IMG/VR virus record: IMGVR_UViG_3300030329_002204
Span: 1-38,064 of that record
Reading direction: 5' to 3' (one strand)
From: a virus
Length of the DNA: 38,064 bases
This document shows, in pieces, positions 1 to 38,064 of this stretch; within the stretch, counting starts at the first letter, position 1, and every line of letters starts with the position of its first letter. A program made the translations under genes and the position numbers. The notes under the pieces were generated by a model. It did no database searches. It was not told the DNA's origin and saw nothing but the letters and a program-made list of their open reading frames with translations.

Positions 1-2103
1 TGCATGTGTATCAACTAGAACATTGGATACTTCACTTCCACCGATTGCTGTGAATTTTCCCTCAACTTGAAGTGTGTTAACATCCTCGTCCCACATCATA
101 TATTTACCAGATGTAGCACCAAAGAACTTAACATCGTAGCCTGTGTCATCTACGCCTACTGTTAACCCAGCATCAAGTTGTACAGCACCATCTATATCAA
201 CAGCATCTAGATTGGTAGTACCGTCTACATCTAAGTCAGTGCCAACATATAGCTTCTTAGCTATACTTGCTCCACCCTCAACTCTTAATGCTCCAGTATC
301 TCCACTATCATCAGATGAATCAGTAGTACCTGTTATATCTAATATAGCTATATTGGATATATTCTGGTCGTTCATATCCAAGTCTTCAAACATATCAATG
401 GAAGAAGAACCTACTGCTGCCAGACCATTGAACGTCATACGTCTACCGTAGTCACTACCGTCAATATTGGTATCAATTCCTACTACTCTAGCGGAAGAAC
501 CTGACAAAGCCCCACGCAGAATTAGTGTCTGGTGCCCTTCAACAGTTGCCATTCCTTTAATCAGATTAGCGGAACCAAAATCTATCGTTCCAGTTCCAGA
601 AGAGTTAGCATGAAGCTGTAAGCTATCATCAGCATCTGCCCATATACGAGGGTCTGTAGATGCTTCTCCAAAATACAGTTTACTAGTAGTAGTAAGGGCT
701 ATATCTCCTGATGCGTCTATTGTAGTGAACGCTCCAGTAGAGGCACTACTAGCACCAATGGCTGTACCATCTATAGCACCACCATCAATATTGATATTAT
801 CCAGTGCAGCACTCTCAATGAAATTGGCTCTTGTCATCTTCCTAAGTGTGCCACCAGCACCATCATCTATAACAATTAAGTCAGCATCAGCAACGGTAGT
901 CGAGCCTGTCATATTCTGGATGTCTAATGTTAGGACACCGCTAGAATCAGATAGTCCTGTACTAGTTACAGTACCTGCATGAAGACCAGCTAGGTAAGTA
1001 CCTACTGTATCTACATTAGTCATCCTCATAGTACCGCCATCATTGATAAGGATACCGTCACCACTGGCAACAGCAGTAGTTCCTCTTGCTGTGTCTCCAT
1101 CAATGAGGTTTAACTCAGCAGTAGTGACAGTAGCACCATCAATTATCTCAAGTTCTGCTTCAGTTATTGCTGCACTACCAATAGTAAATCCACCAGCAGT
1201 TACAACACCGCTTGCACCTATAGTGCTAATACCACTCAATGCTCCATTAAATACAACAGCACCATTGATATCTATGGTAGTGGCTGCTATCTGTATTTCA
1301 GTATCAGCTACCAAGTCTAACTGCCCATCAGTAGATGAGTTAATATATATAGCAGTATCACGCAAGTGTATCTTCTCATCAGTATTCATAAGGATTTCAT
1401 CTGAGAATGCAAAGTAATCCTCGTCTTCCATCCATGTGATAACACCATCAGCGGAGTTAGCATTGAAGGTAAGACTTATATCTGTATCAGCGCCTGTTCC
1501 AAAGGTCAGGGCATTCTGGTTAAAGGCTGTGGATACTACCGCACCAGAGGTAGATGCTATGGTCAGGGCATCGACCATACTAGCACCAGCCTTAATCTGC
1601 CATACGATCTTCACATCTTCAGAAGCAGCAGTGTTATCAACAAGGTTGACTGCCATGTTAGCCATCTCGGTAATGTTGCCAGAGGCATCATGCATGTAGT
1701 ACCTGAAGAACATGTTATCGTCTGCTGCCCCTGTACCACGCAAGCCACGATAGTGGACGATCTCCATGTCGTCACCGTCAGCAAAGTTAGTGAAAGTCGC
1801 AGCAGGTACGCCTTCTCCCTCGTTGTTTCTAACATCAATAGACTTGAGACTTATTTCGTCAGACCACCTTCTCCACCTAACTGAACTACCAGATGTGATC
1901 TTTACATCGTATGATTGGATGGCACCACTACTACCTGATGCGCCATCTGTAGTCTCATCGATTGACCACAGGCCAGCGGAGTTAGTAGTGACACTAGCCC
2001 CCTCTGTTGTCGTAGTGTTTGCCTCGTATAGCTGAACAGTAGCATCCGCAAGGGGGTCGCCATCATCTTGAAATACATATCCTGAAAAATATATTGTCGC
2101 CAT
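1..2103 (-). CDS. Tail fibre protein, C-terminus missing at window edge
   Basis: This frame is open for 701 codons from an ATG at 2103 to the left edge with no stop, so it is partial. Residues 1-60 (FSGYVFQDDGDPLADATVQLY...) resemble a carboxypeptidase regulatory-like beta-sandwich. The rest is low-complexity beta-repeat sequence typical of phage tail fibres, with motifs such as AELNLIDG, GGAIDGTAIGASSASTGAF and LDVDGTTNLDAVDIDG. It is the last gene of the leftward virion block, directly after a 119-residue protein (stop and start 2 bp apart). Such fibres bind the host surface and often end in a peptidase-S74 chaperone domain, which would lie beyond the edge. The coiled-coil end at 38007-38064 could be its C-terminus. 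Fibre role is confident; receptor unknown. Confidence 0.85.
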   Translation of the reverse strand, partial: MATIYFSGYVFQDDGDPLADATVQLYEANTTTTEGASVTTNSAGLWSIDETTDGASGSSGAIQSYDVKITSGSSVRWRRWSDEISLKSIDVRNNEGEGVPAATFTNFADGDDMEIVHYRGLRGTGAADDNMFFRYYMHDASGNITEMANMAVNLVDNTAASEDVKIVWQIKAGASMVDALTIASTSGAVVSTAFNQNALTFGTGADTDISLTFNANSADGVITWMEDEDYFAFSDEILMNTDEKIHLRDTAIYINSSTDGQLDLVADTEIQIAATTIDINGAVVFNGALSGISTIGASGVVTAGGFTIGSAAITEAELEIIDGATVTTAELNLIDGDTARGTTAVASGDGILINDGGTMRMTNVDTVGTYLAGLHAGTVTSTGLSDSSGVLTLDIQNMTGSTTVADADLIVIDDGAGGTLRKMTRANFIESAALDNINIDGGAIDGTAIGASSASTGAFTTIDASGDIALTTTSKLYFGEASTDPRIWADADDSLQLHANSSGTGTIDFGSANLIKGMATVEGHQTLILRGALSGSSARVVGIDTNIDGSDYGRRMTFNGLAAVGSSSIDMFEDLDMNDQNISNIAILDITGTTDSSDDSGDTGALRVEGGASIAKKLYVGTDLDVDGTTNLDAVDIDGAVQLDAGLTVGVDDTGYDVKFFGATSGKYMMWDEDVNTLQVEGKFTAIGGSEVSNVLVDTHA

Positions 2104-2105
2104 AA

Positions 2106-2465
2106 TTAACTCCCCATGTGAGAGTGGTCACGATATTTTAAAGCTTCCTCAATATAATATGTCGCGTCTTGTGTCAAATCAACATCTTCTATGAATATTA
2201 ATTGTATACCCATACCCATTAGCTGTTGTTTAGATAACATATTTATAGCTGTTTCATCGAATCCACTCTCGTAATTTTGCATAAATCCAACTATATTAAT
2301 TCCTAAGTCTTCAGGATTAATAAATTTAAATTTTATTTTTTCTTCTGGTTCTGGTTGATAAATAAAATCCCTGTTATGTTGTCGCCCCATAGACTCTAAT
2401 GTTTGAAAGGCAATCCACTCGTGATGTGTGCCTTGCCACCATTGGGGCATTTGTTCTGTAGTCAT
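2106..2465 (-). CDS. Hypothetical protein in tail-fibre cluster
   Basis: A 119-residue protein starting MTTEQMPQWWQGTHHEWIAF. A longer frame starts at 2486, but the start at 2465 forms a TAATG overlap with the stop of the preceding gene and is preferred. It is moderately acidic and contains a run of Met/Gln (NMLSKQQLMGMG) and an acidic stretch IFIEDVDLTQD. No known family is recognised. Its place between a 102-residue protein and the fibre suggests a small tail-associated or assembly protein; this rests on context only. Confidence 0.7.
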   Translation of the reverse strand: MTTEQMPQWWQGTHHEWIAFQTLESMGRQHNRDFIYQPEPEEKIKFKFINPEDLGINIVGFMQNYESGFDETAINMLSKQQLMGMGIQLIFIEDVDLTQDATYYIEEALKYRDHSHMGS

Positions 2466-2773
2466 TACTCTAATATAACGGCCCAATCTAAATCTTGATT
2501 GGAGCCACCTGCATCTGCATAAAATGTACTAAGGGCAACCGAACCCCCATGTTCGCGAAAGTTTATTTCTAGGCTGTCATTAGCTGATAGTTCGTAACCA
2601 AGAGTACTAGATACCGTAGAGTCACCAAAGTAAACGACATTGCCGTTTCCTGTACGAGCAGATACTTTAATCCATAGTACTTTTGAAGCTGCATTAGGCG
2701 CACCAGTAGCTGCGGATAAGGCAACACTGCTACCTGCGGAAGATACTCTCGATCTGTTTGCGTGAAAGATCAT
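2465..2773 (-). CDS. Small beta-rich virion-associated protein
   Basis: A 102-residue protein whose start overlaps the upstream stop as ATGA (2770-2773), so it is translationally coupled. The sequence is Ser/Ala/Gly-rich with alternating hydrophobic stretches (VLWIKVSARTGNGNVVYFGDSTVSSTLGY), as in small phage beta-sandwich proteins. A core of this kind, with GNVVYFGDS followed by ELSANDSLEI, is similar to short phage proteins found beside tail genes. No catalytic motif is visible. It is probably a small structural accessory; the exact role is unknown. Confidence 0.7.
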   Translation of the reverse strand: MIFHANRSRVSSAGSSVALSAATGAPNAASKVLWIKVSARTGNGNVVYFGDSTVSSTLGYELSANDSLEINFREHGGSVALSTFYADAGGSNQDLDWAVILE

Positions 2774-4695
2774 GGTTCCACCAAGTTAATTGTAGATACG
2801 CCACGTTCATCATATCCTGTACCCTCTATTCCACTAGCTGATACAACATCAACATAGTAATTACGAGTACCACCTGAGTCATCTCTAAAGGTAAACTCTA
2901 TTAATGTATTTGATTCTATTGCAGATACAATAGAAGATCGCAAATCTTTAGATGACTTGCCTTTATATGATTTATTAAGGTTTATCCTAGCCTGATGTCC
3001 ATACTTTGCAGGAAGTTTCTTTCTAAACTCTAGGGTCATAGATACTACATCAGGAGACTTTAACTTATTAGTAAGTCCTGTTGCTCTAGCGAATGTCAGC
3101 TTGAACTTGATAGCCCTGAAGGTAACACCTACAGGATTATCGTTAGCATCATCAAATGTATAGGTGGTCGTTCCATTGCTGGTAATGGTACCCATGGATT
3201 CGTAAGATTCACTGTAGTCAATAGCATACTGGACAGCTACAGTTTCGCTAGATGACGCATTCTGTACTTCTACTTTTAGATTGATAGCAAGCTTGTCTAC
3301 TTCAGATTGACCTGCATTAACCCATGGAGTTTCATGTACTCCTGATTCTGCATATTCAAAATTACCTACCTCTGAGGGGTTAATAATATTGGAAGGCATA
3401 GTCATGTGGTAAACATTGTCATCAAATCCCCACCACATTCTATAGTCATCGTAAGAATTATTAACAGTTAAAGCGGTAACACTGCGACCTGCTGAAGAGG
3501 AAAGCCATTTTGTCTCCCAGCCTCTCTCGTCCCATCCAAGAATAGAACTATATCCAGCATCAATAACATCAGAACCCTGATGGCTCGCCCATTGATAGGG
3601 CATCTTGTCCCTATCCGTTATTGTGATGGGCGCACTGCTTGCATCAACGGCAACAAGTAATTCGTTATGGGTAGCTGCCGTCTTGGTAATGGAGCCTCGC
3701 TTATCCTTGGGCAATCCATCATCCCTGTCTGGCCCCATGATAGTAACTACGGCTGCACTGGCACCATTAATATATTTATAAATACCCAGACCTGAAGGAA
3801 CATATACACTGTCTCGCCATCTTATGGCACCCTTACCAGCATCAGGATGGAAAGGTAAGAATAACTGTGTCTCCACAAATCTGGTATTGGCAGCATCGTG
3901 TGCGAATAATCCCTTCTTAGTACTGACATATATGATTGGTTCTCCCCCTGCATCCCTAGCAACGAACATACCAGTAACATACCCATCAGGTAATGGAATC
4001 TTTGCATCATTAGTTTCTGATCCTATAGTTATTGACCACCATAGCTGTCCTGTATGACTGATACCCCATAGCCTGTCATCCCATACAGTTAGAAACTTGG
4101 TATCAGCAGTATCGTTAGTCCAACTTGTACCGTTAGAAGAGTACGAATAACCAGAATCATTAGAGTCATAGTGTGCAAACACTAGATAGGTAGTGCCATT
4201 AGTAGCAGTCCAAGTAATCGTATCGGTTACCTGATCTGCTATTCCGTGTGAACTTACCTCTGATCCCCAGCTATCAGTTGTGTTGTTATACTTATACAGC
4301 TTGGGATTCTCTGAGGCCGAGCCATTCCATACTGCATACACCTCATCATTCAGTTCACCAATAGCACCTATAGTGGCATTACTAAGACCATGCGAAACAG
4401 CAGCAGTCTGTGTAACCAACCCACCCATAACAAGATGGTTCTTATAACGCAGTTGAGCGGTAGACCACCATGCCCTACCTACATCTCCAGACCCTTCCAT
4501 TCGGTTAACACCTATACCACCTTGGAAATTAGACCAAGCAATAATGGATGTTCGTGTCTGGGAGTCTTTAGTAGTATCTCCGATGACAATTTTTCCTGGA
4601 TATATAGAGGCAAGTGAACTCTGTACTGGTGCAACTAAAGGATAATAAACACCATTAAGAGATATCTCATTCTCACTAATTACTTTAGCAGCCAT
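2770..4695 (-). CDS. Large beta-rich tail protein, propeller-like
   Basis: A 641-residue protein, all-beta in appearance. Residues about 80-400 contain repeated W- and G-rich strands (VYAVWNGSASENPKLYKY, TYLVFAHYDSNDSGYSY, LWWSITIGSETND, IIYVSTKKGLFAHD), which suggests a beta-propeller. The C-terminal 200 residues form further beta domains with a VAVQYAIDYSE stretch and a Lys-rich KSYKGKSSKDLRSS segment. No signal peptide or membrane segment is present. It lies between a CBM-containing adaptor-like protein and small tail genes. I infer a tail hub, tube-like or receptor-binding role. Its ATG sits inside a perfect palindrome with its Shine-Dalgarno, described separately. Confidence 0.7.
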   Translation of the reverse strand: MAAKVISENEISLNGVYYPLVAPVQSSLASIYPGKIVIGDTTKDSQTRTSIIAWSNFQGGIGVNRMEGSGDVGRAWWSTAQLRYKNHLVMGGLVTQTAAVSHGLSNATIGAIGELNDEVYAVWNGSASENPKLYKYNNTTDSWGSEVSSHGIADQVTDTITWTATNGTTYLVFAHYDSNDSGYSYSSNGTSWTNDTADTKFLTVWDDRLWGISHTGQLWWSITIGSETNDAKIPLPDGYVTGMFVARDAGGEPIIYVSTKKGLFAHDAANTRFVETQLFLPFHPDAGKGAIRWRDSVYVPSGLGIYKYINGASAAVVTIMGPDRDDGLPKDKRGSITKTAATHNELLVAVDASSAPITITDRDKMPYQWASHQGSDVIDAGYSSILGWDERGWETKWLSSSAGRSVTALTVNNSYDDYRMWWGFDDNVYHMTMPSNIINPSEVGNFEYAESGVHETPWVNAGQSEVDKLAINLKVEVQNASSSETVAVQYAIDYSESYESMGTITSNGTTTYTFDDANDNPVGVTFRAIKFKLTFARATGLTNKLKSPDVVSMTLEFRKKLPAKYGHQARINLNKSYKGKSSKDLRSSIVSAIESNTLIEFTFRDDSGGTRNYYVDVVSASGIEGTGYDERGVSTINLVEP

Positions 4696-4709
4696 AGGTG
4701 TACACCTAT
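4694..4709 (-). promoter_or_regulatory. Perfect 16-bp palindrome covering stop, RBS and start
   Basis: The palindrome ATAGGTGT/ACACCTAT spans the stop codon of the upstream gene (4706-4708) and reaches into the ATG of the 641-residue gene (4693-4695). On the minus-strand mRNA the AGGTG ribosome site at about 4703-4707 would pair with the CACCT just before the start. Folding could hide the site until ribosomes finishing the upstream gene open it. The symmetry is seen directly; the regulatory role is inferred, and a palindrome with no loop folds less well than its symmetry suggests. Confidence 0.4.
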
Positions 4710-5992
4710 TCCACTAACCTAACATTAGTTAATAATGGTATTTGCCTCTTTGCCTGTTGCGACATCCCCATCCAGAACCCTGCCATGTTGTTCTTGTTAT
4801 CAGGATCGGTAGTTGGCCCACCAGATGCAGATGCGAATGCTAATGCCGTGGCTCTGGCTATAATATATTGCTCATCGATTTCCGATGTATCTGTATCAGC
4901 AGTAAGTAGTGCAGGCTTGTCACCGCCTACAATCTTTAAGAGATTGTATCGAGCGGTGCCATGGAAATAGTTATCAAAGATAATGTCTTTCTCTTGCTTA
5001 TCTATCTTCCATATATTTCTAGGTACCTTAACCCATTGTGCTGAGTCGTTCTTAACCACACTAATATCGTCTAGCCAAATCGTACAGGCCCCTAAATCAG
5101 AATCGTATTCTAAACCTACAGATATAATTGCTGTGTTGCTCTCTGGGTTCGACAAAGCTACCCTACAGAATGTCCACGTATCTGCTGATAAGGCAGGAAC
5201 ACTAAGGGTTTCTAGTGGCGAAGCGCAGTTGGCTGTATTGTCTAATAGAATCTTTAAGTTGCCTGCAGATGTAGGAACGGAACTTCTAATCCAAAACTCT
5301 ATGTAGTCATACTCGCTAATATCTTTGCTGGTTATAGAGTCAGTAACTATATCTCCAGCGCTAGCACCATCAGCAATAACAATCCTGTTACTGGCAGTAC
5401 CTTGTTTCTTCATCTTGGTGTCAGCAGTAACAGTAAAGTCAGAATCTACATTCTCGTCCATAGCTGTATTACAGGACAATAGCCTTGTGTAATCTATTGC
5501 AGATCGATAGTAGATATTTTGAATCATGGAAAGACCAGAGGGTATATCGAACCTCTGTGTCTTGCCATCTGAATGTAACCCAGTGTGTGGTGAACTGGAC
5601 ATATTAGGAATTTCTACAGGATCATAGGCATGACCAGTAGCATCGAGGATAGATTGATTAATGAAATCCTCTATCCGTGCTGGCTGGTATATGTCATCCC
5701 ATAACTCATATGTGTCATTAGCTACACTTGTCTGTGCAAATGCAGGGGATACGGTTAACGTAGTGGTACTAGCTACATAGTCAGATACTCTACTAATCTC
5801 TACAGTAGATGCAGAGACATCGTTAAATACTACCCACTTACCTATGTGATTATCGTCACCGCCAACAAGGGTATCGTCTACTATCGTAGTAGTAGAACCA
5901 GTACCGCTAGCAGATGATACTAATATAGCACCAAGATTGTAACCAATTGATTGGCGCAACTGCGCTCTGGTGCGCCCTTGAACTATAGCCAT
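4706..5992 (-). CDS. Tail adaptor-like protein with CBM-like insert
   Basis: A 428-residue protein. Residues 1-100 begin RTRAQLRQSIGYNLGAILVSS and continue with short beta segments; residues about 100-160 (IYQPARIEDFINQSILDATGHAYDP) are helical and resemble head-tail adaptor-like phage proteins. Residues about 185-320 look like a jelly-roll carbohydrate-binding module (YDYIEFWIRSSVPTSAG ... LSADTWTFCRVALSNPES ... TIWLDDISVV). The C-terminus is helical and contains ARATALAFASASGG. It begins right after a stretch of small genes and ends inside the palindrome before the 641-residue gene. Likely a neck or tail protein; the sugar-binding assignment comes from fold-like pattern only. Confidence 0.7.
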   Translation of the reverse strand: MAIVQGRTRAQLRQSIGYNLGAILVSSASGTGSTTTIVDDTLVGGDDNHIGKWVVFNDVSASTVEISRVSDYVASTTTLTVSPAFAQTSVANDTYELWDDIYQPARIEDFINQSILDATGHAYDPVEIPNMSSSPHTGLHSDGKTQRFDIPSGLSMIQNIYYRSAIDYTRLLSCNTAMDENVDSDFTVTADTKMKKQGTASNRIVIADGASAGDIVTDSITSKDISEYDYIEFWIRSSVPTSAGNLKILLDNTANCASPLETLSVPALSADTWTFCRVALSNPESNTAIISVGLEYDSDLGACTIWLDDISVVKNDSAQWVKVPRNIWKIDKQEKDIIFDNYFHGTARYNLLKIVGGDKPALLTADTDTSEIDEQYIIARATALAFASASGGPTTDPDNKNNMAGFWMGMSQQAKRQIPLLTNVRLVE

Positions 5993-6005
5993 TGGTTACC
6001 ACCTT

Positions 6006-6125
6006 TTAGTACTTTTTCTTTTTCTTAGGCTTGGTCATTTTCTGACCAGTAGACTTTGCGTATCTTTTGGCAGCAGCCCTACCTTTTGGAGTATAAGAAA
6101 ACTTTTTCTTTCCTACTTTAGGCAT
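6006..6125 (-). CDS. Short Lys-rich basic protein
   Basis: A 39-residue protein beginning MPKVGKKKFSYTPKGRAAAK and ending in a run of lysines. Very basic proteins of this length with an MPxVGKKKFxYTxxG start are common in marine phages, usually beside structural genes. I recall this pattern rather than having searched it. The charge suggests nucleic-acid contact, perhaps DNA in the head, but the function is not established. It is preceded by a near-identical duplicate of its first eight codons (6128-6151). It ends 13 bp before the adaptor-like gene's start. Confidence 0.7.
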   Translation of the reverse strand: MPKVGKKKFSYTPKGRAAAKRYAKSTGQKMTKPKKKKKY

Positions 6126-6151
6126 TTCTTTTTCTTTCCTATTTTAGACAT
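6102..6151 (-). repeat. Tandem 24-bp duplication of a gene start
   Basis: On the minus strand, two 24-bp copies with only two mismatches lie 2 bp apart: 6128-6151 (codes MSKIGKKK) and 6102-6125 (codes MPKVGKKK, the start of the 39-residue protein). The 26-bp period is not a multiple of three, so the first copy opens a 12-codon mini-ORF (6113-6151) that stops inside the second copy. Each copy has a plausible ribosome site upstream (GAGGA for the first, AGGA within the first for the second). It could be a leader or a relic of duplication. Confidence 0.75.
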
Positions 6152-6152
6152 T

Positions 6153-6329
6153 TCATTCCTCTAGTTCTTGTTGCTCTATCTTAGTATTTAACTCTGCTAT
6201 TGTATTATCTTTTTCTGCAAGAACTCTGGAAAGAGTAGCAAGCTGAAGTTCAAGGTTAGTAACCTGATTTACCTTCTGCTGTAATGCTGCCCTTATATCC
6301 TCTTCTGTAATAGATATCTCCGTGGTCAT
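6153..6329 (-). CDS. Short coiled-coil protein
   Basis: A 58-residue protein starting MTTEISITEEDIRAALQQKV, with strong heptad character across residues 10-58 (LELQLATLSRVLAEKDNTIA, then LNTKIEQQELEE). A GGAGG site sits 6 bp before the ATG, which supports a real gene. It lies between a 125-residue protein and the Lys-rich protein in the virion block. It has no catalytic or membrane features. Short coiled coils of this kind serve as oligomerisation or chaperone-like factors in phage assembly, but no specific role can be named. Confidence 0.7.
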   Translation of the reverse strand: MTTEISITEEDIRAALQQKVNQVTNLELQLATLSRVLAEKDNTIAELNTKIEQQELEE

Positions 6330-6340
6330 AGTTAGCCTCC

Positions 6341-6718
6341 TTACTGTAGACCTTTGTAATAAATTTTATTATTACTGCTTTCCTTACGCTTTATTTTATT
6401 AGTTCTAATTTGATTTAGAATCTTTCCTATCTCCTTTTTTTGTTCAGGAGTAGGGGCTGGTTTACTGTGCCTCATCCTTACATCAACCAGCCAACTTTCA
6501 AATGCATTGCCCACCATCTCTTCTATGTGGGCCTTAGACGTTTCATCATCTGCCAGCACTCTAAATTGGTGCTTTCGATTGGTTACTTCATCGTATACCT
6601 GAAACTGGTATTCATATATAAATCCACCAGTTTCATAGTTATGGCCCACAGTGGTAACCCTTTGCTGGGTTACCCCCTGTGGAGTCCAAAGTTCTAGTCC
6701 TTGTGAAGTAGCTACCAT
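6341..6718 (-). CDS. Hypothetical virion-cluster protein
   Basis: A 125-residue protein. The first 60 residues are beta-rich (GGFIYEYQFQVYDEVTNRKH), the middle is helical and acidic (ETSKAHIEEMVGNAFESWL) and the tail is basic (NKIKRKESSNNKIYYKGLQ). Its ATG overlaps the stop of the decoration-like gene as TAATG at 6718, so it is probably made on the same transcript, starting from the promoter near 7502-7538. I do not recognise a family. It is likely a minor structural or assembly protein; this is from position only. Confidence 0.65.
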   Translation of the reverse strand: MVATSQGLELWTPQGVTQQRVTTVGHNYETGGFIYEYQFQVYDEVTNRKHQFRVLADDETSKAHIEEMVGNAFESWLVDVRMRHSKPAPTPEQKKEIGKILNQIRTNKIKRKESSNNKIYYKGLQ

Positions 6719-7455
6719 TAACCTATGTTAGCTTTTATGAGTCCGTACTCGCCAGCCACACCAGCTATTGGCCCCATGTAACCTACTAGAGGAAGGTTAT
6801 CTGTACCATCTTCATCATAAACTTCTACAGACCCATCTAATGAGGCGTTATTAGAAGCAACTAAAGGAGCGCCTATTCCCGGTGTGCCATCAATTAAAGC
6901 TGTTGTAAACCCTTTATCGCAAAGCCATCCATAATATGTATCTGCTATATCAACACAAGACCAGCCTAGTGGAGCGTGGTCTACATCATTGGAATCGTAA
7001 GTCTCAACTTCTTTATAAGGGTTTTCGTAAATTCCAACTTGTTGCGAAGTTGTTATCGCAGTTGCAAGTCCGTCTTCCTCATCAATTGTTATGACACATC
7101 CTGTCGCACTACTTACAGCAGTATTACTTTTAATCCTGTACATATGACCTTCTTCTTCAACATCGTTGAATATAAGCCAACCATCTTTGTACTGGTTTAA
7201 TGTAACAGTTAAAGAACCTGACAGAGTTATTGTAGTTGCCCCTGCTGAAGCAGCAGCTACTGCTAAGTCAACTTGGTGGGCAGCAGTTCTTGCTGCACCC
7301 ATTACCAGTTTGCCTACAGTAATAGCTTCACCAGCTTGAGCATATACAAATTCCCTGTCAGCAATCTGCATACGAGTGCCAAGTTTGTGCTTTTGAGCAG
7401 AAGTGGTTAACTTCTCCCAGCCAAATTTTCCCATTATAGTTTGTGGAAAAGACAT
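6718..7455 (-). CDS. Capsid decoration-like protein
   Basis: A 245-residue protein following the capsid genes. The pattern REFVYAQAGEAITVGKLVMGA near residues 34-54, a central beta region, and GWSCVDIADTYYGWLCDKGF then SLDGSVEVYDEDG toward the C-terminus is the layout of phage capsid stabilisation/decoration proteins. The start is fixed by an AAGGAGG site 7 bp before the ATG. A TTGACC/TATAAC promoter and a 5' hairpin lie just upstream, so it may be expressed at a higher or different level than the capsid gene. Confidence that it is virion-associated is good; the cement role is inferred. Confidence 0.65.
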   Translation of the reverse strand: MSFPQTIMGKFGWEKLTTSAQKHKLGTRMQIADREFVYAQAGEAITVGKLVMGAARTAAHQVDLAVAAASAGATTITLSGSLTVTLNQYKDGWLIFNDVEEEGHMYRIKSNTAVSSATGCVITIDEEDGLATAITTSQQVGIYENPYKEVETYDSNDVDHAPLGWSCVDIADTYYGWLCDKGFTTALIDGTPGIGAPLVASNNASLDGSVEVYDEDGTDNLPLVGYMGPIAGVAGEYGLIKANIG

Positions 7456-7484
7456 ATCTAAACCTCCTTAAAGGTTACTTGTTA

Positions 7485-7499
7485 CAGGGTCAAGCCCTG
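7485..7499 (-). promoter_or_regulatory. 5' leader hairpin of decoration-like gene
   Basis: A perfect 5-bp stem (CAGGG/CCCTG) with a 5-nt loop lies just downstream of the predicted transcription start near 7502 and 30 bp before the ATG. No T-run follows on the minus strand, so it is not a terminator. Placement at the extreme 5' end matches the leaders at 25184 and 30546. A 5' hairpin can protect phage mRNA from RNA decay; this is inferred. Confidence 0.45.
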
Positions 7500-7501
7500 C
7501 G

Positions 7502-7538
7502 ATCAACCGTTATAAATTTTCTGAACAGCCACGGTCAA
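7502..7538 (-). promoter_or_regulatory. Sigma70-like promoter, leftward
   Basis: On the minus strand TTGACC (7533-7538) and TATAAC (7509-7514) are separated by 18 bp; each matches the bacterial consensus at five of six positions. Transcription would start near 7502 and run into the decoration-like gene. The 92-bp gap between genes here is unusually long for this block, which supports a control site. Not shown experimentally. Confidence 0.6.
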
Positions 7539-7547
7539 TCGTTACAA

Positions 7548-7970
7548 CTATTCAGTTCCCTGATGAGACTTCATGTGAACTCTCAATCTCGACAATGCTC
7601 CAGCCTTGGTGACAGCAGTAACCGATTCCCCACATTCTTGGCAAGCTACAGATTCCTGTGGTTCTTCTTGCTTTGGTTCATCAGGTATTTCAACATTAAC
7701 ACTTCTGGCCTTGCACCACCTGCATTCACAGGTGTCACTAGGTGGAGATGGGAACATCCCCAACCTAGATTTTCTTAATACATAATCAGGATTACCTGGT
7801 AAGTTTTCTAACTTAGTTCCAATAGGACTGACAATCTCGTTACTGGTATTTACCTTTGGTTTGTGGAGATACAAAGTAATCTTTGGTTGCCACTCGTCAA
7901 TATACTCCCAAGAGTATCCTTGGTTTACCAGTTCTTCACGAATATCAGTACGTTCTTTAGTTGTTACCAT
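7548..7970 (-). CDS. C2H2 zinc-finger-like protein in capsid cluster
   Basis: A 140-residue protein. Residues about 78-90 contain CECRWC, and residues about 112-137 form a C2H2-type finger (CQECGESV ... LSRLRVHMKSH: Cys-x2-Cys, then His-x3-His). The two Cys clusters are joined by an acidic Pro/Glu linker. An AAGGA site precedes the ATG. It sits between the major capsid and decoration-like genes, where a head-completion or connector protein would be expected. C2H2 fingers are uncommon in virion clusters; it may bind DNA in the head or simply use zinc for stability. Function unknown. Confidence 0.65.
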   Translation of the reverse strand: MVTTKERTDIREELVNQGYSWEYIDEWQPKITLYLHKPKVNTSNEIVSPIGTKLENLPGNPDYVLRKSRLGMFPSPPSDTCECRWCKARSVNVEIPDEPKQEEPQESVACQECGESVTAVTKAGALSRLRVHMKSHQGTE

Positions 7971-7981
7971 GTTAATCCTTA

Positions 7982-8842
7982 CTAGGTTGTAGCAGGAGTT
8001 GTGGAGTCAAGCGTTAGCGCTGCTCCCCTACTAGCATCAAGTTCAAATACACCATAGTCAGAAGTCATTACCAACTCAGTAGCCCTGAGAGAAGCATCCC
8101 TCTGGCGCTCTGTTCTGGTATCAACACTCTTTAGTACAGCGAGTGCGGACTTGTCAGCTATAACACCGACAGTAGCTGCTGGTGTAGTTCTGGTTATGTT
8201 CCCATCTTCAAAAACAGGAACTCCGAATATTGGTCGTATGCCACTCCAGAAGTTACCGAGCAGATCCTGTGACCAACCAGGGGTCATAGGGTATGTGGCT
8301 GCTGTTCCAGCAGCTTCCTTGGCAAGATCGAATACAGTAAACGGATGATGGTTGATATATATCTGGCTACCAAAATTGCTGCCCTTGGCATAGGCAACCG
8401 CAGCAGCTACATTCGCTATATCAAAGTCTCTACCAGATGCACCTAGGTCTGTGTCAAACCCAGAGTACAATGCGGTAACATCATTGTCTTTCTTTCGTGC
8501 CATACCATCACCAAGCTGTCGTCCAATAATGCTCATAACATTATCAGCAGCTTGCCTAACTAGTTTGTCTGTAAGGATAACCTTGGCTCCAACTTCAGAT
8601 GCCGTAAGGTCAACTGTGGTCATGCCAATTTCTTCCTCATCCACTATGTCCTGACCATCTACTAGGTCACTCATAGACATCTGCCCTACCTTTGGTACGG
8701 TCACTTGCTTTGCCCCTTTAGGCAAATCAAATGACTCTATAAGATTCACAGCAGGAGCATTATGCTCCTCTGTATACCTTGCTGCTGCAAGGATTATTCT
8801 CTGGGCATTTTCTAAATTCCCAGTTGTTGCTGTCTGTGCCAT
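7982..8842 (-). CDS. Major capsid protein
   Basis: A 286-residue protein with the features of an HK97-fold coat protein: an N-terminal helix, a DLPKGAKQVTVPKVGQMSMSD strand region (E-loop-like), a central spine with IIGRQLGDGMARKKDNDVTAL, and a P-domain-like segment with GSNFGSQIYINHHPF and PIFGVPVFEDGNI. Near the end come TERQRDASLRATELVMTSDY and GVFELDASRG, typical of the last strands of this family. AAGGGGG precedes the ATG by 8 bp. The scaffold-like gene lies immediately upstream, the standard order. It forms the icosahedral shell. The call is confident from pattern and context. Confidence 0.85.
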   Translation of the reverse strand: MAQTATTGNLENAQRIILAAARYTEEHNAPAVNLIESFDLPKGAKQVTVPKVGQMSMSDLVDGQDIVDEEEIGMTTVDLTASEVGAKVILTDKLVRQAADNVMSIIGRQLGDGMARKKDNDVTALYSGFDTDLGASGRDFDIANVAAAVAYAKGSNFGSQIYINHHPFTVFDLAKEAAGTAATYPMTPGWSQDLLGNFWSGIRPIFGVPVFEDGNITRTTPAATVGVIADKSALAVLKSVDTRTERQRDASLRATELVMTSDYGVFELDASRGAALTLDSTTPATT

Positions 8843-8871
8843 AAGATTACCCCCTTGGCGTAGTTACATAC

Positions 8872-9666
8872 TTAATAACCTAATATTTTTTTCGCAGCAG
8901 CCACCGCATTTGGTGACCTATCCCCTGCATTATACCGATCTAACCAGTTTCCGTCACTAGATGCAACCTCTGGTGAACCCTGAGAGTTGTCAAAATTCTG
9001 TGCAGGAACCTTGGCCTTTCGTAATTCTGTAAGTTCATCTCTAACTTTTCTATCTGACTGAATCTGTTTTGCGACTGACTCCATTTGTTCAGGTCGCTCT
9101 GCTAATTTAAGAGTAGCAAGGTCAGAAAAATTTAAATTATATTTTTGTGCAAAGTGTTCAGCAGCAGCTTGCTTACCAGCAATCTCTGCTTTTTCTTGAT
9201 CATGTTGCCTTAACATTGAAACCTGTGCTTGGCGAGTTTGCATAAACTGATAGGCAAGTTGTTGAGCCTGTTCTGGTAAATACCCTTGGGCTTCTAATTG
9301 CTGTTGGTATTTTGTAGATTCCTGTTGCAACTGTGCTGTTAGTTGTACCTGTTGATATTGTTCCTGATCCCTTTGTAACTGTGCTAACTGCTCTGGAGTT
9401 AATTGTGGTTGTGGTGGAACACTTGGCTGGTTAGTCAAAGGTGTTTCAGGTACCTGTGTAGCAACTGGCTCTGTTGGTACAGTAGTCTGTGGAACCTGTG
9501 TCTCAGTAATAGGTTCCGTAGGCGCATCAGTAGTTACTTCAGGTGCATTATTTAACCTGTCTACCTCTGCCAATATAGGGTTATCAGGGGGCGGTGCAAA
9601 TGTATCCGCTCCACTATCTGATTCAGGCAATGGTGCCTGTACTGGTTCCGTATTTTCTGATACCAT
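8872..9666 (-). CDS. Scaffolding protein
   Basis: A 264-residue protein. The first 90 residues are Pro/Thr/Glu-rich and likely disordered (APPPDNPILAEVDRLNNAP). Residues about 95-210 are a Gln-rich helix or coiled coil (LTPEQLAQLQRDQEQYQQVQ). The end is short and mildly basic (NAVAAAKKILGY). Length, composition and a place directly before the major capsid gene are those of phage scaffold proteins, which template procapsid assembly and then leave or are cleaved. No protease domain or protease gene is visible. Confidence 0.8.
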   Translation of the reverse strand: MVSENTEPVQAPLPESDSGADTFAPPPDNPILAEVDRLNNAPEVTTDAPTEPITETQVPQTTVPTEPVATQVPETPLTNQPSVPPQPQLTPEQLAQLQRDQEQYQQVQLTAQLQQESTKYQQQLEAQGYLPEQAQQLAYQFMQTRQAQVSMLRQHDQEKAEIAGKQAAAEHFAQKYNLNFSDLATLKLAERPEQMESVAKQIQSDRKVRDELTELRKAKVPAQNFDNSQGSPEVASSDGNWLDRYNAGDRSPNAVAAAKKILGY

Positions 9667-9677
9667 CCGTATCCTCC

Positions 9678-12600
9678 TTATCTTGGTGACAACCTACTTG
9701 GTCGCCTCTTATATAAATCTTCAAACAACCCAATGTTTTCTCGATATACTGGATTGCTTCCAAAGAATTCTATACGAATTCTATCTACCTGTAATCCATG
9801 TTCTGGTGAACGTACTATCGCTTTCCTTGCTTGATCTCGTTGTTGCTTTAACATCTTGATTGATCCCCTGAATGGGCTTGTCTTTTCTATTCTAGTACGT
9901 TCTGGGCTACCGCCCTTTTCCCATTCTCTCCATACATCAAGTAAGGTTTTCCCTTCATAGGTTCCCAATCGTTTGCTTTGCTGGATAGCAAATTCTTCTA
10001 CTTGTTGTGATTGGAAATATCCAATCTTATTTAACAAATCCATACCATTATAATATCGCTGTATTCTTTCTGAATGCTGTTGTTCAGAATTTGCAGAACG
10101 ATGAGCATTAAATTGTATTACAAGTTCTTCACCCCAAGTATCCTGTTCGGCAGCTATCTCCTCTTTTAATTTATCGTAATCAGGAGTCTTGTAAGCTTCT
10201 AAGTGTTTTGAAAGTATCTGATTATATTTATACTCAGCCCATCTAACAGGGAACTCTAATCTATCTTTTTCTAAATCCTCTGGTGTTTTTTCTTCATATG
10301 CTTTTTTGCTTAACTTAATATCCAAGTCTTCTAGATACTTTCTTCCTATCATATCCTGCTGGGTGCTATGTGTGATGCTGATCATTTTAACTCGTTCTCT
10401 AAATTTACCAGCATCGTAAGACCTACCTTCTTTACTGTCATTGTCCAGTTCAGTCTCATAGTCCATTTCAGCTTGAAGGCGATCTGCTTTTGCCTTATCT
10501 CTTTCTACCCTTTGTTCATCCCATACATTATCTAGTGCTGCGCCTTCTATAGACCTCTGCTTTAGTTCAGCCTTCAATCCCTTGTTAACTTCTGCATTTT
10601 CTACCTGAAATCTTATATTAGTATCTAGCTCACTAAAGTTATTAGCCTCTAAGCTTGGATCATAATTTTGAATCATTTGTTTTTGTAATTGCCTACCAGT
10701 AGGGGCTTTAATGTTTTCTCCTGTTGCCTCAACAAGCTGACCTAATACTCCAAGAGCAGGTTCAGCAACAGGGAGAATGTCCTTAACGGTAGCACCAGGT
10801 GCTATGAATTTACCCATACTTGGTAATTCTTTATCACCAACAGCTTCTCGCACCAACCCAACACCAGCTTCACCCATACCAATTGGAACTCCTACGTCAT
10901 ATGCAAATTGTAGTAGTTTTCCAGACCACCCAAACTTATCTGTTTCTCTACCGTAGAAATCTTTTCCTTGAATAAGATGTACAAACGCTCCTGCTGTAGC
11001 ACCTAGTCTACTAAAAACAAAAGTATCCAAAGGTACATGGTTAAAATCAAACATGCGCCCAGCCATATCCAACTGACCAAGCATATCTATGCTAGCCAGT
11101 TCACCAGATCGACTTCTGATTGGTATATCTGGACTAAACAACCTATTGTTATAACCAAACTTCCACCAACCCTTATTTTTTTCACGCCATGGAATATATC
11201 TTTCTTTTGGTAGGGGTTTAAATTCTCCATCAGTTACCAATGTTGTTGAGCCATGAATGACATTTGATGTCACAGCAAAAAATAAAGCTGCGCTAACCCA
11301 GTATTTTCTCCAGAATCCAGTTTGTGTTCCTGCAACACTGCCAGTTACCTGCCTTATTAGTGATTCGTTTTCGTTTAGGGAAAACATAAGTCTGGTTAAT
11401 ATTTCTCGAAACCCACTACGAACAGCACTCTGTGATCTCAGTAAGGTAGAGTATTTTAAGTTTGCCTGTTTTGCTACCAGTGCCATGATCTGCTCGTCAG
11501 TAGCATTTGGGTATGCTCTTCTTGCAATTGGTATCAAGTTAAATTTAACATCAGTCATGATAGCTGCTGGATAAACACGATCAAACAGTCCGCGTCTAGA
11601 AGAGTACTCTAACTCTTTTATATGGCGTAACATTTTTTTAGGAAATCCTGCATTGGATGCGACGCTGTCTACCATCCGTGCAATGTCTTCCCCTGGCAAA
11701 ATAGTTAAGTCTCTAACATTTAATCCGTTCCGTACCAATCCATCCCATGTCATACTTGTCCCTTCTGCTACCGCCTCTGCCCCAGTTGTCTTAGTACTTC
11801 TTAATAAGTTTCTATAGTAGTCTGTTTTACCAGCAGCACCATAAGAACTTATAACATCCCACCATCCCTGACCAATACTTCTGAAAGATTGACTAACTTC
11901 TCCAGTAACTCGACCAGCTTCAAAAGACTCTTTAGGTGAAAGCCCCCTAGCTAGTCCTTCCCATACAGCATCAAGAGCGCCATGTGTTCCACCAACCCCT
12001 ATCCTACGCATGAAGTCTGTAGCCTGAAACAATGAAGCAAATAACTTTATGCGCTTTGGTATAAATACCAGCGCATCAAGTACCTTAACCAGATTAATAG
12101 GAACAACCTTATTTGTAGTTGGGATAGTAACTCGTATAGTTTTTTCCCATGATGTAGCACCACCTCTAAAAATAGATTCTAGTGTGTCAGCTACTTTTTC
12201 TGGTACTGCTATCTGCCCAGCCTTAATAACTATTTTTCTGGATGGGTCACCAACAGATGACCCTGCTATTACCCCAACATCAAACTCTTCTCGTTTACCT
12301 GAAGCCTCAATTATTTCATATCCCTTTCCTTCAAACGCTGGCCCAACTTCAGGAACTCTAAACTTAACTCCGCTTGCAGCAAATTTAGTATTTAACTCAT
12401 CAATACCCATTTTTCCTTCGACATGATGTGCAAGTCCTACCTTGTCACTCTGTAACCAATCAACTAGTTCAGACTGTAATCTATATTTAATACCTTGTTG
12501 TTGTGAGTAGGCTGACTGTTCAAATGGATTTCTAAACATAGGCTCAAACCCAGCTTCTTCCATTTCCATATAAGTAGCTGCGGTTCTCCCCTTTAAGTAG

Positions 12601-15104
12601 CTTGGGCGTTGTCCAATGCGAGACATGTTAGGCGGTATCGAATTACCAGCAGCATCTTCTGGTAGTTTCCACCCACGATAAAAGTAATCTTTAATTCTCC
12701 CTATGTTAGGATCAAAATCAATACGCATACTTTCTTCATAGTCAGTGATTTCTCTAAGGGTGTTAAACATATCCTGACGCTGCCTTGTCTTGTTTGCAGC
12801 CATAGCAGGATGCGTAAACTGGATACCACTACTGTCCACTCCTGATATCCACTGGTTAACCCCATCACCCTCATTATGCAATGCGCGATATAAAACCCTT
12901 AGAGGGCCAGGATTATTTAATGTTCCCCAAGCTTCCTCTGATACTTGGAAGTATCTTTCTGTTCCAAAGGTTAGCCCTCGTACCCTTTCACCTAACCCAA
13001 GTTCTTCCATCATTTTCGCACCCTTGATATTAAAGTCTTGGACTTTAGCAAGGTGAGAATTTAAAGTTCCTTCATACTTAGTTATAAGCTGTTCCCCAAG
13101 CTTATCGTTCAACCATTGGGCTGGCTTAAACACAGCCTTCTGCCATATATCCGCAGGGATCATATCTCTGATTGCTTCTTCTAATGTCTTAGTAGAACTA
13201 ATTAATTCTGATTTATATGTAGCCGTAGTCTGGGTAGTTGGTTGAATAGAAGATGTTACAGGATTCCCATCAGACTTGGCTAAAGATATCTGACTCTCTA
13301 CTTCATGGCTTCTGCCATATGCCTTTGACAAGTCTTCGTTAGGGGTAAGTTCTAATGCTTTAGCTACTTCTGCTGTACCTCTACCTGAACCCATTATTGC
13401 TTCAGTAGGTCTGTGTGCAGTTCTTTGTGCGCCAGTTGGTAAAGCATCTATAGGTTTGGCAATCAATGCATTAGCAGCATTCTCAATATCATTAAAGACT
13501 TGTTCAGGTCTAAATCCTGTTCCTCCAAATAACTGTTCAGCAAGTTCTCTGGATTCTGGAGATGCATCTAATCCAGTACCCTGAACATATCTATCCACAG
13601 CATTTCTAAGGTCAGTTGAACCAGCAATTATATCGTCAGTAAATAAGCTTGCGTTCTGTTCAAGTTCGTTAACAATATCTCTAACAACATTCTGCCTGTA
13701 AGTAGGTACACTTTCTATAGCCTCTCCTACCTGCATTCCAAACTGCATCTGTTGTGGCTCTGGTACTGCTCTTGGTACAGGGGTAAGGTCTTCGACTATA
13801 CTCTTTGCTTCTTCAAAAAGTTCATTCTTTCTGGTACGAGAACCTGCACCTGTAGTATTCCTATACTCAGAAATAGTACTCCTTAAATCATCAATACCAT
13901 CAACAACATCATTATTAATAGAAGATGACTTACCCAGTACATCTTCTAATTGTCTAATGATCGTATATTTTTGTTTACCGCTTTCAGTTATGGTTCCTAG
14001 TTGTTCTACCAAATCATCTATGACTGATGGAAGGAATGGATCAGCAGGTACCCCAGTAGCAGGAATAGTTTCTTCTTCTATTCTTGTTGGGACTTCCTGT
14101 TTAAAAATATTTTTTATTTTATTTATTGATGCTTCTACAGGAGTTTTTGTTATTGCATCAACTATCTCAGTGGGTTCACTAATAGGTGTGGCTCTTTGTA
14201 TATAGTCAATTTCTGGTTCACTGACTCGCTGTTGCTTTGCTCGTCCCATGATAGTTTCTTCGGCACCAGTACCTCTTTCATATACTGGTTTAATTGGCCT
14301 TGTGGGTACAACTTCTTCTACAGCTTCTGCTGTTGATGCAACTGGAGATGTTGGTACTGCTTTTGCTACAGCCTTAGTAAGAGGTCGTGTTAACCCACGA
14401 GTAAGGCCACCATATAAACCTACCACAGGAAGTAATTCTTCAGGACTAGTTAATATCTCAAGCGGAAGGTCTACATACCAAGGTACATCACTTTGTTCAA
14501 ATCCTGCCTGTCGTGATTCAAGTGGGCCGAACCCTGCATCTTGTAAAGCCTGTGTTCTGCTGACTACACCAAATGGATCAGTGTCTGTAAATTGACCGTA
14601 CCCTACTAAAGCACTGGCTTTAAGTGGGTCACCAAATCTTTCATACGCTGTTTCCACACCCCCAAGTGTAGGCAGTACTGGGTCTAAGAATTGTCTCCAA
14701 AAACCTGCATCTTCAGGAACAGTAAAGTCTCGTGGTTCCTGTCCAAATGTTTTAGAAATTGCACTTTCCATACCTTGCTGAGTATCAGTAGGCAGTAAGG
14801 GGTCTACTATACTAGCAGGTAATGTAGCCAAGTTACCTATACCAGATGTAATATTTCTAGCTGCTTCAGCCCAGTTAACTGGTTCTGGCGGTAGTAATCT
14901 TTCCTGTGTTGGAAGCAGTGGGCCTGTTCCAACAAGAGGTTGAGATGCAGATCGAGCAGTTTTTACATCTGATAACACACTGGAAGGAACCTTACCAGTA
15001 TTATCAATAGGAACTTGTTGTCCGTACATCCTAATCAGATGAGGATATTTTTCAATCTGCCTTGACCACCATGCATCGGCTTTGCGTTTATCGTCAGGAC
15101 TCAT
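9678..15104 (-). CDS. Very large internal/ejection-type virion protein
   Basis: An 1808-residue protein, the largest here. Residues 1-600 are Pro/Glu/Thr-rich and low complexity. Residues about 620-1050 contain ordered mixed segments (WQKAVFKPAQWLNDKLGEQ). Residues about 1050-1500 are helical and resemble the conserved part of giant phage proteins placed beside portals: FIPKRIKLFASLFQATDFMR, a hydrophobic stretch YWVSAALFFAVTSNVIHG near 1270, and FSRLGATAGAFVHLIQGKDF with YGRETDKFGW. The C-terminal 300 residues are highly charged helices. The genes around it are portal-side virion genes and scaffold. The likely role is an ejected protein that helps DNA cross the cell envelope. No lysozyme or protease motif was recognised. 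Confidence 0.65.
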   Translation of the reverse strand: MSPDDKRKADAWWSRQIEKYPHLIRMYGQQVPIDNTGKVPSSVLSDVKTARSASQPLVGTGPLLPTQERLLPPEPVNWAEAARNITSGIGNLATLPASIVDPLLPTDTQQGMESAISKTFGQEPRDFTVPEDAGFWRQFLDPVLPTLGGVETAYERFGDPLKASALVGYGQFTDTDPFGVVSRTQALQDAGFGPLESRQAGFEQSDVPWYVDLPLEILTSPEELLPVVGLYGGLTRGLTRPLTKAVAKAVPTSPVASTAEAVEEVVPTRPIKPVYERGTGAEETIMGRAKQQRVSEPEIDYIQRATPISEPTEIVDAITKTPVEASINKIKNIFKQEVPTRIEEETIPATGVPADPFLPSVIDDLVEQLGTITESGKQKYTIIRQLEDVLGKSSSINNDVVDGIDDLRSTISEYRNTTGAGSRTRKNELFEEAKSIVEDLTPVPRAVPEPQQMQFGMQVGEAIESVPTYRQNVVRDIVNELEQNASLFTDDIIAGSTDLRNAVDRYVQGTGLDASPESRELAEQLFGGTGFRPEQVFNDIENAANALIAKPIDALPTGAQRTAHRPTEAIMGSGRGTAEVAKALELTPNEDLSKAYGRSHEVESQISLAKSDGNPVTSSIQPTTQTTATYKSELISSTKTLEEAIRDMIPADIWQKAVFKPAQWLNDKLGEQLITKYEGTLNSHLAKVQDFNIKGAKMMEELGLGERVRGLTFGTERYFQVSEEAWGTLNNPGPLRVLYRALHNEGDGVNQWISGVDSSGIQFTHPAMAANKTRQRQDMFNTLREITDYEESMRIDFDPNIGRIKDYFYRGWKLPEDAAGNSIPPNMSRIGQRPSYLKGRTAATYMEMEEAGFEPMFRNPFEQSAYSQQQGIKYRLQSELVDWLQSDKVGLAHHVEGKMGIDELNTKFAASGVKFRVPEVGPAFEGKGYEIIEASGKREEFDVGVIAGSSVGDPSRKIVIKAGQIAVPEKVADTLESIFRGGATSWEKTIRVTIPTTNKVVPINLVKVLDALVFIPKRIKLFASLFQATDFMRRIGVGGTHGALDAVWEGLARGLSPKESFEAGRVTGEVSQSFRSIGQGWWDVISSYGAAGKTDYYRNLLRSTKTTGAEAVAEGTSMTWDGLVRNGLNVRDLTILPGEDIARMVDSVASNAGFPKKMLRHIKELEYSSRRGLFDRVYPAAIMTDVKFNLIPIARRAYPNATDEQIMALVAKQANLKYSTLLRSQSAVRSGFREILTRLMFSLNENESLIRQVTGSVAGTQTGFWRKYWVSAALFFAVTSNVIHGSTTLVTDGEFKPLPKERYIPWREKNKGWWKFGYNNRLFSPDIPIRSRSGELASIDMLGQLDMAGRMFDFNHVPLDTFVFSRLGATAGAFVHLIQGKDFYGRETDKFGWSGKLLQFAYDVGVPIGMGEAGVGLVREAVGDKELPSMGKFIAPGATVKDILPVAEPALGVLGQLVEATGENIKAPTGRQLQKQMIQNYDPSLEANNFSELDTNIRFQVENAEVNKGLKAELKQRSIEGAALDNVWDEQRVERDKAKADRLQAEMDYETELDNDSKEGRSYDAGKFRERVKMISITHSTQQDMIGRKYLEDLDIKLSKKAYEEKTPEDLEKDRLEFPVRWAEYKYNQILSKHLEAYKTPDYDKLKEEIAAEQDTWGEELVIQFNAHRSANSEQQHSERIQRYYNGMDLLNKIGYFQSQQVEEFAIQQSKRLGTYEGKTLLDVWREWEKGGSPERTRIEKTSPFRGSIKMLKQQRDQARKAIVRSPEHGLQVDRIRIEFFGSNPVYRENIGLFEDLYKRRPSRLSPR

Positions 15105-15111
15105 GATGCAC

Positions 15112-15423
15112 CTAGTACATATATCTGGTAGTTGGGCTAAATCTTCCTTGACCGCGTGTTCTTGGAGATGTGTTCTGGTAATACATCTGTGTAAAAGGCA
15201 TATCAGTTAAGTAGTCCTCAAAGCTGCCGTAATCCTGTCCTGCTCTTGTGGCAGACCCCAGTTCTCCAAGGTACCTGTTCCATACATTACCGAACTGGTT
15301 TCTCCAGTAATTCTGTTGTGCTGGAGCGTATCCTGTTTGTGTACTGGTAGTAAATGGTGACGCACTGAAATATGCCCATTGGGGGTTTTCAGATAATAAA
15401 AAATCTTCCCATGAATCTGGCAT
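15112..15423 (-). CDS. Tyr/Gln-rich virion protein, short paralogue
   Basis: A 103-residue protein rich in Tyr, Gln, Trp and Phe, starting PDSWEDFLLSENPQWAYFSA. Its W-x2-F/W opening and the segment YAPAQQNYWRNQFGNVWNRY resemble parts of the 255- and 529-residue proteins encoded just before it (WSDWANVF ... YYTPRFQQMAQRQFEPTFGRYL). It lacks their C-terminal YYxG module. Its ATG overlaps the preceding stop as TAATG. Probably a minor internal head protein produced by duplication of the same module. Confidence 0.65.
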   Translation of the reverse strand: MPDSWEDFLLSENPQWAYFSASPFTTSTQTGYAPAQQNYWRNQFGNVWNRYLGELGSATRAGQDYGSFEDYLTDMPFTQMYYQNTSPRTRGQGRFSPTTRYMY

Positions 15424-16190
15424 TAGGCCATGGCTCCAAATCTATTAGGATTTAATGTTTGCAAATATGTTAAGTAAGAGGCAGGAGTCGTTACACCTTG
15501 TTGTATATTTCTCTGCGCCCATTGGTCATATAATCCACTCAGTGTTTGGGCAACTGCTCTTTGAGCGTAACCACCTGCTGGCGCACCACCGCCATAGTAT
15601 CTGGATAATGCTATTGCTCGTACTGCTTCTGGGTCTTGCATAGCAAATGCCATACCAGGATTCTGACCAGCGAGTTCATTCCATCCAGTTGTTCCAGGTG
15701 TTTGTCCTGCAAAGTTTAATGCTGTTTGATATCCTGCTGCTATATTAGGGGTTCCCTGTAAGGCAGAACCAGGTTGTCCCTGTTGTGCGTTATACCAATC
15801 AGCAAATCTAGTTTGTTGCCCAAGTCCTGCTGTAGGGTTAGCCCCATAACCACCAAGTAAGTATCTACCAAATGTAGGTTCAAATTGACGTTGTGCCATT
15901 TGCTGGAATCTAGGTGTGTAATAAGGCATACCACTGGTAGCCATCAATGATGAGTATTGTTGTTGAGGACTAAACTCTCCAAATACATTAGCCCAATCTG
16001 ACCACTGTGTAGGGGTTACAGTCGTATTCATACCACCACCTCCTCCTGCGCCTCCCCCTTCACCTGCGATAAAATCCCCAGTCGCAGCATTGTATACCCA
16101 CATCTGCGGAACACCAGTAGGACTATCTTCGTAATAATAATCTCCATCTTGCCAATTGCCTTCCCAGCCCATTTCTCTTTCTACTGCCAT
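15423..16190 (-). CDS. Tyr/Gln-rich virion protein with YYxG module
   Basis: A 255-residue protein. An N-terminal Trp/Tyr-rich part is followed by a Gly-rich hinge (GEGGGAGGGGGMN), a WSDWANVFGEFSPQQQ segment, a Gln/Gly-rich middle, and a C-terminal module (AIALSRYYGGGAPAGGYAQR ... LYDQWAQ ... YLTYLQTLNPNRFG). The same module ends the 529-residue protein encoded upstream. No catalytic motif is visible. It sits between portal and scaffold genes, as internal core or ejection proteins of podoviruses do. The family is not known to me. Confidence 0.7.
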   Translation of the reverse strand: MAVEREMGWEGNWQDGDYYYEDSPTGVPQMWVYNAATGDFIAGEGGGAGGGGGMNTTVTPTQWSDWANVFGEFSPQQQYSSLMATSGMPYYTPRFQQMAQRQFEPTFGRYLLGGYGANPTAGLGQQTRFADWYNAQQGQPGSALQGTPNIAAGYQTALNFAGQTPGTTGWNELAGQNPGMAFAMQDPEAVRAIALSRYYGGGAPAGGYAQRAVAQTLSGLYDQWAQRNIQQGVTTPASYLTYLQTLNPNRFGAMA

Positions 16191-16195
16191 AATAC

Positions 16196-17785
16196 CTACT
16201 CCTTATGCCCAAATCTTTCAGGATTATTATTTGCTAGTGTAGACAAGAATGCAACCGTTGGGGATTCTCCTGTCCTCATAGATTGTAATGCAGACTGATC
16301 ATATAACTGACTCATTACAGTTGTAACAGCATTGTTTGCATATGATCCTCTCACAGGTCTTCCTTCGTAATATCTTGCGAGTGCTAATGCAATCGCATCA
16401 TTCTTACTACCTGAATCTATAACTCCTGAAAGAACTGGATAGTTGCTACTAAAGTCTGCTCTTCTTTCAAGCACATCACTACTACCTTCACCGCTTTCAC
16501 CAATATACTCTATAAGCTTATTCCACTGTGGGGCAATTTTATTCCAATCCATAACAGAATACTCTTCTGGTTTTACCTTGGTAAGGAAGTCTGCCCAAGC
16601 TGATTCCCCCTCTCCTGTAAGTGTTACTGGAGAGGTGGAACTATTAGGATTTTGTAAAAAGAAATTTCCTTTTAAGGGAGCGAAATTTCTTCCGTAAGCT
16701 TCTGCAGTACCAGGTGTAAACCAGTTCTCAATCTTTGGTTGCATATGTGCATCAAACTGAGTTTGTAGTCCCTGCTCATAAAATACTGGACTGTATTCTG
16801 GTAGTCTTGTTTCTCCAGTAGTTATAGCTTCATCTGTTGCAAATGGCCTTCCTCGAACTATAGGATCAGCATGAAGTATATCTGGAGAATCAAGAGGATC
16901 TGGTAAAGTAGTAGGTTTTTTCTCTACTACAGGATCAACAGGATCATCTACGTTAAATATATTGAGATCAGCTTCTACCGCTGTCTCGTCTGGAGTTCCT
17001 TCTCTATCTATATATGATATGTACTCATTGATCCTGTTATTAACAAGATTACGCAATTGCCCTACACCAGTTCTTTCCCCCATCGTTCCACCCTCTTCCT
17101 GATATGCCTGTTGTTCTTCAGGTGTTAATCCTTTTAAAACCATAGCCTCAAGCATTGCTCGTCTTTCAGTAGAAGATAAATTACCAGCAAGCCATTCTCT
17201 GATAATTCGTTGCATCTCTGTTTCTTCAGGAGCGACTCCTTCTGCTGGTACATAAGGATCAGCAATAGGTGATGATGTAGATATGTAGTCTGGCGTTAGC
17301 GTAGGCGGTAGATTATTAGTCATAGCCTCACCATTACCACGCATTGATAGCAGTTCTAAGTTAGCGTTTGTTGTTAAATCATTATAAGCAGTAACAAGAT
17401 CATTGTGATTAATCCCCATCTCGTCTGCTATCTCTAGAGAATAAGATGGCATTGTAGCTGGAAACATATTCAATAACTGTGAGGCTGTAGTATCTATCTT
17501 TGCATCATCAAGAGTATTTACAGTTTCATCATGCCTAGCCATGATATCGTTAATAACCATACCTGTAGCTTGGTTGGGATCACCTGTTGCAAAAAGATAC
17601 TGATCCAGTAATGACCCTTCCATGGGTGGGGGTGGCCCATCCATAATTCCCATGCGTAACTGTTGTTCCGCATCAGCATCGCGCCCCTCAAATTGATCCA
17701 TAAGATACATAGGGTCGCCATTAGACTTTATTACTGACTGAGCAAGATTGCTAAATATACTGGGTATATTGTCACCTATAGCCAT
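16196..17785 (-). CDS. Virion protein with C-terminal YYxG module
   Basis: A 529-residue acidic protein. Residues 1-330 are Asp/Glu/Pro-rich with helical stretches (REWLAGNLSSTERRAMLEAM) and a linker. Residues about 335-430 contain YSPVFYEQGLQTQFDAHM and ESAWADFLTKVKPEEYSVMD, similar in spacing to parts of the two shorter paralogues. The last 75 residues (ALARYYEGRPVRGSYANN ... LYDQSALQSMRTGESP ... NNNPERFG) match the end of the 255-residue protein. The gene follows the portal gene by 3 bp. Likely an internal or connector-associated virion protein; function unknown. Confidence 0.7.
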   Translation of the reverse strand: MAIGDNIPSIFSNLAQSVIKSNGDPMYLMDQFEGRDADAEQQLRMGIMDGPPPPMEGSLLDQYLFATGDPNQATGMVINDIMARHDETVNTLDDAKIDTTASQLLNMFPATMPSYSLEIADEMGINHNDLVTAYNDLTTNANLELLSMRGNGEAMTNNLPPTLTPDYISTSSPIADPYVPAEGVAPEETEMQRIIREWLAGNLSSTERRAMLEAMVLKGLTPEEQQAYQEEGGTMGERTGVGQLRNLVNNRINEYISYIDREGTPDETAVEADLNIFNVDDPVDPVVEKKPTTLPDPLDSPDILHADPIVRGRPFATDEAITTGETRLPEYSPVFYEQGLQTQFDAHMQPKIENWFTPGTAEAYGRNFAPLKGNFFLQNPNSSTSPVTLTGEGESAWADFLTKVKPEEYSVMDWNKIAPQWNKLIEYIGESGEGSSDVLERRADFSSNYPVLSGVIDSGSKNDAIALALARYYEGRPVRGSYANNAVTTVMSQLYDQSALQSMRTGESPTVAFLSTLANNNPERFGHKE

Positions 17786-17788
17786 GTC

Positions 17789-19630
17789 TTATCCCCTTGG
17801 CCCTGTTAGACCTATATTTCTTAGTCTTGTTTCTTCGTTTTGCCCTCCTGGTCTGGGTTGACCTGGTGGCACATTTGGCCCTCCCTGTGGCGTTGGGGCA
17901 GGTGGTGGCATACCGCTCATCATGGCTGGTGGTGCTACTTGAGGTGGTACTGTTGGTGGCCCCATTGGTGGAGTACCCATAGGCATCGGAGGCGTTGCAC
18001 CAGCGGATGGGGCTGGCGGTACTCCACCACCCAGATTATCCGACAATGCCTTGGCTTTACTCAACATCACAGCCATCAATTCTCCAAGATAAAATTGTGC
18101 AAGATCATCCCTTCCCTGCTTTAATGCAGATTGATACAAACTCCATAGCCCTGCTTCTGGCAGGGTTCTTTCTGCGATTTGTTCCTTAATCGCATCATCT
18201 GTTTGATCTGCATCCTGTACACCAAGGATATTGTCCCTGATCCAAAGATCAGGCATCAATGGAGTCTCACCCTCTCTGGCAATCTGTGCCATCGAGTACT
18301 TAGACATATCATCCTGTGGCAACCTTGCCACTACAGATATCTCAATTGTTCCCCCTTCCTGAACTCTTTCAGGAGTAATAGTTTCAGAAAAGTACATCCT
18401 GTTATTATCGCGACCTGACAATTCCATGGCAGTGAAAGCACCAGTAGAATATTGGTCGCACAAAAGATTACATATCTGTATATAAGCATGTTCCATAGCT
18501 TCAATTCGTGGAGCCAGAACAGACTCAACTCCCTGCCGTAAGGTATTAATTGCAAATCCAGATAACTGGAATTGCAATTCCCCATAAACAGAATGAGGTA
18601 TAGAGCCACGCTGCATCTCGCCTGACACCATACCCATGTAAACACCAGTTTCTCTGGCAACTTCTAACAGCCCTAGAGGCTTTACGTCTTCCCCCTGCGC
18701 AAGGGCTATTTCAGTTCCTTCTTTATATGGGTCTTCTTCCAGTGTCTTCTGACCATCTCTGGAAGTAATAACTATTCCTTGCTTCCGTGACCTTGCAGTC
18801 AGTTCAAGCATTGTAGACATCATGAAGTTATGCTTTTCGTATAACTCTCGTGTAGATTTAAATACTGATTCACCGTAGTCTTCAACAGTATCCTCTATGG
18901 ATGACCACTCTAGTGACTGTATTAATGGATTAGAACCTACTGGCCCTAGAAATACTGGCACTCCAGTGCCACCATGTGCAGTTCTTTTCTTAATAAATCT
19001 ATGTGGAATTGCTACATAGTTATCTTCACGATCATAAAAGTCATAGACATCGATCCCATCCTCGTCTGTTCGTTCTTCCCCAAGCCTGACATTATACTGT
19101 GATTCTATTTCATGTTTTGTTTTCTTTACCTTGTAACATGCCCAAGCAAGACCGTCACCATCTGTTCCCCAAAAGGTATGCATAGCATCCCATGGAGTTA
19201 TATCAATATGGGTTTCACCATTTTCTTTTTTAACGAGCAATGCTCTTCCTGCATACCATCCTCTTAGTGTGGTGTACCATGCAAGCTGATCCTGTAGGCA
19301 GGGCTGAAGTCTTTTCATAAGGCGCTCGTTTGCAGCCTTTAAAGCACCAATAATAAATCTTTCTTTATCGTTGTTAACTTCTCTGGTGTTACGAGGATTA
19401 CCAGCAGGTGGAATACGAACAATCATATCCGCACCTGATAACCAAGAGATTATCTTGTCAGCATATGTTTGTGGTTCGTTAGAAGTATACGATTGATACC
19501 CATCACCAGCATCATAAGGTGATAAACGATACAGGTTATGATCTGCATCCATCCTTGTCCTTAATGGTTCAGTAGTATCGTAGTGATCTTCTACGAGCCT
19601 GATAATATCTTCTACTTTTCTTCTAGCCAC
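17789..19630 (-). CDS. Portal protein
   Basis: A 613-residue protein with a portal-type layout: an N-terminal stem region (MARRKVEDIIRLVEDHYDTT), a wing with GWYAGRALLVKKENGETHID and DAMHTFWGTDGDGLAWACYK, the long crown-side helices after FKSTRELYEKHNFMMSTMLEL, and AYIQICNLLCDQYSTGAF. The last 75 residues are a Pro/Met/Gly-rich tail that is probably disordered. The start is GTG, placed directly after the TAG of the large terminase gene and behind an AGAGGTGG site. It forms the dodecameric DNA channel and motor dock at one capsid vertex. The gene order TerS-TerL-portal supports the call. Confidence 0.85.
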   Translation of the reverse strand: MARRKVEDIIRLVEDHYDTTEPLRTRMDADHNLYRLSPYDAGDGYQSYTSNEPQTYADKIISWLSGADMIVRIPPAGNPRNTREVNNDKERFIIGALKAANERLMKRLQPCLQDQLAWYTTLRGWYAGRALLVKKENGETHIDITPWDAMHTFWGTDGDGLAWACYKVKKTKHEIESQYNVRLGEERTDEDGIDVYDFYDREDNYVAIPHRFIKKRTAHGGTGVPVFLGPVGSNPLIQSLEWSSIEDTVEDYGESVFKSTRELYEKHNFMMSTMLELTARSRKQGIVITSRDGQKTLEEDPYKEGTEIALAQGEDVKPLGLLEVARETGVYMGMVSGEMQRGSIPHSVYGELQFQLSGFAINTLRQGVESVLAPRIEAMEHAYIQICNLLCDQYSTGAFTAMELSGRDNNRMYFSETITPERVQEGGTIEISVVARLPQDDMSKYSMAQIAREGETPLMPDLWIRDNILGVQDADQTDDAIKEQIAERTLPEAGLWSLYQSALKQGRDDLAQFYLGELMAVMLSKAKALSDNLGGGVPPAPSAGATPPMPMGTPPMGPPTVPPQVAPPAMMSGMPPPAPTPQGGPNVPPGQPRPGGQNEETRLRNIGLTGPRG

Positions 19631-20977
19631 CTACCACCTCTTTACCTTAATGAACGAGTTGTTGCGTAAATGTCCATACCCAAATCTATCTACAAGTCCA
19701 TATACTACAGCTTTAACACCGTGATTGTATTTATCTTCAGGTGATTCACCCACTATATTACCATCTCGATCAGTTCTCCAGCGATAGGCTTGTGTTTGTC
19801 CTGTGAACGGATTTGGTTCTACTCCAAATTCTGACAGGATTCCACGACAAACTGGATTAAAAATAATTTTTGGAGCATTAGAAACTGGATCGGTCTTTAA
19901 AAATGACTTTAATCTTTCAGTTCCCTCGTTAATTCTAACTTTCTGAGCAGCAAGATATACCCCTGTTTCTTCCAGCCATATCTCTGCTGGAGCAGACATA
20001 GCCTGATGCTGGTATCCAGCTATGTCGATTACCCCACCGTGGACATCTTTCCACCATGGTCGTGACTGTGCTATCTCTATTATCTCTGTTGTAATCAACC
20101 CTTGTTCGTATATCTCGTCTATTACGCATATCTGACCATTGATTTCCTGTACTACTTCTACAGCATATCCCCCAGCATAACCAGGATCAATCCATAAATA
20201 AACAGGTTCACCTACCAACCACTTGGCATCATTACTGATATGTATGTCTGGTCTAAACTCTCCGAATACTAATCCCTGTGGTGGTGAAGGTATCCCTTCA
20301 ATGCGCTCCATAAAGAAGTCATCAGATGCCACAGCCTTTAATCTCAGTATCTCAGGATCGTCTTTACCACCTGGATACAGATACTGATTAGAATAACTTG
20401 GTAAGGAAAACGATTGTTCATCCTCTCCACCGCGTTGCCACTGTTGAAATAACTGTGGGTACCAGCCTAAAGAACCTTCAAAGGTACCACCGAGAAACAT
20501 CCATCCCCTCTTAGGCGCACACCTACCGCGCATTCTGTGGAAGGTTTCCAAGTCTAACTGACTTGCCTCACAACCTATGATGCCATCAGGCGCTCTCATA
20601 GCCAGAGTCCTTGGGTCTTTAGCTGATTTAGTTTCTATCCTAGTACCATCAGCAAGGGTAATTCTTCCAGGATCAACACGTTTGGTTACCTCAGACAATA
20701 CGCCCAGTGCAGCAAAGTCCTGTGTCAGGTATTCAAACTCTGCCCTTGTCCTCTCATAGTCAGCAGCAACCAGCCAGTACAGCCCAGCTTCATCAGTCTC
20801 AAGAAATCTGGACATCAGATACTTGGATGCTATCATCGATTTACCAGCTTGTTCACCACCAGCTACCAGAATAAACCTCTTTCGGCATTCCAGTATCGGC
20901 TTTTGTTTTTCCGTAGGATTAAAATCAAGCCGATCAAAAATATAATCTGTGATTTCAGGCTTTGGTATTGTCGTCAT
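19631..20977 (-). CDS. terL: Terminase large subunit
   Basis: A 448-residue packaging ATPase/nuclease. Residues 38-48 hold a Walker A motif (AGGEQAGKS). A Walker B-like GIIGCEASQ lies near residue 135, and a coupling motif FLGGTFEG near 160. The nuclease half contains YLWIDPGYAGG near residue 257, VIDIAGYQHQ near 315, and a late acidic position in EDKYNHGVKAVVYGLVDRFG. It cuts concatemeric DNA and drives it into the procapsid through the portal. It overlaps the small terminase gene by 23 bp. Length and motifs fit the family well. Confidence 0.9.
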   Translation of the reverse strand: MTTIPKPEITDYIFDRLDFNPTEKQKPILECRKRFILVAGGEQAGKSMIASKYLMSRFLETDEAGLYWLVAADYERTRAEFEYLTQDFAALGVLSEVTKRVDPGRITLADGTRIETKSAKDPRTLAMRAPDGIIGCEASQLDLETFHRMRGRCAPKRGWMFLGGTFEGSLGWYPQLFQQWQRGGEDEQSFSLPSYSNQYLYPGGKDDPEILRLKAVASDDFFMERIEGIPSPPQGLVFGEFRPDIHISNDAKWLVGEPVYLWIDPGYAGGYAVEVVQEINGQICVIDEIYEQGLITTEIIEIAQSRPWWKDVHGGVIDIAGYQHQAMSAPAEIWLEETGVYLAAQKVRINEGTERLKSFLKTDPVSNAPKIIFNPVCRGILSEFGVEPNPFTGQTQAYRWRTDRDGNIVGESPEDKYNHGVKAVVYGLVDRFGYGHLRNNSFIKVKRW

Positions 20978-21446
20978 TCTTAGTCTTTTTTCTTACCAGT
21001 AGTTTCTCCACTTCATCAATAGCACTTTTACGCGCCTCTTCTGCCTCATTAACCCCAGTAGTGTTCTCGGTTTTTTTAGAATCCTTCTTCCACTTCTTCC
21101 ATTCCTGCATGACTTCTTTGACTGCCTCGTCCGTAACCCCCCTATCACCATATCTTTCAGGCCATATGTTCTTCATTTCAAAAATCAATAGTACAGGGTT
21201 AGAATCAAACTTCTGATTCATTAGCCTTTCCAGTAGAATCTCATGTACAGACTCCCTGTAAATCTCCTGTGCCACCACCATCTTGTCGCGGAAATTATTA
21301 ACATTCTTATTAAACCAGTTGTAGTAGGTAGCACGGCTAACCCCAGACTCCTTACATGCTCCCAGTATTGTTCCCTTCACACCGAATGCAGTGATAAACA
21401 ATTCCTGATTTAATTCAGTAGTATCGTTACTTTTTTTCCTTGCCAT
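20955..21446 (-). CDS. terS: Terminase small subunit
   Basis: A 163-residue protein with an N-terminal helix-turn-helix (TILGACKESGVSRATYYNWF) at residues about 28-50, a central helical oligomerisation region (ESVHEILLERLMNQKFDSNP) and NIWPERYGDRG, a short motif common in small terminases of this type. The tail is highly charged. An AGAGGAAA site precedes the ATG. It recognises viral DNA and regulates the large subunit. The overlapping large-subunit gene makes this firm. Confidence 0.85.
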   Translation of the reverse strand: MARKKSNDTTELNQELFITAFGVKGTILGACKESGVSRATYYNWFNKNVNNFRDKMVVAQEIYRESVHEILLERLMNQKFDSNPVLLIFEMKNIWPERYGDRGVTDEAVKEVMQEWKKWKKDSKKTENTTGVNEAEEARKSAIDEVEKLLVRKKTKNDDNTKA

Positions 21447-21455
21447 TGTTTCCTC

Positions 21456-22826
21456 TTATGATGGTTCGTTGAATCCTGAGAAAGAAAGGTCTGGGCGGTT
21501 TCTGTTAGCCATGTAGGCATTTATCATTCTCATTGTCTCTGCTGCACTCATAGTAACGGTTGGGCGTTCAGCAAACGGTGGAAATGTATTCCTTAGCCAA
21601 TCTGCTTCTTCGCGTAAGATTTTGCCAAGTGGATTTGTAAGTACTTCACCGCCAGGAATCAATCTTCTTCCATACGGATCAAGGTGTCCGAATATTTGTG
21701 CAGAATAAGAAGGGCTGGCTACAGCTAGGTCATCATAATTAATTCTTTGTAGCTGTTTAGCAGTAGGGGCATAATCCATCAGGTGTTCCATATCAGCGCC
21801 CAGTTCAGGAACAGCGCGTCCTTCTATCCTGTATGTTCCTTTCCCAACAGGCCCAGTTAGAGCGTCTGGTAGTCCTTCCTTCAACCAACGCCTTTGTAGT
21901 TCTTGTGGGTCTAGGCCTGAGATACCATGTTCTATCCATGGACTCCGAGTTTTCACGTGAGGATCACCTGTTAGGGTATCTCTACCCAAGCTATAAATGT
22001 ATTCCTGTGGGTTCCTGAGAACCATTAGATTTGGATTAGCCAGTTCTTCTGCGGTAAATGCCTGACCACTAGGTTTGGTTAAAGTATGTTGTAGAGAAAC
22101 CCCACTATTTCCGTATACTGATGGAACCTCTTCCGCTACATCAAATGCCCCTGTTGATCTTGGTACCTTGGTAGGGTCAAAGGGTGTAGCCATATAAGAT
22201 GACTGTCCTTTTTCCCACGCATAACCACCTGGACTTCCCCAGTTTTTAGATACCATTGGCTCTGTTTGTTTAAAGCGCGCTACCGCATTGGATGGCAGCA
22301 TTTCTGGCTGTGGCTTTATAGGTAAATCCTTATATGTTGGTGGAGCAACAGGATAGTTACCTAACTGCCCAAAGACTGACTGTGGTCTGGAAGGGTAAGA
22401 TGGGTAAAGTGATTCAATACCACTACCTCGTGGTCGCCCAGATCGTATAAAGTACTGGTCTTGATCCCAGTTCGGTAATTTTCTCAGCGCTGTTAAAGGG
22501 TTCGGCACATCACGAGCAAGTCTACTGGCACCTAATGCGCCAGTTAATGGCCTTAATGTACCCAGTGATGCTATGTCTGCAACATCAGCACCCAGTGATA
22601 ACCCTCTTTCCCACGGCCCCATCTCATTCCAGTGCATCGCAGTTCCTGCAACAGGTAATGCCCACGATAAAGGGTGAGCCTTTATACCTGACATCAGGTC
22701 GCTGAACGAGATCGATGTACTCGTATCCATAGGAATTCGCCCTGCATCCAATGCTCTTTGTACAGGATTACCATAGCCGAACCCATAGGCTGGAGTTGGG
22801 AAGTTATGTCCTGGTATGTGTGGCAT
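21456..22826 (-). CDS. Uncharacterised protein next to terminase
   Basis: A 456-residue protein. The first 130 residues contain a Gly/Pro-rich start, then PLSWALPVAGTAMHWNEMGP and a Gly/Ala helix (LSLGADVADIASLGTLRPLT) that looks weakly membrane-active. The rest is Pro-rich with ordered patches (EEVPSVYGNSGVSLQHTL; GTYRIEGRAVPELGADMEHL). The part around residues 250-400, with ANPNLMVLRNPQEYIYSL and AVPELGADMEHLMDYAP, reads like a folded enzyme-like domain, but I cannot assign a family. It is among the first genes of the leftward block. It could be an internal virion protein or an early-acting factor. Confidence 0.6.
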   Translation of the reverse strand: MPHIPGHNFPTPAYGFGYGNPVQRALDAGRIPMDTSTSISFSDLMSGIKAHPLSWALPVAGTAMHWNEMGPWERGLSLGADVADIASLGTLRPLTGALGASRLARDVPNPLTALRKLPNWDQDQYFIRSGRPRGSGIESLYPSYPSRPQSVFGQLGNYPVAPPTYKDLPIKPQPEMLPSNAVARFKQTEPMVSKNWGSPGGYAWEKGQSSYMATPFDPTKVPRSTGAFDVAEEVPSVYGNSGVSLQHTLTKPSGQAFTAEELANPNLMVLRNPQEYIYSLGRDTLTGDPHVKTRSPWIEHGISGLDPQELQRRWLKEGLPDALTGPVGKGTYRIEGRAVPELGADMEHLMDYAPTAKQLQRINYDDLAVASPSYSAQIFGHLDPYGRRLIPGGEVLTNPLGKILREEADWLRNTFPPFAERPTVTMSAAETMRMINAYMANRNRPDLSFSGFNEPS

Positions 22827-22834
22827 AGTGTCCC

Positions 22835-23056
22835 CTAACTATCTGATTGTAAAACATCCTTTGCCAGTGCAATTATGCCAGCTACACATCCAACTGTCAC
22901 CTCAGTCATTCCTTTAAACATTCCAACGAATGCTACAACACCAAGTAATATGATGCTGAGAAATATCTGCGGTCTTAGTTTACCGATAAATTTTTCCATA
23001 GGACTGTCTTGCCTCCCAGATAGTCCACCAAATGCTGTTGGTCTTTCCTTATTCAT
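22835..23056 (-). CDS. Small membrane protein, holin-like
   Basis: A 73-residue protein with two hydrophobic helices: residues about 30-47 (QIFLSIILLGVVAFVGMF) and 50-67 (MTEVTVGCVAGIIALAKDVL). The first 28 residues are basic and polar. The ATG at 23056 has no clear ribosome site. A second in-frame ATG at 22999 (MEKFIGKL) has GGGAGG about 12 bp before it and would give a 54-residue form. Two forms with different N-termini are a known holin device, but here this is inference. It is the first gene of the leftward block, unusual for a late lysis gene. It could instead be a small membrane protein of unknown role. Confidence 0.55.
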   Translation of the reverse strand: MNKERPTAFGGLSGRQDSPMEKFIGKLRPQIFLSIILLGVVAFVGMFKGMTEVTVGCVAGIIALAKDVLQSDS

Positions 23057-23060
23057 TTAA

Positions 23061-23079
23061 TAATAATACAGTATTATTA
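23061..23079. promoter_or_regulatory. Perfect 19-bp palindrome before holin-like gene
   Basis: TAATAATAC and GTATTATTA flank a single A. It ends 5 bp before the ATG at 23056, so a bound protein or a folded mRNA could affect the leftward gene. No homologous site was noticed elsewhere in the window. Confidence 0.5.
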
Positions 23080-23125
23080 GTGTTTCATCCTTATACACCC
23101 CCTTTAGGGGGTATAGGTGAAACAC
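23080..23125. repeat. 46-bp palindrome, copy 1
   Basis: An imperfect inverted repeat with outer arms GTGTTTCA and TGAAACAC, inner TATA...CCCCC and GGGGGTATA arms, and a short TTTA centre. A second copy of the same length and plan lies at 25112-25157. It lies upstream of genes on both sides, so it is not a terminator for them. Its ends carry the same GTTTC half-site as the operator array. Likely protein-binding or origin function (inferred). Confidence 0.65.
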
Positions 23126-23127
23126 AA

Positions 23128-23151
23128 CTAGTAATTACTATTAATTACTAG
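23128..23151. repeat. Perfect 10-bp inverted repeat
   Basis: Arms CTAGTAATTA and TAATTACTAG are separated by CTAT. It lies 2 bp from copy 1 of the 46-bp palindrome and 5 bp from the operator array. It is AT-rich and could melt or bind a dimeric regulator. No other copy was noticed. Confidence 0.55.
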
Positions 23152-23156
23152 CTATT

Positions 23157-23235
23157 GTTTCAACGAAATTTCACCATGTTTCAGTGAAACAACCACTCAT
23201 GTTTCATGAAATTTCTTAGTGTTTCAACGAAACAC
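23157..23235. promoter_or_regulatory. Array of four GTTTC/GAAAC operator-like palindromes
   Basis: Four palindromic sites lie within 79 bp: 23157-23169 (GTTTC-AAC-GAAAT), 23177-23191 (TGTTTCA-G-TGAAACA), 23201-23211 (GTTTC-AT-GAAA) and 23219-23235 (GTGTTTC-AAC-GAAACAC). Sites 1 and 3 are followed by GAAATTTC. On the minus strand sites 1 and 4 contain TTGAAA, a possible -35 box. The spacing between site centres is about 21-23 bp, close to two helical turns. The binding protein is not known; the HTH proteins at 30099-30506 and 30578-30859 are candidates. Confidence 0.65.
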
Positions 23236-23422
23236 AGGCATAGTGGCGACTATTCAACAAAAATTTTGTCATGGGTATAAGCCTATATATTAAGAGAAGG
23301 CTAAGCCATGCCCCCCTTTAGCTTAGATTCCACTGCATTGGGCTTGGTCTACTTTAGGGAATTGGAATTAGTTTTTTAGTTGCTGTCTAAGCTTGGATAT
23401 CTATTCAATCCATAGCTAATCT

Positions 23423-23450
23423 TTGACTTCCTACCTATTTAGCTATAAAT
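23423..23450 (+). promoter_or_regulatory. Candidate rightward early promoter
   Basis: TTGACT (23423-23428) is followed 15 bp later by TATAAA (23444-23449). The -35 match is good, but the spacing is short. An alternative -10 is TATAAA at 23462-23467. Both would serve the Cys-rich gene at 23525. Confidence 0.4.
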
Positions 23451-23524
23451 TAGTAGCTAGTTATAAACAAGCAGCCGACAAGGACGGCCTTATAAAGTAG
23501 AAAACAATCAGAATTGGAGTTGAT

Positions 23525-24319
23525 ATGTTAGAACAAATTGAATCAATCGAAAGCTACGCAGTGAATGAACATAGCCTAGTCAAATACAGCCAGTTATCCA
23601 AAGAGAAAAGACAAGCTACCAGTGCTGTGATTTGGCGCGGAGTGTCTCCAGTAAATGGAGATAATATCATGGCTGTTGTGTCTGGTCTGGTGAAACCTTC
23701 AGACAATGCCAAAACTGGAGTCATGGCGCAGGTATCAATATTGCTTGCTGATATGCACCCAGTAGAAGGCTATAAGAGCGGTGCAGATCAGGCTATATGT
23801 GGCAACTGTCCCTTACGACTAGATCAAAGCCAAAACGGCAAACGGATTTGTTATGTAAATGTAGGATTTGGTGAGTCATCAAAATTTAGGGCAATGATGG
23901 CGAATAAATACATTGACTTAACACCTGCTGAAGTAGGCGCAATTCTTAAAGAGCGCCAGCTAGGAATTAGGTTTGGAAGTTATGGCGACCCTGCAATGCT
24001 GCCATTTGAGATAGTCGACACGATCATCACAATTGCAGGCACAAAATATACCAGTTACACACACCAATGGACGGAGTCATTCTTTGATAATCGACACCTG
24101 AAATATTCCATGGCTTCTCTTGACCATGTGAACACTGTTGACGCGTTGCAGGAGCAGCACCCAGAGGCCAGATATTACAGGCTAGCCGATAGCTATGAAA
24201 ACCTTGCACAAAATGAGGTCAAATGTCCCAGCGATAAAGACCTCATAACATGTGCCAAGTGTGGCCTGTGTTCAGGCACAAATTTGAAAGCAAAATCAGT
24301 GGTAATTATTGAGGAGTAA
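23525..24319 (+). CDS. Cys-rich early phage protein (DUF7227-like)
   Basis: A 264-residue protein. Residues about 45-90 (MAVVSGLVKPSDNAKTGVMA) are followed by a CGNCP motif near 97, CYVNVGFGESSKF near 109 and CxxCxxC-type clusters at the end (CPSDKDL, CAKCGLCSG). The same order of motifs, TGL..S.N.KTG, CGDCP-type and CYVNVG, is familiar from a phage family of unknown function that I associate with DUF7227. The Cys set suggests a zinc or iron-sulfur site. It is the first gene of the rightward block, preceded by AATTGGAG. Function unknown. Confidence 0.65.
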   Translation: MLEQIESIESYAVNEHSLVKYSQLSKEKRQATSAVIWRGVSPVNGDNIMAVVSGLVKPSDNAKTGVMAQVSILLADMHPVEGYKSGADQAICGNCPLRLDQSQNGKRICYVNVGFGESSKFRAMMANKYIDLTPAEVGAILKERQLGIRFGSYGDPAMLPFEIVDTIITIAGTKYTSYTHQWTESFFDNRHLKYSMASLDHVNTVDALQEQHPEARYYRLADSYENLAQNEVKCPSDKDLITCAKCGLCSGTNLKAKSVVIIEE

Positions 24320-24374
24320 AACCAATACCGCAGCTAGGAAAAAAAATAAAAATTTAATTTAGGAGTGTGTAGCT

Positions 24375-24572
24375 ATGGAACAGGTACAAATTAAAGACGT
24401 TAGAAAGGGCGAGTACGTCAGGCGTAAAGCTGACGCAAAAACTACCTTTGTTCGCGGTGACTATGTCAGGTATGAAGGTTGGAACAGATACAGCTTGACC
24501 GACTTTTACGATATCAACCGCGAGATTTTCCTCAAGGGTACAACTAAAGTTTGGGTAGGGTTCGACTTCTAA
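24375..24572 (+). CDS. Small hypothetical protein
   Basis: A 65-residue protein beginning MEQVQIKDVRKGEYVRRKAD and ending TTKVWVGFDF. It is a compact beta-type, basic/aromatic sequence with KGEYVRRK and RGDYVRYEG patterns. A TTAGGAG site lies 9 bp before the ATG. Proteins that open with 'KDVRKGEYVRR' are familiar from phage early regions, but no function is known. It sits between the Cys-rich gene and a zinc-binding protein. Confidence 0.7.
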   Translation: MEQVQIKDVRKGEYVRRKADAKTTFVRGDYVRYEGWNRYSLTDFYDINREIFLKGTTKVWVGFDF

Positions 24573-24599
24573 ACAGGCACAAAATAAAGGGGTTTGCCT

Positions 24600-24662
24600 A
24601 TGGATAATGACGGCTCATTGGGTACGAAAATAGTTATTAAAATTGGAGAAAAAATTGAATAA
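24600..24662 (+). CDS. Possible 20-residue peptide gene
   Basis: ATG at 24600 opens MDNDGSLGTKIVIKIGEKIE and stops at 24662. AAAGGGG lies 7 bp before the start, and the stop overlaps the TTG start of the next gene. The good ribosome site supports translation, perhaps as a leader peptide that couples to the next gene. Its short length keeps confidence low. Confidence 0.35.
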   Translation: MDNDGSLGTKIVIKIGEKIE

Positions 24663-25101
24663 AAAAATGCACTTTGCAACAAACCTAGACACGCGTGGCC
24701 GCTGTGGGGCCAAGGCTCCGAACCGCTCACAATTTACAGGTAACCCACGACTAGAACCACTTAGGGCTACTGATGATTGGGCAAAAGTTACCTGCAAGAA
24801 ATGCCAAGATTCCTATGTCAGGACATCAGGAGTGGTGCCACCGTTTGAGAAAGGGGAACAGGAACAGCAGCCATGCACCTTATGGTCATGGGGCTACAAT
24901 GGTTTTTCATACCGTTGCCTCAATGAATCAGTGTTGGAAGTTGAAGTCAGAACCGCCTGTGGCGAGGAGCGAATCTATCCTGTGAATAAGGCTGCAAAAA
25001 TTATTGCAGCCTTGGCAGGGACAACGACACTAACTGATAGCACGTTGAAACTAGCTAAGAAGCTTGGGTATAAGGTGGTGCAGCCAGCCAAGGAATATTA
25101 A
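24655..25101 (+). CDS. Cys-rich zinc-binding-like protein
   Basis: A 148-residue protein read from TTG at 24655, which lies 6 bp after GGAG. An upstream TTG at 24643 would overlap that ribosome site, and the ATG at 24667 lies too far from it. The N-terminal half has RCGAKAPN and VTCKKCQDSYV, then CTLWSWGYNGFSYRCLN and RTACGEERIYPV, a Cys set that suggests one zinc ribbon. The last 45 residues are helical and basic (KLAKKLGYKVVQPAKEY). No family recognised. It lies just before the second 46-bp palindrome. Confidence 0.65.
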   Translation: MNKKMHFATNLDTRGRCGAKAPNRSQFTGNPRLEPLRATDDWAKVTCKKCQDSYVRTSGVVPPFEKGEQEQQPCTLWSWGYNGFSYRCLNESVLEVEVRTACGEERIYPVNKAAKIIAALAGTTTLTDSTLKLAKKLGYKVVQPAKEY

Positions 25102-25111
25102 ATTTAAATAC

Positions 25112-25157
25112 ATGTTTCATGGGTACCCCCCTAAGAGGGGGGGTTACCCTGAAACAT
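25112..25157. repeat. 46-bp palindrome, copy 2
   Basis: Outer arms ATGTTTCA and TGAAACAT, then GGGTA/TTACCC-type inner arms and runs of C and G around a CTAAGA centre. Length and plan match copy 1 at 23080-23125, although the inner bases differ, which suggests that the symmetry and the GTTTCA ends are conserved. It lies 70 bp before the MoxR-like gene, overlapping the likely -35 region of that promoter. Confidence 0.65.
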
Positions 25158-25201
25158 AAGAAATATGTTATCCTTAGATATGCGTTGTGCGCCTGCACAA
25201 C
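25144..25201 (+). promoter_or_regulatory. Promoter and 5' hairpin leader of MoxR-like operon
   Basis: A weak -10 (TGTTATCCT, extended type, 25165-25174) is followed near 25181 by a likely start and then a perfect 7-bp hairpin, GTTGTGC/GCACAAC with a GCCT loop (25184-25201). The leader continues AACAAACAAATTGGAG into the ribosome site. The leader at 30546 has a matching TGTGCG/GCACAAC hairpin and ACAAACAAA tail. The hairpins are seen directly; promoter activity is inferred. Confidence 0.5.
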
Positions 25202-25226
25202 TAACAAACAAATTGGAGTGTAAGAG

Positions 25227-26342
25227 ATGAGAGCAATTGAGTTAGAGAATTTGGAGATTGCAGACCTGCGAAAGCTAGCTAAGAAGCACAAGCTAAAGAC
25301 CAAGATTAAATCCAAGATTGTCTTGGCATTGGCTAACTGTGAATGCAAGCTATGCGGTGGGGCAGGTGAGCAGGTGCAGGTGATTGGTGTAGTTAGTGGT
25401 GGCATCGGAGAAGTACCAGCGCCACAACCAACACCTGATCAGGATGACTCCATCATATGGCCTGATGTGCCAGTGGCTACATCAGAGGTGAACGGTGACT
25501 ACGTCAGCCCACCATGGCTGGCAGAACTTGAGGCTGCTGCATCGATTGGACACGTTGAGTTGATGGGGCCTGCTGGTAGTGGCAAGACCCTAGCTATACA
25601 CCACCTCGCAGCCAAGCTGGGCAAGAACCTAGCTGTCGTGACTGCTGACGGTGGGCTTAGAAAACGTGACCTGATTGGTCAGGTTGGCATGACTAATGCA
25701 TCAACCAGATTTACAGCAGCAGAATTTGCTACTGCTGCAAAGAATGGAGATTGGGCATTGATTGACGAGGCGAACATGGCAGAGCCAGAGGCGATGTCAT
25801 TTATCAACGGCATGACTGACCGCCCTGCCCAAGCTGGGTCTACCTTCCAGATAGCTGGGCAAACCGTTGAGGTCAGCCCAAACTTCCGATGTTTTATGAC
25901 TAGGAATCCTAACTACGTTGGCACTAGGCGAATGAACGAGGCACTACGAGATAGGTTCTGGTCTATTGAGGTACCACCATTGTCAGGTGATTCATTAGCC
26001 AGCATGTTCAAGGCACATGGCATGGATGACAGCTTCATCAACAGCGCAGTCTTCATGACTGACACCCTCTACAAGGCATGGAAAGATAACCGCCTTGGCT
26101 ACCAGATATCACCTCGCAGGGCGTTGTCCGCTGCGACTCTGACAACGGCACTGTTCCACCATTGCGAGACAGTAGGTTTTAGTTCTGGAGATCCTCTTGA
26201 ATCTCTAGATATGTTCAAGAACTACCTGACCAAGTCTATCCTTACCAAGATTGATGCTGAACATGACAGGGATGGAGCCAGCACAATTATCAAACGTGCA
26301 TGGGAAGCATTGGAGATCGATCCTAACCTCAGGGTTCAATAA
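25227..26342 (+). CDS. MoxR/CobS-like AAA+ ATPase
   Basis: A 371-residue protein. Residues 1-35 (EIADLRKLAKKHKLKTKIKS) look like a SAP/HeH-type DNA-binding helix pair, then a CECKLCGG Cys pair. The AAA+ core has Walker A GPAGSGKT (about 113-120), Walker B WALIDEAN (about 174-181), sensor-1 in FMTRNPNYVG (about 222) and an arginine finger region RRMNEALRDRF. This is the AAA_5 (MoxR/CobS) group, which acts with VWA proteins to remodel or insert metal into targets. The VWA gene follows directly. Annotating it as a cobalt chelatase would be unsafe because no cobalamin gene is present. Confidence 0.8.
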   Translation: MRAIELENLEIADLRKLAKKHKLKTKIKSKIVLALANCECKLCGGAGEQVQVIGVVSGGIGEVPAPQPTPDQDDSIIWPDVPVATSEVNGDYVSPPWLAELEAAASIGHVELMGPAGSGKTLAIHHLAAKLGKNLAVVTADGGLRKRDLIGQVGMTNASTRFTAAEFATAAKNGDWALIDEANMAEPEAMSFINGMTDRPAQAGSTFQIAGQTVEVSPNFRCFMTRNPNYVGTRRMNEALRDRFWSIEVPPLSGDSLASMFKAHGMDDSFINSAVFMTDTLYKAWKDNRLGYQISPRRALSAATLTTALFHHCETVGFSSGDPLESLDMFKNYLTKSILTKIDAEHDRDGASTIIKRAWEALEIDPNLRVQ

Positions 26343-26379
26343 AAAAAAATAAAAAAATATTTTAAGGGGGAAAATTTAT

Positions 26380-27540
26380 ATGGCTAAGAACGATCAAGGC
26401 TACGTTAGAGCCAAGCAAAGTAGCTACTCTGGTGGCTACGGCAACAGGGGTATGCAAATGTCTACCTTCCTTGCAAAGGTTAAGAAGGACAGGGTAGTTC
26501 AGTACTACATCAGGGACAGGCAGAAAGGAATACTCGACATCCTAGGGCAGCAGGACAACCAAGACCTAGCTATGGAGATTAAACAGATAGCTACTGATGA
26601 AGTTAATAAGATGACTAAGAAAGAGATCGGAGACTTGTGGAATTCTAAGAGATTGGAGAACTCTGCACAGGGCGCTCAAGCTTACCTAGCCAAGAACGAT
26701 CAAAAAAAGCTGGGGTCTGCACAGCGGTTGATGGATGCACTTTACTCAGCGACTAAGGCTACTGAAAGGATTGACTTAGAGGATGGGGAATTACTGGATG
26801 ACCCAACCAGCTTACTGGTTGATGGTCAGGGCTGGGGTGATGAGACTAAGGGACGGCTGGAAGTACGCAAACATGTGAACATAGCCATGGATAACTCTGG
26901 CTCTACCCATATGCCAGAGACAGGCTTCTGTTCGGATGCCATACAAAGTGTCACTAACAACCTCATAGAGGTGCTGGACACTGCTGGCAGTACTTACCCC
27001 TACCTCACCACCGATGCGTTCTCCTTTAACCGCGTGACGGTACAGCACACAGGTAATATCGGTAGGAATTACCGAAAGGAACTGGCCTACACATCGTTGC
27101 GGAATCAGGCGGTTTATGACCCACTAAAGAAGGATGCTGTTCAGACTAACCTCGCTCCCCTGCTTGAGCAGATGTACAAGAATGAGGTGGAGCGCAACAA
27201 GATAGGTGAGCCTCGCATTGACATCATCATTACCGATGGTGAGTTTGAAAGTGTTGAGGATTTAGATGAGGCTGTGGAATGGCAGCGCAAGCGTGGCCCC
27301 AACGTCACCACCTATGTCCTCAACCTAGTACCAGAAGAGATGGCTAACAACCTGCCTCTGCCCTACCAGTTCAGGGTAGTTCCAGTGAACTGCATAGGGA
27401 ATAGAACTTCTTACAGGAACGGTGAAGAATCAACACATTTTAATAATGACTATACCCCCATTAAGGAAGTGGATAATCAGGTATTGTCGCAGGTATTAAA
27501 CAACATAGTTATCCAAGAAGTATCGGATATAAGGGAGTAA
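26380..27540 (+). CDS. VWA-domain protein, partner of the AAA+ ATPase
   Basis: A 386-residue protein. Residues 1-160 are helical and charged. A von Willebrand A domain follows, with MIDAS residues in NIAMDNSGSTH (D-x-S-x-S near 171-175), a Thr/Asp site in LTTDAFSF near 210 and IIITDGEFES near 285. CobT-like and MoxR-partner proteins have this order. It probably binds a metal-dependent target and brings it to the ATPase. A GGGGGA site precedes the ATG in an A-rich gap. The target is unknown. Confidence 0.75.
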   Translation: MAKNDQGYVRAKQSSYSGGYGNRGMQMSTFLAKVKKDRVVQYYIRDRQKGILDILGQQDNQDLAMEIKQIATDEVNKMTKKEIGDLWNSKRLENSAQGAQAYLAKNDQKKLGSAQRLMDALYSATKATERIDLEDGELLDDPTSLLVDGQGWGDETKGRLEVRKHVNIAMDNSGSTHMPETGFCSDAIQSVTNNLIEVLDTAGSTYPYLTTDAFSFNRVTVQHTGNIGRNYRKELAYTSLRNQAVYDPLKKDAVQTNLAPLLEQMYKNEVERNKIGEPRIDIIITDGEFESVEDLDEAVEWQRKRGPNVTTYVLNLVPEEMANNLPLPYQFRVVPVNCIGNRTSYRNGEESTHFNNDYTPIKEVDNQVLSQVLNNIVIQEVSDIRE

Positions 27541-27544
27541 GAAT

Positions 27545-27679
27545 ATGAATTGGAACAAGTGTCGAAACCATAAGGTGGCTAGGGTGTGGGCAGAATGTTT
27601 TGTTAAGGGGTGCAAGGTGCGTGGCAAACACCTGCACTGTGAGGACAGGAACTGCCTGTCCATAAAGGGGGTGAAGTAA
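27545..27679 (+). CDS. 44-residue Cys/His mini-protein
   Basis: A 44-residue protein, MNWNKCRNHKVARVWAECFV to its end, with four Cys and three His (KCRNH, ECFVKGC, HLHCEDRNC). A GGGAG site lies 7 bp before the ATG, and its TAA overlaps the next ATG (TAATG). The spacing suits a small zinc-binding knuckle. It sits between the VWA gene and a 91-residue protein and may belong to that operon. Function unknown. Confidence 0.6.
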   Translation: MNWNKCRNHKVARVWAECFVKGCKVRGKHLHCEDRNCLSIKGVK

Positions 27680-27954
27680 TGGCAAAGAAACAGAGCAGAG
27701 TTGTCCGATGGCAAGAGGCAATTGCCAAGATTGAGGAAGGGGTTGCTACCCTTACCGCTCTCAATACGGAATACGAGGATTGGAAAAGCAACCTTGAGAG
27801 TGCTGAGAATGCCGAGAACCTCATGCAGGGTGAGACTTATTTCAAACTAGAGGAGTTGGAAATGCTTGATGTTGAGTACATGCTGAGTGATTGGGAAGAT
27901 CCTATTCAGCAACTCAAAGACGCTAACCTTCCAAGAGGGTTTGGAAGAGATTAA
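27679..27954 (+). CDS. Small acidic helical protein
   Basis: A 91-residue protein with a basic N-terminus (MAKKQSRVVRWQEAIAKIEE) and a long acidic helix (YEDWKSNLESAENAENLMQG, then LEELEMLDVEYMLSDWEDP). It resembles coiled-coil or DNA-mimic proteins in charge only. It overlaps the preceding mini-gene and is followed by the first structured RNA. No family recognised. Confidence 0.65.
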   Translation: MAKKQSRVVRWQEAIAKIEEGVATLTALNTEYEDWKSNLESAENAENLMQGETYFKLEELEMLDVEYMLSDWEDPIQQLKDANLPRGFGRD

Positions 27955-27967
27955 GTAAAGGGGTTAG

Positions 27968-28076
27968 GCTCAGAGCGGTAGGGAGTGATGCGTTCCGCAT
28001 ACAGCATTCTAAGTTGTATCCGAAGATGGAACATCAATACCACTCCCTACGTCCCAATCGGAACGGCTGTCTGAGC
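27968..28076 (+). ncRNA. Structured RNA element 1, possible RBS switch
   Basis: Outer stem GCTCAGA/TCTGAGC (27968-27974 with 28070-28076) encloses a perfect 10-bp stem GTAGGGAGTG/CACTCCCTAC (27978-27987 with 28041-28050). The inside can form either local hairpins (ATGCG-TTC-CGCAT, GATG-GAA-CATC) or a longer rod (TTCC/GGAA then ATACA/TGTAT). The 28041-28050 strand can also pair with GTAGGAGT at 28097-28104, which carries or touches the ribosome site of the next gene. That would compete with the 10-bp stem. The 5' motif TCAGAGCGGTAGG resembles that of element 2. Pairings are seen directly; switching and ligand are inferred. Confidence 0.6.
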
Positions 28077-28104
28077 AGTCGTAAATAAAATAAGGAGTAG
28101 GAGT

Positions 28105-28446
28105 ATGAGTAACAATATGGATGCTAAAGAAAAATTTATTAAGGATCATGTATGGGATTCAGGGGAGATGAAGTGGGTAAAGCCAAACGATTGGTCAATT
28201 GAATATGACCATGAGTATGAGTGGTACTCAGTGTACGCATTCGGAGTCTACGGTAGAGGGTCATCGCTGGAAGGACAAATGATGAAGGTGTTTAAGGATT
28301 CTTTCGGCACAGAAGAAGAGGCACTGAAAGCATACCCTCAAGCAGCGGTAGGGTTTGTTGATCCGAACAATACCCTTGACCATCTTCCTGATAGGGAGAT
28401 GTCAGCCAGAGATGAAGAAGAATATTTCACAAGAGAGGATTATTAA
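28105..28446 (+). CDS. Hypothetical acidic protein after RNA element 1
   Basis: A 113-residue protein rich in Asp, Glu, Tyr and Trp (VWDSGEMKWVKPNDWSIEYD; DHEYEWYSVYAFGVYGRGSS). It is probably compact alpha/beta and ends in an acidic tail (REMSARDEEEYFTREDY). AAGGAG lies 7 bp before the ATG. The gene directly follows structured RNA element 1, whose alternative pairing could cover this ribosome site. No family is recognised; acidic phage early proteins sometimes mimic DNA, which is speculation here. Confidence 0.65.
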   Translation: MSNNMDAKEKFIKDHVWDSGEMKWVKPNDWSIEYDHEYEWYSVYAFGVYGRGSSLEGQMMKVFKDSFGTEEEALKAYPQAAVGFVDPNNTLDHLPDREMSARDEEEYFTREDY

Positions 28447-28447
28447 T

Positions 28448-28651
28448 ATGCACTGTTACCTATGTGGACATAACCAAGATGAAACAGGGATGTTGATGCC
28501 AGCAAATGGGCAAACTTTATTCGGTAGATTGGTTCATGAAAGTACCGATTACTATTGCTCCGACTGTGGCAATCTTCATTACGAAAACCTGTGCGGTAGA
28601 TTGACCAACCATACGTACTACAAGAGAGATGGGGGTGAAATAAAAACATAA
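28448..28651 (+). CDS. Zinc-ribbon protein
   Basis: A 67-residue protein from ATG at 28448. Two Cys pairs (CYLCGH near residue 3 and CSDCGN near residue 37) plus CGRLTNH form a clear zinc-ribbon layout. The frame is open further upstream, but the AGAGGA site at about 28433-28438 and the position just after the upstream stop support this start. Similar one-domain zinc ribbons are common in phage early regions. Function unknown. Confidence 0.65.
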   Translation: MHCYLCGHNQDETGMLMPANGQTLFGRLVHESTDYYCSDCGNLHYENLCGRLTNHTYYKRDGGEIKT

Positions 28652-28706
28652 CGGTGGTGGGGGTTAAGAAATAAAAATAAATTTTTAATTGGAGAACAGT
28701 TTAAAT

Positions 28707-29327
28707 ATGTCAGACAACTACAACAGTTACAAGAAAGATGAGTTGATTAGAGCGCTTGAGCGGAGAGATGAAGAAATTGACCGATTGAGACACGCACTGG
28801 ATGGGTTATACACAATGGTGCAGCCAGTATATGTGATGGCACCTGACACACATAACGGTTTTCAGGATGCAACTTTTAAAGCAGTCCTAACGTCCATCAC
28901 TAACTACAACGGTTACAATGGTCGTGGCGTATACGGTCAACCCAATTTCCTGATCGATTGTTTTAGAGATGCTGTTAAGTGGGCTGAGAAAGCACTGGTT
29001 AAACAGTATGTAGATATCCACGTTGGTACTGGTGGAAATACAGCCGAGGGAGATGCCAAAGCTGTTGAAGAGTACAGTAGTACATTCATGATGCATAACG
29101 GTTGGCATGGCAAGTACGGTGGTGTACGCTGCAAGGTTGAGGTTCAGGGGTATGTATTCTACAAGGTGTGTGAAAACGAGAACGGTGAAACCATGCCTGA
29201 TGATTACGTTTGGAGTCGTGACCTACTGAAATGGGTAAGCCCAGAAGACGAGTCCAAAGTGTGGATCAGCAAGTTCCCACGAGATAGTAAAAACCTTGGT
29301 CGTGTGCCAACAAGCAGGAGAAGATAA
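28707..29327 (+). CDS. Hypothetical protein with N-terminal coiled coil
   Basis: A 206-residue protein from ATG at 28707, 12 bp after GGAG. Residues 1-35 form a helix or short coiled coil (LIRALERRDEEIDRLRHALD). The central part is mixed (VYVMAPDTHNGFQDATFKAV; YGQPNFLIDCFRDAVKWAEK). The last 60 residues hold VRCKVEVQGYVFYKVCENE and a Trp-rich end with RDLLKWVSPEDESK. It ends in an Arg-rich tail and no catalytic motif is seen. The middle portion repeats Tyr/Asn/Gly-rich stretches of the kind seen in phage proteins of unknown function. Confidence 0.65.
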   Translation: MSDNYNSYKKDELIRALERRDEEIDRLRHALDGLYTMVQPVYVMAPDTHNGFQDATFKAVLTSITNYNGYNGRGVYGQPNFLIDCFRDAVKWAEKALVKQYVDIHVGTGGNTAEGDAKAVEEYSSTFMMHNGWHGKYGGVRCKVEVQGYVFYKVCENENGETMPDDYVWSRDLLKWVSPEDESKVWISKFPRDSKNLGRVPTSRRR

Positions 29328-29329
29328 GT

Positions 29330-30106
29330 ATGAATGAGAAAAAATATTATTATGAATGGGGTATTGAATTCCTCGATCAAGATGTTCAGCCCCAATACTG
29401 GGACACACTCCCAGATATGTGGCGCTCTATAAGTGAGGGCATTAAGTCCATTGAGAATTCACATGTAAGAGTTTTTCTTTCTAGAGATGATCGCGTGGAT
29501 GAGGATTGCGGATCAGATCGAGATTGGGTTTACGTTATCAACGGTATACTGCCAACGGAATTTGAGGATAGCCTTAATGAAGTTCCGCAAGAATACCTTG
29601 AAGAGTTTGAGAGGAATAAAGGGTGGCTGTCTATGATAGGAAGGAATGTCTTGGCGATTACTGACTTTGCAGAGATAGGATTTTATTCTGGTCTAATCGT
29701 TGACGCTGTCGAGAGCGGTGCGGTTGGTTCTTTCGCACGAGTCGTACAGTACGAGTGGCAGGTACAGGAACATGATCCTGCACAGAAGCACATCACCGCT
29801 AATGCAATCCTTGCACCTGATGATCCAGAGTACTTGGTTGATAGGCCAGACAATAAGATACATGAGGCATACAGGTTCGGAGTAGATACGAGCGGTAAGC
29901 TTATCAAAGAGAAACGCTGCGCGGTGACCCCTAGCACAATGAAGTACGGTCTAAATAAAATCCTCTCTGGCGATGTGAAGATTGCCCCTTGGATTAAGAA
30001 GGCGTGTACACATGCACAGTTGGAGTTGGATGGCAGCTATATGGATGCCCTCTGCTGTAAGGCCGTCATAGAAGTAGCCTTGTTTGGTGAGTTGATATAT
30101 GCGTAA
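29330..30106 (+). CDS. Hypothetical protein, early region
   Basis: A 258-residue protein that starts 2 bp after the previous stop. It opens MNEKKYYYEWGIEFLDQDVQ and has an N-terminal 90 residues of mixed beta/alpha (SHVRVFLSRDDRVDEDCGSD; RDWVYVINGILPTEFEDSL), a central hydrophobic helix (FAEIGFYSGLIVDAVESGAV) and a C-terminal helical part with CTHAQLELDGSYMDALCCKA. No known family could be named. It overlaps the HTH regulator gene that follows by 8 bp, which suggests coupled expression. Confidence 0.65.
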   Translation: MNEKKYYYEWGIEFLDQDVQPQYWDTLPDMWRSISEGIKSIENSHVRVFLSRDDRVDEDCGSDRDWVYVINGILPTEFEDSLNEVPQEYLEEFERNKGWLSMIGRNVLAITDFAEIGFYSGLIVDAVESGAVGSFARVVQYEWQVQEHDPAQKHITANAILAPDDPEYLVDRPDNKIHEAYRFGVDTSGKLIKEKRCAVTPSTMKYGLNKILSGDVKIAPWIKKACTHAQLELDGSYMDALCCKAVIEVALFGELIYA

Positions 30107-30506
30107 GTCTAAAGTTAGGGACAAGATTAGAAAGCTGATTGAATTTAATTCGCGCATAACCAATGTGCAGATTGCAACAGCACTTGGTATCAGCAAGCAA
30201 CTGGTGTCTTACCATACCAGAACAATGCACATGCCACGGCAGTCAGCCAACAGGGTGTGTGCATACTGTCACGTGAGGATCACTCGATACAACGCATCAG
30301 GGCTGTGTAAAAAGTGCCGTCCCATTTCCTATACTTATGAGTTCAGTTGTACGTGGTGCGGAGAAGTGTATACCTGCGAGGGACACGAGGCTGCACAGCG
30401 TAGGAACAGTAAGAAATATAAGAAGAATCCTGACTTGGATTTTTGTACTAGGAAATGTTCTAGTAAGTATTTCTTTACGCATGGTAATAGCCTCGTCAGT
30501 AGTTGA
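30099..30506 (+). CDS. HTH plus zinc-ribbon regulator
   Basis: A 135-residue basic protein. Residues about 18-42 form a helix-turn-helix (ITNVQIATALGISKQLVSYH). Then come Cys clusters CAYCHVRI, GLCKKCRP, CTWCGEVYTCEGH and CTRKCSSKYF, at least two zinc ribbons in series. The combination suggests a DNA-binding transcription factor. It could bind the GTTTC operator array, but nothing links them directly. The next promoter's -35 (TTGACC) overlaps this gene's stop codon. Confidence 0.7.
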   Translation: MRKSKVRDKIRKLIEFNSRITNVQIATALGISKQLVSYHTRTMHMPRQSANRVCAYCHVRITRYNASGLCKKCRPISYTYEFSCTWCGEVYTCEGHEAAQRRNSKKYKKNPDLDFCTRKCSSKYFFTHGNSLVSS

Positions 30507-30532
30507 CCAGCGTGTAGCTACGATGATATTAT
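30503..30532 (+). promoter_or_regulatory. Sigma70-like promoter overlapping a stop codon
   Basis: TTGACC (30503-30508) and TATTAT (30527-30532) are separated by 18 bp, each five of six to consensus. The TGA of the preceding gene lies inside the -35 box. Transcription would start near 30539, just before the leader hairpin. Confidence 0.6.
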
Positions 30533-30545
30533 TCTAGGTATAAAC

Positions 30546-30559
30546 TGTGCGTAAGCACA
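30546..30559 (+). promoter_or_regulatory. 5' leader hairpin, second copy of the leader type
   Basis: TGTGC/GCACA with a GTAA loop lies at the expected RNA 5' end, followed by ACAACAAACAAAAGGGGG and the ATG at 30578. The leader at 25184 shares the TGTGCG...GCACAAC core and ACAAACAAA tail. No poly-U run follows, so it is not a terminator. Confidence 0.5.
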
Positions 30560-30577
30560 ACAAACAAAAGGGGGCAT

Positions 30578-30859
30578 ATGCTAATAATAAAAACAGATAG
30601 GGATGAGGTTCGATACTACTCATTGTCTGAAGCGAGTAGCCTTATCGTTACAAACCAGTGGGGTGTACCAGTACAGGGCATTCACTCTGAAACTTTAAGG
30701 CGTACCTATCGTGACAGTGGCAGTAAGCATGGCAAGAAGATCGGACGCGATATCTTTTTCTTGGAAGAAGATATCCTTGCCATGAACTATGAGATATCTC
30801 CTCAAGTAGATGAGAAGATATCGGAAACAATACAATTATTTCCAGTAGGAAAGGAGTAA
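30578..30859 (+). CDS. Excisionase-like HTH protein
   Basis: A 93-residue protein. Residues about 13-70 fit a MerR/excisionase-type DNA-binding fold: YYSLSEASSLI starts the first helix and GIHSETLRRTYRDSGSK the recognition helix, followed by a basic wing and an IFFLEEDILAM strand-helix. A GGGGG ribosome site precedes the ATG. No integrase is present, so it is more likely a transcription or replication regulator than a real excisionase. It is the first gene after the promoter at 30503. Confidence 0.6.
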   Translation: MLIIKTDRDEVRYYSLSEASSLIVTNQWGVPVQGIHSETLRRTYRDSGSKHGKKIGRDIFFLEEDILAMNYEISPQVDEKISETIQLFPVGKE

Positions 30860-30862
30860 GAA

Positions 30863-31480
30863 TTGGAACAAAAAAATATATTAATGTTTACAGGTACCAT
30901 GAAGAGTCATGAACAGGCTCCGCAAGGGGGAAAGTGGTTCAACGTAACCATGGTGGACAACAACAATCAGGAGATGAAGTTCACTACATACCTTGCACAA
31001 ATTGCGACCCTGTTTCTCCAGCCTAATGCATACAATGCAACGTGGCAGATTAACTATACGACTCAGCCGTGGTACGCAGCAGCCGATAAGGTGAACAACC
31101 AGCCCAAGCAGGGGGCAGTACCGCAGGGCTACAACTACAGGATAGAGTCAGCTAGCATGACCGCTGCTGCTCCTGCACAACCGCCTGTGGCGAGCCAAGA
31201 CATCAACGAGGTATTGTTTGACGGCTCATCATCCGCACCGCCTGCAACTGAGCCGAATAAATATCAGGCTACATGGTCATCTCCACCGCTAAACTTTACT
31301 GATACGCTGGACACTACAGGGCGATCAATAATCAGGCAGGTAGCGTTCAAGGATATCCAGAACAAGGATGATAAAACACCAGAACAAATCTGGTATCTTA
31401 CAAATTTGTATGAGGCTATACTTCTTGGTAGCTATCAACCAGAACCAAATGATGATTCATTTATTCAAGCAGAGTTTTAA
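30863..31480 (+). CDS. Single-strand DNA-binding-like protein
   Basis: A 205-residue protein started at TTG 6 bp after AAGGAG. Residues 5-100 are beta-rich and OB-fold-like (ILMFTGTMKSHEQAPQGGKW; MKFTTYLAQIATLFLQPNAY; ATWQINYTTQPWYAA). A Pro/Ala/Ser linker follows, and the end is acidic with an aromatic last residue (NDDSFIQAEF), as in SSB tails that bind partner proteins. Position beside nuclease and helicase genes supports a replication role. The family match is inferred from layout, not identity. Confidence 0.55.
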   Translation: MEQKNILMFTGTMKSHEQAPQGGKWFNVTMVDNNNQEMKFTTYLAQIATLFLQPNAYNATWQINYTTQPWYAAADKVNNQPKQGAVPQGYNYRIESASMTAAAPAQPPVASQDINEVLFDGSSSAPPATEPNKYQATWSSPPLNFTDTLDTTGRSIIRQVAFKDIQNKDDKTPEQIWYLTNLYEAILLGSYQPEPNDDSFIQAEF

Positions 31481-31498
31481 AAAAAAATAAATTTTTTT

Positions 31499-31658
31499 AG
31501 AGTCAGAGTGGTTAGGTAAGCTAGTTAGCTTCTCCTTACCGTGACGTTGACTTGTCCGTTACGGCCCTAATCAAAAAGGTGGGATGCTCAAACACTCCAA
31601 GGGAATACGCTTCCTCGTTAAGTTAAGTTCCCACCGTTCTCTGGCTCTTTTGAAAGAG
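31499..31658 (+). ncRNA. Structured RNA element 2, riboswitch-like candidate
   Basis: A closing stem of 10 bp with one G-U pair (AGAGTCAGAG at 31499-31508 with CTCTGGCTCT at 31639-31648) encloses a multi-branched core: GGTTAGG/CCTAATC (31510-31516 with 31566-31572), TAAG/CTTA, GTGACG/CGTTAC (31541-31546 with 31557-31562), GGTGGGA/TCCCACC (31578-31584 with 31629-31635) and GGAA/TTCC inside it. The 3' strand of the closing stem overlaps CTCTT (31645-31649), which can instead pair with AAGAG (31654-31658) in the ribosome site of the nuclease gene. The two foldings exclude each other, as in a translational riboswitch. The ligand is unknown. Confidence 0.65.
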
Positions 31659-31666
31659 GAGTAATC

Positions 31667-32503
31667 GTGAACAAAACATTTATACCAGCAGACAGGAAAC
31701 AAATATCTGTAGCCTTATCAGGAGACTTCATGTCTCAGGTTACCTCTAATAGAGGGGGCAGATATTATGAAGTTGATGGCGATACATATCAGTCAGTTAC
31801 CAGCTTAATTAGTGGTACCTTGAGAAACATTGGTGTCGAAAGGTGGAAGGATATATGGGTAAAGGATCAGCTAAAGCGGTATGAAGGCCATGTCATAACA
31901 CCAGACTTGGCTACCAAGATAGTTACCGCATCAGATAATGAACTCAAGCAATCAGCAGGATTGGGAACCCATATGCATGACATCATTGAACGCCTGTTAA
32001 GGGATGAGGATGTTAATGAATACATGGATGATCAGTATGAACCTGCGGTACGAGCATGGCTCAAGTGGAGAGCGCGTTTTATAGAGTGGCAACTGGTAGG
32101 TACTGAGGTTGGGGTGTACTGTGACGGTAGGTTTGGGGCATTTGCAGGACAGGTAGACGCACTGTTTAAGTTAGGCGATGACTACATGGTGGTGGATTGG
32201 AAGACATCTTCTGGTTTGTATGACTCATCCTTCTTACAAGTTGGAGCATATGCTCACGCCTTAAAGGATATGTATGACATCGTTGGCATCGGCAAGGTTA
32301 AGGCGTGTGTTGTCAGGCTAGTCAATGACTATCCTAAAATTGAAGGGACGCGCAAGAAAAATCGCAGGGTTAAGAAACAGTTTAACGGTGATTGTGAATA
32401 CGCCCTGATAGATGTTGATCATTGGTATCAAACCTTTTCATATATGATGGCTACTAACCTTGGGGTTAAGTCAAAGAGTGATGTGGAGAAGGTGAAGATA
32501 TGA
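31667..32503 (+). CDS. RecB-like PD-(D/E)XK nuclease
   Basis: A 278-residue protein with a GTG start behind AGAGGAG. The N-terminal third contains TYQSVTSLISGTL. GTHMHDIIERLL (about 102-113) is the QxxxE-side helix seen in Cas4/RecB-type nucleases. The active site is GQVDALF (Asp near 164) followed by YMVVDWKTSSG (Asp-x-Lys near 179-181) and QVGAYAHAL. It likely degrades or processes DNA ends in recombination or replication. Its ribosome site lies at the end of structured RNA element 2. It overlaps the Mom-like gene by 4 bp (ATGA). Confidence 0.8.
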   Translation: MNKTFIPADRKQISVALSGDFMSQVTSNRGGRYYEVDGDTYQSVTSLISGTLRNIGVERWKDIWVKDQLKRYEGHVITPDLATKIVTASDNELKQSAGLGTHMHDIIERLLRDEDVNEYMDDQYEPAVRAWLKWRARFIEWQLVGTEVGVYCDGRFGAFAGQVDALFKLGDDYMVVDWKTSSGLYDSSFLQVGAYAHALKDMYDIVGIGKVKACVVRLVNDYPKIEGTRKKNRRVKKQFNGDCEYALIDVDHWYQTFSYMMATNLGVKSKSDVEKVKI

Positions 32504-33198
32504 TCGTATCCCACCAGAAAATCATACGAGATGAGATGGCAAACACAGAGGCGCTATCTAATATGTTCGGTGCGTGGTGGTCAGATATAGATACCAGTAT
32601 TGATAAGGCAGTCATGGAACCTGTCACCTTGCGTACCGCTGCCAAGGTAATAGAGAAGTATGAGTACCTAGGTACTATGTGTAATGCTCCCATGTATGCC
32701 TACGGAATAAGATGGGATGGTGAACTGGCAGGGGTGGTGGTGTATGGCGCACCAAGCCCACCAATTATTGCGACATCTGTTATAGGGGATAAGGATTCCG
32801 ATAAAGTAATTCAACTAGGCAGGGGAGCCTGTGTTCACTGGGCGCACCCACACGCAGGTTCCAAGCTAATAGCATACTCACTCAAGGAAATTGAAAAGCT
32901 GGGCTACCAGATAGTTGTTGCCTTTACTGATCCAGATGCTGGGGAGATAGGTACCCTGTATCAGGCAACCAACTGGCTGTACTGTGGGGCTACCGCCAAG
33001 CGCCCTGATTACTTTGGCGCTGATGGCGTAAGACGCACAGGACATTTCCGTAAGGGAGAAGTTAAAGAACTAACCATGCAACCGCGCACTCGTAAAGGGC
33101 GCTATGTTTATTTACTTGGAACTAAGAAACAAAAGAGGGAAAACAAATCTAAATTACTGTGGCCTGTAGAGCGGTATCCTAAGAGGGCAGGGCTATGA
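32500..33198 (+). CDS. Mom-like DNA modification protein
   Basis: A 232-residue protein with the GNAT-type core of the phage Mu Mom family: YAYGIRWDGELAGVVVYG strands, then RGACVHWAHPHAGSKLIAYS and VVAFTDPDAGEIGTLYQATN followed by WLYCGAT. The final pair, an FxDPxxGxxGxLYQATNW motif, is the hallmark I recognise. Mom modifies adenine in DNA and so protects phage DNA from host restriction enzymes. The last 50 residues are basic. Overlaps its neighbours by 4 bp at each end, so expressed with the nuclease. The exact base product is not proven. Confidence 0.75.
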   Translation: MIVSHQKIIRDEMANTEALSNMFGAWWSDIDTSIDKAVMEPVTLRTAAKVIEKYEYLGTMCNAPMYAYGIRWDGELAGVVVYGAPSPPIIATSVIGDKDSDKVIQLGRGACVHWAHPHAGSKLIAYSLKEIEKLGYQIVVAFTDPDAGEIGTLYQATNWLYCGATAKRPDYFGADGVRRTGHFRKGEVKELTMQPRTRKGRYVYLLGTKKQKRENKSKLLWPVERYPKRAGL

Positions 33199-33428
33199 AC
33201 AATGAAGATTGGAAACAACGGTACGATGCACTAGAGAAAGACTTTGATTTGATAGTCAGAGAGAACGAATATATGTGGGGTATGCTGTACAAGCTGGAGA
33301 GAACCGCCACCGTTGGAGAACTTATGGATATTCTTAATAGACATCCTGTGGGTCGTACATATTCAGCTAGAAAAAAAATAAAAATAAATAAACCTGAAGA
33401 AAGGGGATATCAATGGAGCCAACATTAG
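33195..33428 (+). CDS. Short coiled-coil protein before helicase
   Basis: A 77-residue protein. Residues 5-45 are helical with heptads (WKQRYDALEKDFDLIVRENE, YMWGMLYKLERTATVGELMD). The tail is Lys-rich (KKIKINKPEE). Its end overlaps the helicase start by 16 bp. It has no known family. It could be a helicase accessory by position. Part of the tail is encoded by an A-rich run that resembles the intergenic A tracts in this block. Confidence 0.6.
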   Translation: MNNEDWKQRYDALEKDFDLIVRENEYMWGMLYKLERTATVGELMDILNRHPVGRTYSARKKIKINKPEERGYQWSQH

Positions 33429-34696
33429 AACAGCAGGGATCAGGCTACAAGATAACATGGGCTAGTAAAAACGTAGAGATGCGTGTAAGAAATATTAAGC
33501 CTAAAGGATTCAAGGCAGAGGTAGCGGTCTTACTGAACAACATGCCAGTACACCGCAGCAATCCTACCTTGGATTCTGTATCTGGTATGGATGCCTTTGC
33601 AAGAAAGCTAAACAGACGCAGGCCACTCGATGACTATGGGGTAGATTGGGAACAACTCGTAGAGGATTTGTCTGGAATAGTTATCGACACCTACCGCACT
33701 GGTGAAAAGGAAGTGCAACTAAAGGATGTGTCATTAGGGGATAAGTTACTATGGCGTGTTGATAACCTGCTCGTAGAAGGGGACATCTCTATAGTGTGGG
33801 CTGATGGCGGTACAGGTAAATCTATGTTCGCATTGTTCCTCAGTACTCTTGTCCAGCAGGGGTACATGAGTACTGAACATGGGTTGATAGTGGAGCCAGG
33901 AAATGTTTTATACCTAGACTACGAAACAACCAGCAGGGAAATTGCTACACGTTCCAGATTAATTCAAGCTGGGTTGGGGATAGACGCTGCGGATGCAGGG
34001 AACACATCCTCTCGTATTACCTACAGAAAATGTGACCAACCATTTACTGATGAGGTAGATCGTATACGAGATATTATATTTAAACACTCCATAAACGTGG
34101 TGATTGTAGACAGTATGGGTATGGCATGTGGTGACCTGAACGATATGGACGCGGTGCTGCAATTCTTTAGGGAACTACGGAAGCTGACCGATACAACTAT
34201 TCTTGTGGTTACCCATGCTAACAGGCAGGGAACTTTCTTTGGTAGCGCATATACACATAACAGTGGCAGGTTAATATGGGAAGCCAAGAGATCAGGAAGT
34301 AACGATAGCGGCATGGACTTTTCTCTATTCTGTAGGAAAGCAAACAACGTACCTATGCAACCACCACAGTCGTGGTCAGTAGACTTCTCTGACGGCAAGG
34401 CCGTGTATGTCCGAAAGGATGTATTTGAAACTGATGACGCTGGTGAACTATCTTATTTCAGATTGGTTTATAACGTACTCAAGGAAGATGGCGAAAGCAC
34501 TAGGGATCACCTCAAGGATAGAATTAAAATACTCAAGCCAAAAGATAGACAAGGCAAGGACATACCATCTGAAAAAACTGAGCGCAATGTAGAGTCAGCA
34601 ATATCTAAGCAGAAAAAAGAAGGTACTGTAGAAGAGGTAGACGGTTTACTTAGACTAACAAAGGAGCGTGAATCAGAATGGCAAGAGATAGCGTAA
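33413..34696 (+). CDS. RepA-like replicative helicase/ATPase
   Basis: A 427-residue RecA-fold protein (AAA_25/RepA-like). Walker A is WADGGTGKSM near residue 130-139; NVLYLDYETTSREIATR follows, Walker B is NVVIVDSMGMA near 228-236, and LVVTHANRQG near 264 is the sensor segment. The first 100 residues are a separate mixed domain. The last 80 form a winged-helix-like region (RDHLKDRIKILKPKDRQ). RepA-type helicases unwind DNA at plasmid and phage origins. No polymerase is seen, so host polymerase is likely used. The next gene encodes a TubC_N-like protein, a common partner position. Confidence 0.8.
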   Translation: MEPTLEQQGSGYKITWASKNVEMRVRNIKPKGFKAEVAVLLNNMPVHRSNPTLDSVSGMDAFARKLNRRRPLDDYGVDWEQLVEDLSGIVIDTYRTGEKEVQLKDVSLGDKLLWRVDNLLVEGDISIVWADGGTGKSMFALFLSTLVQQGYMSTEHGLIVEPGNVLYLDYETTSREIATRSRLIQAGLGIDAADAGNTSSRITYRKCDQPFTDEVDRIRDIIFKHSINVVIVDSMGMACGDLNDMDAVLQFFRELRKLTDTTILVVTHANRQGTFFGSAYTHNSGRLIWEAKRSGSNDSGMDFSLFCRKANNVPMQPPQSWSVDFSDGKAVYVRKDVFETDDAGELSYFRLVYNVLKEDGESTRDHLKDRIKILKPKDRQGKDIPSEKTERNVESAISKQKKEGTVEEVDGLLRLTKERESEWQEIA

Positions 34697-35139
34697 GACA
34701 ATTGTTACTTGACTGTCGCCATGTTGGTATTGAGATAGCGGTAAAAGAAAATACCCTGATGGTGAAGGGTTCGCCAGAACGTACCGATCTATATGGCGAA
34801 ATAAAAAAGCGTAAGGCTGACATCATAGATGCCTTTACAAACTTACCAGAGGCTGTCGAAACCCATTACATTGCACGATTAAGAAAGGGCATGGAATGGA
34901 TTGTGACCTGTATAGATAAGCTTGAAAATTCTACGTCTAATCATGCAGCAAGCGATAGTGTCCTTGCACAGGAAAAGAGGATGGAAGAAGCCCTGATAGC
35001 TAACATGATGAAGTGGGCGCTACTGGATGAGGAGATGAGGCGTTTGTACCCAGAGTTTACAGGGTGTCCTGTGGGTGGTTGCGAGAACTACCATGTGAGA
35101 GGTTCGGTAATTATAAGGTGCGAGGAGTGTGCGGAATGA
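34678..35139 (+). CDS. TubC_N-like domain and zinc ribbon protein
   Basis: A 153-residue protein. Residues 5-53 (QLLLDCRHVGIEIAVKENTL, then IKKRKADIIDAF) match the TubC N-terminal docking fold often found beside phage and plasmid primases or helicases. The middle is helical. The end has CPVGGCENYH and IIRCEEC, a zinc ribbon. Overlaps the helicase gene by 19 bp. It may be a primase-related or docking factor for the helicase. No catalytic primase motif is visible. Confidence 0.65.
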   Translation: MARDSVRQLLLDCRHVGIEIAVKENTLMVKGSPERTDLYGEIKKRKADIIDAFTNLPEAVETHYIARLRKGMEWIVTCIDKLENSTSNHAASDSVLAQEKRMEEALIANMMKWALLDEEMRRLYPEFTGCPVGGCENYHVRGSVIIRCEECAE

Positions 35140-35158
35140 CAACTAAGGAGATGATGAT

Positions 35159-35404
35159 ATGAGTATAGCAAGACCAACAGATGCAGAAGTAGCAATTATT
35201 ACAATGGCATTAAGAATGTTTCCAGATAGTCCTTTAGATGGTGGTGTGGACGATTTCGATTATAGTCATTATAAACAGCTTGCCATGAAATTACATAAAG
35301 ATTATCTTGCTCTACACAAGAAACGAGAGGAAGAAAGACTCGCTAGAGAATACTCTATTAGTTTTGGTTACGAAAACATAGCTGAGATTCCCAATGACAA
35401 CTAA
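35159..35404 (+). CDS. Hypothetical small protein
   Basis: An 81-residue protein starting MSIARPTDAEVAIITMALRM, with AAGGAG 8 bp upstream. It is acidic in the centre (DSPLDGGVDDFDYSHYKQLA) and helical (KDYLALHKKREEERLAREYS). It overlaps the following resolvase-like gene by 11 bp. No family recognised. Its position suggests a replication or recombination accessory. Confidence 0.65.
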   Translation: MSIARPTDAEVAIITMALRMFPDSPLDGGVDDFDYSHYKQLAMKLHKDYLALHKKREEERLAREYSISFGYENIAEIPNDN

Positions 35405-35711
35405 ATCTCGCAACGCTAATAACAGAACTCGTGGTAAGAAGTATGAGAGAAGGGTAGCAGCATCGGTAGGTGGCAAGAGGAACTTAGATAAGTCCAGACC
35501 TCACACAGATGTAGAGACAAAGCATGCTGTGTATGAGGTTAAGTCCACACAATCTGCTGTACCTCAGTGGCTACAGAAAGCAATGAATCAATGTGAACTG
35601 GCAGCCCTTGAATCAAACAAGCAGATAGGTGGAGTGGTCAAGGTCTATACCAAGGGGGCCAAGGCCAGAGCATTTCTTATTACGGAGATAGACCTTGTGT
35701 CCGAAATGTAA
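35394..35711 (+). CDS. Holliday-junction-resolvase-like nuclease
   Basis: A 105-residue basic protein. GKKYERRVAASVGGKRNLDK supplies the N-terminal glutamate helix, DVETKHAVYEVKSTQSAVPQ gives the acidic and ExK residues, and WLQKAMNQCELAAL follows, as in archaeal-type Holliday junction resolvases and VRR-NUC-like nucleases. It would cut branched replication or recombination intermediates before packaging. It overlaps the neighbouring genes on both sides. Fold-level assignment is good; exact substrate is inferred. Confidence 0.7.
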   Translation: MTTKSRNANNRTRGKKYERRVAASVGGKRNLDKSRPHTDVETKHAVYEVKSTQSAVPQWLQKAMNQCELAALESNKQIGGVVKVYTKGAKARAFLITEIDLVSEM

Positions 35712-36054
35712 CCAGAATTCTTGGGACAACGCTGGGGAATTCCCTAAGTGTATTGTATGCGGATACGAAAACTATGAACGAGAAAGGGCCATACGCAAAT
35801 ATAGGGATTGGAAAAAGAAGGGTGTTAAATATTATGCTCGATATGTTGGGAGTAATAAAAACTTAGAAGAACTTATTGTGGTTGTCTGGGTAAAGAATAG
35901 ATATCGCGGAGCCAAAGATAGTATTATGTTACAAGCAACATGTCCTTGGTGTGATAGCACCATGGAGCCTAGAATAAATAATCGGTATGAATGTAACGAC
36001 AAACATATATTGAAAATTAAGAAGAGTAGTAGCGGTGATCTACACTGGGAGTAG
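35695..36054 (+). CDS. Zinc-ribbon protein, last gene of rightward block
   Basis: A 119-residue protein, TTG start 7 bp after GGAG, overlapping the resolvase-like gene by 17 bp. MCPKCNQNSWD and FPKCIVCGYENYERER form one zinc ribbon, and TCPWCDSTMEPRINNRYECN a second. The middle is basic (RKYRDWKKKGVKYYARYVGS). No family recognised. Such proteins often bind nucleic acid. It is followed by the structured convergent region. Confidence 0.65.
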   Translation: MCPKCNQNSWDNAGEFPKCIVCGYENYERERAIRKYRDWKKKGVKYYARYVGSNKNLEELIVVVWVKNRYRGAKDSIMLQATCPWCDSTMEPRINNRYECNDKHILKIKKSSSGDLHWE

Positions 36055-36082
36055 ATATTACATTAGACATATATCACTAGGG

Positions 36083-36119
36083 CGAAACCACTTCAGGGGT
36101 TTCGATTGTTCTCCCCTGA
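36083..36119 (+). other. Two mutually exclusive stems
   Basis: CGAAACC (36083-36089) pairs with GGTTTCG (36098-36104). TCAGGGG (36093-36099) pairs with CCCCTGA (36113-36119). Both are perfect 7-bp stems and share 36098-36099, so only one can form fully. This may slow or direct termination at the end of the rightward block. Confidence 0.5.
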
Positions 36120-36222
36120 TGGAATGAAGGTAGTTATAGCTTAGGCTACTATAAATTCCATTACTCCAATGCCCAAATCCTGTGAACTTAGAGTGGGGGA
36201 TGTTCCAGCAGGTGTGATTCCC

Positions 36223-36259
36223 ATGCCCTAGGGGTACTAACGTGCCTTTAGGGCATTTT
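36223..36259 (+). terminator. Terminator-like stem, rightward block
   Basis: ATGCCCTA (36223-36230) and TAGGGCAT (36249-36256) form a perfect 8-bp stem with an 18-nt loop, followed by TTTTAAATT. The T-run is short. An earlier AATGCCC (36168-36174) could compete for GGGCATT. Likely marks the end of rightward transcription. Confidence 0.5.
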
Positions 36260-36362
36260 AAATTCCCCTATGGAGCGCACAGCCCCCTGTTAATTATGAG
36301 TTAACTGATCGACTCATACCTAAGAAAAAAATAAAGGTAAACAAATCGAGATAACAAAACTA

Positions 36363-36533
36363 TTAACTGTTCCGTATAGTCTTGATTAGTTTGGATGATG
36401 CGGAAATCAACTTACCTCTTTCGGTTTTTGTCATCTTTCCATCTTTGCCAGTAGCACGACACAACTCAATGAATGCAACTATGTCATCCATCAAGTGTCC
36501 ATACCTCATTGCCATCCGAATTGCCTTTAGCAT
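36363..36533 (-). CDS. 56-residue protein, end of leftward tail block
   Basis: A short gene starting MLKAIRMAMRYGHLMDDIVA with a GGGGG ribosome site close to the ATG. Residues 1-28 are amphipathic helix, the tail is basic (KTERGKLISASSKLIKTIRN). It lies 12 bp after the membrane-anchored protein gene. No family recognised; helix and charge pattern suggest a small helical structural or membrane-contact protein. The frame is closed at both ends and properly spaced, so I consider it real. Confidence 0.6.
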   Translation of the reverse strand: MLKAIRMAMRYGHLMDDIVAFIELCRATGKDGKMTKTERGKLISASSKLIKTIRNS

Positions 36534-36545
36534 ATTGCCCCCTTG

Positions 36546-37430
36546 TTAGCGTATGAATACTGGTTCTTCAACCACTCCATCATTTACAGTATTAACTTTT
36601 ACTGTTGTGTTTATAACTAAGTCTGCACTATTAATATCACCATCGTCACCTACTCTTACATTCTCAAGAGTTAGGGTTCCTATCTCAAAGTAGTCAGCGT
36701 TGAAGGCCCCTGTCCAAGCACGTACCCCATCCAGTATTAGCTTGTCTATTATGACATCACCGCCTGTTGTGCTTTGCAATAGAAGTATACGGTCAACTGT
36801 CATGTCCTCTGCTATATAGCTTGTAGCACCACGACCAGAGCCAATGACTACATCATTAGTTGTACTGGACATAGTGGGGCTGAATGTGTGACCAGCAGCT
36901 ATTACACTACTGGTTGCATTGATTAAATAGATATCACCGTTTGCCCAATCCATTGTGGGAAACTCAGAGTTCTTGATGATGAGTTCATCGACTGTGATTA
37001 CGTCAGAGGTACTAGTTCCTGCGATTTGAAATGCATCGGTAAGTCCAGACTTACCCAAGTTAATGTTCTTAAAAGAAACTAAATCTAACCTGAGATTAGC
37101 TGGCATATTAATCTGTAGGGTCTGGCTCCTGTCAGCAGGAAACTCCCTGTCTACTATATTATTACCTACCATAGAAGGAGCAGTATATTGGGCGCCAAGC
37201 ATGGGGAAAGTTATCTGTTGTTCACCACTACTTATAAGCATGAACATAGATGCTAAGAACCCAATGACTACCGCAGATAGAGAACCTACTATCAGCTTGC
37301 CACCACCCATATAGATACCACCACCAATAGGAATTCTGAATGACCAGAACTTTGGTAGCTTGGCAGTCAATCGAGGAATACTAAGTCTGACTGAAGGTGT
37401 CTTAACTTCACGAACTTTCTTATTCTTCAT
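36546..37430 (-). CDS. Membrane-anchored beta-repeat protein
   Basis: A 294-residue protein. The ATG at 37430 follows GGGAG by 8 bp; an earlier ATG at 37445 lacks such a site. Residues 1-45 are basic, residues about 46-70 a membrane helix (GSLSAVVIGFLASMFMLI), and the remainder is repeated short strands with Val/Ile/Leu-Asn patterns (VDELIIKNSEF, VDRILLLQSTT, IDKLILDGVRA, IGTLTLENVRV), like a beta-helix. The topology suggests cytoplasmic N-terminus and exposed repeat domain. It overlaps the holin-like gene by 11 bp. Role unknown: possibly lysis-linked, superinfection-related or a surface protein. Confidence 0.6.
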   Translation of the reverse strand: MKNKKVREVKTPSVRLSIPRLTAKLPKFWSFRIPIGGGIYMGGGKLIVGSLSAVVIGFLASMFMLISSGEQQITFPMLGAQYTAPSMVGNNIVDREFPADRSQTLQINMPANLRLDLVSFKNINLGKSGLTDAFQIAGTSTSDVITVDELIIKNSEFPTMDWANGDIYLINATSSVIAAGHTFSPTMSSTTNDVVIGSGRGATSYIAEDMTVDRILLLQSTTGGDVIIDKLILDGVRAWTGAFNADYFEIGTLTLENVRVGDDGDINSADLVINTTVKVNTVNDGVVEEPVFIR

Positions 37431-37731
37431 TCTTTTTTCTCCCATCTTCTTGCATCATACCAACGATAACCCCTGCTGCTGCGGTCACCGGGTTTGCGAA
37501 TATCGCAAACGCAACTAAAATTATGTCCAAGTGTGGGGCAATTTCCGCTGGCTTGCTTGTTGTCTTCCAAACTATTAAAACTCCTAGTGTCACAAATGCT
37601 AGGAATAGTGGTCCTACTAATACGATAGTAAGGAACTGAGAACCAGTAAGCGTAGTCTTAGTCTTGGCTTCCAATTCTACTATCTTAGCCTTTGCCTCTA
37701 ATAACTCCTCTTCTAAATTCTTGTCAACCAT
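37420..37731 (-). CDS. Holin-like membrane protein
   Basis: A 103-residue protein. Residues 1-27 form a charged coiled coil (LEEELLEAKAKIVELEAKTK), then two hydrophobic helices, about 33-53 (LTIVLVGPLFLAFVTLGVLI) and 66-92 (PHLDIILVAFAIFANPVTAA), and a charged tail (DGRKKNEE). Size, two helices and charged end are typical of holins, which open the inner membrane at lysis. No endolysin gene is found nearby. The hairpin before its ATG is described separately. Confidence 0.6.
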   Translation of the reverse strand: MVDKNLEEELLEAKAKIVELEAKTKTTLTGSQFLTIVLVGPLFLAFVTLGVLIVWKTTSKPAEIAPHLDIILVAFAIFANPVTAAAGVIVGMMQEDGRKKNEE

Positions 37732-37747
37732 TTGAGTTTATACTCAA
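37732..37747 (-). promoter_or_regulatory. Hairpin directly before holin-like start
   Basis: TTGAGT and ACTCAA flank a 4-nt loop, filling the gap between the upstream stop (37748) and the ATG (37731). No separate ribosome site is seen. In lambda S, a structure next to the start tunes holin timing; here a similar role is inferred. Confidence 0.45.
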
Positions 37748-38005
37748 TTATGTAGCTGCCGTAAATGTTGGTGTGCTTGGTGCTGCTGCCTGTGTCAGAT
37801 GCTTTTCTGCTGAACGGATAACTCCATTAGCTGCTGAGTTTGCAATACGTACTGAATATGTATCGTTTGTAAAATCCGTTTCTACAGCAGCCTCTGCCCT
37901 GTTCATCCAAGCAAGAGCATTGACTCTTGTAGCTGAAGGAATAGTTGCAGTCTTTGCACTACCACCCTCAACTGTAACCACGATTGTTATGTCACCTGTT
38001 GCCAT
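37748..38005 (-). CDS. Small protein after tail-fibre end
   Basis: An 85-residue protein, ATG 38005 directly following the TAG of the coiled-coil fragment (38007-38009). Residues 1-25 are beta-type (DITIVVTVEGGSAKTATIPS), the middle helical (VNALAWMNRAEAAVETDFTN), the tail Ala/Thr/Pro-rich (AAPSTPTFTAAT). No family recognised. Its start coupling to the fibre end suggests a tail-fibre accessory or decoration role. Confidence 0.65.
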   Translation of the reverse strand: MATGDITIVVTVEGGSAKTATIPSATRVNALAWMNRAEAAVETDFTNDTYSVRIANSAANGVIRSAEKHLTQAAAPSTPTFTAAT

Positions 38006-38006
38006 A

Positions 38007-38064
38007 CTAAGCCCCCTGTAATTCTTCTACTTTCTTTTCTAATACTTCAATCTTATCTATAGAT
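38007..38064 (-). CDS. C-terminal coiled coil, partial, possible fibre end
   Basis: Only the last 18 residues are in the window: SIDKIEVLEKKVEELQGA followed by TAG. The heptad pattern matches the C-terminal trimerising coil that often ends tail fibres with a peptidase-S74 chaperone. Because the tail fibre at 1-2103 runs off the other edge on the same strand, the two pieces may be one gene in a circular or permuted genome. Joining the ends directly would be out of frame, so some sequence would have to be missing. Confidence 0.55.
   Translation of the reverse strand, partial: SIDKIEVLEKKVEELQGA

Follow-up and report, generated by a model that had tools for sequence, protein, structure and literature searches.

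What is the folded, noncoding stretch that precedes the exonuclease gene of this tailed phage, and is it the riboswitch that its architecture suggests? The window, meaning the whole stretch of DNA analysed here, is a virus record of 38,064 bases, assigned to a tailed phage by its terminase, and the element in question lies between an A/T palindrome and the Shine-Dalgarno (SD) sequence of the nuclease gene (Table 1). That gene does encode the RecB-like nuclease named in the first-pass annotation of this DNA, as its product is a PD-(D/E)XK protein (PF12705, 4.5e-8) related to phage exonucleases (phrog_298, 1.4e-25). The gene upstream of the element is predicted to encode an OB-fold, SSB-like protein; its AlphaFold (AF2) model has the OB strand order and Foldseek returned SSB matches (best E 2.5e-4), while no Pfam or other sequence-family match was found. 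Its acidic tail reads DDSFIQAEF. The candidate promoter of the operon has an extended -10 and a TGTGC..GCACA hairpin after it, and by eye a -10-like sequence with such a hairpin is also present in several relatives.

Table 1. Positions of the element, its parts and the surrounding features (window coordinates unless a relative is named).
Feature	Position	Strand	Basis or remark
Winged-helix gene	30099-30506	+	operon in right part of window
Candidate promoter TTGACC-N18-TATTAT	30503-30532	+	consensus scan, 10/12 matches; upstream of g30578, SSB-like and nuclease genes
g30578, small gene/protein	30578-30859	+	operon
SSB-like OB-fold gene (predicted), acidic C-terminus	30863-31480	+	upstream of element; AF2 model and Foldseek
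A/T palindrome AAAAAAATAAATTTTTTT	31479-31499	+	element lies 3' of it here; in relatives the SD lies directly 3'
AAAAATAAATTTTT-type palindromes	window 28673, 31479; L006 1537; L007 2366; L008 866, 2118, 4903, 9012		
Structured RNA element (limits: closing stem)	31499-31648	+	predicted fold; not in the same gap of relatives
Closing stem P1, 5' strand AGAGUCAGAG	31499-31508	+	pairs with 31639-31648; one U-G pair
Closing stem P1, 3' strand CUCUGGCUCU	31639-31648	+	pairs with 31499-31508
P2, inner stem	31509-31516 / 31566-31573	+	fold prediction; encloses hairpins 31518-31531 and 31539-31564
Hairpin A CCGUGACG-UUGACUUGUC-CGUUACGG	31539-31564	+	helix 31539-31546/31557-31564; apex CGUUGACUUGUCCG
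P3 arm GGUGGGA/UCCCACC, inner hairpin around UACGC	31578-31635	+	closed by 31578-31584/31629-31635; contains UACGCUUCC
Alternative hairpin CTCTT/AAGAG over SD	31645-31649 / 31654-31658	+	seen in sequence
Shine-Dalgarno AGAGGAG of nuclease gene	31655-31661	+	AGGAG core 31657-31661; GTG start 31667
PD-(D/E)XK exonuclease (RecB/Cas4-like)	31667-32503	+	PF12705, phrog_298
Mom-like gene	32500-33198	+	operon, behind nuclease
AAA ATPase, helicase-like	33413-34696	+	operon

The gap between the SSB-like and nuclease genes holds plus-strand frames of at most 26 codons, if we set aside the tail of a 40-codon frame overlapping the SSB-like gene. One of these, at 31584-31664, has its ATG after AAGGTGGG and a TAA stop whose last base is three positions 5' of the nuclease GTG start, and its translation might unfold the element and feed ribosomes to the nuclease SD. 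We consider such leader-peptide coupling extremely unlikely, since its SD spacing is weak, its sequence is not conserved and, by eye, the element of relative L008 (below) has no matching frame. A scan for intrinsic terminators (a short GC-rich hairpin followed by a U-run) found none on the plus strand of 31499-31670, and ARAGORN found no tRNA or tmRNA in the window.

The 10-bp closing stem and the branched core that the first-pass annotation described are present both in the sequence and in the predicted fold, with a mean pair probability for P1 of 0.62-0.98, varying with transcript context. The annotation went on to propose a translational riboswitch, in which P1 and a hairpin that hides the SD exclude each other and a small molecule bound by the branched core picks one of them. 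The SD hairpin can be found in the sequence, where it does overlap the SD; however, enforcing it costs 7.0 kcal/mol relative to the minimum free energy (MFE) structure, and it is 0.01-3% populated across every transcript context tested. Nor are the two structures mutually exclusive, as only the outer four P1 pairs (CUCU) compete with the hairpin and the six inner pairs could stay. It is true that the 3' strand of P1 can pair with the SD in the window (CUCUU/AAGAG), and that by eye the elements of relatives L006 and L008 offer a CCUU/AAGG pairing from a different stem sequence, but pairing of this sort is possible for any pyrimidine strand. Thus the proposed switch is energetically lopsided, which leaves the riboswitch reading unsupported on this count.

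The fold as a whole is moderately strong, above average but unexceptional in its own genome, since the 160-nt element has an MFE of -52.7 kcal/mol against -43.9 +/- 4.0 for shuffled sequences (z -2.19; 6 of 200 shuffles did as well), takes about 20th place by z among 475 stretches of 160 nt from the same genome, and is closed by one of 62 stems of at least 10 bp that span 120-170 nt in the window (P1 is among the 8 of these with at least five G-C pairs). Such a rank is what might be expected of a chance fold, that is, of a lineage-specific intergenic insertion with no RNA function. The strongest fold of the window lies elsewhere, at 23061-23240 (z -8.4; 0 of 200 shuffles as good), in the space that separates the structural genes, read leftward, from the early genes, read rightward. 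It begins with a cruciform GTGTTTCA..TGAAACAC hairpin, after which GTTTCA..TGAAAC palindromes are repeated, an arrangement that resembles clustered sites for a repressor or initiator.

We compared the locus with its relatives, a small group of syntenic phages in IMG/VR found with the nuclease and ATPase proteins. All seven relatives with the same gene order (L001, L004, L006, L007, L008, L010 and L031) have an SSB-nuclease gap of about 10-60 nt that does not contain the element, and these include the closest relative, whose nuclease is 80% identical. In L006, L007 and L008 the gap consists of an A/T palindrome, AAAAAAATAA(A)TTTTTTT, with GGAG at once after it; the window shares this palindrome, and there the order is palindrome, element, SD. 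Because the element separates the SD from a palindrome that the relatives also have, it looks inserted, and the simplest reading is an insertion in the window's lineage. A/T palindromes of the AAAAATAAATTTTT type are found repeatedly between genes in these phages, in most cases with GGAG right after them (Table 1). The Mom-like DNA modification gene is cargo at different places of this region, lying behind the nuclease in the window and before the winged-helix gene in L001 (171-827) and L031 (2662-3171).

In L001 and L031 a GC-rich palindromic hairpin occupies the gap instead (GGGGGAAGGTGCACACCTTCCCCC and GGGGTAAGGTGTACACCTTACCCC, respectively). Palindromic hairpins with the core AGGTGTACACCT or AGGTGCACACCT precede the nuclease in L001 (2956-2979), in the L031 gap and in L032, a more distant relative whose gap contains other genes; all three lack the 160-nt element there. 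Stable structure thus recurs between these genes without the element, and this, together with the stable closed domain of the window's own element, would fit an intercistronic RNA that serves mRNA processing or stability (as an RNase barrier or cleavage site) or yields a separate small RNA, with no translational switch. Five relatives (L004, L006, L007, L008 and L010), however, have no GC-rich hairpin there, and processing or stability alone leaves unexplained the conserved apex sequence described next; we regard this explanation as possible, and it ranks second among those considered here.

A probable homologue of the element is present two genes upstream of the window's site. Between the winged-helix gene and g30578, L006 (507-663) and L008 (3938-4078; the same in L011) carry a noncoding element of 141-157 nt that lies directly 5' of the g30578 SD in the same operon; its conserved ends pair (AGGGG/CCCCU), and its 5' end forms a hairpin, GGUCG-UWGACUUGUC-CGACC. 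The 14-nt apex of hairpin A, CGUUGACUUGUCCG, which can be drawn as a UU bulge and a CUUG tetraloop, is identical in the window and L008 and agrees with L006 at 13 of 14 positions; dinucleotide shuffles gave as good a match in 2 of 2000 cases for L008 and 44 of 2000 for L006. The motif TNGACTTGTC occurs once each in the window, L006, L008 and L011, always inside the element, and is absent from the other five records searched, and UACGCUUCC is common to the window and L006 in the same order downstream of the apex. Below the apex the stem of hairpin A pairs in all three sequences, with two compensatory changes and one wobble change in five pairs, and versions of the alignment slid along the stem lose this agreement. 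The shared motifs appear to be conserved as RNA rather than protein, since the window and L006 have TACGCTTCC in different frames, and between L006 and L008 the frames agree for six codons only. We also considered GACTTGTC in L031 (3984) as a further copy and rejected it, as it is inside the g30578 coding frame.

The covariance check that the first-pass annotation had suggested came out divided: compensatory changes are found in helix 31539-31546/31557-31564 of the probable homologues, but a covariance model built from L006 and L008 (R1) recognises only the apex (31544-31559) in the window, where it scores 9.5 bits against 12.1 bits for a chance match in the same stretch. The covariation itself was equalled in 45 of 500 column shuffles and comes from only three distinct sequences, two of them alike in the apex stem. 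The resemblance of the window to L006 and L008 rests mainly on 14-16 nt, and in our judgement hairpin A is probably homologous among them, while for the element as a whole we lean slightly against homology. If the shared 14-mer were coincidence, as the chance reading requires, the failure of R1 to recognise the whole element would be expected, as would the E value of 0.14 that the first blastn search gave this match over all relative loci. Against coincidence, the match forms a hairpin apex in all three sequences, each time within noncoding sequence of comparable length immediately 5' of an SD in that operon, and compensatory changes are seen in the stem beneath it. We hold chance to be rather unlikely, and place it third.

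The element could also work as DNA rather than RNA, for example as a site for replication or single-strand initiation that changes its intergenic position. Each record that has the element has one copy, its neighbours are genes for a helicase-like AAA ATPase, an SSB-like protein and an exonuclease, and the minus strand folds nearly as well as the plus strand (-48.2 versus -52.5 in the window, and equally in L008). Such a site is nonetheless very unlikely, as the element is absent from the sequenced parts of other relatives, contains G-U pairs within its helices, and always lies directly before an SD on the coding strand.

Searches for further members gave no clear additions in viral or genome collections, an outcome that the chance reading would also predict. 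Rfam 15, searched at both gathering and E-value thresholds, returned nothing credible, in agreement with the earlier statement that no named class fits. BLAST of the window, L006 and L008 elements against phages, and of the L006 element against plasmids, gave chance matches only, and a DNA pattern scan with an exact 21-mer from the window found nothing. The pattern GACTTGTCCG..GAAAGTCCCG recovered L006, L008 and L011 plus one chance match within a coding frame; GACTTGTCCG..TACGCTTCC recovered L006 and an unrelated inverted repeat; GACTTGTCCG..AAGTTCCCA had two matches, both in open frames; and all nine matches from a pattern scan of 84,980 species genomes were inside open reading frames. An RNase P/MRP-like CR-I (GAAAGUCCC in L006 and L008), an HDV-like ribozyme, a group II intron fragment and a retron ncRNA were considered by eye and rejected, as neither a partner motif nor a reverse transcriptase was seen. 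The element has no match in Rfam or in the phage and plasmid collections and so is unnamed within what was searched; its kind, a structured phage mRNA leader, is already known.

These comparisons bear directly on the riboswitch. A switch serving the nuclease would be expected to accompany that gene and to preserve its core, and the element does neither: most relatives are without it, its copies precede different genes, and no aptamer-like core is conserved. With the translational riboswitches of Rfam it shares a closing stem in which the 3' strand is able to pair with the SD, but it differs from them in matching no Rfam class, in having no conserved aptamer core and an unfavourable SD hairpin, and in not being tied to one gene. 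We consequently judge a small-molecule riboswitch very unlikely, and consider an inserted control element of the phage, conserved in a single hairpin, more likely. That a cis-acting structured RNA precedes the nuclease gene remains plausible.

The explanation that we rank first, and hold tentatively, is an accessory RNA module that acts in cis and would tune recombination genes through its conserved hairpin, a putative protein-binding, operator-like site. The module would have been inserted between the A/T palindrome and the nuclease SD of a recombination operon (the g30578 protein, the OB-fold SSB-like protein and the exonuclease), and in the mRNA it would form a closed multi-branched domain in which the SD hairpin stays unformed. 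Hairpin A, with its possible UU bulge and CUUG tetraloop, would be the recognition site for a phage or host protein, and through it the module may act as a translational operator or as a site of mRNA processing, and so control the level of the recombination protein encoded downstream. We favour an operator because the arrangement seen here, in which an SD of a recombination operon is preceded by a conserved apex on a variable, covarying stem, is the one that phage translational operators show; one point against it is that the copies stand before different genes.

The gene next to the element is predicted to encode an SSB-like protein, and leader hairpins or pseudoknots are known targets of phage replication proteins; the gp43 operators of T4 and RB69 are identical in the top 10 bases of a hairpin that differs in length (PMC3014915). 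The resemblance to this gene 43 (DNA polymerase) operator lies in a leader hairpin upstream of the SD of a phage replication gene, with the same apex on a different lower stem (PMC3014915); the known operator, however, comprises 16-18 bases with no branched domain, its protein is known, and its loop is UAAC where ours is CUUG. The leader pseudoknot of gene 32 (SSB) in T4, T2 and RB69 is likewise a structured leader upstream of an SD, there that of the SSB gene (PMC3014915). It differs in being a small pseudoknot with an unstructured A+U-rich stretch; moreover, the SSB-like gene is upstream of the element in the window and downstream of it, as the second gene, in L006 and L008. A loop pseudoknot of GACUU with AAGUC or AAGUU could be drawn in the element, though a 5-nt match of this kind is expected by chance.

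A bolder form of the operator explanation, which we think quite unlikely, is that of a mobile noncoding phage RNA module that would insert exactly between an intergenic spacer and an SD, so that the operon gene behind it would come under control of a protein reading the bulged CUUG hairpin, with copies placed differently within the same operon from one related phage to another. If the element is not real, it illustrates that a single sequence can yield a good-looking riboswitch architecture that the relatives are without. If it is real, it would be an unnamed RNA element whose site within one recombination operon varies between related phages, and the relocation of RNA control elements in phage genomes would become directly testable.
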